Positions 1 to 64,000 of a DNA stretch of 64,000 bases are shown here, piece by piece; the stretch's first letter is position 1; the number at the start of each line of letters is the position of its first letter. The stretch lies in the NCBI RefSeq assembly GCF_964030655.1, contig NZ_OZ034915.1, positions 620,001-684,000 of the forward strand, written 5' to 3'. Made by a program: the position numbers and the translations under genes. The notes below the pieces were generated by a model, which saw nothing but the letters and a program-made list of their open reading frames with translations, did no database searches and was not told where the DNA came from. This DNA is from Spiroplasma endosymbiont of Poecilobothrus nobilitatus. Lineage in GTDB: Bacteria; Bacillota_I; Bacilli_A; Mycoplasmatales; Mycoplasmataceae.

Positions 1-809
1 TCGTGATCATTTTACGTATTGAAGTCATTTAAATTATGAACAGTGAAATTTATTGATTCAAATTTCATTATTAGGCCAATCTAGTAAAATGATTTCCCAC
101 TTTATTAAAACATCACCGAAAACCGCTTGATATAATCGCCAAAAAATAATGAAATCAAAACAATTAGAAAATACCCAATTAAAATTTAAAAAGTTAAATG
201 GCCAAATTAAAATCGATGAAACATTTATTAAAGAAATCCACAAAGGTAATTTTAAAGATAAATTTGATAAAAGAAAAATTCATCTTGATTCATTTTCAAC
301 CAACACTAAATGTTGTATTCAAATGGCTGTTGATAGCAATAATAATATTTATGTTAAATCAACCAACACAAAACGATTACAAAAACAGTGAATTATTGAA
401 AATATTAATAAACAATTAATCAAAGAAAATTCAATTATTATTTCTGACATGCAACCATTATATTTATTAGTAGCAAAACAAACAAATTATATTTTATTAG
501 CAACTAAAACTAGTACAAATCCTGATGCTAGTTATCGGAAGTTAAATAAAATTAGTAAATTACAATCAAATCTTAAAGAATCCTCAATTCATTATCATTG
601 CTTAGGTTTCACGAACATTCAAAATTATTTAAATCTCTGAAAATGAAAATACCAGAATAAAGGTTTAACGCCAAACCAACAATCATCGGTATTATATTTT
701 AACGTATAAAAAAGTTAAATAACAATATTAAAAGTTTATATAATTTTCTTTTAAAGTTATCATATTGATGATTTTTTTTATTTCATCAAGAGTTTTCTAC
801 AAAATTAAA
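1..809 (+). mobile_element. IS1595-like element, copy 1 (left end outside window)
   Basis: This is the right-hand two thirds of an insertion sequence present five times in the window. It carries the 3' part of the transposase and the right terminal inverted repeat (about 784-809, containing GAGTTTTCTACAAAATTAAA), matching the right ends at 10008, 21036, 29284 and 56489. The left end and any target duplication on that side lie before position 1. A full copy is about 1.14-1.15 kb. It ends only about 80 bp before the topA start. Confidence 0.9.
2..709 (+). CDS. IS1595-like transposase, 5'-truncated by window edge
   Basis: The frame starts at base 2, in the zinc-ribbon to catalytic linker region, and reads to TAA at 707-709 through several UGA Trp codons. 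The catalytic part shows an IDETFI motif (first Asp) and an ISDMQPLY segment (second Asp), as expected for the ISXO2-like DDE transposases of the IS1595 family. No internal stop is seen in the visible part, but the zinc-ribbon N-terminus is missing from the window, so intactness cannot be judged. Compared with the other copies it has HYHCLGF where they have HYHGLGF. Confidence 0.85.
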
Positions 810-843
810 AATAAATTTCAAAATAGTTTTTTAAAATATTATG

Positions 844-880
844 TATAATAATTATTGATGTGTTTTAAAAAATAAAGGAG
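844..880 (+). promoter_or_regulatory. -10 box and ribosome binding site of topA
   Basis: A TATAAT at 844-849 is followed by AAAGGAG about 8 bases before the ATG at 888. I do not see a convincing -35 hexamer at 16-18 bp spacing. The right end of the IS1595-like copy lies only about 35 bp upstream of the -10 box. Confidence 0.5.
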
Positions 881-887
881 AGAAAAC

Positions 888-2888
888 ATGGCGCAGACGC
901 TGGTAATAATGGAGTCCCCAACTAAAACAAAAGCAGTTGAAAAATATCTTGGCGAAAATTATTTAGTTTTATCATCAGAAGGACATAATCGTAATTTATC
1001 AACAAAAGGTGAGTATGGGTTAGGAGTAGATATTAAGACTTTTGAACCAAGTTATAAAATGGAACGTGGAAAAAAATGTTAAAAAATTAAAACAAGAAGC
1101 CAAACCAAAGCAGCAGATTTGGTTATTCTAGCAACCGACCCTGGCCGAGAAGGAGAAGCAATTGTTTATCATTTAAATGAAGTCTTAAATTGCGGTGAGA
1201 AATCCCGCCGTGTTTGCTTTAATGAAATTACAAAAGAAGCAGTGTTAGATGCATTTCAACATCAAACAGATCTAGATATGAATATGAATTTAGTTCATTC
1301 ACAAGAAACTCGACGAATTTTAGACCTTTTTATTGGTTTTCGCTTAAGCAAATTGTTACAGAAAAAGATTAAGTCAAAATCAGCAGGACGAGTACAATCG
1401 GTTGCTTTAAAGTTAGTTGTTGAACGAGAAAAAGAATGGCAAAACTTTGTGCCAGAGGAATATTGGACTGTTGAAGGATTATATAAAAAGGCAGCCGTTA
1501 AATTAACAAAATTTAAGGATGAAAAAATTGAATTAAAAGTAGAAGCAGATGTTCTAAAAGTTAAAAAAAGCTTTAAAAAAAGATTTTGTTGTTGTTCAAA
1601 TTAAAGAAAGTGAAAAACAACGAAAATCACCGAATCCGCATACTACTTCAACAATGTTACAAGAAGCAAGTAGTAAAATGGGTTTTGCTTCAAATAAAAC
1701 ATCATTAATTGCCCAGCAATTATATGAAGGAATTAAAGTTAAAGATAATATTACTGGATTTATAACATATCCGCGGACAGATTCAATTCGATTAAGTTAT
1801 AAGTTTGTTCAGGATGCTTTTGACTATATTACAATTAAGTATGGAACAGAATATTTAGGCGAAGTTAAAACACCACCAAAAAATAAAAAAATGTGCAAGA
1901 TTTTCATGAAGCAATTCGTCCAACTGATTTAACGATGACACCAGAAGCGGCAAAAGAATATTTAAGTCGTGATCAACTACGTTTATATAAAATTATTTAT
2001 AGTCGTGCGTTAGCTAGTTTAATGGCGAATGCAAAGTTATTAAGTAAAACAATTATTTTAGATAATAATAATTATGAATTTCGGATGACAGGAAGTACGA
2101 TTCAATTTGATGGGTTTTTAAAATGTTATGTTTTAGAAGGTGATGAAGAAATTGCAAAGTTACCAATGTTAAAACCAAATCAAATTATTAATTTAAATGA
2201 ATTATATGGAATTCAACATTTTACTAAACCACCGAGTCGTTACTCTGAAGCGAAATTAATTAAGACATTAGAGGAAATTGGGGTTGGGCGCCCATCAAAT
2301 TATGCACCAATTATGCGAACATTAAAAGATCGTGGTTATATTATTGTAGAAAACAAAGCAATTAAAGCAACTGAAAAAGGGATTTTAACAAGTGATAAAT
2401 TACAAGAATATTTTAGTGATATTATTAACGAAACATACACTTCAACAATTGAAGAAAGTTTGGATGTGATTGCACACGGTAACGCGGAACCAAAACCATT
2501 ATTAAAAGAATTTTGAGAACGATTTGAACCACGCATTGAAGCAGCAATGGAATTAATGGAAGAAATCCCAGTTGAGAAGGCAGGGATTGAATGTCCAGAA
2601 TGCGGGAATGATTTAGTATATCGGTATGGAAAATGCGGGAAATTTATTGCATGTTCAGGGTTTCCAAAATGTCGTTATATTCATCAAACTGGTCTAAAAT
2701 TTGGTCCTTGTCCAGAATACGACGTTGGTGAAATTATTTTGAAATTTAATAAGCGACGTCAACGCTTTAAGGCATGTACTAATTATCCAAATTGTAATTA
2801 CACTGATTCATATAAAGAAGAAAAGACCGAACAAGAAGAAAATAATAGCGAAAATAACGGATTGTATTGAATTAATTTATTAAAATAA
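888..2888 (+). pseudogene. topA: DNA topoisomerase I, broken by four frameshifts
   Basis: This is type IA topoisomerase, which relaxes negative supercoils. Read across frames it covers the whole protein, about 666 codons: the TOPRIM start (VIMESPTKTKAVEKYLG), the SAGRVQSVAL motif, the active-site Tyr in FITYPRTDS near 1768, HEAIRPTD near 1910, GVGRPSNYAP near 2285, and two C-terminal four-Cys zinc modules after 2580. The frame is broken at A-runs near 1071-1076 (+1), 1102-1104 (-1), 1575-1581 and 1881-1891. The first two shifts compensate but enclose a TAA. The TOPRIM metal motif usually reads DPDRE; here it is DPGRE, the second Asp being replaced by Gly at codon 1143-1145. VHSQETRRILD also departs from the usual V-D-A-Q-x-x-R-R. 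The indels alone could be sequencing errors; with the lost metal ligand they suggest true decay or a spare copy. Confidence 0.8.
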
Positions 2889-2966
2889 TAAAACAAGGCT
2901 GCACCCCAAAAAGTAAGTAAAATAAAAAAAGATTTTGTTAAATTTTTATATGGGGTGCATTTTTAT

Positions 2967-3230
2967 GTGGCAAAAAAAGGACAAAAATATAACAAATATA
3001 CATCAGAATTTAGAACAAAAATCATTGAGGAAATTAAACAAAAAAGTTGTTGAATAGTAGCAAAACAATATAATATAAATGCAAATACAGTAGAATCTTG
3101 ATGAACAAATCATAAAAAAGGAAAATTAAACAATCCTAAAGGACCTAAAATTTCTTTTGCCAAAAGAAATTTAGAATATTATAAAACAAGGTATGAATTA
3201 TTAAAAAAGCTCCATGACTTTTACAATTAA
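2967..3230 (+). CDS. Type C element OrfA (IS3-family HTH protein)
   Basis: An 87-aa basic protein with a helix-turn-helix of the IS3 OrfA type (SEFRTKIIEEIKQK, then VAKQYNINANTVESWW) and a C-terminal helix. Trp codons are UGA. The second copy at 22462 starts with ATG; here the same codon is GTG, so this copy has a weaker start. It would normally be translated with OrfB by -1 frameshifting. It is probably inactive because OrfB is broken. Confidence 0.75.
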
Positions 3231-4064
3231 GCAAACTAAGAATAGTCTCTTTTATTAAAAAAAATTGTCGTGAATATTCAATAAAATTATTACTAGAAGT
3301 AACGGGGTTAAAACGTAGTTATTGAGATAAATATAAAAATTATGACAGTAGCAAAAAAGATAAAAAAGCAATAAATGATATTGTAAAAGTCTATGAAGAA
3401 AATTTAAAACAATTTTGTTATCGAAGAATTACTAAATATTTAAAAGAAGATTATGGTATAAAATATAATTCAAAAAAAGTTTTAAGAATTATGCGTGATA
3501 ATCAAATACAACCTGAATATGTAAGAAAAATGAGAAGAAAAATAAAGTATAAACAGAATAAAGAAAAAAGCTTATTGCAATATCCTGATTTAATTAATCG
3601 TAAATTCAATGATATAAAAACAAGGTTTTCAGTACTATATACTGATGTAACATATTTAATTTGAAAAGGAGAAAGATATTATCAATCAACAATTATTGAT
3701 GGATATACTAAAGAAATAGTTGATGTAAAGTGAACTAAATATAATGACAATAAATTAGTAATGGATAATTTAAATGATGCAATTAATAAAATAAAATTAA
3801 TAAAAAAAGATCTGAATGGAATAATAATTCACTCAGATCACGGATATCAATATACATCCACTATTTATCACGATAAATGTTTATCTAACGGTATTATAAT
3901 TTCAATGGGGAAAAATACCACTGTGCAGATAATATTGTTATAGAAATTTTTCATTCATTACTTAAGAAAGCTACAATCCATAATAAAATATATAATTCAC
4001 ATGAAGAATATATACAAGATGTTATAAAATGAAATTGTAATGGCAAGGGTTTTTTGGACAAATT

Positions 4065-4844
4065 TTATGTAGAATAATAATTTCTGTATTGCACTGGTGT
4101 TAAATAATTTAGTTTGCTATGAATTCGAATATTATTGTACCAATTAATGTAATCAAATAATTCTAATTTAAACTGCTCAACGTTTTTAAATTTATTATTT
4201 TTAATAAATTCAGTTTTAAAAATTTTGTATGTTGATTCCGCAACAGCATTGTCATAAGGACAACCTGGTTTACTGTAAGATTTTTGAATCCCATTTTTAA
4301 CTAACAGGTTATAAATAAGATTATTATTGAATTCACTGCCTTGATCAGTGTGAAATATTTTAATATTGCTTAATGAAAATTGAAGTTTATTAAAGCTGCT
4401 TTCAACTAATTTGGCATTTTTGTGTAAACTAACATCATAACCAATAATTTCTCGATTAAATAAATCAACTAAGAAACAGGCATAATATCATTTGTTACTA
4501 ATAAAAACATAGGTTAAATCACTGACAACAACTTCATGTAGTTTATAACTATCAAAATCTTGATTTAACAAATTGTTATATTTATATGTAACATCAGTTG
4601 TATTTGAATGTTTGTATTTGATTTTTGTATAATTTGAAATTAAGTTATATTTTTTCATTATGTTGCTGATTTTTACACAAGATAACATGATATTTTGCTG
4701 AGCTAATATAACTTTACTTTTGCGTGTTCCATAATTTTTACGACTTTTTAGAAAAATACTGATAACAGCATTATCAATGTTTTGAGTATTCTTGGGATTA
4801 TTTGCTTTTAATTGATAGTAATATGTTGATCTAGCAAATTTCAA
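4065..4844 (-). CDS. Type D element OrfB transposase (integrase core)
   Basis: About 260 codons are open with UGA as Trp, ending at TAA 4065-4067. The DDE integrase core shows VVVSDLTYVF (first Asp), IFHTDQGSEF (second Asp) and DNAVAESTYKIFKTE (Glu). The frame stays open upstream of 4844 into the OrfA end, consistent with -1 frameshift expression as an OrfAB fusion; TTG 4844 is only a nominal start. The catalytic domain looks intact, but OrfA of this copy has a stop, so fusion expression would need readthrough. Confidence 0.8.
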
Positions 4845-4887
4845 TGTTTTACATAAATTAATAATTGGATATTTTGCTTTGTTATTT

Positions 4888-5172
4888 TTAATGATTGCTA
4901 TTTTTGCCGATTATTAGTGCGGCTTGCTTTAAAATGTCATTTTCCATTTCTAATTGTTTAACTTTTTTACGTAATTGAATTAATTCGTTTTCTTCTGGCG
5001 TTCTATTGTCTTTAGCTTTAAATTAGCCCGAGTTGCTAAATTGGTTAGCTCATTTCCAAACAGTATATTTACCAATTTGATAATCATTGACTAATTGTTC
5101 AGGAGTTTGACCCATTTTGTAAAGACTAACAATTTGTTTTTTAAATTCATCAGTATAATGATTCTTTGCCAT
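4888..5172 (-). pseudogene. Type D element OrfA with internal stop
   Basis: It starts at ATG 5172 behind a GGAGGTG-type ribosome binding site and ends at TAA 4888-4890. It encodes an IS3 OrfA with an HTH (EFKKQIVSLYKMGQ...) and a leucine-zipper-like end ([18 protein letters not shown]). An in-frame TAA at 5023-5025 replaces the Ser codon found in the related type B protein (GSFKAKDN), so the product is cut in the middle. Confidence 0.8.
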
Positions 5173-5414
5173 AATTACACCTCCATTGTAGTTTAATTAT
5201 AAATATTTACTCTACATTATTGTTGTCCAATTTATCTTAACCCATCCAAATACATGATATTCAAATCGTAAAGAAAAAGATATAATTAAAAAAATAGTAA
5301 ATACTTTTTATTAGTACTTACTAAAATGGGTGCACTCTAAACGATACTTTTTTATGCTAGATATTTATGCAAAATATTTTATTATTTAGAAAATGATTTT
5401 CATAGTTCTAGCGG

Positions 5415-5448
5415 TATAATTAGTACAGTTTCAGAAGGGGGATGTGAC
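5415..5448 (+). promoter_or_regulatory. -10 box and RBS of the S1-domain gene
   Basis: TATAAT at 5415-5420 and AGAAGGGGGATG at about 5433-5444 precede the ATG at 5454. A -35 box is not clear. This promoter lies just downstream of the type C IS right end. Confidence 0.5.
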
Positions 5449-5453
5449 GAATT

Positions 5454-5777
5454 ATGTATGTAAAAGGAAGCAAAGTTCTTGCAAAAGTTACAAACATTAC
5501 ACCGTTTGGTGCATTTTGCGAATTAAAAAATGCTGCTGGATTAATCCACATTAGTGAGATTTCAGATTACTATGTAAGAGATATCAAAGAATTTGTTAAT
5601 ATTGGTGACAATGTTGAAGTAGATGTACTAGACTATGACCCAGTTAAGAAACAAGTTAAATTAAGTTATAAGAATTGTCGACCTGAATTATTGAAAAAGA
5701 ATAATAGTCAAATTCAAGAAACAGGAGTAGGATTCCAAATGTTAAGTGAAAAAATTAATTCACTAACAAGTAAATAA
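5454..5777 (+). CDS. S1 RNA-binding domain protein (YugI/GSP13-like)
   Basis: A 107-aa protein made of one S1 (OB-fold) domain, residues about 1-75, with the typical KVTNITPFGAFCELKNAAG and GLIHISEIS segments, followed by a short polar tail. Small single-S1 proteins of this kind in Firmicutes (general stress protein 13, YugI) bind RNA or ribosomes. The ribosome binding site decides the ATG at 5454. It lies 56 bp ahead of pgi in the same direction and may be co-transcribed. It is too short to be ribosomal protein S1. Confidence 0.8.
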   Translation: MYVKGSKVLAKVTNITPFGAFCELKNAAGLIHISEISDYYVRDIKEFVNIGDNVEVDVLDYDPVKKQVKLSYKNCRPELLKKNNSQIQETGVGFQMLSEKINSLTSK

Positions 5778-5833
5778 ATTAAAATTTTTACAAATGTAAG
5801 GTTTTTTAGATAGAAAGCAGGCATATTATTAAA

Positions 5834-7108
5834 ATGATTAAAGTAGATTTTACTAATGCATTAGCCGAATATGTTTTTAACAAATATTTAGGGCGAGTTA
5901 AAGATATTCACCAAATGATTCATAATAAAACAGGATTAGGAAATGATTTCCTCGGTTGAGTTGAGTGACCAAATAATTATGATCAAGCAGAGCTTGCAAA
6001 AATGAAACAAACAGCAAAGAAATTAGCTAGTGAAATTGACATTTTATTGGTAATTGGAATTGGCGGGAGTTATCTTGGCGCGCGAGCAGCAATTGAAATG
6101 ATTAATGGGTTATATAGTCAACAAAAAGTAGAAATCATTTATATTGGAAATACAATGTCTTCAACTTATACAGCACAAGTTTTGAAATATCTTCAAGACA
6201 AAAAATTTGGAATTTGTGTTGTGTCTAAATCAGGAACAACAACTGAGCCAGCAATTGCATTTCGTCTTTGCAAAGAGATTTTAGAAAAAAAAGAAGGAAG
6301 ACTAAAAGCAGCCAACTTAATTGTTGCTATTACAGATAAAGAGAAAGGGGCTCTAAAAACATTAGCTGATAAAGCAGGATATCAAACCTTTGTTATTCCG
6401 GATGACATTGGGGGAAGATATTCAGTGTTAACACCAGTTGGTGTTTTTGCAATGTTAGTAAGTGGTATTAATGTTGATAATGTTTTTAAAGGAGCACAAC
6501 AAGCTTATCAAGATACTTTAATTGATGATTTCACTAATCATGCGTATAAATATGCTGTTGGACGTTATATTTTAAATCAAGAGGAAAAATATAAAGCAGA
6601 AATGCTTGTAACTTATGAGTTACAAATGCAGATGATTACCGAATGATGAAAACAATTATTTGGGGAATCAGAAGGAAAAAATTCAAAGGGTTTACTACCA
6701 TTATCATGTGTTTTTTCGACAGATTTACATTCTCTTGGCCAATTCATTCAAGAAGGGACAAAAAATATTTTATTTGAAACAGTTATTGCAATTAAAGAAC
6801 CACAAATTGATCTTAACCTGCCAAAAGAAGCAGTAGATACCGATGGTTTAAATTATCTCGCTGGAAGAACATTGTATGAAGTAAATACCATTGCTGTTGA
6901 AGGCGTTGTTGCTGCTCATACAAAAGTTGGGCATGTGCCAAATATTGTTTTAGAATTTGCAACAATGGATGATAAAATGTTTGGTTATTTATCATATTGA
7001 TTTATGAAAGCTTGTGCAATGTCAGCTTACTTGTTAGAAATAAATCCATTTGATCAACCAGGAGTTGAGATTTATAAACAAAATATGTTTAATTTATTAG
7101 GAAAATAA
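5834..7108 (+). CDS. pgi: Glucose-6-phosphate isomerase
   Basis: This enzyme interconverts glucose-6-phosphate and fructose-6-phosphate, glycolysis step 2, in the cytoplasm. It has 424 codons with UGA Trp, near the usual Gram-positive length (about 450). Signature segments are [10 protein letters not shown] (about residues 75-84) and SKSGTTTEP (about 131-139). [12 protein letters not shown] and [10 protein letters not shown] carry the usual sugar-phosphate and catalytic region. A GAAAG-type ribosome binding site precedes ATG 5834. It is convergent with coaD, sharing a terminator hairpin. Confidence 0.95.
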
Positions 7109-7113
7109 AAGAT

Positions 7114-7152
7114 AAAATAAAAAAATATTTAAACTCAATATTTTTTTATTTT
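7114..7152. terminator. Bidirectional terminator between pgi and coaD
   Basis: A perfect 16-bp inverted repeat, AAAATAAAAAAATATT (7114-7129) and its complement (7137-7152), encloses a 7-nt loop. It contains only A and T but has A/T tracts on both sides, so it can end transcripts from both convergent genes. It overlaps the last codons of coaD. Confidence 0.6.
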
Positions 7153-7580
7153 TTTAATTGCTTAATTTGGTTTAAAAAAGTTGAAGAAATTTCATTCAAA
7201 CCATAATCGGCAATAAAAAAAATTGTTTCAAGGTCTTTATTTAATTGTTTATTAGCAAAAGCTAATTCCATTTCATATTTTAAATCGTTATTATTTCGTA
7301 GTCCTCGAATAATATATTTAGCCCCTAATTGTTTAGCAAAATCACTAGTTAACACTTGGCCATTAATAACAATTTCAATATTTAAATTAAGGTTTTGACA
7401 AGCTATGGCAGCTTGTTCAGCGCGAGTTTTAATGTTTGTTTGATTTGATTTTTCTAAATTATTAGTAATTACAACATATAATTTTGAAAATAAAGCACTT
7501 GCTTTTTTAATAATATTAAGATGACCGTCATGAATTGGGTCAAAACTACCTGAAAAAATTGCTTTCAAGATTATTTTCAC
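7146..7580 (-). CDS. coaD: Phosphopantetheine adenylyltransferase
   Basis: This enzyme transfers AMP from ATP to 4'-phosphopantetheine to make dephospho-CoA, the penultimate step of CoA synthesis. FSGSFDPIHDGHLNII carries the nucleotidyltransferase HxGH (residues 17-20), and YIIRGLRNNNDLKYE is the substrate loop. The C-terminal ISSTF segment is also present. The 144 aa are slightly shorter than the usual 155-165, the C-terminus being clipped. GTG 7580 sits only a base or so after AAAGGA; a TTG at 7568 gives the canonical start MKAIFSGSFDP but with long spacing. The true start is uncertain. Confidence 0.9.
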   Translation of the reverse strand: MKIILKAIFSGSFDPIHDGHLNIIKKASALFSKLYVVITNNLEKSNQTNIKTRAEQAAIACQNLNLNIEIVINGQVLTSDFAKQLGAKYIIRGLRNNNDLKYEMELAFANKQLNKDLETIFFIADYGLNEISSTFLNQIKQLKK

Positions 7581-8297
7581 ATCCTTTTAAATATTATTAT
7601 TTTAACTCAAAAAATGTGTTATGAGATAATAGTAATACTTTAATTTTGTAGAAAACTCTTGATATTTATAAAATATACCTAAAATTAGGTATATTTTTAA
7701 TATAAGAGGTGAATAATTAATGGAAAAAATAATTGAATAATTAATAAATATTTTAACAGATGATCAATTTTTAGAATTTCATGAAAAAGTCAAAAAAGAA
7801 GCAGAATTAATTAAAAAACAAAAAAGCTTAAATGAAATTGCCCAAAAATTTAGGGATAAAGGTATTAAATGTCCTAATTGTCAATCTTTTTATTGTGTTA
7901 AAAATGGTCATAATCCTGAAGGAAAACAAAAATATTTATGCAAAAAATGTCGTGCTAGTTTTGATGCTTTTCGTGATCATTTTACGTATTGAAGTCATTT
8001 AAATTATGAACAGTGAAATTTATTGATTCAAATTTCATTATTAGGCCAATCTAGTAAAATGATTTCCCACTTTATTAAAACATCACCGAAAACAGCTTGA
8101 TATAATCGCCAAAAAATAATGAAATCAAAACAATTAGAAAACACCCAATTAAAATTTAAAACGTTGAATGGCCAAATTCAAATCGATGAAACATTTATTA
8201 AAGAAATCCACAAAGGTAATTTTAAAGATAAATTTGATAAAAGAAAAATTCATCTTGATTAATTTTCAACCAACAATAAATGTTGTGTTCAAATGGC

Positions 8298-9523
8298 TGG
8301 ATAGGCTACAATTATTAGGACCATAATTATATAGACTTCAAAATTAGATAAAATTATTAAGAAAGAAGGAATATAAAAATGGGAAATAAAACTTCATACT
8401 CTGAAGAATTTAAAAAACAAATTGTCATGCTATATAAAAATGGTAAAAGTGTTATTAATCTAGGGCAAGAATATAATTTACAAAAACCAACTATTTATAG
8501 TTGAGTTAAAAATTATAATAATTCTGGTTCATTTAAAGCAAAAGACAATCGCACACTAGAAGAAAATGAAATAATAACTTTACGAAAAGAACTTAAAGAC
8601 TTGAAAATGGAAAATGACATTTTAAAGCAAGCCGCACTGATAGATAATGGTCAAAAAATAACAATAATTAATAACAACAAAACAAAATATTCAGTAAGAA
8701 AAATATGTAAGATTTTGGGTTTATCAAAATCAACGTATTATTATCAAACTAATAAATGTATTAACAAGCAAGTTAATAATTATGAACAAGAAATTATCAG
8801 TGCCTTTAATAAAAGCCACAAAATTTATGGGGCTCGCAAAATTAAAGTTATTTTAAACAGAAAAGATATCATCTTATCGCGGCGAAAAATCAGATTCTTT
8901 ATGATCAAAAATAATTTGGTTTCTAAATACACCAAATTAAAATATCATAATCATAAAACAACAGTCAATAATGACCAAATTAATAATATTTTAAATCGTC
9001 AATTTAACAACAAAAAACCTAATGAAGTTATTGCTAGTGATTTAACATATGTTCAAGTTGGCGCTAAATGACATTATATTTGTTTATTAATTGACTTGTT
9101 TAATCGTGAAATAATTGGTTATAGTGCTGGGCCGAATAAAACAGCCGAACTGGTCTAACAAGCTTTTCATAAAATAACACGACCATTAAATCAAATAACT
9201 CTATTTCATACTGATCGTGGTAATGAGTTTAAAAATAAAATCATTGATGAAATTTTAATAACTTTTAATATTAAAAGATCATTAAGCAATAAAGTCTGCC
9301 CATATGATAATGCTGTTGCTGAAGCAACTTACAAAACTTTTAAAACTGAATTTATTAAGGGTAAAAAATTTAAAAATTTAACACAATTAAAATACGAACT
9401 TTTTGATTTTGTGCATTGATATAACAATATTCGAATTCATGGCAGTTTAAATTATTTATCTCCAGTTACTTTTAGAAAACAAATGTCCATATAAAAAGTG
9501 TCCTAAAAAGTGTTGCCATTCCA
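8298..9523 (+). mobile_element. IS3-family element type B (IS150-like), copy nested in the IS1595-like element
   Basis: A 1226-bp element runs from TGGATAGGCTACAATTATTA (8298) to a right end complementary to TGGAATGGCAACACTTTTTA (9523). It is flanked by a 3-bp target duplication, GGC, at 8295-8297 and 9524-9526. Four other full or partial copies lie at 22809, 23485, 51711 and 52505. Confidence 0.95.
8379..9494 (+). pseudogene. Type B transposase, OrfA and OrfB fused in frame, then a nonsense codon
   Basis: In the intact copies OrfA ends ...AALIMAKK-stop and OrfB is read in the -1 frame. Here four extra bases (GATA duplicated near 8631-8634) put both parts in one frame (...[16 protein letters not shown]...), so no programmed frameshift would be needed. 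The frame then meets TAA at 9156-9158 (LV-stop) where other copies have CAA. The first DDE Asp ([10 protein letters not shown]) lies before this stop; the second Asp and the Glu lie after it. The Glu region reads [14 protein letters not shown]. Final stop is 9492-9494. Confidence 0.9.
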
Positions 9524-10056
9524 GGCTGTTGATAGCAATAATAATATTTATGTTAAATCAACCAACACAAAACGATTACAAAAACAGTGAATTATTGAAA
9601 ATATTAATAAACAATTAATCAAAGAAAATTCAATTATTATTTCTGACATGCAACCATTATATTTATTAGTAGCAAAACAAACAAATTATATTTTATTAGC
9701 AACTAAAACTAGCACAAATCCTGATGCTAGTTATCGGAAGTTAAATAAAATTAGTAAATTACAATCAAATCTTAAAGAATCCTTAATTCATTATCATGGC
9801 TTAGGTTTCACGAACATTCAAAATTATTTAAATCTCTGAAAATGAAAATACCAGCATAAAGGTTTAACGCCAAACCAACAATCATCGGTATTATATTTTA
9901 ACGTATAAAAAAGTTAAATAACAATATTAAAAGTTTATATAATTTTCTTTTAAAGTTATCATATTGATGATTTTTTTTATTTCATCAAGAGTTTTCTACA
10001 AAATTAAAATAGTAATATGATATTTTTCCGATTATTTGGATATTTTTTTAATAGTA

Positions 10057-10102
10057 ATGTATAATAATTAAGATTACATTTGTTTAGAGAGATTACATTT
10101 GT
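10057..10102 (+). promoter_or_regulatory. -10-like box and tandem repeat in the RNase J-like gene leader
   Basis: The upstream region of 187 bp holds GTATAATAATT around 10059-10068 and then two direct copies of AGATTACATTTGT (10071-10083 and 10090-10102), 19 bp apart start to start. The start codon follows at 10196, preceded by GAAAG. The repeat could be a protein binding site or an accident of AT-rich sequence; I see no strong hairpin. Confidence 0.35.
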
Positions 10103-10195
10103 ATTAAGGGGAAAAATGTATAAATACATTTAAAAAATAAAATGTAAATAAGTATTAATTAATGAATAACTAATAGAAAGTAGACGATTTTAATT

Positions 10196-11863
10196 ATGGC
10201 AAAAATTAATTTTTTCGCTCTTGGTGGATTAGACGAGCGAGGTAAAAATTTATACTGCATTGAGGTAAAACAAGATATTTTTATTTTTGATGCAGGAACA
10301 AAAAATCCGGAACGTGGAATTTTAGGAATTGATGTAGTAATTCCTAATTTTGATTATCTAAAGGAAAACCGCGCTAGAATTAAGGGTGTTTTTATTACAA
10401 AACCTTCTGATGAATGTTCTGAAGCAATTACTTATATTTTAAAAGAATTGGCACTACCAGTTTATGGAAGTGATTTAACTTGTAATATTTTAAAATTCCA
10501 TTTACAACGTTTTAAAGTTCGCGGGAAAGAAGAATGTTTTCATGTTATTAATGCAAAAGATATTCTTGATTTTGGATTATGCAAGGTTGAAGTATTTTCA
10601 ACAACAACAAATATGCCAAATAGTTTTGGCTTTGCATTGCATACACCTGATGGCACAATTATTTATACTGGAGATTATATTTTTGATGCTAAAGCAGACC
10701 CTAATTTTGCAACAGATTTACAACATTTAAATCAAATTATTGTTAAAAATAAGGTACTATTATTTTTATCAGAAGCCTCATCAGCTTCACGCCGTGATTA
10801 TACAGCACCAAACCATAAGATTAAAAATTATATTGAACGAGCCGTTAAAGAAACAGAAGATCGTATTATTTTAGCTTGTTTTGATCAAGATTTACATAAA
10901 ATTAGTGAGTTATTTGATTTAGTTCGTGAAAATAATATTTCAGTTGGAATTTATGGCCAAACTTTGTTGGAGTCATTAAAAGTGTTATCGGATAGTAAAA
11001 AACTAAATTTCAATGGAATTAATTTAAAAGGATTACAAGAAGCAGTTAAAGAAGAAAAATCATTAATTATTGTAACTGGTAGTGGAGAACGTTTATATAG
11101 TCGTTTGATTAAAATTGCTTCTGGTAATGATGATATTTTAGATATTAAAGAAAGTGATACAATTATTTTAGCAACACCGCCAAACCCAGGAAGTGAATTA
11201 AATCATGCCAATGTTTTAGATGAATTAGCTCGAACTGTCGCAAAAACAATTGCTTTATCAGATAAAAAAGTTTGAACAATGACAGCAAGTTATGAAGATG
11301 TTAAATTAATGAGTTCAATTATTAATCCAAAATATTTTGTGCCAGTGAAAGGTTTATATAAAGATTTTGTGCAAGCAAAAATGGCGGCAATTGAAGCTGG
11401 GATTAATCCAGAACATATTTTTATTGTTGATAATGGCGAAGGTCTTGAATTTATTGATGGTGAATATATGAAAAAAAGCAATAAGGTAAAAACCGCTGAT
11501 TTATATGTTGATGGGATTGGCGTTGGTGACATTGGAGCAGTTGTTTTAAATGAACGAAAACAATTAGCTACTGATGGAGTTGTTATTATTGGGGTTTCAA
11601 TTGATAGTAAAACAAAGGAATTAGTTTCTTTAATTGATACGCAAATGCGAGGAGTAATTTATATTCAAGAAAATAATGATATTTTCCGTAAAATGCAAAA
11701 AGTTATTATTGAAATTATTGAGAAACATTATAAAAAAGCTGTTGTTGGTGAAATGTATGATGTCAATGAAGTAAAAAATGAAATTAGATCGACAATTAGT
11801 TCATTTGTTAAAACAGAAACAGGAAAAACACCAATTATTTTAGCAATTGTGAATGAAATTTAA
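10196..11863 (+). CDS. RNase J-like protein without the metal-binding histidines
   Basis: A 555-aa protein with the full RNase J layout: metallo-beta-lactamase fold, beta-CASP domain and C-terminal domain. RNase J enzymes cut and 5'-exonucleolytically trim RNA in Gram-positive bacteria using two zinc ions. Here the HxHxDH motif is KPSDEC (residues 69-74), the His of the usual NHSxP-like segment is absent (TTTNMPNS, about 136-143), and the HGS/HGE His are TASYED and KGLY (about 363-388). Only TGD (158-160) remains. The frame is otherwise clean, so it is under selection, probably as a non-catalytic partner like the weakly active RNase J2 in the J1-J2 pair. It stands alone with its own leader. 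Confidence 0.85.
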
Positions 11864-11965
11864 TTTTATGATATATTTATAGTAGATAAATATTTGAAGC
11901 TTTTAAAATGTATGGTCATATTTAAAGTAATTTCTAAATATTTAGAATTTTAGGAGGGCTGCACT

Positions 11966-14947
11966 ATGGAAAAGAAATCTTATGATGATCAGTTATTAAA
12001 TGATCAGAATGAGAAAACTGCAATCTTAAAAGTCAAAAAAAAGCAGCGTCGTAATGATTCCATCGGGTGAGTAATTGGGGCATTATTAGTGACGTTTTTT
12101 ACTATTCTTGCCGTAGGGCGAATTACTTTAATTGGGCAATTTATTGATGATGTTTTATTTACATTTGCATTTGGCTGATTTAAGTATTTAATGTATTTTG
12201 TATGCTTAGTGCTAGGTTTGACAATTTTTATTGGGGTACGGATTCGATTAAAATCACGGGTAATTTGAATGGTGGTAACCTTTATTATTTTGCCCTGCTG
12301 ATTGATAAGCATCATTTTGTTAATTTATCAATATGCTAACGGGCAAATGGCGTATTTTGATAAAACTGTTTTTTTAGATGTTGTTAAGAATTATTTGCAA
12401 CGATGACAAGATGCATCAATTTTTAATCCTAATCCAAACCATCCGATAACATTTGTTGGTTTTAATGGTGCTTGAATTACTTTATATGCTGGAGGTGGTA
12501 TGGTTGGAAATCTTTTAGCTGGTATTGCTAGTTATACTACAATTTTTGGTTCGTTAATTTTGTGTTTATCATTTTTTTTATTATGAGGAAGTTGAGTCGC
12601 AACAGGAACAGCATTTGGAATGTTTTTACCAAAAAATGAACGCCAGCAACAAGGTGTGCGTGTATTACGTTTATCAGCAAATCGATGTCAAAAGCAAAAT
12701 ATTTACCAAAATTTTAATATTCCCGATGAGGAATTATTTTCGGCTCGGCAAGTTATGCATACAACAGAAGCATCAGATATTACAATTCAAATGCCATCAT
12801 GTACAGCATTACATGACCAACATTTAATTGATGATTTAATTGCCGATGATTTTGTTGGCAATAAAAAAATGAAACAAAATTATGTTCGTTTTGATAATCA
12901 AACTAGTTCTACACCAGAATTACGAAAAGAGCCTTTCAATGATTATCATTCAGGGCCTTCACAGTCACCACATTCTTCGCAATTACCACACCGTTCAAGA
13001 ATGCAATTAACACCGGACCAATATATTCAACCACGTAATCGCCGTAGTAATAATACGCTTAATAAAAAACTTGATGATTTACCAGTGTATGGTTCTTCTT
13101 ATAGAAAAGATATTAATATTGATGCTGCGCGCGATAAGTTGAATTCAGCAACTGATATCACGCCTTTTGGAAAAATTAATCGAGGTGGTAATTCAACAAC
13201 TTTAAAGCAAACATCATTTTATGATGAACAATTACCAACGGAAGAATTTAATCCAACTCCATCAGAGCAATTTGAAACAGTTGATATTAATGAAGGAATT
13301 TATCATCGACAAAGTAATTCAGAATATCATCATCCATTAGAACCATACCAAGATGAATATTATTCGAATTATGATCCACCATTAATGGAACAACAACATT
13401 TTGACGCGCCGTATCAACCACCACACCGTGTTATGAGACCCAAGTCAATTGAAATTAATAAAAAAAATAGTCAAACTGTTTCACCCCGAAATACTTTTAA
13501 TAATCCACATTACAAATTACTAAATTTAGGTTTATTAAGTACAAAAGAAGATAACCGTCGTAATAATGAACGAAATAAACTTGCTGCGCAAAAGAAGGCA
13601 GTGAAAATTAATCAAGTTTTTCAACAATTTAATATTGCTGCTAGTGTACAAGGAATTAATATTGGGCCAACTATTACAAAATTTGAAGTTCAAATGCAAC
13701 CAGGAGTGAAAGTTAACAAAATTATGCATTTAGAAAATGATTTAAAATATGCTTTAGCAACTCAAAATGTTCGAATTGAAGCCCCAATTCAAGGAAAGTC
13801 AGCAGTTGGGATTGAAATTGCTAATGAAATTAGCAATAAAGTAACATTACGTGAAATTATGGAACGGTTACCATTAGAAAAACAAGATCGTAAATTATTA
13901 GTTGGCATTGGCCGTAGTGTGAACGAAGAAATTATTTTTGTTGAATTAGATAAAATGCCACATTTATTAGTTGCTGGTTCAACAGGTAGTGGAAAATCTG
14001 TTTGTATTAACACCATTTTATCATCGCTAATATTACGAACAAAACCATCGGAAGTTAAATTATTATTAATTGACCCAAAACAGGTTGAACTAGCTGTTTA
14101 TAATAATTTACCCCATTTATTAGCGCCAGTTATTACAGATACTAAATTAGCAAATTCTGCCTTAAAAAAAATAATTGCTGAAATGGAACGTCGTTATAGT
14201 ATGCTATCAGAACGTGGAGTCCGTAATATTGAATCGTTTAATAAAAAAGTTACAGAAAAAGATCGCTTACCTTATATTGTTGTTATAATTGATGAATTAG
14301 CTGACTTAATGATGACAGCTGGAAAAGATATTGAAGATTCAATTATGCGAATTACGCAATTAGCTCGTGCTGCTGGAATTCATATGGTGATTGCAACACA
14401 ACGACCATCAACAGATGTTATTACCGGGGTAATTAAAACAAATATTCCATCGCGAATTTCCTTTTCAGTTACCTCAGCAATTGACTCTCGCACAATTTTA
14501 GACCAAGGTGGGGCCGAAAAACTAATTGGGTATGGTGATATGTTATATGCTCCTGCCGGGCAAAATATTCCAACCCGTGCGCAAGGAGCTTTTATTTCTG
14601 ATGATGAAATTAAACGATTAGTTGAATTTTGTCGTGCTCAACAAGAACCTGATTATGATGAAGAGTTTTTAAATATTGAAATAAATAGTGAAACAGGAAG
14701 TAGCAATGAAAACGATAATATTGATTCATTGTATCAAGAAATTAAATGTTTTGTGATTTTAAATCAAAAAGCTTCGACATCTTTAATTCAACGAAAATTC
14801 TCAATTGGATATAATCGTGCTAGTCGTTTAATTGATGCTTTAGAAGAAAATGGGATTATTGGTCCACAAAATGGAGCAAAACCACGTGATGTCTATGTTC
14901 AAAATATTGACTTAGATGATAATCCTTTTAATGATGGCGGTTATTAA
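11966..14947 (+). CDS. ftsK: DNA translocase FtsK/SpoIIIE family
   Basis: A 993-aa protein. The first 210 residues hold several hydrophobic membrane segments, read through UGA Trp. A long low-complexity Pro/Gln/His/Asn-rich linker follows (about residues 230-500). The alpha/beta motor domain has Walker A GSTGSGKS (671-678) and a Walker B-type IIDELADLM (about 775). The C-terminal winged-helix gamma domain (about 925-990) would bind orienting DNA sequences. It pumps chromosomal DNA at the division site. ATG 11966 follows AGGAGGG. It has its own short intergenic regions on both sides. Confidence 0.95.
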
Positions 14948-15017
14948 TAGAGCGCAGATAATTTACAAAAAAACAATGATTTATTGTTTATTTATAATTT
15001 TTATATATAATTAATGG

Positions 15018-15023
15018 TATAAT
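15018..15023 (+). promoter_or_regulatory. -10 box ahead of the ecfA1 operon
   Basis: TATAAT lies 85 bp before the ATG of ecfA1 in an otherwise featureless 161-bp AT-rich gap after ftsK. No clear -35 hexamer is seen. Confidence 0.4.
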
Positions 15024-15108
15024 TGGAAAGATAAAATTTCAATTAATATTTTTAAATATTAAGTATATAATTAAAATATTATGTAAAAAACATTAAGGAT
15101 GAGAAGAA

Positions 15109-15975
15109 ATGGCAAAAAAAACAAAAAAAATAAATGCAAAGTTAAAGAAACTAAATGATATTTCATTAAAATTAACTGATGTTGAATTTCGCTATCGGGA
15201 AAATCATCCTAATGCTGTTGATGGAGTTAGTTTTGAAATTAACCATGGGGAATATGTTACAATAATTGGACATAATGGTAGTGGAAAATCAACAATTAGT
15301 AAAATTATTATTGGTGTTTTACGCCCACAAAAAGGGAAAATTAAAGTTTTTGGTAATGAAGTTCATTCATCAACAATTACGGGAATTCGAAAATTTTTAG
15401 GAATTGTGTTCCAAAATCCAGATAATCAATTTATTGGATCAACAGTTCGTGATGATATTGCATTTGGGCTTGAAAATCGCCAAATTCCGCAAAAAGAAAT
15501 GCAAGCAATTATTGATAAAGCTGCTGCAAAAGTTGGTATGAATAATTTTCTTGACCATGAACCACTAATGCTATCGGGAGGCCAAAAACAACGGGTTGCA
15601 ATTGCTTCAGCACTAGCATTATCACCAGATATTATTATTTTTGATGAGGCCACAAGTATGTTAGATCCAAAAGGACGAAAAGAAATTAAACAAATTATGG
15701 TGGATTTAAAAGAATCACGCGAAAAAACAATTATTTCAATTACGCATGATATGGATGAAATTTTAAATGCTGATAAAGTGATTGTTATGAATAAAGGCCA
15801 AATGGTTAAATGTGGGAAACCACATGAAGTTTTGTATGATGAAGAGTTTTTAAAATCAATTCATTTAGATGTTCCTTTTGTTTCAAAAGTCGTTGATAGT
15901 TTACGCTTAAATGGTTTAAAAGTGAAAAATACACTAGATCTTATAGAGTTGGTGGATGAGATATGTCAAAAGTAA
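15109..15975 (+). CDS. ecfA1: ECF transporter ATPase EcfA1
   Basis: A 288-aa ABC ATPase that powers uptake of vitamins by energy-coupling-factor transporters on the inner face of the membrane. Walker [10 protein letters not shown] lies at residues 54-62, the signature LSGGQ at 155-159 and Walker B IIIFDEAT near 178, with the Q-loop in VFQNPDNQF typical of EcfA1. ATG 15109 follows GGATGAG. Its end overlaps the start of ecfA2 by 13 bp, indicating translational coupling. Confidence 0.95.
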
Positions 15976-16880
15976 AAAAACAACCTAAAATTGAAGCATT
16001 ACAAAATGTTGATATTACATTCACAGATGTGTCTTATGTTTATGCTCCTAAAACACCTTATGAATATACTTCCTTGCAAGATATTAATGTTGTTATTAAA
16101 CCTGGGAAAATTACTGCTATTATTGGATCAACAGGAAGTGGCAAATCAACCTTAATTCAACATATCAATGGTTTATTAATTCCAACCACAGGAGTTGTTG
16201 ATGCAAATGGTTTTATTATTAAAGCAAAACAAAAACGAATTAAAAATATTAAACAATTACGAAAATCAATTGGCTTAGTGTTCCAGTTTCCAGAATATCA
16301 ATTATTTGAAGAAACAATTGAAAAAGATATTATGTTTGGTCCAGTTCACTTGGGTGAAAGTAAAGAAGTTGCTCGAGAAAATGCTAAAAAATACTTAGAA
16401 ATGGTTGGTTTACCATTAAATTATTTAGAGCGTTCACCGTTTGATTTATCAGGAGGGCAAAAACGCCGGGTTGCGATTGCAGGAATTTTAGCAATGGAGG
16501 GTAATACTCTAATTTTAGATGAACCAACCGCTGGGTTAGATCCTGAAGGTGAAGAGGATTTTATTAAGTTATTTCAACGGATTAATAAGGAACAAAATAA
16601 ACGGATTATTTTAGTAACGCATAATATGGACCATGTTTTAGAAAATGCTGATGAAGTTATCGCTTTAAAAGAAGGCCGAATTTTAAAAGTTGGAACACCA
16701 TTTGAAATTTTTAAGGATAAAAATTTATTACAAGAATTATTAATTGAACCACCAAAAATTTATCATTTGATTTATCAATTGCAAGAAAAAGGTCTTGATT
16801 TAACAAATGTTAATATTCGTAATATTGACCAATTAGCAAAAGAAATTATTCAACATAAAGAACAAAAAAGAAAGGGATAA
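15963..16880 (+). CDS. ecfA2: ECF transporter ATPase EcfA2
   Basis: A 305-aa ABC ATPase that pairs with EcfA1. Walker [10 protein letters not shown] is at residues 55-63, the Q-loop is in [10 protein letters not shown] (the FPE form typical of EcfA2), and LSGGQ is at 162-166, followed by [13 protein letters not shown]. The ATG lies inside the last codons of ecfA1 behind GGTGGATGAG. EcfT starts 5 bp after its stop. Substrate-binding S components are not in this window. Confidence 0.95.
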
Positions 16881-16885
16881 AAGAG

Positions 16886-17857
16886 ATGCGCTTATCATTT
16901 GGACGTTATATTGCTTATAATTCCCCAATTCATAGAATGGATCCGCGGGTAAAATTATTTATGTTGTTATCATTAATGATATCAATCTTTTTTTCAACTG
17001 GTTTTACCGGTTATGCCATTTTAGGAATAACAATTTTTAGTTTGTTCTTTTTAGCGAAATTACCGCCAAGGTTATTACGAGCATTACTAAAACCAATCTT
17101 ATTTATGTTTATTATTTTGTTGTTAATTAATTGCTTTTTAGTTACGGATGGTTATATTGGATGACATTGAGGTGGAAAAGCAACAGCAACAGGGCCTGTT
17201 GCTGCGGGAGGAAAAAGTTGATTTGCTTTTTCTGAAAAAGCTATTTTTAATGCCCTTTATATGGCATGCCGGATTTATTTAATGATTTTAATTACAACAA
17301 TTTTAACGGCAACAACGCGCCCATTAGATTTAACTTTAGCATTAGAAGATTTATTAAGTCCATTAAAACTAGTTCGCTTTCCAGTTCATATTTTATCAAC
17401 AATTATTTCAATTTCCTTACGAATGATTCCAACTTTAATTGAAGAAGCAGGACGGATTATGAAAGCGCAATCCTCACGTGGGGTTGATTTTAAAAATGGC
17501 CATTTTAAAGATAAAATTAAGTCAACAACAGCTTTAATTATTCCGTTATTAGTATCAGCATTTCAAAAAGCTGAAGATTTAGCATATGCAATGGATGCTC
17601 GTGGTTATGACCCCCATGCCAAACGAACACGTTATCGTCATTATCGGATTCATTTTTCTGATGTGTTATTATTTATTTTTGGGGTTGGAATTGCTAGCAT
17701 TATTATTGCTCAATCAGTAACAATGGGACAATATGAAACCTTTTATGAAGTTTGACATTGAGATAACAATTCTAATAGATGAATATTTGGCAAAATTAAA
17801 ACAGGATTTTTACAAATTCGGATTCCACATATTGATGAATTTGTTTTAGAATGATAA
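16886..17857 (+). CDS. ecfT: ECF transporter transmembrane protein EcfT
   Basis: A 323-aa integral membrane protein that couples the two ATPases to an S component. Several hydrophobic helices lie in the first half; the cytoplasmic coupling helices carry the two Ala-Arg-Gly-type motifs, seen as QSSRGVDF and AMDARGYDP (the latter near residue 242). UGA Trp codons occur in the periplasmic-side loop and C-terminus. The stop TAA shares its last base with the ATG of truA. Confidence 0.93.
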
Positions 17858-18597
17858 TGTTATATTTATTATTAAGTATTGAATATGATGGTTATGATTA
17901 TAGCGGCTGAGTTAAACAAAAAAATGCTCGAACAATTCAAGGCGAATTGGAGAAAGCATTTTTTGGTATTTGTCATCAAAAAATTTGAACTTTAGGAGCT
18001 AGTAAAACGGATGCTGGTGTGCACGCTTGTGATCAAAAGGTATTAGTAAAACTACCATTCCAACCACGACATTTAGCTTTTTTTATTAAAACCGTTAGTC
18101 AAACTTTACCACCAAATATTAATATTAAAGGATATCAGCTTGTAGCCGAAAATTTTAGTGTTCGAACTGCAAAAGTAAAAGAATATGTTTATACAATTAA
18201 TGATCAAGAGTATGATCTTTTTAACCACCGTTATGAACTTAAAGTTAATGCACCATTAAATGTTAGAAAGTTACATCAAATTAGTCAAATTTTTGTTGGA
18301 ACACACAATTTTACTTATTTTGCAGGGATTAAACCAACCGAGGATATTGCAACAGCACGAACAATTAACAAAATTTGGGTTAAACGAAACAAAGCAAAAA
18401 AAATTGAAATTCATTTCATGGGAAAAAGTTTTATTCGTTATCAAATTCGAATGTTGACACAAAATATTTTAGCTTGTTATGCTGGCAAAGTTAGTTTAAA
18501 TGAATTACAAGCACAATTAAACTGCCCCCCTAAAGGAACAATAACAAAATATTGTGCAAAACCATATGGTTTATGTTTGAAAAAAATTAAATATTAA
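17857..18597 (+). CDS. truA: tRNA pseudouridine(38-40) synthase TruA
   Basis: A 246-aa enzyme that isomerises U38-U40 in the anticodon arm of many tRNAs. The start IEYDGYDYSGW and the catalytic Asp (residue 52) in GASKTDAGVHA are canonical, and FMGKSFIRYQIR near 190 is the conserved core strand. ATG 17857 overlaps the ecfT stop. ecfA1-ecfA2-ecfT-truA is the standard Firmicutes order, which usually follows rplQ; here it is about 26 kb away from it. Confidence 0.95.
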
Positions 18598-18722
18598 CAT
18601 AATTTTAATTAGTATGCTTTTTTTTAAAAAATAAATGTGATACTATATATTATTTTGCTTTTTTATGGTATAATTTATAATAACAAGTATGGGTAGAAAA
18701 TAGGGCAAAATGAGGTGCAAAA

Positions 18723-19838
18723 ATGAATAATAGTTTTTATATTTTACCAAATGAAGAAGGATATTTAGTAAAGTCACATGATACTAATAGCGAAATTGCG
18801 CTATTTAGAAGTCGTCGTGATGCAGAAGTGTTTATTAGCACTTTAACATTATCACCAACCCCTTCATTTTCAAATAATTATTCATCAGGAACTTCAATTC
18901 CCCAATATTCATCGCAACCTCAGCAAATTATTACGCCATATCCGACGAATGGTGCTTCACCACAAGTTTTTTTTATTCAACAACCAGCTCCAGCACAACA
19001 AGTAGCCCCATCGCCATATCCATTTTATTCGATGATGCCACCAACTTCGCAAATGGGAGGAATGTGTCATGGTATGTATCTAAATTATTATGGGCCACAA
19101 AATAATCCTTATGGACCATGAGGTTGTACTTGTGGGCAAAATAATTCAGATTATAATGAACATTTTGAAAAAAATCCTCACATTAAAAATAATGAAGGTT
19201 TAAAACCAAGTTGAAATAATGACAGCAATGATTTGCGCATAAAAAAAAATAATCAATTAAAAGATGATACATTTCCTTGAATACAGAAAAATGATGAATA
19301 TTCAAATAATGGGTATGAAGAACAACTAGTTCAATCTCCTGTTAAAGAATATAATCCTGAAACAGTTATTAATCAAGGCCAAAATAATCCGGTTTCAACT
19401 GATGAAATATTAGGACATCAATATAATGATGTTGCAGTTACTAATCCAGAGCCTGTAATAACTCCAAATGTTTATTCAAAGGAATTAGAACAACAAGGAA
19501 ATCATTCCCAACCAACCAACAATCAACCATACTATGAACAAGCTTTTGTTTCTAATCCGGTTTTTCTTAATCAACAATCAGAACAACCAGAACAATATGA
19601 GCAACCAAAACAAGTGGCAAAACCAATTAATGTAGCTGATGATGATGAATTATTTAATTTTGCTAATGAACAAGAATTTAATAACAATTCCAAAATTTCA
19701 AAAAAAGAAACAAAACGTTTAATGAAAGAAGAATTAAAAGCAGCCAAAATGCAAGCAAAATTAGAAAAACAGAATCATAAAAAAGCAAAGCGTAAAGGGG
19801 CGCTTGATATTGAGGAATTATACCCAATTGTAGAATAA
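18723..19838 (+). CDS. Unknown protein, Pro/Gln/Asn-rich middle, basic coiled end
   Basis: A 371-aa protein I do not recognise. Residues 1-40 (YILPNEEGYLVKSHDTNSEI...) form a small beta-rich segment reminiscent of DUF2188-like domains. Residues about 45-300 are low complexity, rich in Pro, Gln, Asn, Ser and Tyr, with a Met/Gly/Cys-containing patch (MGGMCHG, GCTCGQ) around 115-140. The last 60 residues are a highly charged Lys/Glu/Ala helix. No signal peptide or membrane segment is seen. It has its own TATAAT (18669-18674) and a terminator at its end. It could be a cytoskeletal or scaffold protein; this is only a guess from composition. Confidence 0.75.
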
Positions 19839-19869
19839 AAAGCAAATTAATTTTGCTTTTTATTTTTTT
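19837..19869 (+). terminator. Rho-independent terminator after the 18723-19838 gene
   Basis: The stem AAAAAGCAAA (19837-19846), loop TTAA and TTTTGCTTTTT (19851-19861) are followed by a T-rich tail. It starts at the stop codon. Confidence 0.8.
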
Positions 19870-19889
19870 AAAATATTTTAAATTTATGG

Positions 19890-21036
19890 TTTTAATTTTG
19901 TAGAAAACTCTTGATGAAATAAAAAAATCATCAATATGATAACTTTAAAAGAAAATTATATAAACTTTTAATATTGTTATTTAACTTTTTTATACGTTAA
20001 AATATAATACCGATGATTGTTGGTTTGGCGTTAAACCTTTATGCTGGCATTTTCATTTTCAGAGATTTAAATAATTTTGAATGTTCGTGAAACCTAAGCC
20101 ATGATAATGAATTAAGGATTCTTTAAGATTTGATTGTAATTTACTAATTTTATTTAACTCCCGATAACTAGCATTAGGATTTGTACTAGTTTTAGTTGCT
20201 AATAAAATAGAATTTGTTTGTTTTGCTACTAATAAATATAATGGTTGCATGTCAGAAATAATAATTGAATTTTCTTTGATTAATTGTTTATTAATATTTT
20301 CAATAATTCACTGTTTTTGTAATCGTTTTGTGTTGGTTGATTTAACATAAATATTATTATTGCTATCAACAGCCATTTGAATACAACATTTAGTGTTGGT
20401 TGAAAATGAATTGAATCAAGATGAATTTTTCTTTTATCAAATTTATCTTTAAAATTACCTTTGTGGATTTCTTTAATAAATGTTTCATCGATTTGAATTT
20501 GGCCATTTAACGTTTTAAATTTTAATTGGGTGTTTTCTAATTGTTTTGATTTCATTATTTTTTGGCGATTATATCAAGCGGTTTTCGGTGATGTTTTAAT
20601 AAAGCGGGAAATCATTTTACTATATTGGCCTAATAATGAAATTTGAATCAATAAATTTCACTGTTCATATTTTAAATGACTTCAATACGTAAAATGATCA
20701 CGAAAAGCATCAAAACTAGCACGACATTTTTTGCATAAATATTTTTGTTTTCCTTCAGGATTATGACCATTTTTAACACAATAAAAAGATTGACAATTAG
20801 GACATTTAATACCTTTATCCCTAAATTTTTGATCAATTTCATTTAAGCGTTTTTGTTTTTTAATTAATTCTGCTTCTTTTTTGACTTTTTCATGAAATTA
20901 TAAAAATTGATCATCTGTTAAACTATTTATTAATTCTTCAATTATTTTTTCCATTAATTATTCACCTCGTATATTAAAAATATACCTAATTTTAGGTATA
21001 TTTTATAAATATCAAGAGTTTTCTACAAAATTAAAG
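19890..21036 (-). mobile_element. IS1595-like element, copy 3
   Basis: A 1147-bp copy on the minus strand with both terminal inverted repeats. A perfect 8-bp target duplication, ATTTATGG, lies at 19882-19889 and 21037-21044. It sits between a terminator and the promoter of the tRNA pair; the right-hand duplication abuts the TTGTTT -35 box. Confidence 0.95.
19990..20954 (-). pseudogene. IS1595-like transposase of copy 3, stop and frameshift
   Basis: It starts at ATG 20954 and ends at TAA 19990-19992. A TAA replaces a Glu codon near residue 19 (DQFL-stop-FHEK), and a 5-bp insertion near 20409-20418 in the HLDSF segment shifts the frame. The zinc ribbon and catalytic segments are still readable, but no full-length protein can be made. 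Confidence 0.9.
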
Positions 21037-21044
21037 ATTTATGG

Positions 21045-21074
21045 TTGTTTTTTAAATAAAATTAATGTTATAAT
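21045..21074 (+). promoter_or_regulatory. Promoter of the tRNA-Ile/tRNA-Ala pair
   Basis: TTGTTT (21045-21050), an 18-bp spacer and TATAAT (21069-21074) lie 12 bp ahead of tRNA-Ile. The IS target duplication ends at 21044, so the insertion landed exactly at the edge of the promoter. Confidence 0.65.
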
Positions 21075-21086
21075 GATTTAGGTTTT

Positions 21087-21163
<77 letters not shown>

Positions 21164-21180
21164 TTTTTTATAAGAATTTT

Positions 21181-21261
21181 GGGCCTGTAGCTCAGCTGGG
21201 AAAGCACCCGCCTTGCACGCAAGGAAGGGGGTCGACGGTTCGATCCCGTTCGGGTTCACCA
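21181..21261 (+). tRNA. tRNA-Ala (TGC), with an extra 5 nt in the anticodon arm
   Basis: Acceptor GGGCCTG/CGGGTTC (with G-T pairs), T arm GACGG-TTCGATC-CCGTT and encoded CCA are tRNA-Ala-like, and the loop CTTGCAC holds anticodon TGC. Total length is 81 nt instead of 76. After the loop the sequence reads GCAAGGAAGGGGGTC where a normal gene would read like GCGGGGGGTC. This leaves two mismatches in the anticodon stem and lets CCTTGC pair with GCAAGG across the anticodon. The D stem also has a C-A mismatch (GCTC/AAGC). It is probably defective, unless the sequence is wrong. Confidence 0.75.
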
Positions 21262-21290
21262 TTTCAAAATAAATTTAAAAAATTAATTAA

Positions 21291-21322
21291 AAAAGCATAT
21301 TAAATTATTAATATGCTTTTTT
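21291..21322 (+). terminator. Rho-independent terminator after the tRNA pair
   Basis: A 13-bp stem, AAAAGCATATTAA (21291-21303) with TTAATATGCTTTT (21308-21320), loop ATTA, then more T residues. Confidence 0.85.
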
Positions 21323-21442
21323 AATTGAATTTAAAGGTTGTTTGTTGCTATTATCCTTAATTTTTGTGGGGGAAAGTTTAATATAATTGCTTTTTTAGTA
21401 TAATATATCTAATGCAAAACAGAATATAAACAGGGGTGAAGT

Positions 21443-22372
21443 ATGTCAATTTTTGATAAAAATGAAAACGAAAGATATGCATATTTTTTAACGAATTTTA
21501 AAGAAATACTTGCATATTGAGTAGTTATGATTAATGGTCAATTTATTAAGTCATCATTAGATAATTCATCAACTAAATTATTTGGAATGAATGTTGATAA
21601 AGCAATTTTATTTTTTGATATTAATTTAGATTCAAATAATGAATTACATGAATTAGGGATTATTAAAGAAAGTTATAGTATTGATTTAAAAAATGATTTA
21701 GATTTGAATTTAGGGAAAAAAATAAATAAGAAAAACGAAGGAAAAAATTATGATTTAATTTATAAACAAATTGATAATTTTTTTATTGAAGATTCAGAAT
21801 TATTGAAATTTTGTGAATATACATTAAATATTACTAATTTATCAATGGAAACGGATGGACCAACAATTAGTGCTTTGAATAATTACAAATCAGTTGCTTT
21901 TAATAGTTATCCAACAAAAATTTATGAATTATTAGATTGATTTGGTATTGAAATTGTTGATGCAATTAATAACGGATTAAAAGTAAAACGTTTTGGTGTT
22001 AAAGACAATAGCGCTGGTAGTAATAGCAAGATAAGAAGAAAACCAAGATTAATGTCAAACAAAACTTTAAAAAATATTGATAATGATGATAACAAAATTA
22101 ATAAAGAAATAATTTTTACTGAGTATTTTGCAAATAATGGTAATATTAGTGCTAAGTTAATTGCTTTAAATAAGTTGTTACCACTGTTAGAAGAAAAACG
22201 AGCTGAAATTAAAGATTTTAATCCTAAGTTAGAATATGATATTTTTAGTTTTTTACAACATACAAAATATCGTAATTCTTTAACATATCAAGAAGATAGC
22301 GAAGCTGAAAAATGTTTGGATAAAGTTTTTAAAAAAGCGATGCTATCGTTATATTTATTAGATATTGGTTAA
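21443..22372 (+). CDS. Unknown acidic protein of 309 aa
   Basis: The ATG at 21443 follows CAGGGGTGAAG, and a TATAAT lies near 21398. The frame uses UGA Trp at two places. No signal peptide or membrane helix is seen. Residues 50-75 (KAILFFDINLDSNNELHELG) loosely resemble the first exonuclease motif of DnaQ-like proteins, but the catalytic Glu after the first Asp is absent (FDINLD). The C-terminal third (from about 204) is helical and charged. I do not recognise the family; it may be Spiroplasma-specific. A type C IS begins 22 bp after its stop. Confidence 0.75.
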
Positions 22373-22461
22373 AAAACGAAGAAAAAAATAAGACTGCACC
22401 CCAAAAAGTAAGTAAAATAAAAAAAGATTTTGTTAAATTTTTATAGGGGGTGCATTTTTAT

Positions 22462-22725
22462 ATGGCAAAAAAAGGGCAAAAATATAACAAATATACATCA
22501 GAATTTAGAACAAAAATCATTGAGGAAATTAAACAAAAAAGTTTTTGAATAGTAGCAAAACAATATAATATAAATGCAAATACAGCAGAATCTTGATGAA
22601 CAAATCATAAAAAAGGAAAATTAAACAATCCTAAAGGACCTAAAATTTCTTTTGCCAAAAGAAATTTAGAATATTATAAAACAAGGTATGAATTATTAAA
22701 AAAGATCCATGACTTTTACAATTAA
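22462..22725 (+). CDS. Type C element OrfA, copy 2
   Basis: An 87-aa HTH protein nearly identical to the copy at 2967, here with a proper ATG and a TAA at 22723-22725. Differences include SFW for SCW and NTAES for NTVES. With orfB deleted after about 85 bp (remnant ends at 22808) it has no transposase partner in this copy. Confidence 0.75.
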
Positions 22726-22808
22726 GAAAACTAAGAATAGTCTCTTTTATTAAAAAAAATTGTCGTGAATATTCAATAAAATTATTACTAGAAGTAACAG
22801 GGTTAAAA

Positions 22809-23484
22809 TGGAATGGTAACACTTTTTAGGGCACTTTTTATATAGACATTTGTTTTCTAAAAGTAACTGGAGATAAATAATTTAAACTGCCATGAATTCG
22901 AATATTGTTATATCAATGCACAAAATCAAAAAGTTCGTATTTTAATTGTGTTAAATTTTTAAATTTTTTACCCTTAATAAATTCAGTTTTAAAAGTTTTG
23001 TAAGTTGTTTCAGCCACAGCATTATCATAAGGGCAGCCTTTATTGCTTAATGATCTTTTAATATTAAAAGTTATTAAAATTTCATCAATGATTTTATTTT
23101 TAAACTCATTACCACGATCAGTATGAAATAGAGTTATTTGATTTAATGGTCGTGTTATTTTATGAAAAGCTTGTTGGACCAGTTCGGCTGTTTTATTCGG
23201 CCCAGCACTATAACCAATTATTTCACGATTAAACAAGTCAATTAATAAACAAATATAATGTCATTTAGCGCCAACTTGAACATATGTTAAATCACTAACA
23301 ATAACTTCATTAGGTTTTTTGTTGTTAAATTGACGATTTAAAATATTATTAATTTGGTCATTATTGACTGTTGTTTTATGATTATGATATTTTAATTTGG
23401 TGTATTTAGAAACCAAATTATTTTTGATCATAAAGAATCTTATTTTTCGCCGCGATAAGATGATATCTTTTCTGTTTAAAATAA
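22809..23484 (-). mobile_element. Type B IS3 element, partial reversed copy
   Basis: It starts with the right-end repeat TGGAATGGTAACACTTTTTA at 22809 and is cut at 23484, where the forward copy begins. The outer left-end repeat, orfA and the beginning of orfB are missing. It is an inverted copy of 24031-24706, giving arms of about 676 bp. Confidence 0.9.
22838..23484 (-). pseudogene. Type B OrfB, 5'-truncated
   Basis: Covers OrfB from [15 protein letters not shown] (C-terminal to the start region) to TAA 22838-22840. It includes all three DDE residues ([34 protein letters not shown]). There is no start or OrfA, so it is not functional by itself. Confidence 0.85.
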
Positions 23485-23565
23485 TGGATAGGCTACAATT
23501 ATTAGGACCATAATTATATAGACTTAAAAATTAGATAAAATTATTAAGAAAGAAGGAATATAAAA

Positions 23566-23844
23566 ATGGGAAATAAAACTTCATACTCTGAAGAATTTAA
23601 AAAACAAATTATCATGCTATATAAAAATGGTAAAAGTGTTATTAATCTAGGGCAAGAATATAATTTACCAAAACCAACTATTTATAGTTGAGTTAAAAAT
23701 TATAATAATTCTGGTTCATTTAAAGCAAAAGACAATCTCACACTAGAAGAAAATGAAATAATAACTTTACGAAAAGAACTTAAAGACTTGAAAATGGAAA
23801 ATGACATTTTAAAGCAAGCCGCACTGATAATGGCCAAAAAATAA
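23566..23844 (+). CDS. Type B OrfA (HTH and leucine zipper)
   Basis: A 92-aa IS3 OrfA: HTH in [20 protein letters not shown], then a zipper-like end ([19 protein letters not shown]). It ends at TAA 23842-23844 just after an A6 run (GCCAAAAAATAAC). OrfB lies in the -1 frame, so this A6 is the likely slippery site for the OrfAB transposase, as in other IS3 elements. Confidence 0.88.
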
Positions 23845-24677
23845 CAATAATTAATAACAACAAAACAAAATATTCAGCAAGAAAAATATGTAAGATTTTG
23901 GGTTTATCAAAATCAACGTATTATTATCAAACTAATAAATGCATTAACAAGCAAGTTAATAATTATGAACAAGAAATTATCAGTGCCTTTAATAAAAGCC
24001 GCAAAATTTATGGGGCTCGCAAAATTAAAGTTATTTTAAACAGAAAAGATATCATCTTATCGCGGCGAAAAATAAGATTCTTTATGATCAAAAATAATTT
24101 GGTTTCTAAATACACCAAATTAAAATATCATAATCATAAAACAACAGTCAATAATGACCAAATTAATAATATTTTAAATCGTCAATTTAACAACAAAAAA
24201 CCTAATGAAGTTATTGTTAGTGATTTAACATATGTTCAAGTTGGCGCTAAATGACATTATATTTGTTTATTAATTGACTTGTTTAATCGTGAAATAATTG
24301 GTTATAGTGCTGGGCCGAATAAAACAGCCGAACTGGTCCAACAAGCTTTTCATAAAATAACACGACCATTAAATCAAATAACTCTATTTCATACTGATCG
24401 TGGTAATGAGTTTAAAAATAAAATCATTGATGAAATTTTAATAACTTTTAATATTAAAAGATCATTAAGCAATAAAGGCCGCCCTTATGATAATGCTGTG
24501 GCTGAAACAACTTACAAAACTTTTAAAACTGAATTTATTAAGGGTAAAAAATTTAAAAATTTAACACAATTAAAATACGAACTTTTTGATTTTGTGCATT
24601 GATATAACAATATTCGAATTCATGGCAGTTTAAATTATTTATCTCCAGTTACTTTTAGAAAACAAATGTCTATATAA
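23838..24677 (+). CDS. Type B OrfB transposase, intact
   Basis: 280 codons in the -1 frame relative to OrfA, through UGA Trp, to TAA 24675-24677. The N-terminal HTH-like part ([15 protein letters not shown]) precedes the integrase core with [20 protein letters not shown] and [14 protein letters not shown], giving a complete DDE set. There is no independent start near the beginning; a methionine-free upstream part argues for synthesis by frameshifting from OrfA. Confidence 0.88.
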
Positions 24678-24817
24678 AAAGTGTCCTAAAAAGTGTTGCC
24701 ATTCCAATACTTTTTATTAGTACTTACTAAAATGGGTGCACTCTAAAATAATTCGTTTTTTATTTATTAAAATTATTTTAAGAAGTTTTCCGTTATAATT
24801 TGTAGTAGGTGATTATG

Positions 24818-25267
24818 ATGAAAGTTATTTTAATTAAAGATGTTAAAGGAAAAGGAAAAGTTAATGATGTAATTGATGTTGCTGATGGTTATGCAAAAAA
24901 TTATTTAATTAAAGAAGGTTTTGCAATTCTAACAACTTCTGCTAATTTGGCTAAATTAAATGTTGTTTTATCACAGCAAGCAGCACAAAAAGCAACAACA
25001 AAAGCTTATTTAGAAGAATTAAAAGCAGCATTAGAAGAATTAACATTGAATTTTAAATTAAAAGTTCATGATAATAAAACATTTGGTTCTGTTTCTTTAA
25101 CACAAATTGAAGATCGATTAGCGAAAGAATTTAACTTAAAAGTTGATAAAAAGAAATTTATTGATAATAATAATTTAACAAGTTTTGGGTTACATTACCT
25201 AAAAATTAAATTAGCTCCAAATATAATTGCAACATTAAAAGTGATGGTAGAAAAAAAGGAGAGTTAA
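24818..25267 (+). CDS. rplI: 50S ribosomal protein L9
   Basis: 149 aa with the conserved N-terminal domain ([29 protein letters not shown] form), a connecting helix (residues about 40-80) and the C-terminal RNA-binding domain. ATG 24818 gives the canonical start MKVILI with the AGGTG site 6 bases away; in-frame GTG 24809 and ATG 24815 are possible but less likely. A TATAAT at 24793-24798 serves it. Four bases separate it from dnaC, the usual rplI-dnaC pair. Confidence 0.93.
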
Positions 25268-25270
25268 TTA

Positions 25271-26647
25271 ATGGAAAACATCAATAAAACAGAATTAAAT
25301 AAACTTAATGTTATTAATGATGCGGAAAAAAATGTTTTAGCAATAATTGCACACTCCATTACAGCGGCTGAAGAAGTTTTTTTAATTTTAACAGAAGAAG
25401 ATTTTACTGTAATGAATTACAAAGTAATTTTCAAAGCTTTACAAGAACAATTTTCAGCAAAGGTTGCAATTAATATTACAACATTAAGCAATTATATGTT
25501 AAAAAATAATATTTTAAATAAAATTGGTGGCATTGAATTTTTAACTGATTTATTTCAATCATATACAACAGATGCTAATTTATCTGAATATTTAGATATT
25601 ATTATTAAAAATACAACCTCACGTCGATTAAAGGCTGTTGTTGATAGTATTAATCGTCAGATTGATGCTCATCAGCCAATTGATGAAGTTGTTAGTCACG
25701 CAGAAAAAGAAATCTTAGATGTTAAAAAGGAGCGAAAAGGGAATTTATTTAAAACTTCATATGACGAAGTTGATAAAGTACTACAAAAAATTGAATTGTT
25801 AGAAAATTCCTGCGAAATGTTAACAGGAAGTCCAAGTGGTTTTCGTGATTTAGATCGTATGACATCAGGTTTTCAAAAAGGGGATTTTATTATTTTAGCG
25901 GCACGTCCTTCAATGGGAAAGACAGCATTAGCTTTAAATTTTGCTGTTAAATCAGCTGCTCAATCAAAAAAAGCAGTTGCTATTTTTTCAGTTGAAATGC
26001 CAGCAGAACAATTAATTCAAAGAATGCTAGGAAGTTATTCAACAGTTGATTCTGTTAAAGTCCGAACTGGTAAAGGGTTACAAACGCGTGATTGAGAAAA
26101 TATTACCAAGGCGGCAGATTTTTTAAAACAAACAAAATTATTTATTGATGATACGCCAGGTTTGAAAGTCATTGAATTACAGTCAAAGTTAAGAAAATTA
26201 TGTCGTGAAAACGAAGTTGGCTTAGTTGTTATTGATTATTTACAATTACTTAGCACTGGAACTCATTTTGGCGATTCACGTCAACAAGAAGTTTCAACAA
26301 TTTCCCGGCAACTTAAAGTATTATCTCGTGAATTAGAGGTTCCGATTATTTGTTTATCCCAATTATCACGGTTAGTTGAAAAACGAGAAGACAAAAGGCC
26401 AATTATGTCTGACTTACGTGATTCAGGGGCAATTGAACAAGATGCGGATATTATTATGTTTTTATTTCGAGAAGAATATTATACTGCTAACGATTCAAAT
26501 AAAATGGAAGGACCAATGTTAGAAACAGAAAAGGCACAATTAATTTTATCAAAGCATCGAAATGGCCCAACTGGGAGTGTTGAATTATTATTTGTAAAAA
26601 AACACGGTTCATTTGCTGATTATGGTTTGCAAAATACAAAAATTTAG
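25271..26647 (+). CDS. dnaC: Replicative DNA helicase (DnaB type)
   Basis: 458-aa hexameric helicase at the replication fork; the Bacillus name is dnaC. The N-terminal primase-interacting domain spans residues 1-150, followed by the RecA-like motor with Walker A (ARPSMGKTA, about 211-219), Walker B (VVIDYLQLL) and the SQLSR and LRDSGAIEQDAD motifs. One UGA Trp at 26093 interrupts a standard-code reading. ATG 25271 follows AAAGGAGAG at the end of rplI, so translation is coupled. Confidence 0.95.
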
Positions 26648-26701
26648 GATACTATATTAATTAGTGAAAAATAAATTAGTGTTTAAGAAAAGAGTACTAT
26701 A

Positions 26702-27928
26702 ATGCGTAAGTTATTATCAATTTTTGCAGCAACAACTTTGGTTACAGCATCATCAGCATCAGCTGTCGCTTGTAGTGGTGCACTACAAGGAAAACCTATT
26801 TCTACTTTTATGTATAATGGAAATCAAAAATTTAGTCATGCCCCAACAGCAACTGGTAAATCAACAAATGGAATTGATGATGTAACACAATCAGGAAAAG
26901 ATGAAAATGGTGCTCCTTATGAATACAGTTTACAGGGTGGGCAATTGGGTTTAATTAATAATGCAATTAAATCTATTTTACATGGTATAAATTTGACAAA
27001 AGATAATAGTGTAACAACTGGTAAAGGAACAAAGTGAACTGATGAGCAAATTGCAGCTGGCTTAAAAGGGCAAAAGGATGAACTAATTAAAACTGCAAAA
27101 ACTGATGCGCAAGATCCTTTTGATAGTAGTAAAAAAAATAATCAAAAAGTATTATGAGAAGAATTTTTTAACAATTATTCAACTAGTTATGACTCATACT
27201 ATAGCCAAGTTGCTTTCCTTGCAAATGAAAATAAAACAATTTTAAATAAAACAAATGATAATTTGGTTACAATGACTGGGAATGCAGAAAATACAAAGAA
27301 TAAAGAATGAGTTAAAGAACAAACTTGGCCAGATGGCAAAAAAACTCCTTATACACCTTCATCATTAAAAGTATTATCACCTATAGCAACGATTCTTGAA
27401 TGATTAAATGATCCAAAAAATGGCTATAATCAAGGTTATGATCAAATTGATCAAAATCGCGGATATCAATCAGCACGTTATATTGCAATTGTTATTCCTA
27501 ATGTGACAATTCGCTTTGAGTTTCAAGGAGAACATAATCGTTTTACTTTTACAGTAACAATTGATAAATTAGTAGGTTATGCAAATTATCTTGTTTACGA
27601 AAATCCAAATAGTACAAAAGATAATACAACTTATGGTCATCAATGATTTTTCCTAAGTTATGGTTTTTATGACTTTGAGAGTTTAAAAGATGATGATGAT
27701 TATCATCACTATAATTTTAATGCTATTCCAGATGATGTTAAGATTGATCAAAATATTAAAATTGCATTAGGATTTGTTAAAAAAAATGATTATAAAGGAA
27801 TTTTAACAGAGGAGGAAGATAAGGAAGTTGGCAAAAGTGGTCAATTCCCAACACCAGAAACAGATTATACTTTCCCAGCTCTAAAATGAAAAATTAATGT
27901 TGATTCAATTACTGACCAATATAAATAA
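26702..27928 (+). CDS. Spiroplasma-type lipoprotein
   Basis: 408 aa with a lipoprotein signal peptide: MRKLLS, a hydrophobic stretch, and a lipobox ending in Cys24 (SAVAC-SG). The mature part is soluble, Asn/Lys/Thr-rich, with UGA Trp throughout. Motif-like segments are TKWTDEQIAAGLKGQKDELI and YQSARYIAIVIPNVTIRFEF. It resembles other surface lipoproteins of spiroplasmas in layout only. It lies behind dnaC but 54 bp away with its own GAAAAGAG site. Function unknown; membrane-anchored outside the cell is inferred from the lipobox. Confidence 0.85.
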
Positions 27929-28142
27929 TTGATATTAAAATTCTGGCAATTGGTTCATTAGATAAAAAGTATCTAGTAATGGGCTATGAAACTTTTCTTG
28001 AACGAATTAAGCATTATGCAAAATTAGAAATTATTGAATTAAAAGAAGTTAATAATAATAATAATAATAATAATAAACAAGTAACAATTAATGAACAAAC
28101 AGCATTAGTAATAAAAAAACTATTAGATTATTCAGAATATTA
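27925..28142 (+). pseudogene. rlmH: 23S rRNA pseudouridine1915 N3-methyltransferase RlmH, truncated by IS
   Basis: The frame reads IKILAIGSLDKKYLVMGYE then FLERIKHYAKLEIIELKEV, a clear match to the first 45 residues of RlmH (YbeA). An Asn repeat coded by (AAT)8 follows, then about 25 residues with the family's pattern. The frame is cut by the IS1595-like element at 28143. The SAM-binding knot and C-terminus are absent on the other side. No ATG/GTG/TTG start precedes it in frame after the TAA at 27922-27924, only ATA or ATT codons, so even the start looks lost. Confidence 0.75.
28051..28074 (+). repeat. (AAT)8 microsatellite in the rlmH remnant
   Basis: Eight perfect AAT units encode poly-Asn within the truncated rlmH frame. 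It is typical slippage-prone sequence and consistent with loss of constraint. Confidence 0.9.
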
Positions 28143-29284
28143 TTTTAATTTTGTAGAAAACTCTTGATTAAATAAAAAAAATCATCAATATGATAACTTT
28201 AAAAGAAAATTATATAAACTTTTAATATTGTTATTTAACTTTTTTATACGTTAAAATATAATACCGATGATTGTTGGTTTGGCGTTAAACCTTTATGCTG
28301 GTATTTTCATTTTCAGAGATTTAAATAATTTTGAATGTTCGCGAAACCTAAGCCATGATAATGAATTAAGGATTCTTTAAGATTTGATTGTAATTTACTA
28401 ATTTTATTTAACTTCCGATAACTAGCATCAGGATTTGCACTAGTTTTAGTTGCTAATAAAATAGAATTTGTTTGTTTTGCTACTAATAAATATAATGGTT
28501 GCCTGTCAGAAATAATAATTGAATTTTCTTTGATTAATTGTTTATTAATATTTTCAATAATTCACTGTTTTTGTAATCGTTTTGTGTTGGTTGATTTAAC
28601 ATAAATATTATTATTGCTATCAACAGCCATTTGAACACAACATTTAGTGTTGGTTGAAAATGAATCAAGATGAATTTTTCTTTTATCAAATTTATCTTTA
28701 AAATTACCTTTGTGGATTTCTTTAATAAATGTTTCATCAATTTGAATTTGGCCATTTAACGTTTTAAATTTTAATTGGGTGTTTTCTAATTGTTTTGATT
28801 TCATTATTTTTTGGCGATTATATCAAGCGGTTTTCGGTGATGTTTTAATAAAGTGGGAAATCATTTTACTAGATTGCCCTAATAATGAAATTTGAATCAA
28901 TAAATTTCACTGTTCATAATTTAAATGACTTCAATACGTAAAATGATCACGAAAAGCATCAAAACTAGCACGACATTTTTTGTATAAATATTTTTGTTTT
29001 CCTTCAGGATTATGACCATTTTTAACACAATAAAAAGATTGACAATTAGGACATTTAATACCTTTATCCCTAAATTTTTGTTCAATTTCATTTAAGCGTT
29101 TTTGTTTTTTAATTAATTCTGCTTCTTTTTTGACTTTTTCATGAAATTCTAAAAATTGATCATCTGTTAAACTATTTATTAATTCTTCAATTATTTTTTC
29201 CATTAATTATTCACCTCTTATATTAAAAATATACCTAATTTTAGGTATATTTTATAAATATCAAGAGTTTTCTACAAAATTAAA
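28143..29284 (-). mobile_element. IS1595-like element, copy 4
   Basis: A 1142-bp minus-strand copy with both terminal repeats. The flanks share AATATT but do not give a clean 8-bp duplication. It ends 31 bp before the -35 box of the ribosomal superoperon and cuts rlmH on its other side. Confidence 0.92.
28244..29203 (-). CDS. IS1595-like transposase, open but zinc ligand lost
   Basis: 319 aa open from ATG 29203 to TAA 28244-28246. N-terminal helical region, zinc ribbon (residues 51-77), then the ISXO2-like DDE domain with IDETFI. The second half of the ribbon reads YKKC instead of CKKC, so Cys74 is Tyr. The second catalytic segment reads ISDRQPLY rather than ISDMQPLY. The frame is whole, but DNA binding may be impaired. 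Confidence 0.85.
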
Positions 29285-29315
29285 GAAATATTTTAATTTT
29301 TTTCTTAAAAAAGAC

Positions 29316-29344
29316 TTGCATTATTGCCTATTATCCAATAAAAT
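29316..29344 (+). promoter_or_regulatory. Promoter of the S10-spc-alpha superoperon
   Basis: TTGCAT (29316-29321), exactly 17 bp, then TAAAAT (29339-29344), 111 bp before the rpsJ start. It is the best sigma-A-like promoter between the IS right end and rpsJ. Confidence 0.75.
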
Positions 29345-29361
29345 AAATAAGCATGTATATT

Positions 29362-29425
29362 TTGTGTAGACATCTTTTGTGGTCTATCACCGATACACTG
29401 ATAGGCGTTGCAAATGTTTACACAA
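29362..29425 (+). promoter_or_regulatory. Structured leader RNA before rpsJ
   Basis: A 12-nt inverted repeat, TTGTGTAGACAT (29362-29373) with ATGTTTACACAA (29414-29425, one mismatch), encloses a second hairpin, CTATCA (29384-29389) with TGATAG (29399-29404). The rpsJ ribosome binding site follows 15 nt later. It could be an autoregulatory ribosomal-protein leader (L4 controls S10 operons in several bacteria). No T-run follows, so control would be translational or by RNA stability. Confidence 0.55.
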
Positions 29426-29454
29426 AAAATATGAATAAATTAGGAGGAAAAATA

Positions 29455-29763
29455 ATGGCTCAAACTAAAATGAGAATTAAATTAAAAGGTTTTGATCACC
29501 GTGTGGTTGATCAATCAATTAAAAAAATCATTGAAGCAGCTCAAGCAGCAGGAGTAGAGGTAAAAGGACCAATCCCTTTACCAACTGATCGTAATATCAT
29601 TACTATTTTAAGAGCAACTCATAAATATAAAGATTCAAGAGAACAATTTGAAATGAGAACACATAAAAGAATTATTGATATTATTAATCCTGATGGTTCA
29701 AAGGTAATTGACACTTTAAAAAGAGTGCAGTTACCAAGTGGTGTAGAAATTGAAATGAAATAA
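29455..29763 (+). CDS. rpsJ: 30S ribosomal protein S10
   Basis: 102 aa, normal length, first gene of the superoperon. [25 protein letters not shown] and HKRIIDI are family hallmarks. The ATG 29455 follows AGGAGG. S10 sits in the small-subunit head and can pair with NusB in antitermination. Confidence 0.96.
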
Positions 29764-29827
29764 ATAACCATTCTTAAATTTAATTTATAGACAAGATATA
29801 CATGACGTATTTTCAAGGAGGAAAGAA

Positions 29828-30610
29828 ATGAAAGGAATCTTAGGGCGCAAAATTGGTATGACACAAATTTTTGCTACCGATGGTAGATTAATACCAGTTA
29901 CAGTAGTTGAAGTAGAACCTAATGTTGTTTTACGAGTGTTGACAAAAGAACAAAATAGTTATCAAGCGCTTCAATTAGCTGTCGAAGATAAAAGAATTAG
30001 CTTGGTTTCAAAACCAGACCAAGGACAATTCAAAAAAGCGAATACAACACCTAAGCGCTTCGTTAAAGAAATCATAAATATGGATGGTTATAATCCTGGC
30101 GATATTATTAAAGCTGATATTTTTACTGCTGGGGAATTCGTTGATGTTACAGGAACTTCAAAAGGGAAAGGATTTACCGGTTCAATTAAAAGACATAACT
30201 ATTCACAGGGGCCAATGGGACATGGCTCAGGTTATCACCGTGGTGTTGGGTCAATGGGAGCTATTGCCCCAAATCGAATTTTAAAATCTAAAAAAATGCC
30301 TGGACATATGGGAACCGAAAAAGTAACAATTCAAAATTTAGAAGTTATTGCAATTGATACTGAAAAAAATGCTTTATTGGTAAAAGGTTCAATTCCAGGT
30401 CCAAAAAAACAGTTTGTAGTTATTAAAGAAGCAATTAAAGGTTTAAAACCAAATACACCAACAGAACTAGTTAAAAGAACTATTGAAACAAAAACACCAG
30501 AGCCCACAGCAAAAGAAGAAAAACCAGTTGAAGGAGTTGTTGATGCAACAGTTGATACAACCCCAACGGCAGTCACTGATGCACACCAGCCAGCATCAAA
30601 GACAGAATAG
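29828..30610 (+). CDS. rplC: 50S ribosomal protein L3 with acidic/Thr-rich C-terminal tail
   Basis: 260 aa. The L3 core runs to about residue 205 (start [27 protein letters not shown] and [17 protein letters not shown] in the central loop region). The last 50 residues are a Thr/Pro/Val/Glu-rich tail (from about [14 protein letters not shown]) not found in typical L3 proteins of about 209 aa. L3 nucleates 50S assembly near the peptidyl-transferase centre. Confidence 0.96.
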
Positions 30611-30632
30611 TTTTGTAGAAAGGAATTTTAAA

Positions 30633-31259
30633 ATGAAATTACAAGTACTTGATGCGAAGGGAACAAGCGTTAAAGAAATTAGTGTAAATGATGACATTTG
30701 AGGAATTGAGCCACATCAGCAAGCAATGTTTGATGCTGTTATTGCGCAACAGGCCGCAATGCGTCAAGGCACACACAAAACTAAGACAAGAACTGAAGTA
30801 TCTGGTGGGGGAAGAAAACCTTGAAGACAAAAAGGAACTGGTCGTGCTCGCCAAGGTTCAATTAGAGCACCGCAATGAAAAGGGGGGGGGGTTGTTTTTG
30901 GTCCAACTCCAGAAAAAAATTATTTAAAACATGTCAATAAGAAAGTCAGAAAATTAGCAATTAAATCTTCATTATCGTTGAAAGTTCAAGAAAAAAATAT
31001 TATGATAATTGATCAATTTGGAATTGACAAACCTTCAACAAAAGCAATGGTTGAAGTTTTAAATAATTTAAAAGTTAATGGTGAAAAACTATTAATTATT
31101 ACCACAGAAGGTGATGAAGTTAATTTTAAATCATCACGTAATATTGAAAAGGTAAATATAATTACATCAGCTGGTATTAATATATATAATTTATTAAATG
31201 CAAACAAATTATTAGTAACAGAAAAAGCAATAAAAGCAATTGAAGAGGTGTACGCATAA
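30633..31259 (+). CDS. rplD: 50S ribosomal protein L4
   Basis: 208 aa with UGA Trp codons at conserved Trp positions ([17 protein letters not shown]). The extended loop, residues about 45-95, includes [12 protein letters not shown], coded by a run of ten G (30882-30891), remarkable in this AT-rich genome and a risk spot for frameshift errors. ATG 30633 follows GAAAGGA. The stop overlaps the rplW start (TAATG). L4 lines the exit tunnel and is the usual repressor of S10 operons. Confidence 0.95.
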
Positions 31260-31546
31260 TGCATATTACAAATGTCATAAAAAAGCCAATTTTATCAGAA
31301 AAAACATATCATAATATGGCAAATGGGGTTTATACTTTTGAAGTTGCGCGTACAGCAAATAAAGTTCAAATTAAAAAAGCTTTTGAAAAAATCTTTGAAG
31401 TAAAGGTTGAAAAAGTTAATGTTATTAATTATGACCCAAAAGAAAAGAAAATGGGAAAATTTGTTGGAGAGACAACATATACAAAACGTGCAATTATTAA
31501 ATTAAAACCAGGTGAGAAATTAGATTTATTAGGAGAAGATAAATAA
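31259..31546 (+). CDS. rplW: 50S ribosomal protein L23
   Basis: 95 aa. [13 protein letters not shown] and the basic loop ([19 protein letters not shown]) are characteristic. L23 sits at the tunnel exit, where trigger factor and SRP dock. It is translationally coupled to rplD through an overlap of one base. Confidence 0.95.
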
Positions 31547-31601
31547 TTCCAGGATACACTATCTGGGACTGTTTATTGGCGAAATAGGAGGATAAATAAA
31601 A

Positions 31602-32438
31602 ATGCCAATTAAGAGTTTTAAACCAGTCACACCGAGTCGTCGCAATATGACGTCATTAGATTATTCCGTGTTGACAACTGACCGCCCGAAAAAATCATTA
31701 ATTGAAACTCGAAAAAAACATGCTGGTCGTAATAACCAAGGAGTTATTACAACAAGACATAAAGGTGGCGGCCACAAAGTTAAATATCGTATTATTGACT
31801 TTAAACGTAATAAGGATAATATTATTGGAAAAATTGCAACAATTGAATATGATCCAAATCGTAATGCCTTTATTTGTTTAGTTAATTATGTTGATGGTGA
31901 AAAAAGATATATTTTAGCACCAAAAACCATCAAAGTTGGAATGCAAATTGTTAGCGGCGAGAAAACGGATATTAAAGTTGGAAACTGCATGAAATTAAAA
32001 AACATTCCAGAAGGGACTGTTCTACATAATTTAGAATTACGGCCAGGCAAAGGTGGTCAATTAGCTCGTTCGGCTGGTTCATCAGTGCAATTATTAGGGA
32101 AAGATGAAGATGGTAAATATGTCACAATTCGATTAACATCAGGTGAAGTTTGTAAAGTTTTAGGAGAATGTCGAGCAACAGTTGGTGAAGTTGGAAACGA
32201 AGACTACGCCCTAGTAAATTGAGGAAAAGCAGGACGAAACCGCTGACGTGGAATTCGTCCAACTGTTCGTGGGTCAGTTATGAACCCAAATGATCACCCA
32301 CATGGTGGGGGAGAAGGTAAAGCTCCGGTTGGTCGAAAAGCACCAATGACACCATGAGGTAAAAAAGCATTAGGAGTGAAAACTCGTAACAAGAAAAAAG
32401 CTTCAACTAAATTAATCGTTAGAAGACGTACTAAATAA
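31602..32438 (+). CDS. rplB: 50S ribosomal protein L2
   Basis: 278 aa with UGA Trp at 32219 and later. The core [17 protein letters not shown] and the C-terminal [16 protein letters not shown] region (with the His near the peptidyl-transferase centre) are fully conserved. The ATG follows AGGAGG. Normal length and position. Confidence 0.97.
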
Positions 32439-32521
32439 TCTTACTAATTAGGGTCAATCCGACAAATAATAGTTGAAAGTAAAAATCAAAATTAGAGAGA
32501 TTATATATAGGAGGCAAAACA

Positions 32522-32797
32522 ATGTCACGAAGTCTAAAAAAAGGGCCATTTGTTGATAAACATTTACAAAAAAAAGTTGAAGCGTTGAATGCTGCGAATA
32601 AAAAAGAAGTTGTTAAAACTTGATCAAGAAGAAGCGTTATCTTCCCAGAATTTATTGGTCATACTTTTGCTGTCCACAATGGAAAAGAACATATTCCAGT
32701 TTATGTTACCGAAGATATGGTTGGTCATAAATTGGGAGAATTCTCACCAACAAGAAAATTTGGTGGACATGGCGATGATAAGAAGAAGAAAAAATAA
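32522..32797 (+). CDS. rpsS: 30S ribosomal protein S19
   Basis: 91 aa. [14 protein letters not shown] and [17 protein letters not shown] are family hallmarks; TWSRRS uses UGA Trp. The end is a run of Lys after Asp-Asp. It sits in the head of the small subunit. AGGAGG precedes ATG 32522. Confidence 0.95.
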
Positions 32798-32825
32798 TTA
32801 AATTCAGAAAGTGAGTATTATATAA

Positions 32826-33164
32826 ATGTATGTAAGAGCAAACTTAAGAAGTATTAGAATATCGCCACGAAAAGTAAGGCTAGTTACCGATTTAATTCGG
32901 AATAAAAAAGTGGGAGACGCAATAGTTATTCTTAACAACACAAACAAAAAATCATCAGTTCCAGTTCAAAAATTAGTTAAATCAGCGGTAGCAAATGCCG
33001 TTAATAATAATGGATTGGATGCTGATCGCTTATTTATTAAAGAAATATTCGTTAACGAAGGACCAACATTAAAACGTTTCCGTCCGCGTGCACATGGGCG
33101 AGCATATGAAATATTGAAGAGAACAAGTCACATCACAGTTACTGTTAGTGATGGACAACAATAA
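32826..33164 (+). CDS. rplV: 50S ribosomal protein L22
   Basis: 112 aa. [17 protein letters not shown] and the tunnel-lining beta hairpin region ending in [17 protein letters not shown] are canonical. GAAAGTGAG precedes ATG 32826. L22 lines the exit tunnel and is a site of macrolide resistance changes; nothing unusual is seen in the hairpin. Confidence 0.95.
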
Positions 33165-33183
33165 GAAAGGAAGATAACAAGAG

Positions 33184-33942
33184 GTGGGTCAAAAAGTTAG
33201 TCCAACAGGATTACGCGTTGGAGTTATTAAAACGTGAGATTCAAGATGATACGCTGAAAAGCAAGAATATGTCAAATGATTGCATCAAGATATAAAGATT
33301 AGAAAAGCTCTAATGAAAAAATTAAAAGGAGCAAGTGTTTCTAAAATTGAAATTGAACGAACAAAAAAAGAAATTGTTATCTTTATTAGAACTGCTCGTG
33401 TTGGTGTTGTCTTAGGACAAGAAGGAAAAAATATCGCAAAATTAGTAAAATTAGTAAATGTTACAATTGGCGATCGTAAAATAGAAGTAAAAATTAATGT
33501 TGTTGAAATTAAAAACCCATACACTGATGCACAATTAGTGGCAAATACCATTGCTGAACAGATTGTTAATCGTGCATCATTTAGAAGTGTCCAAAAATTA
33601 GCAATTAAAAAAGCAATGAAAGCTGGAGCACAAGGAATTAAAACTTCCGTTTCAGGACGTTTAGGTGGCGTAGATATGGCGCGAACAGAAGGATATACTG
33701 AAGGAACCGTACCATTAGCAACTTTACGTAGTGATATTGATTATGCTTTAGCAGAAGCTTTAACAACCTATGGTCAAATTGGAGTTAAAGTTTGAATTTG
33801 TAAGGGAGAAATCTTAAGCAAAGAATTAGTTTCCACAAGTGATGAAAAACCAAAGTTTGAAAAACGAGACTTTAATCGTTTAAACAATAATCGTCGTGAT
33901 CAAGGGCCAAAATCACACCCTGCTGCTAAGGAGGCAAAATAA
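33184..33942 (+). CDS. rpsC: 30S ribosomal protein S3
   Basis: 252 aa with GTG start at 33184 ([18 protein letters not shown]), chosen from the canonical N-terminus. The KH domain ([13 protein letters not shown]) and C-terminal [12 protein letters not shown] are intact. A 30-residue basic, polar C-terminal tail follows. UGA encodes the Trp. The stop overlaps the rplP ATG. Confidence 0.95.
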
Positions 33943-34355
33943 TGTTATTACCAAAAAGAACAAAATATCGTCGTCCGCATCGTATTAAATATGAAGGAAA
34001 AGCAAAAGGAAATACGAAAGTAGATTTTGGAGAATTTGGATTAAAATCACTAGATGGAGCGTGAATTACAAACCGCCAAATTGAAGCAGCGCGGATTGCA
34101 ATGACACGTTATATGAAACGTTGAGGAAAAGTTTGAATTAGAATTTTTCCTCATATGGCAAAAACAAAAAAACCATTAGAAGTTCGAATGGGTTCAGGAA
34201 AAGGTTCGCCCGAAGAATGAGTAGCAGTTGTTAAAACAGGAACTGTTATGTTTGAAGTAGCAGGTGTTTCTGAGGAAACTGCCCGTGAAGCATTACGATT
34301 AGCAATGCATAAATTACCAGTAAGATGTAAGATTGTTAAAAAAGGAGAAGAGTAA
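33942..34355 (+). CDS. rplP: 50S ribosomal protein L16
   Basis: 137 aa. [20 protein letters not shown] and the GKGSPEEWVAVVK segment are standard, with UGA Trp. L16 organises the A-site region of 23S rRNA. It overlaps rpsC by one base and is followed 3 bp later by rpmC. Confidence 0.95.
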
Positions 34356-34358
34356 GAG

Positions 34359-35372
34359 ATGAATGATTTAACCAAAAAATCAGTTGAAGAATTGAAAAAA
34401 CTGGAAGAAGAATCGCGTGCTGAATTATTTGCGTTACGATTCCAATCAGCAATGGGGAATTTAGAAAAACCACATCGCATTGGGGAATTAAAAAAGCAAA
34501 TTGCTCGCATTTTAACAATCTTATCTGCTCGTAAAAAAGATGGGGAAAACACTGCAATTAATGTTAAAGTTAATTTAAATGAAACATATGCGAAAATTGA
34601 AAAAGAATCACAAGCATTTGCAAAACAACGCAAGGCAAAAATTGAGCAAATGATGGCTGAGCAACAAGCTGCTGAAGGAGAAATGACAAATTTAATGGAT
34701 TTACCATTAAATGACGCAATGTACTTAACAGAAGAAGCTGTTGCTTCAACAACAGGAGAAGCGAATGTTATTGATGAACAAAAAACACCAGTTGCTGCAA
34801 AGAAACCAGCGGGTGTTAAAGATTCTCCTAAGAAAAAAGTTGTTTGGGAAGAAAAACCGGCAACTGGAAAAGCAGCCACATCAGCTGTTAAAAAAGCCCC
34901 AGTGGCTAAAAAAGATGTTGCACAAGAAACTAAAACTGATAAGAATGCAACATTAAAAACTTTAATTAAAGAAAAAGCTGCGGCAAAGAAACCAGCAGCA
35001 AAAAGTAAAACAACAACACCAAGCGGCAAAACAACAGTAACTGTTAAATCAGTTACTTCGGCTAAAGCAGATATTGAAGTACCAAAAGGAACAAAAAAAG
35101 CAGAACCAACAAAAAAAAATAAAAAAACAACTGAACTTAATACAAAAGAAAAATTAGCAGCAATTAAAAGTTCTGTTGCGATGGGTGGCACTGCAAAAGG
35201 GCGTGGCTCAGGAGTTAAAATTGATTTAGAATTAAAAGCAAAAGACCCTAACGCAAAAGAATATACTTATGGTACAAATTGAAAAGAAAATCGTGATAAA
35301 ATCTTAACCGCTGGTAAAACAACAAAAAAAGCCGATGACAAAACAACTAAGAAAGGGACAGGGAAAAAATAA
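34359..35372 (+). CDS. rpmC: 50S ribosomal protein L29 with a 270-residue basic tail
   Basis: 337 aa, against about 65 in most bacteria. Residues 1-65 are a normal L29 ([23 protein letters not shown], then [12 protein letters not shown]). Residues 66-130 form a charged helical linker. From about 140 to the end comes a Lys/Ala/Pro/Thr-rich, low-complexity tail resembling histone H1 C-termini, closing with a UGA Trp and [19 protein letters not shown]. The frame is clean, and the stop overlaps the rpsQ ATG by one base, so the extension is part of the gene. L29 lies at the tunnel exit; the tail could bind RNA, DNA or membrane-targeting factors. Other mollicutes also have lengthened L29, usually less extreme. 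Confidence 0.92.
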
Positions 35373-35629
35373 TGGAAAGAAATAGTCGTAAAGTCTTACA
35401 AGGGCGTGTTATTTCAGATAAAGCTGAAAAAACAATTACTGTTTTAGTTGAAACATATAAAAATCACCCCTTATATAAAAAACGTGTAAAGTATTCAAAA
35501 AAATATTTAGCACACGATGAACAAAATCAAGCCCACATTGGAGATAAAGTAAGCATTATGGAAACGCGTCCTTTATCAAAAACTAAACACTTTCGTCTAA
35601 TTGAAGTTATTGAAAAAGCAATTGGTTAG
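35372..35629 (+). CDS. rpsQ: 30S ribosomal protein S17
   Basis: 85 aa OB-fold protein. [19 protein letters not shown] and [18 protein letters not shown] are typical. Its ATG overlaps the stop of the giant rpmC, showing coupling. Confidence 0.95.
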
Positions 35630-35647
35630 TAAGAAGAGGATAAAAAA

Positions 35648-36016
35648 ATGATCCAACAAGAATCAAGATTAAAAGTTGCTGATAACTCTGGGGCAAAAGA
35701 AGTGTTAGTAATTAAAAATTTGGGTGGTTCATGACGAAAGTTTACTAATATTGGGGATATTGTTGTATGTACAATTAAAAAAGCAACCCCTGGTGGAATT
35801 GTCAAAAAAGGACAAGTTGTTAAAGCGGTTATCGTGCGTACTAAACGTGGTTTAAAACGAAGTGATGGAACACAAATTCAATTTTCAGAAAATGCTGTAG
35901 TATTAATTAAAGATGATAAAAACCCACGAGGAACAAGGATTTTTGGGCCAATCGCCCGGGAAGTTAAAGATGCTGGTTTTGTAAAAATTGCATCATTAGC
36001 ACCAGAAGTATTATAG
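35648..36016 (+). CDS. rplN: 50S ribosomal protein L14
   Basis: 122 aa. [19 protein letters not shown] is the canonical start and IFGPIAREV is near the end. GSWRKF uses UGA Trp. L14 forms intersubunit bridge B5/B8 contacts. GAAGAGG precedes the ATG. Confidence 0.95.
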
Positions 36017-36027
36017 GAGGCTATATT

Positions 36028-36348
36028 ATGAATAAAGTTAAATTTAAAAAAGGTGACTTAGTGAAAGTTATAGCCGGAAAACATAAAGGAACAGAAGGAC
36101 CAATCATTCGTGTCTTACGTGAAAAAAGTCGCGTGGTAATCGAAGGAATTACAAATATTAAACATGTTAAACCTTCACAAGATAACACTGAAGGAGGAAT
36201 TCAACAAGTTTCCGCTTCAGTTCATATTTCAAATGTTGCATTAATTGATCCAAAAAATAAAAAAGAAATTACTAAAATTAGTTATCAAATTGCTGATAAT
36301 GGTAAAAAAGTTCGCATTGCTCGTAAATCAAAAGCGCATTTAGCGTAG
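36028..36348 (+). CDS. rplX: 50S ribosomal protein L24
   Basis: 106 aa with the KOW motif (FKKGDLVKVIAGKHKGTEG) near the start. An early assembly protein of 50S near the tunnel exit. AGGAGG precedes ATG 36028. Confidence 0.95.
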   Translation: MNKVKFKKGDLVKVIAGKHKGTEGPIIRVLREKSRVVIEGITNIKHVKPSQDNTEGGIQQVSASVHISNVALIDPKNKKEITKISYQIADNGKKVRIARKSKAHLA

Positions 36349-36367
36349 AAAGGAATAATGATTAATA

Positions 36368-36910
36368 ATGAATGTTAATTTAGAAAAAAAATATAAGAAT
36401 ACAATTGTTAAAGAATTATTCAAAGAGCAAGGTTTTCAATCAATAATGCAAGTTCCTGTTGTTAAAAAAATTGTTGTTAACATGGGAGCTGGGGATGCAA
36501 CACAAAATAGTAAAGTAATTGAAGATATTACAAATGAATTAGCATTAATAACTGGGCTGCGACCAGTTGTTACCAAAGCTAAAGGTTCAATTGCTTCCTT
36601 TAAATTACGTGAAGGAATGCCAATTGGATCAAAAGTTACTTTGCGTGGGAAAAAAATGTATCAGTTTTTAGATAAACTAATCAACATTGCTTTACCACGA
36701 GTAAGAGATTTCCGCGGGCTTAATAAAGATGCCTTCGATGGGCGTGGAAATTATACCTTAGGAATTAAAGAACAAATTATTTTCCCTGAAATTGACTATG
36801 ATAAAGTTAAAATAGTACGGGGAATGGATATTACAATTGTCACAAGTGCAACAAATGATGCTGATGCTCGAGCATTATTAAGCAAAATGGGAATGCCATT
36901 TAAAAAATAG
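36368..36910 (+). CDS. rplE: 50S ribosomal protein L5
   Basis: 180 aa of normal length. [35 protein letters not shown] and [20 protein letters not shown] are hallmarks. It binds 5S rRNA in the central protuberance. Confidence 0.96.
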
Positions 36911-36923
36911 GAGGAAAGAAGAT

Positions 36924-37109
36924 ATGGCCAAAAAATCATTAAAAGTTAAACAACAATGCCATCCAAAATTCAAGGTAAGAGGTTATACTCGATGTGGAAA
37001 CTGTGGGCGACCTCATGCTGTGTTACGTAAATTTGATTTATGTCGTTTATGCTTTAGAAATTTAGCAAGTAAAGGACAAATTCCTGGGGTTAGAAAAGCT
37101 TCATGATAG
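36924..37109 (+). CDS. rpsN: 30S ribosomal protein S14, zinc-binding type Z
   Basis: 61 aa ending in UGA Trp then TAG. Cys24, Cys27, Cys40 and Cys43 form the zinc site (CGNC...CRLC). The short zinc form is the standard S14 of spc operons in Gram-positives. Confidence 0.95.
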
Positions 37110-37128
37110 AAAGAGAGATTAATTAATT

Positions 37129-37518
37129 ATGATGATTGATACAATCGCTGATATGTTAACAAGAATTCGCAATGCTAATCAACGTTTGCACAAAAGTGTA
37201 AAAATGCCGTCAAGTAAAATGAAAGTAAGAATTGCTGAGATTTTGAAAGAAGAAGGCTATGTCGAAGACTTTAAAGTATCAGGAGATATTAAAAAAGACT
37301 TAACGTTAACTTTAAAGTATAAAGGTAAAACAAAAGTTATTTCAGGATTAAAACGAATCTCAAAACCAGGTTTAAGAGTTTATGTAACCGTTGAAGAAGT
37401 ACCTCAAGTTTTAAATGGGATGGGAATTGCAATTATTTCAACAAACCAAGGAATTATGACAGACAAAGCAGCAAAACAAGCTCACTTAGGTGGGGAAGTT
37501 ATTGCTTATGTGTGATAG
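37129..37518 (+). CDS. rpsH: 30S ribosomal protein S8
   Basis: 129 aa, ending with UGA Trp and [17 protein letters not shown] and the C-terminal [20 protein letters not shown] are typical. ATG 37129 and 37132 are both possible; the family starts near the second. S8 binds central-domain 16S rRNA and, in many bacteria, its own spc mRNA. Confidence 0.95.
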
Positions 37519-37542
37519 AAATATTTAAAGGAGAGCAAAACA

Positions 37543-38082
37543 ATGTCTAGAATTGGTAATAGAGAGTTAAAAATTCCAGTTGGTGTTGAAGTAACAATTC
37601 AACCAAATAATGTTATTGTAAAAGGCGTAAAAGGACAATTAGAACAAGCAATTCCAAGTGTTATTACTGTTGCCGCCAAAGAAGGTGTTGTGACAACAAC
37701 TAGAACAAATGATGTGAAACATAGTAAGCAATTACATGGCACAATTAATTCTTTAATTCAAGGAATGTTAGAAGGTGTCAGCAAAGGTTTCAAAAAAGAA
37801 TTAGAAATTAATGGAGTAGGGTATCGTGCGGCGTTAGCTGGTAATAAGTTAACGTTAAGTTTAGGATATTCCCATCCGATTGAATATAAAATTCCGCAAG
37901 GAATTACAATTACACTTCCAAAACCAACACAAATTATTGTGGAAGGAATTTCAAAACAATTAGTTGGTGAAGTAGCTGCAAACATCATAAATTATCGTAA
38001 ACCAGAACCTTACAAAGGCAAAGGAGTTAAATACAAAAACGAACACATTATCCGTAAAGAAGGAAAATCTGCTGGTAAATAG
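37543..38082 (+). CDS. rplF: 50S ribosomal protein L6
   Basis: 179 aa with the two repeated L6 folds; [19 protein letters not shown] and [13 protein letters not shown] are the hallmarks. AAGGAGAG precedes ATG 37543. Close to the GTPase factor-binding site. Confidence 0.95.
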
Positions 38083-38103
38083 CAGAAGAAAGGAATAACA
38101 ACA

Positions 38104-38469
38104 ATGGCAAATTTACAAAGTCAAAGTCGTAATGCAAAACGAAAAAGAAGACATTTTCGTGTTCGTGCCAAAATTAATGGTACAACAGCTCTTCCTCGTT
38201 TAAATGTGTTTAAATCAAATGGGCATTTTTATGCCCAATTAATTGATGATGTTAAGCAAAAAACAATTGTTGCAGCCTCAACATTAAAAATGGCTGGTTT
38301 AAAATCAACAAGCAATATCGCGGCAGCAGAAAAAGTTGGCGCTGAAATTGCAAAAAAAGCACTTGAAAAAAAAGTTACAACGGTAGTATTTGATCGCGGT
38401 GGATATTTATACCATGGCAAAGTAAAAGCATTTGCAGAGGCTGCTCGTAAAGCAGGACTGAAATTTTAA
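38104..38469 (+). CDS. rplR: 50S ribosomal protein L18
   Basis: 121 aa. [20 protein letters not shown] and [20 protein letters not shown] are typical. Binds 5S rRNA with L5. Confidence 0.95.
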
Positions 38470-38487
38470 AAGGAGCAATAAGAAAAA

Positions 38488-39102
38488 ATGGCAGAGAATA
38501 AAACAGATTTAAAACCAATTACAGGAAACTCAGCTCAATTAGCTGCAAAAAAAGAAGGACCACAACATAATTTTCGTCAAGGCAATCAACGTTTTGAACG
38601 TAATAATGATCGTCGTGGTGATGAAAATATGTTTGAAGAAAAAGTCGTAAAAATTCGTCGGGTTACTAAAGTAACAAAAGGAGGGCGTCATTTCCGCTTT
38701 GCAGCAGTTGTTGTGATTGGTGATAAAAAAGGCCGCGTTGGTTTTGGGACTGGGAAAGCAAACGAGGTTCCTGATGCAATCAAAAAAGCAATTAAAGAGG
38801 CAAAAAAACAATTAGTAAAAGTGCCACTGGTGGGAACAACTGTTCCGCATGAAGTTATTGGTCATTTTGGAGCAGGGAAAGTATTAATTAAACCAGCTCG
38901 CAAAGGGACAGGAGTTATTGCTGGAGGACCAGCCCGAGCTGTGATTGAATTAGCAGGTTTAGCAGATGTTTATACAAAATCATTAGGATCAAATACCCCA
39001 ATTAATATGATTTGTGCAACATTAGATGGTTTAAGTAATTTACGAACAATTGATCAAATTGCAAAATTACGTGGTAAAACCGCAGAAGAGTTACAAGGAT
39101 AA
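38488..39102 (+). CDS. rpsE: 30S ribosomal protein S5 with an N-terminal extension
   Basis: 204 aa. The core starts near residue 48 ([20 protein letters not shown]) and ends with TAEELQG. The first 47 residues are a polar, Asn/Arg/Gln-rich tail ([20 protein letters not shown]) absent from the usual 166-aa S5. The ATG at 38488 has a fair AAAGGAG site 12 bp upstream. rpmD (L30), often found after rpsE, is absent here. Confidence 0.95.
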
Positions 39103-39114
39103 GAGGACAGGACA

Positions 39115-39552
39115 ATGAAATTAAACGGATTACAGTATACTGATGGAGCCCGTCATAGTAAGAAACGACTAGGACGAGGAACTTCATCAGGATTAGGAAA
39201 AACAGCCGGTAAAGGACATAAAGGGCAAAATGCCCGCACCGGTGGTGGTGTTCGCCCTGGATTTGAAGGGGGACAAACTCCTATCTTCCGTCGTTTACCA
39301 AAGGTTGGTTTTACTAATTTAACAACCAAAAAATATGTCTTATTAAACTTAAGTGATTTGGAAAAATTAGGATTAAATGAAATTAACCATCAAACATTAG
39401 TTGCCAAAAAAGTGCTAAAAAATGAAAAAGAATTAATTAAAATATTAGGTAATGGTACAATATCTAAGAGTATTAATGTTAAAGTAAACAAAGTTTCGCA
39501 AACTGCAAAAACAGCAATTGAAAAAGCTGGAGGAAAAGTGGAGGTAATATAG
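39115..39552 (+). CDS. rplO: 50S ribosomal protein L15
   Basis: 145 aa. [20 protein letters not shown] and [20 protein letters not shown] are hallmarks. The stop TAG shares one base with the GTG of secY. Confidence 0.96.
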
Positions 39553-40979
39553 TGAAAACTAAAGCGAAAAAAAGAAAAATTACTCGCCGTAATCGCGAGG
39601 TTGAAATTGTTAAATCATCAAATTTTTTTGTTAAAAATAAAGATTTGATTAAACGAATTTGTTTTACTTTATTAATTTTAGTTTTAATTCGTTTAGGTAG
39701 TTATTTAACAGTCCCAGGCGTAAAAATTTCACCTGACTTTCAAGATTTATCAAACAATGATCAGTTCTTTAGTTTGATTTCAATGTTAGGAGGAGGAACG
39801 CTTGGAAAGTTTTCAATTTTAGCTTTAGGAGTATCACCATATATTACTGCTTCGATTATTGTGCAGTTATTATCAACCGATGTAATTCCGTCTTTATCAC
39901 GCTGAGCAAAAAGTGGAGAACGTGGGCGGAAAAAAATAGATCGCTTAACAAAGTGATTAACAATTCCATTTGCAATTATGCAAGGAATTGCCACAATTTT
40001 TACTATGGCAAACCAAGGCATTATTTCTCCAAAATGAAATTCATCTGATTTTGGAACTGGAAGTACGATCTTTTATTATACATTAGTTCCAACAGCCTTA
40101 ATTGCAGGAACAATGTTAATGCTTTGATTAGCAGAACAAATGACAATTAGAGGGATTGGTAATGGGGTATCATTAATTATTTTTGCTGGAATTGTTGCGC
40201 AATTACCAAATAATTTACAAACAACCTTTAAATTCTGAATTTCAGGACAAGAAGACATTAACTTATTATTTGATGGAATTTTAAAATTCTTAGTGTATGT
40301 TGTAATGTTCTTATTGGTTGTCTTATTTGTTGTAATGTTAAATGAATCAGAACGTAAATTGCCAATTCAGCAAACAGGAAGTGGTTTTGTATCCGGAAAT
40401 GAAGAAACCCGCCCTTTCTTACCATTAAGAATTAATTCCGCTGGAGTTATTCCCGTAATTTTTGCCTCGGCATTAATTTCAGCCCCAATTACTGTTGCAC
40501 AGATTATTAGTGTAAGTAATCCAAATAATGGTTTTGTGCAATTTACCAATAATTATTTATCGTTTAGTACATGACCAGGAATTATTATTTATGCAATTTT
40601 AACAATTTTATTTACTTTCTTATATTCGCAAGTACAAATGAATCCTGAAAAAATTGCTGAGAATTTTCAGAAGGCCGGAACCTTTATTCCTGGTGTCCGC
40701 CCTGGGAAAGAAACTGAAAAATACATTAAGGAAACAATTAACCGTTTAAGTATTCTGGGGTCAGTCTTTTTGGCGGCAATTGCAATTTTACCTTATGTGA
40801 TTAGTAAATTAACAGCTTTACCAAGTGCATTAGCAATTGGAGGGACAGGGTTAATTATTATGGTATCAGTCGCATTAGAAACAATGCGTCAAGTTAAAGG
40901 GCGAATTATGCAACGAGCGTTTATTGATAAAAAGTCACAACAATTAACGGATGATACTAAAGATTCATATTTATGATAG
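39552..40979 (+). CDS. secY: Preprotein translocase subunit SecY
   Basis: 475 aa pore subunit with ten hydrophobic helices. It starts with GTG overlapping the rplO stop; the first 35 residues are very basic. The plug and SecA-binding parts are recognisable ([25 protein letters not shown]; the fifth cytoplasmic loop with [10 protein letters not shown]). Several UGA Trp codons, the last just before TAG. All membrane proteins and lipoproteins of this window would depend on it. Confidence 0.96.
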
Positions 40980-40997
40980 AAAGCCAAAGGAAAGTTG

Positions 40998-41636
40998 ATG
41001 CGAAATTTTATTTTGTTAGGAGCTCCTGGCAGTGGAAAAGGAACCCAATCAGACCATTTAGTCAAAAAGTTTGGTTTTACGCATATTTCAACCGGTAATA
41101 TTATTCGCGATAATATTAAGCAAAACACACCATTAGGTATTTTATGTCAACAGTATGCTGACCAGGGAAAATTAGTTCTTGATGATATTATGATTCAAAT
41201 GGTTGAAAATCATTTAGAAACAGTAACTGGTGATTTAATTTGAGATGGTTTTCCGCGCACAATTGCGCAAGCAAAAAAATTAGATCAATTATTGCAAAAA
41301 CTAAATAGCAAGGTTGATCATACATTATATTTTGAAATTGATGAAGCAAAGTTAATCGAACGAATTACGGGGCGTTTAACTTGTCCAACTTGTGGACGAA
41401 CATATCATAAAACAGCATTGCCGCCAAAAGTAGCATGAGTTTGTGATGATGATCAAACCCCATTAGTACAACGAAAAGATGATAATGAAGAAAAAATTAA
41501 AATTAGATTAGCGGCATATCATGCTGATACTGCACCGTTAATTGAATATTATTTAAATCAGCAAGTATTAACCGTTATTGATGCTGATATGGAAGGAAAT
41601 GCTGTCTGAGACCAAATTATGGCAGTTTTAAAATAA
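40998..41636 (+). CDS. adk: Adenylate kinase
   Basis: 212 aa; makes 2 ADP from ATP and AMP. P-loop GAPGSGKGT at residues 8-16, then [11 protein letters not shown]. The LID domain has a zinc site of the Cys-Cys-Cys-Asp kind (CPTC ... VCDDD), and [13 protein letters not shown] follows. ATG 40998 follows AAAGGAAAG. Trp codons are UGA. Confidence 0.96.
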
Positions 41637-41660
41637 CGGGGATTGGAGGTAATAGATAAA

Positions 41661-41879
41661 ATGGCTAAAACTGATTTATTGAAAGTACAAGGAACAATTT
41701 TAGAAGTATTGCCAAATACAATTTTTAAGGTGCAATTAGAAAATGGTGCAACTATTTTAGCTCACGTTTCGGGTAAAATCCGGATGAATTACATTCGCAT
41801 TTTACCCGGCGATACAGTAGTTGTTGAAATGTCACCTTATGACTTAGAACGTGGGCGTATTGTTTTTAGACATAAATAA
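41661..41879 (+). CDS. infA: Translation initiation factor IF-1
   Basis: 72 aa OB-fold protein that blocks the A site during initiation. ATG 41661 gives the canonical [19 protein letters not shown] lies 10 bp upstream. Ends ...[11 protein letters not shown]. In many Firmicutes map lies between adk and infA; here map is after rplQ. Confidence 0.95.
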
Positions 41880-41916
41880 ACAAAATAACAAAAATTTTGG
41901 TAAAGGAGAATACACG

Positions 41917-42030
41917 ATGAAAGTAAGATCATCAGTTAAAAAAATCTGCGACAAATGTCGTGTAATTAGAAGAAAAGGGTGCGTGATGATAATTTGTTCA
42001 CATCCAAAACATAAACAACGACAAGGTTAA
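41917..42030 (+). CDS. rpmJ: 50S ribosomal protein L36
   Basis: 37 aa zinc-ribbon protein. Cys11, Cys14, Cys27 and His32 form the zinc site (CDKC ... CSHPKH). AAAGGAG precedes the ATG at 41917. A normal member of the alpha operon. Confidence 0.96.
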
Positions 42031-42047
42031 AAAGGGAGGAAAAGAAC

Positions 42048-42413
42048 ATGGCACGTATTGGCGGAGTAGATATTCCAAATGATAAGCGCGTAGTAATTGC
42101 GTTAACATATATTTATGGAATTGGAAAACCACAATCACAACAAATTTTAAAAGAAGCAAAAATATCAGAAGATATTCGGGTGAAAGATTTATTAGAAGAT
42201 GAATTAACAACAATTAGAAATGAAATTGCCAAATTAAAAACCGAAGGAGACTTACGACGCGAAGTTGCCTTGAATATTAAACGTTTAATGGAAATTGGTA
42301 GTTATCGTGGAATGCGTCATCGTAAAAGTTTGCCAGCACGCGGACAGTCGTCAAAGCAAAATGCACGAACAGTTAAAGGACCACGTAAAACAGTTGCTAA
42401 TAAGAAAAAATAG
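42048..42413 (+). CDS. rpsM: 30S ribosomal protein S13
   Basis: 121 aa. [20 protein letters not shown] and [20 protein letters not shown] are typical. It sits in the head and contacts the P-site tRNA. GGGAGGAAAAG precedes the start. Confidence 0.96.
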
Positions 42414-42431
42414 TAGATAAGGAGAACAATT

Positions 42432-42821
42432 ATGGCTGTTAGAAAAAAAACAAATAAGAAAAAAGTTAAAAAAAATGTCCTAAAAGGAATTGCACATATT
42501 CATTCAACTTTCAATAATACAATTGTTACCCTTTCTGATGAAGCGGGTAATGTCATTTCATGAGCGTCAGCAGGAGCAATGGGTTTTAAAGGAAGTAAGA
42601 AGTCAACTCCTTATGCTGCCCAAATGGTTGCTGAAGCAGCTGGAAAAGCAAGCCAAGAACACGGAATGAGTAGTGTTCAAGTTGAAGTAAAAGGGCCAGG
42701 CCCAGGGCGTGATGCTGCGGTACGGAGCATTCAAGCAATTGGATTAGAAATCACTTCAATTAAAGATGTAACGCCAATTCCTCACAATGGGGCACGTCCA
42801 CCAAAAAGACCAAGAGGATAG
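42432..42821 (+). CDS. rpsK: 30S ribosomal protein S11
   Basis: 129 aa. The N-terminal basic tail is followed by [20 protein letters not shown] and, near the end, [21 protein letters not shown] Trp at 42561. It forms part of the platform near the E site and Shine-Dalgarno helix. Confidence 0.96.
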
Positions 42822-42836
42822 GAGAAAGATTAGGCG

Positions 42837-43790
42837 ATGAAACAATTTATTAGACCAGAATTTAAATTACAAGCAGAAGATAAAACCAATAATTACGGAA
42901 AATTTTTAGTTGAGCCGTTAGAACGAGGATTTGGTGTTACATTAGGAAATGCGATACGTCGAACATTACTATCAGCAACACCAGGAGCCGCTGTTTTTGC
43001 TGTTCGAATTAAAGGTGCCTCGCATGAATTTACTGCTATTCCCGGTGTTGTTGAACATGTTACAAAAATAATTTTAAATATTAAAAATTTAGTATTAAAA
43101 ATTAATCGAGATATTATTCCAGATGGAGAGTCAGTAATTTTAAAAGTGGTTTCTTCAAAAGAAGGAGAAATTTACGCAAGAGATTTAGTTGTCCCAACTG
43201 GAGTAGAAGTTATTAATGGTGATTTATTATTAGCAACAATTGCTAAAGGTGGAGAATTAGACTTGGAGCTACATGCTCGTAATTCACGTGGGTATAAATC
43301 ATTTACAGATAATAAAAAAGAAAAAAAATATGCTGATTTAATTGTAATTGATTCAAACTATTGTCCAATTCAGCGTGTGGCATATAATGTTGAACCAACA
43401 AAGGTTGGGAAAAATGCTGACTTAGAAAAATTAGAATTAGAAATTCAAACTGATAGTTCAATTACGCCAGTTAATGCTGTTACAATGGCAGCAAAAGTTA
43501 TTATTGAGCATTTAGAATTATTTGTTAACTTGAATGAAACAATTAAAGCAACCCAAATTATTTCATCTGAAGCAGAAGCTGAAGAAGATGAAATAGATCG
43601 TAGCATTGATGAACTAGAGTTTACGCAGCGTTCACAAAATTGTTTAAAAAGAGCAAAAATTGATACTTTGCGTGATTTAGTTTCAAAATCAGAAGATCAA
43701 ATTCAAGAAATTAGAAACTTAGGAAAAAAATCATTAACAGAAATTAAAGATAAAGTGGCCCAATTAGGTTTACACTTTCGACGTGATTAA
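42837..43790 (+). CDS. rpoA: RNA polymerase alpha subunit
   Basis: 317 aa. The N-terminal dimerisation domain starts with EPLERGFGVTLGNAIRRTLL, and the C-terminal domain (about 250-315) has the helix-hairpin-helix for UP elements and regulators (LRDLVSKSEDQIQEIRNLGK). It starts 15 bp after rpsK, as usual in alpha operons. Confidence 0.96.
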   Translation: MKQFIRPEFKLQAEDKTNNYGKFLVEPLERGFGVTLGNAIRRTLLSATPGAAVFAVRIKGASHEFTAIPGVVEHVTKIILNIKNLVLKINRDIIPDGESVILKVVSSKEGEIYARDLVVPTGVEVINGDLLLATIAKGGELDLELHARNSRGYKSFTDNKKEKKYADLIVIDSNYCPIQRVAYNVEPTKVGKNADLEKLELEIQTDSSITPVNAVTMAAKVIIEHLELFVNLNETIKATQIISSEAEAEEDEIDRSIDELEFTQRSQNCLKRAKIDTLRDLVSKSEDQIQEIRNLGKKSLTEIKDKVAQLGLHFRRD

Positions 43791-43805
43791 GAGAGGTGAA
43801 AAAGG

Positions 43806-44165
43806 ATGTCATACCAACAAAAAAGAGGGAAAAATACTGCATGAAGAAATGGCTTAATGCGTAATTTAGCAACCGAATTAATTATTAATGAACGGTTGGA
43901 AGTAACAGAAACACGCGCAAAAGAATTACGCCGTCATGTTGATAAATTAGTGTCACTAGGAAAACGACAAGATTTACATGCTCGTCGTCGTGCTGCTAGT
44001 TTTTTACGTGATATTGATGCAAATGAAAAGGAAACCGCATTACAAAAATTATTTAATGGCATTGCCAAAAAATATAAAACTCGTAATGGTGGTTATACAC
44101 GCATTTTAAAATTAGATAATCGTAAAGGAGATAATGCTCTGATGGTGATTATTGAATTAGTCTAA
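43806..44165 (+). CDS. rplQ: 50S ribosomal protein L17
   Basis: 119 aa, last gene of the superoperon. [20 protein letters not shown] and [12 protein letters not shown] are hallmarks; TAWRNG carries a UGA Trp that hides the true ATG at 43806 in a standard-code reading. A strong hairpin terminator follows directly. Confidence 0.95.
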
Positions 44166-44167
44166 CC

Positions 44168-44206
44168 AAAAAACTAACTGTTGTGTCGTTAGTTTTTTTT
44201 CTTTTT
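44168..44206 (+). terminator. Terminator of the ribosomal superoperon
   Basis: Stem AAAAAACTAAC (44168-44178) with GTTAGTTTTTT (44188-44198), 9-nt loop, then T residues. Confidence 0.85.
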
Positions 44207-44238
44207 ATGATAAAATAAAACCTGAAAGGAATTTAACG

Positions 44239-44982
44239 ATGATTACAATTAAAACAGACCAAGAAATTGAATATATGCGCAAAGCTTGTTTAACATTAAA
44301 ACAAATTCATCAAGAATTAAAAGCGATGATTAAACCAGGAATAACAGGCGTAATGCTTAATCATCGCGCAGAAGAAATTATTCGAGCAAATAATTGCCAA
44401 CCAAATTTTAAGGGTTTATATGGTTTTCCCGCTGCCATTTGTGTTTCTTTAAATGAAGTTTTAGTGCATGGAATTCCAAATCATACGCCATTTGTAGAAG
44501 GTGACCTTGTTTCTGTTGATGCAGGTTGTTCATATGAAGGTTATAATAGTGATGGTGCTTTTACTGTAATTGTTGGAAAACCTCGAACAGCAGAACATGT
44601 GAAGTTATTAACTGTCACTGAAACAGCATTAGCAAAAGCAACCGCAATTTTAAAACCAGTAGTACGAATTGGTGATATTGGTGAAACAATTCAAACATAT
44701 GTTGAAGGAGAAGGTTTTTTCTTACCAACTGAATTTACTGGCCATGGAATTGGGCGTGAATTACATGAAGAACCAATGATTCCTAATGTTGGAACAGCGG
44801 GGGTAGGAATGCGCTTACAAGCTGGAATGACGATTTGTATTGAACCAATGGTTCAAATTGGGACTAAAGCAATTAAAATGTTAGATGATAATTGAACGCC
44901 AGTGTCAGCTTTACACTTATGTAGTGCACATTTTGAAGATACAATTTTAATTACTACGACTGGATATGAAGTTTTAACTTAA
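44239..44982 (+). CDS. map: Methionine aminopeptidase, type I
   Basis: 247 aa; removes the initiator Met from nascent proteins. The five metal ligands of the pita-bread fold are present: SVDAGC and YNSDGAFT (two Asp), TGHGIGRELHEEP (His), TICIEPMV (Glu) and HFEDTI (Glu). One UGA Trp. It starts just after the rplQ terminator with GAAAGGA and its own transcript start or readthrough. It has moved from its usual place between adk and infA. Confidence 0.95.
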
Positions 44983-45127
44983 TTGTTTTTAAAAATAATA
45001 ATGGTGCCGAATGCTTAATAAGGTATTTGAACCATTTTTTAATTTTCTTGTTAATGAATTGAAAAATTGGTAATTATTGTGTACCATAAATTAGTAGGGC
45101 TTTATGTTTAACATGAAGGGAGATATT

Positions 45128-45307
45128 ATGCGATTTAAACAAAGAAATTGAGTTTGAAAAATTAATATTTTTGGCAAACATATTAAAGCTGGAGCAGGAA
45201 AACGAAATCCGTTTGATTATGCCCGAGTTAAAAAAATGACACGAGAATTAATTAAAAAACAACGATTAGAAGCAAAAGCAAATAAAAATAATAACTATCA
45301 ATTTTAA
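45128..45307 (+). CDS. Unknown small basic protein, 59 aa
   Basis: ATG 45128 follows GAAGGGAGATATT, a good ribosome binding site, and the frame uses two UGA Trp (RNWVWKINIFGKHIKAGAG), so it is invisible in the standard code. It is Lys/Arg-rich, with a tail of Lys, Ala and Asn. A terminator begins at its stop. I know no family; a nucleic-acid binding role is only inferred from charge. Confidence 0.6.
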
Positions 45308-45338
45308 AAAAACATACTAAGAAAGTATGGTTTTTTAA
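45305..45338 (+). terminator. Rho-independent terminator
   Basis: Stem AAAAAACATACT with AGTATGGTTTTTT around an AAGA loop, then a T-rich tail, directly after the 59-aa gene. Confidence 0.75.
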
Positions 45339-45343
45339 ATTAT

Positions 45344-45813
45344 TTATTAAGTTGATAACTATTTTTAATTTTTTGATAAATCATTGTTTTGCAGTCTTTA
45401 TCAAGAAATCCAATAAATGTAAAAACACCAACAAAATGATAACCAATACCTATTTTTTTCATTTAATTTTGCAAAAGTAATTAATTGGGTTTGACGTTCT
45501 AATTGTTTTTCTCCTAATTTTTGTTGTTTTGTCTGATCATTTGTGTCATTAAAATAATAAATATAATTTCAGTCATCGGACATATAATTTGCATATCCCT
45601 TTTAATTGCTAATTCTTTTTGTGCGAGAGAAACAATATTAGGAAATCAAACTTGTTGATAATGATTAATATTATAGCCACTTGCTAAAGTTAAAAGCTGA
45701 TTTTCATCAGTAAATAAGGTGCTCAAGACAACAAAAATTGTTCGAAATATTATTTTATCATCAGTTGTAATTTATTTTTGTTGCAAAATTTTTTGTAATG
45801 TTTCATTTGTCAT
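45344..45813 (-). pseudogene. Unknown gene, degraded by stops and frameshifts
   Basis: On the minus strand a coding-like track starts at ATG 45813 (MTNETLQKILQQK), hits TAA, continues in frame (ITTDDKIIFRTIFVVLSTLF ...), then needs at least two frame changes (a stretch around YIYYFNDTNDQTKQQK and another reading KIGIGYHFVGVFTFIGFLDK) to reach TAA near 45344. The readable parts include a hydrophobic piece. It may be a lost gene of unknown function; no family recognised. The plus strand shows nothing else in this gap. Confidence 0.5.
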
Positions 45814-45932
45814 TTGATGAATCTTTCTTTTTAAATTTGTAAATTATTTTACTTTTCTAATATAATAATTATACTAAAAAGATATTAAAATGTTATAATT
45901 ATGGCAAGAATTGATTGAGAGAGGGAATTAGA

Positions 45933-46904
45933 ATGTTTTTATCATTTCTTATTGTAGCGCAAAATAATCAGACAAAATTAATGAAAACTTTACTATCAAT
46001 TAAAGAACAAACAAGTGACGATTATGAAATTGTTTTAATTGATGATAATGGATTCCAACCAAAATCACCACTCTTAGAATTTATGAATGAATGCTTTTAT
46101 AATATTGGTAAACAAATTCAAATAATTACAAATTTACGAAGTCAAGGATTTTCATATGGTATTAATACCGCTATTTCAATTGCACAAGGAGATTTTTTTA
46201 TGATTGTTGATGAAGGACAGACAATTCATAAAACAGCAGTTGCAGTTTTAAAAGAAAAAGTTGAAACATATCAAGTTGAACATAAAAAAGTTGATATGCT
46301 TGAATTTCGTTTACATTATGCGAATTCAAAGGAAAAAAGCGAAATTTGAAATAAATGTAATGTTTTACTATCACCTAAAACTAATAAAGAAGTGTTAGCA
46401 TATATTAATTACTCACTTTTTACAAAGATATTTCGTCGAAACCTTATTTTACAAAAAAATATTACATTACTTGATTATCGTCGTACCGATACTTTCTTTA
46501 TTTATAACGCATTAGTTTATACTGGGGGATTTGTTGCAATTAAAGATGTGCTAGTTGATTATGAATTAGGAATTGTTAATTATAGTGTTTTTGATTTAAT
46601 TAAACAATGAATTTATATTTTTAATTTATATCGTGATTTAAATTTATATCGTGAATATCAAGAAGAATTAGAATATGCTTTTATTCGCTTTTGCTTAGTA
46701 ACATTTTTAGAAATTGTTAGTTTACAAAACAATAAAAGATTATCAATTAAAGCTATCCATAGTGCCGAAAATAAACTAGAACGTCGTTATAAAAGTTTTA
46801 TGAAAAATAAATATCTTAAAAATGTAAAAGAACCACAATTTAAAATGATTGTTGCTGATATTAAAGGTTTTATTAAACATTGAAAACTAGAAAATACAAA
46901 ATAA
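45933..46904 (+). CDS. Family 2 glycosyltransferase
   Basis: 323 aa. The GT-A fold start FLIVAQNNQTKLMKTLLSIK and VLIDDNG (nucleotide-sugar binding Asp residues), then QGDFFMIVDEGQ (the DxD-like position), fit GT2 enzymes. The rest is helical and basic, without a clear membrane helix. ATG 45933 lies behind GAGAGGGA; an upstream in-frame TTG is less likely. It likely transfers sugars to lipids or surface polymers. The RDD gene follows 3 bp later, so the two form an operon with pcrA downstream. Confidence 0.8.
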
Positions 46905-46907
46905 ATA

Positions 46908-47642
46908 ATGCAAGAGTTAGCAAACAATAAAAATTCAGCTGCTACTATGATGTCAAAACCAGAAGAAGAATATCAGCTTCATCAATTAGCGCGTCCAGTT
47001 CGTGTGATTTTTGTTCGTTTCTTCGATATTATTTTAGCGAGTTTAATTCCCTTAGTATTAACTTTAACGATGAAGTATTGAGATCAAGCTCGAACAATTT
47101 GAGCGCCTATTTTAGTTATTGCCGTTACTTTTGTTCTTTTCTTTCTTTATTTTGTTCTTATTCCTTATTTTTGAGATGGTAAAACAATTGGAAAATTTTG
47201 TTTTCAAATTAAATTAGTTACGAGTGAGGCAAAATTAAAATTAGCAGTTATTTTTACTCGTGAATTATTTATTACATTTTTACCTTGATTTGTTGTTTTA
47301 TTGACAAATTTAAGTTTAAATTTAATTTTTGAAGTTAGTTTAAGTTATTTGTTTCGGACAACTAATAAAAATCCAATCGCATTAATTATTATTCGAACTA
47401 TCACAACAATTTATTTTTTATGATACCTTGGTTTAATCTTTGGTTTAGTGTTAAATCCAAATCATCAAATTTTATTTGATCGTCATTTTCATTTATTTAC
47501 TGTAAAGAAAAATCCAATTCCTAAAAAACAACCAATAGTACCAAAAGAATTAATAACAAGAAAAACAAAACATATTCATTTACAAGAAAACCAACCAGGA
47601 AATATTTCTGATGAAATTTTAAAAGAAATTGATGAATTATAG
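46908..47642 (+). CDS. RDD family membrane protein
   Basis: 244 aa. The start of the RDD domain is seen in RPVRVIFVRFFDIILASLIP, and the conserved GKTIGKFCFQIKLVT loop follows. Four or more hydrophobic helices are visible, read through UGA Trp. The C-terminal 60 residues are a polar cytoplasmic tail. The function of the family is poorly known (some are ion exchangers). Located between the glycosyltransferase and pcrA. Confidence 0.8.
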
Positions 47643-47680
47643 GGTAAAATGTAATTGTTTGTAAAGAAAGGTAGAATATC

Positions 47681-49879
47681 ATGGTCAATGAATTTATTGA
47701 AAGTTTAAATCCAAATCAACGCGAAGCTGTTTTAATAATTACTGGACCAGTGCGAATTATTGCTGGAGCTGGAAGTGGCAAAACACGCGTTATTACTAAC
47801 AAAATTGCATATTTAATTAAATATGCTAATTTGCAACCATGACGCATTTGTGCTGTTACATTTACTAATAAAGCTACTAATGAAATAAAAACCATTATTG
47901 TTGATATGATTGGAAATAGTGGTCAGCGTTGTATGATTGCAACTTATCATGCCCTATGTGTTCGTATTTTACGAGAAGATATTATTCATTTAAATTATGA
48001 TCGTCATTTTAATATTATTGATATGGCAGACCAAGATGGTATCATTCGTAATATTTATAAAACATTACTTGTGAAATATGATGCACAAGAAGCAAAAATG
48101 GTGAAGAATTTTATTTCCAAATGAAAAAATGACTTTATTAGCCCTAATAGCGCAAAAGCATCAGCAAATGGCGATGAAGTGCGGTGAGCAGAAGTTTATG
48201 ACACTTATGAAAAACGTTTACGAGAGATAAAAAGCGTTGATTTTAATGATTTAATTTTATTAACATATAAGTTATTTAAAAATAATGGGGAAGTATTGAA
48301 AAAATGACAAAATCGTTTTGATTATTTTTTAGTTGATGAATTTCAAGATACCAATGAATTGCAATTTGATATTATTAAATGATTAGTTGGTGACAATCAC
48401 AATATTACTATTGTTGGGGACCCTGATCAAACAATTTATTCGTGACGAGGAGCAAAAATTAATTTAATTTTAAATTTTGATAAGTATTTTCCGCATACAC
48501 AAACAATTTTTTTAAATGAAAACTATCGGTCAACACAAAGCATTTTATCATTAGCTAATAATTTGATTATTCATAATAAAAATCGCATTGAAAAAGATTT
48601 ATTTACTATCAAAGTTTTAGGGCAATTACCAATTTTATATCACGGTGCTAATAGTAGTGATGAAAGTGATTTTATAGCTCGTAAAATTAAAACTTTAATT
48701 AAAGAAGAAAATTATGCTTATAATGATATTTTAATTTTATATCGCTCCAATTACTTATCGCGTGATTTAGAGGTGGCTCTTGCTGATTATGGTCTTTCAT
48801 ATCGTATTTTTGGTGCTTTTAAATTTTATGAACGAAAAGAAATTAAAGATGCGCTTGCTTTTTTAAAAATAATTATGAATAATGATCCTTTAGCCATTGA
48901 ACGGATTTTGTTGTTAACGCCAAAAATTGGTCCAAAATCATTTGAACAAATTATGCAAATATTAAAAGAACAACAAATAATGTTTACAACATTATTAGAT
49001 CAACATTTTGATTTATTGCCATTAAATCTTCAACATAGTTTAAATAAAGTGCGAGAAGCAATTGTCCTAGCATTAGCACAATTACCAACTGCTAAGTCAA
49101 TTGAAAGTTTATTAGTTCTTCTATTAGATAAAACAGGTTATTTGAAGCGTTTACGAGATAACTATGAAGAAGAACGAGAAGAAAATATTTTAGAATTAAT
49201 TGCGTCAGTTGTTAAATTTGATCAGCAAAATAAGGAATTAGAAGGAACAGAATTATTAAGTGAATATTTACAATTAATTTCATTACAAACTGATAGTGAT
49301 AGTGATAGTGATAATTTAACTGATAATACTATTTCTTTAATGACAATTCATAATGCAAAAGGATTAGAAAAAAAGGTTGTTTTTATTGTTGGTTTAAATG
49401 AAGGAATCTTTCCAACAACACAAGCTATTAAAATGGGAACCGAACAATTAGAAGAAGAGCGCCGAACCTTATACGTTGCCATTACAAGAGCAGAAGAATT
49501 GTTGTTTATTAGTTATGCTGATGGTTATTCATATATTACGGGTAATGAACGCTTTGAATCACGATTTATTAAAGAGTTAGATAGCGATTTTTATGAAAAA
49601 GTTAATAGCGAAAGATTGTTTAGTAAGCCAAAGTCAATTACTATTTCTTATAGTAATCAAAGTGAAAAACAATCACGAGCTGCCTTTAATCTTAAAAAAA
49701 ACATTGAGTCATCTTTTAAAACTAATCCATGAAAAGTAAATGATGCAGTTAGTCATGAATTATTTGGAATTGGAGTTGTTGTTAAAATCATTGCGCAAAA
49801 TATCCAAATTGTTTTTCCGAGTCCTTATAATGTTAAGATTATTTCAGAAGATAGTCAAGCAATTAAAAAAGTGGAATAA
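47681..49879 (+). CDS. pcrA: ATP-dependent DNA helicase PcrA (UvrD/Rep family)
   Basis: 732 aa superfamily-1 helicase. Walker A GAGSGKTR near residues 29-36, [16 protein letters not shown] (Walker B, about 218), [17 protein letters not shown], and near the C-terminal end [10 protein letters not shown] and [10 protein letters not shown], so all SF1A motifs are present. The C-terminal Tudor-like module ([20 protein letters not shown]) is the PcrA type that binds RNA polymerase. A short Ser-Asp repeat (DSDSDSD) occurs near 49300. GAAAGG precedes ATG 47681. Confidence 0.93.
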
Positions 49880-49971
49880 TAAAAGAAAATAACAATGCCA
49901 AATATTTGAAATTTTTATTTAAAAACATAAAAAATTGTTAAGGGATAATATACTTATTTTTGTTTTTTTGA

Positions 49972-50003
49972 TATAATGAGTGAGTATATTTTAAAGGAGG
50001 AAA
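49972..50003 (+). promoter_or_regulatory. -10 box and RBS of ptsH
   Basis: TATAAT at 49972-49977 and AAAGGAGG ending at about 50001 precede ATG 50008. I do not see a good -35. Confidence 0.55.
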
Positions 50004-50007
50004 TTTA

Positions 50008-50271
50008 ATGGCATCATTTAAAGCTGTTATCGCTGATCTTGTTGGGATGCATGCACGTCCAGCGGCATTAATTGTAGGAGAAGCAGGAAAATACCAGTCA
50101 GATATTACTATTTTCTCAGGAGGAAAAAATGGTAACTTAAAATCAATCATGACTATTATTGCATTGGGAATTCATCAAGGTGCAGAAGTAGAAATTGTTG
50201 CAACTGGTTCTGATGAATACGCTGCAATTGCAGGGATTGAAAAAGTAATGAAGGATAACAAGGTTATTTAG
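50008..50271 (+). CDS. ptsH: Phosphocarrier protein HPr
   Basis: 87 aa, the small phosphate carrier between enzyme I and sugar-specific IIA proteins of the PTS. The phosphorylated His15 lies in GMHARPAA and the regulatory Ser46 in NLKSIM, so both catalytic and HPr-kinase sites are kept. Monocistronic, with a strong AAAGGAGG site and terminator. Confidence 0.96.
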   Translation: MASFKAVIADLVGMHARPAALIVGEAGKYQSDITIFSGGKNGNLKSIMTIIALGIHQGAEVEIVATGSDEYAAIAGIEKVMKDNKVI

Positions 50272-50285
50272 GATAATTTTATTAA

Positions 50286-50338
50286 ATATACAAAAATTAA
50301 AAAATAATAGATTTATCTATTATTTTTTTGTATATTTT
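50286..50338 (+). terminator. Terminator after ptsH
   Basis: Stem AAAAATAATAGA (50300-50311), loop TTTA, TCTATTATTTTT (50316-50327), flanked by a further AAATATACAAAAA/TTTTTTGTATATTT complement that extends the hairpin. Confidence 0.8.
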
Positions 50339-50404
50339 TGTTACTTGTTTCTTTCTTAGTATTTTAAGGGAAAATTATTATATAATAATGAGGAGGTTTA
50401 TGAA

Positions 50405-51361
50405 ATGGTAATTCTTGCAATTGAGACAAGCTGTGACGAAACTAGTATTGCTATTTTTAAGAATGGAAAAATTTTAGCAAATATTATTTCATCACAAATT
50501 AAAGAACATACAAAGTACGGCGGAGTTGTGCCAGAACTTGCTTCGCGGTTACATTTAAAAAACTTTTCTTATGTTCTACTTGAAGCTTTGCAAAAAGCTA
50601 ATATTCATATAACAGAATTACAATACATTGCATACACAGCAAAACCAGGTTTAATTGGAGCACTACATATTGGGAAAACAATAGCAGAAACATTGTCTAA
50701 TTATTTAGAAATTCCAATTTTACCTTTAAACCATTTATATGGTCATATCTATGCTAGTGCAATCGATAATGATTTTTTATTTCCTCTTTTAGCAGCGCTA
50801 GTTAGTGGCGGTCATACTCAGTTAATATTAATGAAAAAACATTTGAATTTTGAAATTTTAGGATCAACATTGGATGATGCAATTGGTGAATGTTATGATA
50901 AGGTTGCTCGAATGTTGGACTTAGGGTATCCGGGCGGGCCTGTTATTGATAAGCTCGCAGCGACAGGGACAACAACACAATATAACTTACCATTACCATT
51001 AAATGATCAAAGTTATAATTTCTCTTTTAGCGGATTAAAATCAGCTGTGGCTAATTTAATTGCAAAAGAACAACGTAATACTAAAATTAACTTGTCTAAT
51101 TTTTGTGCGACATTTCAAAAAACATGTGTTGATATTATTATGCGAAAAACAAAATTAGCAATTCAAAATTTTCAACCGCAAATGGTTACGTTAGTCGGTG
51201 GAGTTTCAGCTAATAGCGCATTACGAGCAGCAATTTTAAATTTAGCAACACCAAATTTAAAAATAGTTATTCCAAAATTAGAATATTGTACGGATAATGC
51301 TGCAATGATTGCTCGGTTAGCAGCGCAAGAAATACTGGAAAATAACATAAAAGGAGATTAG
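50405..51361 (+). CDS. tsaD: tRNA N6-adenosine threonylcarbamoyltransferase TsaD
   Basis: 318 aa; adds the threonylcarbamoyl group to A37 of ANN-reading tRNAs. AIETSCDETSIAI opens the ASKHA ATP-binding fold; the metal-binding His pair is in NHLYGHIYA (His110, His114); VSGGHTQLIL and DDAIGECYDKVARMLDLGYP follow. AGGAGG precedes; ATG 50405 gives the canonical MVILAIETSC. TsaB, TsaC and TsaE are not in this window. Confidence 0.95.
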   Translation: MVILAIETSCDETSIAIFKNGKILANIISSQIKEHTKYGGVVPELASRLHLKNFSYVLLEALQKANIHITELQYIAYTAKPGLIGALHIGKTIAETLSNYLEIPILPLNHLYGHIYASAIDNDFLFPLLAALVSGGHTQLILMKKHLNFEILGSTLDDAIGECYDKVARMLDLGYPGGPVIDKLAATGTTTQYNLPLPLNDQSYNFSFSGLKSAVANLIAKEQRNTKINLSNFCATFQKTCVDIIMRKTKLAIQNFQPQMVTLVGGVSANSALRAAILNLATPNLKIVIPKLEYCTDNAAMIARLAAQEILENNIKGD

Positions 51362-51366
51362 ATAAA

Positions 51367-51710
51367 ATGGCATCATTTTTATTAAAATTAGAAACATTCG
51401 ATTCAAATAATTTTACTAAAAAAGAAAATGAAATTATTAAATATATTAAAGAAAATATGAAAGAAATAACAACAATGAATATTGAAGTTTTAGCGCAGTA
51501 AGTAAATACTGGTTATAGTGCAATATATGGTTTGTTACGAAAAATGCAAATTAATGGTTATTGAGACTTTTTAATTGCGATTGCTGCTGATATTGAAATT
51601 AAATCATTAGATTTTTAAAATATGGAGAGTCTAATGAAGAAAACATATTTTGATATTCTTAATCAAAATGATATGATGATTAATAATGAAAAGATGAATC
51701 AAACAATTAA
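51367..51710 (+). pseudogene. MurR/RpiR-family regulator, N-terminal remnant with stops
   Basis: The frame follows tsaD by 5 bp. It shows the RpiR N-terminal HTH pattern (FTKKENEIIKYIKENMKEIT, then IEVLAQ, then GYSAIYGLLRKMQINGYWDF). In-frame TAA codons occur at 51499-51501 (inside the HTH) and 51616-51618, after which the same frame continues (MESLMKKTYFDILNQND) until the type B IS at 51711. The sugar-isomerase domain is missing. It probably regulated sugar or amino-sugar genes once. Confidence 0.6.
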
Positions 51711-52504
51711 TGGAATGGCAACACTTTTTAGGACACTTTTTATATAGACATTTGTTTTCTAAAAGTAACTGGAGATAAATAATTTAAACTGCCATGAATT
51801 CGAATATTGTTATATCAATGCACAAAATCAAAAAGTTCGTATTTTAATTGTGTTAAATTTTTAAATTTTTTACCCTTAATAAATTCAGTTTTAAAAGTTT
51901 TGTAAGTTGTTTCAGCCACAGCATTATCATAAGGGCAGCCTTTATTGCTTAATGATCTTTTAATATTAAATATTAAAAGTTATTAAAATTTCATCAATGA
52001 TTTTATTTTTAAACTCATTACCACGATCAGTATGAAATAGAGTTATTTGATTTAATGGTCGTGTTATTTTATGAAAAGCTTGTTGGACCAGTTCGGCCGT
52101 TTTATTCGGCCCAGCACTATAACCAATTATTTCACGATTAAACAAGTCAATTAATAAACAAATATAATGTCATTTAGCGCCAACTTGAACATATGTTAAA
52201 TCACTAACAATAACTTCATTAGGTTTTTTGTTGTTAAATTGACGATTTAAAATATTATTAATTTGGTCATTATTGACTGTTGTTTTATGATTATGATATT
52301 TTAATTTGGTGTATTTAGAAACCAAATTATTTTTGATCATAAAGAATCTGATTTTTCGCCGCGATAAGATGATATCTTTTCTGTTTAAAATAACTTTAAT
52401 TTTGCGAGCCCCATAAATTTTGCGGCTTTTATTAAAGGCACTGATAATTTCTTGTTCATAATTATTAACTTGCTTGTTAATACATTTATTAGTTTTATAA
52501 TAAT
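51711..52504 (-). mobile_element. Type B IS3 element, partial reversed copy 2
   Basis: It starts with the right-end repeat TGGAATGGCAACACTTTTTA and is cut at 52504, where a complete forward copy begins. It is 794 bp, keeping a little more of orfB than the copy at 22809. A 9-bp in-frame duplication lies near 51966. It forms an inverted repeat with 52934-53727. Confidence 0.92.
51740..52504 (-). pseudogene. Type B OrfB, 5'-truncated copy 2
   Basis: Reads from [15 protein letters not shown] to TAA 51740-51742 with the DDE residues present, but lacks the N-terminal part and OrfA. The reading frame continues across the junction into the neighbouring forward IS by chance. Confidence 0.85.
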
Positions 52505-52586
52505 ATGGATAGGCCACAATTATTAGGGCCATAATTATATAGACTTCAAAATTAGATAAAATTATTAAGAAAGAAGGAATATAAAA

Positions 52587-52865
52587 ATGGGAAATAAAAC
52601 TTCATACTCTGAAGAATTTAAAAAACAAATTGTCATGCTATATAAAAATGGTAAAAGTGTTATTAATCTAGGGCAAGAATATAATTTACCAAAACCAACT
52701 ATTTATAGTTGAGTTAAAAATTATAATAATTATGGTTCATTTAAAGCAAAAGACAATCGCACACTAGAAGAAAATGAAATAATAACTTTACGAAAAGAAC
52801 TTAAAGACTTGAAAATGGAAAATGACATTTTAAAGCAAGCCGCACTGATAATGGCCAAAAAATAA
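52587..52865 (+). CDS. Type B OrfA, copy at 52.6 kb
   Basis: 92 aa, as at 23566, with the same C-terminal A6 slippery stretch before TAA 52863-52865. It has NNYGSF where the other copies have NNSGSF. HTH and zipper are intact. Confidence 0.87.
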
Positions 52866-53698
52866 CAATAATTAATAACAACAAAACAAAATATTCAGTA
52901 AGAAAAATATGTAAGATTTTGGGTTTATCAAAATCAACGTATTATTATCAAACTAATAAATGTATTAACAAGCAAGTTAATAATTATGAACAAGAAATTA
53001 TCAGTGCCTTTAATAAAAGTCGCAAAATTTATGGGGCTCGCAAAATTAAAGTTATTTTAAACAGAAAAGATATCATCTTATCGCGGCGAAAAATCAGATT
53101 CTTTATGATCAAAAATAATTTGGTTTCTAAATACACCAAATTAAAATATCATAATCATAAAACAACAGTCAATAATGACCAAATTAATAATATTTTAAAT
53201 CGTCAATTTAACAACAAAAAACCTAATGAAGTTATTGTTAGTGATTTAACATATGTTCAAGTTGGCGCTAAATGACATTATATTTGTTTATTAATTGACT
53301 TGTTTAATCGTGAAATAATTGGTTATAGTGCTGGGTCGAATAAAACAGCCGAACTGGTCCAACAAGCTTTTCATAAAATAACACGACCATTAAATCAAAT
53401 AACTCTATTTCATACTGATCGTGGTAATGAGTTTAAAAATAAAATCATTGATGAAATTTTAATAACTTTTAATATTAAAAGATCATTAAGCAATAAAGGC
53501 TGCCCTTATGATAATGCTGTGGCTGAAACAACTTACAAAACTTTTAAAACTGAATTTATTAAGGGTAAAAAATTTAAAAATTTAACACAATTAAAATACG
53601 AACTTTTTTATTTTGTGCATTGATATAACAATATTCGAATTCATGGCAGTTTAAATTATTTATCTACAGTTACTTTTAGAAAACAAATGTATATATAA
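52859..53698 (+). CDS. Type B OrfB transposase, copy at 52.9 kb
   Basis: 280 codons in the -1 frame of OrfA to TAA 53696-53698. The DDE residues are all present ([34 protein letters not shown]). Substitutions relative to the 23.8-kb copy include Ser for Pro in YSAGSNKT, Tyr for Asp in ELFYFVHW and Thr for Pro in YLSTVTF, so it may be weaker but the frame is whole. Confidence 0.86.
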
Positions 53699-53859
53699 AA
53701 AGTGTCCTAAAAAGTGTTGCCATTCCATTCGTTTATGTTTTATCCGATGAAATTTATAAACTACTTTTGAGAAAAATCCCATGCATAACACCTTTTTCCT
53801 TTTTTTTAACAATTATATAAAATTATATTATAATTACCAAGAGAAAAGAGGTGTTATTT

Positions 53860-54411
53860 ATGAAATTTGCATTGTTTTTAGCAACAGGTTTTGAAGAAGG
53901 CGAAGCAATTATTACAACTGATGTGTTACGACGAGGAGGCATTAAGCTAGAATTAATTAGTATTACTAAAGCATTAGAAGTTGTTTCATCACATGATGTT
54001 ACGATTAAAGCTGATAAATTAATTGAAGATATTAAATATGAAGATTATGATGGTTTCATTTTACCGGGTGGTCGAATTGGTGTTGATAATCTTGCAAAAA
54101 ATGAGATGTTAAAAGATTGGTTATTAAAAGCCAACAATGATCAAAAAACAATTGCCGCAGTTTGTGCAGCGCCCCAAATTTTAGGGCATTTAGGAATTTT
54201 AGACAATAAAGAAGCAACAAGTTATCCGGGATGTACCGAAGGGATGGAAAAGGCAATTTATAATGATGAAATGGCCGCTATTACTGATGGTCACATTATT
54301 ACTGGGGTCTCAGTTGGTTCAACCATGAATTTTGCTTTAGCAATTGCTGATCAAGTTTTAGGAGCAGAAAAAGTAATGAAGCTTCAAAATGAATTAGTAA
54401 TTCGTGATTAA
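53860..54411 (+). CDS. DJ-1/PfpI family protein
   Basis: 183 aa. The fold is seen in FLATGFEEGEAIITTDVLRR, GFILPGG and the nucleophile elbow with Cys102 (AAVCAAPQILG). The nearby acidic residue in the N-terminal FEEGEA is the usual partner of this Cys. Members act as deglycase/chaperone-like or stress proteins; the exact reaction is not settled. ATG 53860 has AGAGGTG upstream; in-frame GTG 53851 is inside that site. A TATAAT lies near 53829. Confidence 0.85.
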   Translation: MKFALFLATGFEEGEAIITTDVLRRGGIKLELISITKALEVVSSHDVTIKADKLIEDIKYEDYDGFILPGGRIGVDNLAKNEMLKDWLLKANNDQKTIAAVCAAPQILGHLGILDNKEATSYPGCTEGMEKAIYNDEMAAITDGHIITGVSVGSTMNFALAIADQVLGAEKVMKLQNELVIRD

Positions 54412-54698
54412 TTTAGTTATGTTAAATGTTTGCATAATAAATTTTAAAAGAGTAAAATTAATATACCTCAAATGAGCACATTAATTTTGTATAAATTTTT
54501 TAGCAACTCTTAAAAGTCATTCTGATAAATTTTCTTAATCCTTTGTTTAGATAAAAAAGAGTTTAAAATTTTAGTTGAGGTAGATATATTACTTTGTTAT
54601 ATTTAAATAACAATACGGTTTTTTAACTATAATTTAAATGAATATTAAGTTTATATTTTGTTTTATTTAAAACTGAACTACAATAAGGAGAAAAGAAA

Positions 54699-55341
54699 AT
54701 GAAAAAGTTACTAGCATTTTTAGAAACTATTTCATTAGTTGGGTCAAATTCTGCTTTGATGACAGCATGTAATAGTAAAAAGAAGATGCAAATCTTGAAA
54801 ATATTAAGCGAGAATTGTCACAATATGTTGAAACACCATTTTTGTTTTATCATCAAATGCAACAAGTGAACAGTTCGCAGCAATGTTAAGTAGTCGTCTT
54901 AATTTAGTCAGTTATAAATTAACTGTTAAAAATGATGCAACATTTGTGCAACCAAAAATTATTGATAATAATCATTCAGATGAAAAAATAGTACAAGCTA
55001 ATATGTCAACTATTTTACAACAACAAGACCCTAAAAAATGTTTAGATGTTGTTAATGGAACTGCTAGTGTTAGTATTTTAAAAAAAAGATAAAGAAGAAT
55101 TCAATGTTAAAATTCAATGAGTTACAAATGAGTTAATTCTTTTAAAAAATACTGTCAATAAAATTGACAATATGAGTGATAAATTACAAAATATTAATTT
55201 ACCATTACCACCATTAGTAAAAGGAGTAAATATAACTTTTGCTGATTTATATACTTTTATTGGCTTATTGCCTTTACCAGAGAAAGAAATTATGGAGATT
55301 GATTTAACTAAAATTAATGAACCAAATTTTATTGAAAAATT
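54699..55341 (+). pseudogene. Spiroplasma lipoprotein, frameshifted and cut by IS
   Basis: It starts MKKLLAFLETISLVGSNSAL with a lipobox Cys24 (LMTAC-NSK), behind AAGGAG. After SKKK the frame changes near 54780 (to DANLENIKRELSQYVET), changes again near 54850 (to SSNATSEQFAAMLSSRL), and once more near 55080 (to KDKEEFNVKIQWVTNEL). It ends at the IS1595-like copy at 55342 (...PNFIEKF). The former product was a surface lipoprotein with Lys/Asn-rich helices. Confidence 0.7.
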
Positions 55342-56489
55342 TTTTAATTTTGTAGAAAACTCTTGATGAAATAAAAAAAATCATCAATATGATAACTTTA
55401 AAAGAAAATTATATAAACTTTTAATATTGTTATTTAACTTTTTTATACGTTAAAATATAATACCGATGATTGTTGGTTTGGCGTTAAACCTTTATGCTGG
55501 TATTTTCATTTTCAGAGATTTAAATAATTTTGAATGTTCGTGAAACCTAAGCCATGATAATGAATTAAGGATTCTTTAAGATTTGATTGTAATTTACTAA
55601 TTTTATTTAACTTCCGATAACTATCATCATGATTTGTACTAGTTTTAGTTGCTAATAAAATAGAATTTGTTTGTTTTGCTACTAATAAATATAATGGTTG
55701 CATGTCAGAAATAATAATTGAATTTTCTTTGATTAATTGTTTATTAATATTTTCAATAATTCACTGTTTTTGTAATCGTTTTGTGTTGGTTGATTTAACA
55801 TAAATATTATTATTGCTATCAACAGCCATTTGAATACAACATTTAGTGTTGGTTGAAAATGAATCAAGATGAATTTTTCTTTTATCAAATTTATCTTTAA
55901 AATTACCTTTGTGGATTTCTTTAATAAATGTTTCATCGATTTTAATTTGGCCATTTAACTTTTTAAATTTTAATTGGGTATTTTCTAATTGTTTTGATTT
56001 CATTATTTTTTGGCGATTATATTTATATCAAGCGGTTTTCGGTGATGTTTTAATAAAGTGGGAAATCATTTTACTAGATTGCCCTAATAATGAAATTTGA
56101 ATCAATAAATTTCACTGTTCATAATTTAAATGACTTCAATACGTAAAATGATCACGAAAAGCATCAAAACTAGCACGACATTTTTTGCATAAATATTTTT
56201 GTTTTCCTTCAGGATTATGACCATTTTTAACACAATAAAAAGATTGACAATTAGGACATTTAATACCTTTATCCCTAAATTTTTGGTCAATTTCATTTAA
56301 GCGTTTTTGTTTTTTAATTAATTCTGCTTCTTTTTTGACTTTTTCATGAAATTCTAAAAATTGATCATCTGTTAAACTATTTATTAATTCTTCAATTATT
56401 TTTTCCATTAATTATTCACCTCTTATATTAAAAATATACCTAATTTTAGGTATATTTTATAAATATCAAGAGTTTTCTACAAAATTAAA
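55342..56489 (-). mobile_element. IS1595-like element, copy 5
   Basis: A 1148-bp minus-strand copy with both terminal repeats. The flanks share the 7 bases GAAAAAT, next to the element on both sides, consistent with a slightly eroded 8-bp target duplication. It joins a broken lipoprotein gene on the left to a resolvase remnant on the right. Confidence 0.93.
55443..56408 (-). CDS. IS1595-like transposase, the most complete copy
   Basis: 321 aa, open from ATG 56408 to TAA 55443-55445. The zinc ribbon is whole (Cys51, Cys54, Cys74, Cys77). The DDE region has IDETFI and ISDMQPLY. A 6-bp in-frame duplication makes TAWYKYNRQK where the others have TAWYNRQK, and there are substitutions such as STNHDDSYRK for STNPDASYRK. 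It is the only copy in the window with ribbon and frame both intact. Confidence 0.9.
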
Positions 56490-57187
56490 GAAAAATATTG
56501 TAAATGTTTTCATGCATCGTGTTCATGCTCTGTCATTTTAATATTTCCTTTATATCTATAATTTTTATTAGCAACTGGTGATTGTAAAACATATTTTAAA
56601 TTAAATAGGTATTTGCATAAAACTTTTAAACCACCGATAAATTTAGGTGTAGATAGTGGGTTTATTATTTTTAATCCCTTATGAAGTTGATAATCTTCAA
56701 TTATTACAAGAACTTTATTTAAATAAGAACAAGTTTGCTTTTGAAAGTTGTTTAATATTTAATATTAAATAGATATTATTTATTGCTTATTCTTCGTTTT
56801 TAGAATGAAAAGTAATATTATTAATTATTTTCTGTTGCAAAACATTATAAATAATAATACCAGTTTGCCCACTTCCAGCAGGGTCAATTGCAATAATATA
56901 TTTTAATTTATTTAGTTTATTTTTTTGTCAATTTGTAATATTTTTCATCCATCGGAAGCCAAATCTAAAATATCGTTAATTTTGTAATGCTGCATATAAG
57001 AAGCAATTACATCTCATTTGTTTTTAAATAAATTTAAGTACATTTTTGTTCATTATAAACATTGCAAATCATAATGATTTTTATTATGAGAAATACGACA
57101 ATTAACAAGGTTACAATTAATTCAATCAAATGAAGTTGTTATTTCATTTCAAGTTTTATTAATATACAAACTTTTATATTATGTCAT
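56490..57187 (-). pseudogene. RuvC-like Holliday junction resolvase, phage type, decayed
   Basis: On the minus strand, ATG 57187 follows GAAAGGATTATT. A TAA comes at codon 3; the readable track then gives KTWNEITTSFDWINCNLV, more stops, and DILDLASDGWKILQIDKK. In other frames come YIIAIDPAGSGQTGIIIYNV, VLVIIEDYQLHKGLKIINP, LSTPKFIGGLKVLCKYLF and TEHEHDAWKHLQYF. The IDPAG Asp, the IIED acidic pair and the final EHEHDA Asp match the RNase H-fold RuvC-like resolvases of phages. At least four stops or frameshifts are present, and the C-terminus runs into the IS1595-like copy. Plectrovirus origin is an inference from the host genus. Confidence 0.6.
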
Positions 57188-57203
57188 TATAATAATCCTT
57201 TCA

Positions 57204-57320
57204 TTAATTAGTTTTGACTAATGCTCAATATTAATCAGTTACTTCATCTACTGAAACTGGATAAGCTCGTATCATTAATTATTGTAATTTACTTTCAATT
57301 TTTTTATTTCATTTTTTCAT
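57204..57320 (-). pseudogene. Small unknown gene with two stops, upstream of the resolvase remnant
   Basis: ATG 57320 follows AGAAAGGAAAATATTT, a good ribosome binding site. The 39-codon track reads MKKWNKKIESKLQ, TAA, LMIRAYPVSVDEVTD, TAA, YWALVKTN, TAA. The in-frame continuation over two stops and the spacing (17 bp to the next start) suggest a tiny gene of the same former phage operon. Confidence 0.45.
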
Positions 57321-57360
57321 CAAATATTTTCCTTTCTGTAAAAAAATAATATTTTTTTAT

Positions 57361-57976
57361 TGGTTAATATTTTGATATTTAGTAAATAATGTATTTTGTA
57401 TTTTAGTATTTATTTAATTCGCCGCCCGCTTCACTTTTTTTTTGGGGGGGTGAGCGGGGGCGGTAGGATATTTAGACAGAGTTTATCCCCCTACGGAAAT
57501 AAACAAAAAAAGTTTACCCAGTTATTAATTACGTTTCATCCACCCCTAGACAACTTTATATAAAGAAAATAACCTTTTGGAGCTCCAACCCTCTTGTTTT
57601 TTAGTGTCCGATATTGTTTTTTCGGTTTAACAGCACTCTTTTTATGAAAACAAGCCAAAAAAAACGCGCTCTGACATTTCGCGAGTGATTAATCTTGACG
57701 AGAATTAAAGAAATAAATAGGAATAAATCCATTCGCTTTCACACTTTCTTTAAGGCTTCGTGCCATAGATGAGTTATCCATCTTTAAGCATCAAAATATT
57801 AAGTTTTAAGCGTTGAATTATTCATCGGATAATACTTTTATTGAAAGGAAATTTATAAAAATATCATTTATTTTGTGTAGGGAAAACAGAATAACATCTG
57901 TTTTTATGATAAAAATTCTAAATTTAAAGATACTATCCGATGAATAATGCAAATAAATTTATTTTTTTAATAGAAA
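57361..57976. other. Structured noncoding region upstream of rpoB, no gene seen
   Basis: About 600 bp without a supportable gene. It has GC-rich patches unlike the surroundings: CCGCCCGCTTCAC (about 57422) can pair imperfectly with GTGAGCGGGGGCGG (about 57450-57463) across a T/G-run loop. Further on, ATTATTCATCGGATA (about 57818-57835) and its complement TATCCGATGAATAAT (about 57935-57949) bracket about 100 bp in a large stem-loop. CCGATATTGTTTTTTCGG near 57608 is a small hairpin. It could be a phage intergenic/origin region, left from the same element as the resolvase, or an unrecognised RNA. I compared it by eye with RNase P RNA and tmRNA landmarks and found no match. Confidence 0.5.
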
Positions 57977-57980
57977 AATA

Positions 57981-58009
57981 AAAAAACAATCTCACAAGAA
58001 TTGTTTTTT
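57981..58009 (+). terminator. Terminator-like hairpin
   Basis: AAAAAACAAT (57981-57990) pairs with ATTGTTTTTT (58000-58009) around CTCACAAGA. It ends the structured region and would stop transcripts coming from either side. Confidence 0.6.
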
Positions 58010-58081
58010 GCCGGTTCATCGTACGGGGCCGCCTGATTAAATTTTTATTTGTGATCGTCATAAGCAAGAATTAATATAAGG

Positions 58082-58106
58082 AAAAAAGCAGTTTATGCTT
58101 TTTTTA
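58082..58106 (+). terminator. Terminator hairpin just before the rpoB promoter
   Basis: AAAAAAGCA (58082-58090), loop GTTTA, TGCTTTTTTT (58096-58105). It insulates rpoBC from upstream transcription. Confidence 0.7.
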
Positions 58107-58123
58107 ATTTTTAATAAAAAGAA

Positions 58124-58152
58124 TTGACTTTTGTGTCAAACCAATATAAAAT
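58124..58152 (+). promoter_or_regulatory. Promoter of rpoBC
   Basis: TTGACT (58124-58129), 17 bp, TAAAAT (58147-58152), 38 bp before ATG 58191. AGTGAGG serves as ribosome binding site. No ribosomal protein gene (rplJL) precedes rpoB here. Confidence 0.8.
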
Positions 58153-58190
58153 CTATAAGTGTATATTGTGAAAAGTGAGGTTAATAATTA

Positions 58191-61100
58191 ATGGCATTAA
58201 AAGAAAAAGAATTTGGGCATTACGCTAAAAGAATTGATTACACAAAAGTAAGCGGGAATTTAGATTTACCAAACTTAATTGAAATTCAAACTGAAACATA
58301 TGATTGATTCAAGAAAACAGGTATTAGCGAAGTGTTCGGGGAGGTATTTCCGATTGTTGGACATGAAGGAAATATCGTTTTAGAGATGTTAGATTGAGAA
58401 TTTAGAGAGCCACGAAGAACAATTTCTCAAGCAAAAGATGAGTCAAAAATCTTTGAAGCACCAATTTATTCAAATTTAAAATTAACAATTAATTCAAAAG
58501 ATTTAGAAGTTGAAAAAGCAATTGTTAAGGGAGAACCCGAATTAATTAAAGCTTGAATTGAAGAGCGTGTTGGGCATATGATTACAATTTTAAAAAAATC
58601 AACTGATGTTATTTATTATGATATTCATTCTGGCGATGAAACAGCAACATGTACAGTAACAATTAAAGAAAAATTAGATGATAAACTAATTATTGATATT
58701 ACAATTGAAAAAGAAGGCGAAGTCTTTTTTGGTGATTTTCCACTAATGACAGGAAAAGGAACTTTTATTGTTAATGGTTCAGAAAAAGTCGTTGTTTCAC
58801 AATTAGTTCGATCACCAGGAACATATTATAAAATTGATTTAAATCGTAAAAATGGAGAAAATGTTTACTATGTTGATTTAATTCCATCACGAGGGACATG
58901 GTTAGAGTTTGAATCAGATCATAAAAAAATTAAAGTTGGAAAAGAAGAAAAATTTGAGAATGTTTTTTATGTAAAAATAGATAAATCTAGAAAAGTGTCG
59001 GTTGCTAATTTCTTAACGGCGTTAGGAATTATTAAAGAAGATGCCCTAGAAATTTTTGGCGATAATAAATTAGTAAAAATCACCTATGAATTAGATCGAT
59101 ACACAGGTGATATTTCATATGACCAAAGTATTGCTGTTCAAGAAATTTATAAAAAAATTCGTTCAGGAGAAACAGCAACCCCAGATGGTGCGACAAAATA
59201 TTTATATGGATTATTATTTGATAAACGTAAATATGATTTAACCAAAGCAGGACGTTTTAAATTAATTCAAAAATTATCAGTTGAAAATCGAATTTATAAC
59301 AAAATATTAGCTGAAGACATTAAAGGTGTAAATGGTAAAGTTGTTTTTACCGAAGGAACGTTAATGGATAAAGAAGCCATTAACAAGTTAAAAGGAATTT
59401 TAAAAGCAGGAGCTTGTTTACAAGAAGTTAAATTTAGTGATGAAATTATTTGTTCTAATAAAATCCAAAAAATTAAAGTGTATGTTGATAATGAAGTTCG
59501 TTCACGTGTAGCAAATATTATTGGGATTGATCCTAATGCGACTGATGAATATGTAACAGTGCCCGATGTTTTGGCGACATTTTCATATTTATTAAATTTA
59601 ACAGATGGAATTGGGGAAGTTGATGATATTGACCACTTAGGAAATCGTCGTGTTCGAACAATTGGGGAATTATTACAAAATCAATTTCGAATTGGCTTAC
59701 TAAGAATTGAAAAAAATGTTAAAGAAAAAATGTCAACTTCAAATTTATTTAAAATGAAACCTTTAAATATTATTAATAATAAACCATTATCAGCAATTAT
59801 TGGTGAATTTTTCAATTTATCACAATTATCACAATTTATGGATCAGACAAATCCTTTAGCTGAATTAACAAATAAACGTCGATTAACAGCCCTAGGACCA
59901 GGAGGATTATCAAGAGAACGCGCTGGGTTAGAGGTCCGAGATGTTCACTACTCACATTATGGCCGTATTTGTCCAATTGAGACCCCAGAAGGGCCTAATA
60001 TTGGGTTAATTAATAACTTAGCAACATATGCCAAAATTAATTCATATGGATTTATTGAAACACCATATCGTCGTGTTATTGGTTACAAAGTTACAATGGA
60101 AAATGATTATTTAACAGCTGATGAAGAAAAAAAATATGTTGTTGCACAAGCTAATATTTGCTTAAGTGATAAGGGTGAAATTTTAGATGAACAAGTGGTT
60201 GCACGTTTCCAAGGAGAAAATATTATTGCTGGACGAAATGATGTTGACTATGTTGATGTTTCACCAAAACAAATTGTTTCAATTGCAACAAGTTGTATTC
60301 CATTTTTAGAAAATGATGATGCCAATCGCGCTTTAATGGGCGCTAATATGCAACGACAAGCAATTCCTTTAATTGCGCCAAATTCACCATATGTAGGAAC
60401 AGGAGTTGAATATGCTGCTGCTCGTGACTCGGGATTAGCAATTGTTTCACAATATGATGGAACTGTTGATTTTGTTGATGCAACAAGAATTGTTTTAAAA
60501 ACAAAAGAAGGGTTAAAAAATTATAATTTAGACACTTTTGTTCGTAGTAACCAAGGAACGTCATTAACTCATGTGCCATTAGTGCGTCAAGGACAAAAAG
60601 TTGAAAAAGGACAAGTTTTAGCTGATGGGCCATCAATTGATAAAGGAGAACTAGCATTAGGGCAAAATGTAGTAGTTGCTTTTACAACATGAAATGGTTA
60701 CAACTATGAAGATGCGATTATTGTTTCAGAACGGTTAGTATCAGAAGATGTTTTTACATCAATCCATATTGAAGAATATACAATTGAACGTCGTCAAACA
60801 AAACAAGGACCAGAAGAAATTACTCGTGATATTCCTAATATTTCTGAAAATGCACGAAAATTTTTAGATGATGATGGATTAGTTATTATTGGGACAGAAG
60901 TTAAGCCCGGTGATATTTTAGTTGGAAAAGTAACACCAAAAGGACAAACCCAATTATCACCAGAAGATAAATTATTACAAGCAATTTTTGGTGAAAAATC
61001 AAAAAATGTTAAAGATAATTCATTACGAGTTCCAAATGGTGGTGAAGGAATTATTCAAGTAATTAAACGCTTTCCACGAGAAAAATATGAATTATCAGCT

Positions 61101-62099
61101 GATGTTTTAGAAGTTATTAAAGTTTATATTGTTCAAAAACGAAAAATCCAAGAAGGAGATAAAATGGCTGGTCGTCATGGAAACAAAGGGGTTATTTCGA
61201 AAATTTTACCGTTGGAAGATATGCCACATATCGAAGATGGAACACCAATTGATATTATGTTAAATCCATTAGGGGTACCATCACGGATGAATATTGGACA
61301 GGTGTTAGAAATTCATTTAGGAATGGCAGCGAAAAAGTTGGGACAAAAAATTTCAACTCCTGTTTTTGATGGAATGACAAATGAAGAATTAATTGAAATT
61401 ATGGATAAAGCAGGAATGAAAAACTTTGGGAAAGAAGTTTTAATTGACGGTCAAACAGGTGAAAAATTTGATAATCCAGTTTCGGTAGGAGTAATGTATA
61501 TGTTGAAATTATCACACATGGTTGATGATAAATTACATGCAAGAAATGTTGGACCATATTCATTAATTACGCAACAACCATTAGGAGGAAAAGCTCAAAA
61601 TGGGGGACAGCGTTTTGGAGAAATGGAAGTATGAGCGTTAGAAGCTTATGGTGCAGCTCATACATTACGCGAAATTTTAACAATTAAGTCTGATGATATT
61701 AAAGGAAGAACACGTGCTTATGAATCAATTGTTAAAGATAAAAAGATTCCAGAACCAGGAATTCCAGAATCATTTAATGTGCTAACCCGTGAAATTCAAG
61801 GGTTAGGATTTAATATTCATATGATTGATGAAAAAGGAAACATTAAGAATATTAAGAGTTATGATGAAACAGATTATGTTGATGAAGACTTATTAACAGA
61901 TAGTGATGAATTTGAAGATGAATTTGATATTGATAACTTTATTTTAAGTACTAATCGTGAGCCACAAAAAAATAATAATTTAGACGAATTTGTTAAAGTT
62001 GAAGATAGTTTTGACTTGGTAGATAATTTAAACGATGATGAGTTAGATGACATTGATGATGAACTTGATGAAATTAATGATCAATATGAATTAGATTAA
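58191..62099 (+). CDS. rpoB: RNA polymerase beta subunit
   Basis: 1302 aa. Hallmarks in order: LVRSPG, the rifampicin region ([37 protein letters not shown]), [43 protein letters not shown] and [20 protein letters not shown]. Asn561 (codon 59871-59873) stands where E. coli has His526; this Asn is the known cause of natural rifampicin resistance in spiroplasmas. The last 85 residues are a very acidic Asp/Glu-rich tail ([20 protein letters not shown]). UGA codes for several Trp. rpoC follows after 13 bp. Confidence 0.97.
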
Positions 62100-62112
62100 G
62101 GGGGAAGAAAAA

Positions 62113-64000
<1,888 letters not shown>

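Follow-up and report, generated by a model that had tools for sequence, protein, structure and literature searches.

A redundant tRNA-Ala(TGC) gene is probably turning into a pseudogene in a Spiroplasma endosymbiont

tRNA pseudogenes that derive from redundant copies can still be recognized as tRNAs but have a broken stem and score low against the covariance model, and the same genome carries an intact isoacceptor at another place. Mutation by template switching is well established as a concept for RNA hairpins (PMC8794818), and template switching with insertion into stem halves has been documented for rRNA (PMC8794818). An unusual tRNA-Ala(TGC) gene in the Spiroplasma endosymbiont of Poecilobothrus nobilitatus bears on both. 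It shares all of the listed features with tRNA pseudogenes and shows no essential difference from them; its insertion happens to place a perfect inverted repeat across the anticodon. With the template-switch mutations (PMC8794818) it has in common that an inverted repeat was made perfect inside a stem-loop gene, but here the insertion is partly a tandem duplication, and the functional stem is disrupted rather than mended. We propose, with a probability of roughly 0.88, that this gene is a redundant copy turning into a pseudogene. The event itself is real, and we regard it as the ordinary decay of a spare tRNA gene.

The gene lies in the window, the 64,000-nucleotide stretch of DNA that was analysed, where ARAGORN calls a tRNA-Ala(tgc) at positions 21181-21261 on the forward strand. 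At 81 nt instead of 76, it has the length stated in the original prediction. It belongs to one transcription unit with an intact tRNA-Ile(GAT) located at 21087-21163 on the same strand (ARAGORN and Rfam, 72 bits). The unit is preceded by a probable promoter at 21045-21074 (forward strand; TTGTTT, 18 nt, TATAAT), which is conserved in the genus as judged from an alignment read by eye, and tRNA-Ala is followed by a terminator-like hairpin with a T run at 21279-21332 (forward strand), which close relatives keep in the alignment. Directly downstream of the unit, a 309-aa ORF (21443-22372) is kept in relatives and has no Pfam match. Two segments of the surrounding DNA are absent from relatives. The first, inserted at 19892-21018 (ending near 21036), is about 1.1 kb long; its inverted ends read TTAATTTTGTAGAAAACTCTTGAT, and ATTTATGGTT is likely to be a 10-bp target duplication. 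This insertion ends immediately before the probable promoter, which is kept, at some 50 bases from the start of tRNA-Ile. The second, of about 2.4 kb at 22390-24744, lies between the 309-aa ORF and rplI and carries two IS3-type transposase genes in opposite orientation (rve and HTH_Tnp_1 domains) within a 676-nt perfect inverted repeat. At the locus, we found no evidence linking either of these flanking insertions to the change in tRNA-Ala.

With the Rfam tRNA model, the altered gene scores 34.5 bits, which is above the gathering score of 29, compared to 64.0 bits for the intact tRNA-Ala copy of the same genome; the 31 other tRNAs found there reach 53-75 bits. Its identity of 89% to the intact tRNA-Ala over the whole length marks a clear tRNA homology. 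HPnc0260, L20_leader, AbsR25, Plastid-ycf2 and other weak Rfam matches remained below their gathering scores and were dismissed as chance or as overlaps with the tRNA or the terminator. Alignment to the genus consensus (GGGCCCGTAGCTCAGCTGGGAGAGCACCTGCCTTGCACGCAGGGGGTCGACGGTTCGATCCCGTTCGGGTCCACCA) revealed four substitutions, C6U, G22A, U29C and C71U, in addition to five extra bases. Substitutions turned two acceptor-stem pairs into wobble pairs (new U6-G67 and new G2-U71), and one substitution broke the D stem by a C13-A22 mismatch. The T arm is normal, as had been expected; the acceptor arm, for which the same had been assumed, is not fully so, and neither is the D arm. Apart from its T arm, the gene retains CCA, the G3-U70 pair, the promoter and the terminator.

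The extra bases fall on the 3' side of the anticodon stem, where the region reads CCCGC CTTGCAC GCAAGGAAGG GGGTC. Based on the alignment with 13 congeners and a placement test, the insertion can be given as AAGGA at 21221-21225 (forward strand) or, in an equivalent placement, as AGGAA at 21222-21226. Past the anticodon loop, GCAAGG is the exact mirror of CCTTGC within the sequence CCTTGC-AC-GCAAGGAAGG, just as the original prediction had described. Sequence and placement test locate this inverted repeat, CCTTGC-AC-GCAAGG, across the anticodon at 21211-21224, and the sequence also contains a tandem AAGG-AAGG at 21221-21228, both on the forward strand. The effect of the insertion on the arm was estimated from RNA folding energies, which do not include tRNA modifications or tertiary contacts. 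For the ancestral arm, the canonical form with a 5-bp stem and a 7-base loop is predicted at -7.6 kcal/mol, versus -5.0 kcal/mol for a competing CCUUG/CAGGG hairpin that includes a U-G pair. The mutant arm folds freely at -12.2 kcal/mol and reaches -4.1 kcal/mol when the canonical inner pairs are forced; the canonical C31-G39 pair has a probability of 0, and the canonical loop is not predicted. In the best fold of the isolated mutant arm, CCUU pairs mostly with the second AAGG and not with the first, and therefore the CCTTGC/GCAAGG hairpin is predicted to be only the second-choice form in the isolated arm.

The gene had been taken for the single and essential tRNA-Ala(TGC) of its genome, as is usual in mollicutes. 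This did not hold: a covariance search of the whole genome, as had been proposed, identified 32 tRNAs in 1,434,273 bases, among them a second tRNA-Ala(TGC) at G000:C1:103394-103469 (G000 being this genome). This copy is intact, 76 nt long, matches the genus consensus at 76 of 76 positions and sits in a Cys-Arg-Pro-Ala-Met-Met-Ser cluster; it can read the Ala codons in this genome. The arrangement is that of Spiroplasma in general, with one tRNA-Ala(TGC) copy after tRNA-Ile and the other in a Cys-Arg-Pro-Ala-Met cluster. In a search of 60 genomes of the family with the intact gene as query, two tRNA-Ala genes occurred in all 14 Spiroplasma genomes and one in all 46 others; both copies are 76 nt long in each of the 13 congeners. 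The single tRNA-Ala of the other genera is found in the Pro-Ala-Met cluster wherever its neighbourhood was seen. Extra partial tRNA-Ala-like matches in G018 and G205 were considered as parallel pseudogenes and rejected, as both fetched matches turned out to be tRNA-Val; the third, weaker match in G018 (G018:C1:806848-806905) shows 76% identity.

The 81-nt form is present in one of the 320 genomes of the order and absent from the other 319, and accordingly no relative was found that carries it without another tRNA-Ala. Scans of the named genomes and of viral contigs gave no match to the 81-nt anticodon arm, and in the literature searched, no tRNA-Ala pseudogene of Spiroplasma is described. Occurrence in a single genome would also fit a sequencing or assembly artefact, in which the insertion and the other changes are errors of one assembly, and so would the short inverted repeat and the tandem repeat at the insertion site and the completeness estimate, which at 95.6 is below the 97-99 of all other genomes of the genus. 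However, the insertion comes with four substitutions, the remaining tRNAs of the genome are normal, and all indels in the 29 listed neighbouring ORFs are multiples of 3 when compared to G012, G006 and G001. The latter points to the absence of a general indel problem in this part of the assembly and makes a general fault unlikely, so that we consider an artefact improbable.

The pattern of divergence is in line with a loss of constraint. Against the consensus copies, the altered tRNA-Ala has 4 substitutions in 76 positions plus the 5-nt insertion, compared to 6-9% in the close flanks and 1-2 differences in 77 positions for tRNA-Ile, all of these being small counts. The flanks differ from the closest relatives (L033, L038 and L040) by 5-6 positions in the upstream 60 bases and by 7-10 in the downstream 110 bases, and tRNA-Ile differs from them by 2; the intact tRNAs of the cluster mostly show 0 differences, and aligned blocks to the closest relative, G006, are on average about 96-97% identical. 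On these small counts, the altered tRNA-Ala evolves at about the rate of the DNA around it, which is what a copy freed from selection should do. A few changes also occur in copies of the congeners, in the Ile-linked copy of G001 and G010 and in the cluster copy of G013, and this scatter is consistent with two interchangeable copies. The Ile-linked gene of G001 (L040) and the cluster gene of G013 (L075) have three identical tRNA-Ala changes, GTTGGG, GCGCC and CGTAGG, in different copies, which looks as if gene conversion shifts sequence between tRNA-Ala genes.

The G3-U70 pair is recognized by alanyl-tRNA synthetase. Its retention, together with that of promoter, terminator and CCA, would be expected if the 81-nt RNA had acquired a new role, either as a regulatory RNA or as a chargeable tRNA that does not decode. 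This is nevertheless very improbable given the restriction of the form to one genome, its near-neutral divergence, the C13-A22 mismatch in the D stem and the second wobble pair beside G3-U70. More remote still is that, in this Spiroplasma, the altered tRNA-Ala is made, charged with alanine via G3-U70 and used outside decoding.

How the extra bases arose is a separate question, as a quasi-palindrome mutation would be a route to a pseudogene and not an alternative to one. By this route, which is possible but doubtful, a nascent 3' end GCA would have paired with the TGC of CCTTGC and copied AGG, thereby perfecting the hairpin in one or two events. The exact 6-nt inverted repeat CCTTGC/GCAAGG is indeed new and absent from the ancestral form, the competing hairpin CCUUG/CAGGG was already available to the ancestral arm, and the rRNA cases mentioned above provide a precedent. 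Yet random insertions of the same length into the ancestral tRNA create a new inverted repeat of at least 6 nt in 4.9% of cases, and when insertions of 1-5 nt were enumerated exhaustively or sampled, 4.8-5.1% of them produced such a repeat (6 nt, spacer no longer than 8); a repeat as good is thus obtained by chance in about 5%. As it was noticed after the fact, the new repeat is suggestive of templating at best. Furthermore, templating would account for at most one of the five inserted bases, as the addition of an A alone perfects the arm; the remaining four need a separate AAGG duplication. The proposed templated origin may apply to the added A but not to the tandem AAGG, and the insertion may be read equally well as +A plus a tandem duplication of AAGG.

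Taken as a decaying spare copy, the gene can be explained as follows. The cluster copy stayed intact, and the Ile-linked copy has gathered the four substitutions as well as the 5-base insertion in its anticodon stem. This insertion is best explained by a single added A, which turns GCAGG into GCAAGG, and a slippage duplication of AAGG, with GCAAGGGGG as the intermediate if the A came first and the slippage followed. A transcript is probably still made from the retained promoter and is predicted to fold as an extended hairpin in which the 7-base anticodon loop is lost; such a transcript should be unable to decode and would probably be broken down. The altered gene is known from one genome, and this reading, made from the sequence alone, refers to that genome and not to fixation in a population.

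The ARAGORN call on its own would score the altered gene as a functional tRNA-Ala. Read as a decaying spare, it gives a snapshot of how a pair of identical tRNA genes loses one member. A single copy is present in the family's remaining genera, so a change from two tRNA-Ala copies to one would lead to a state with which bacteria of this family live.
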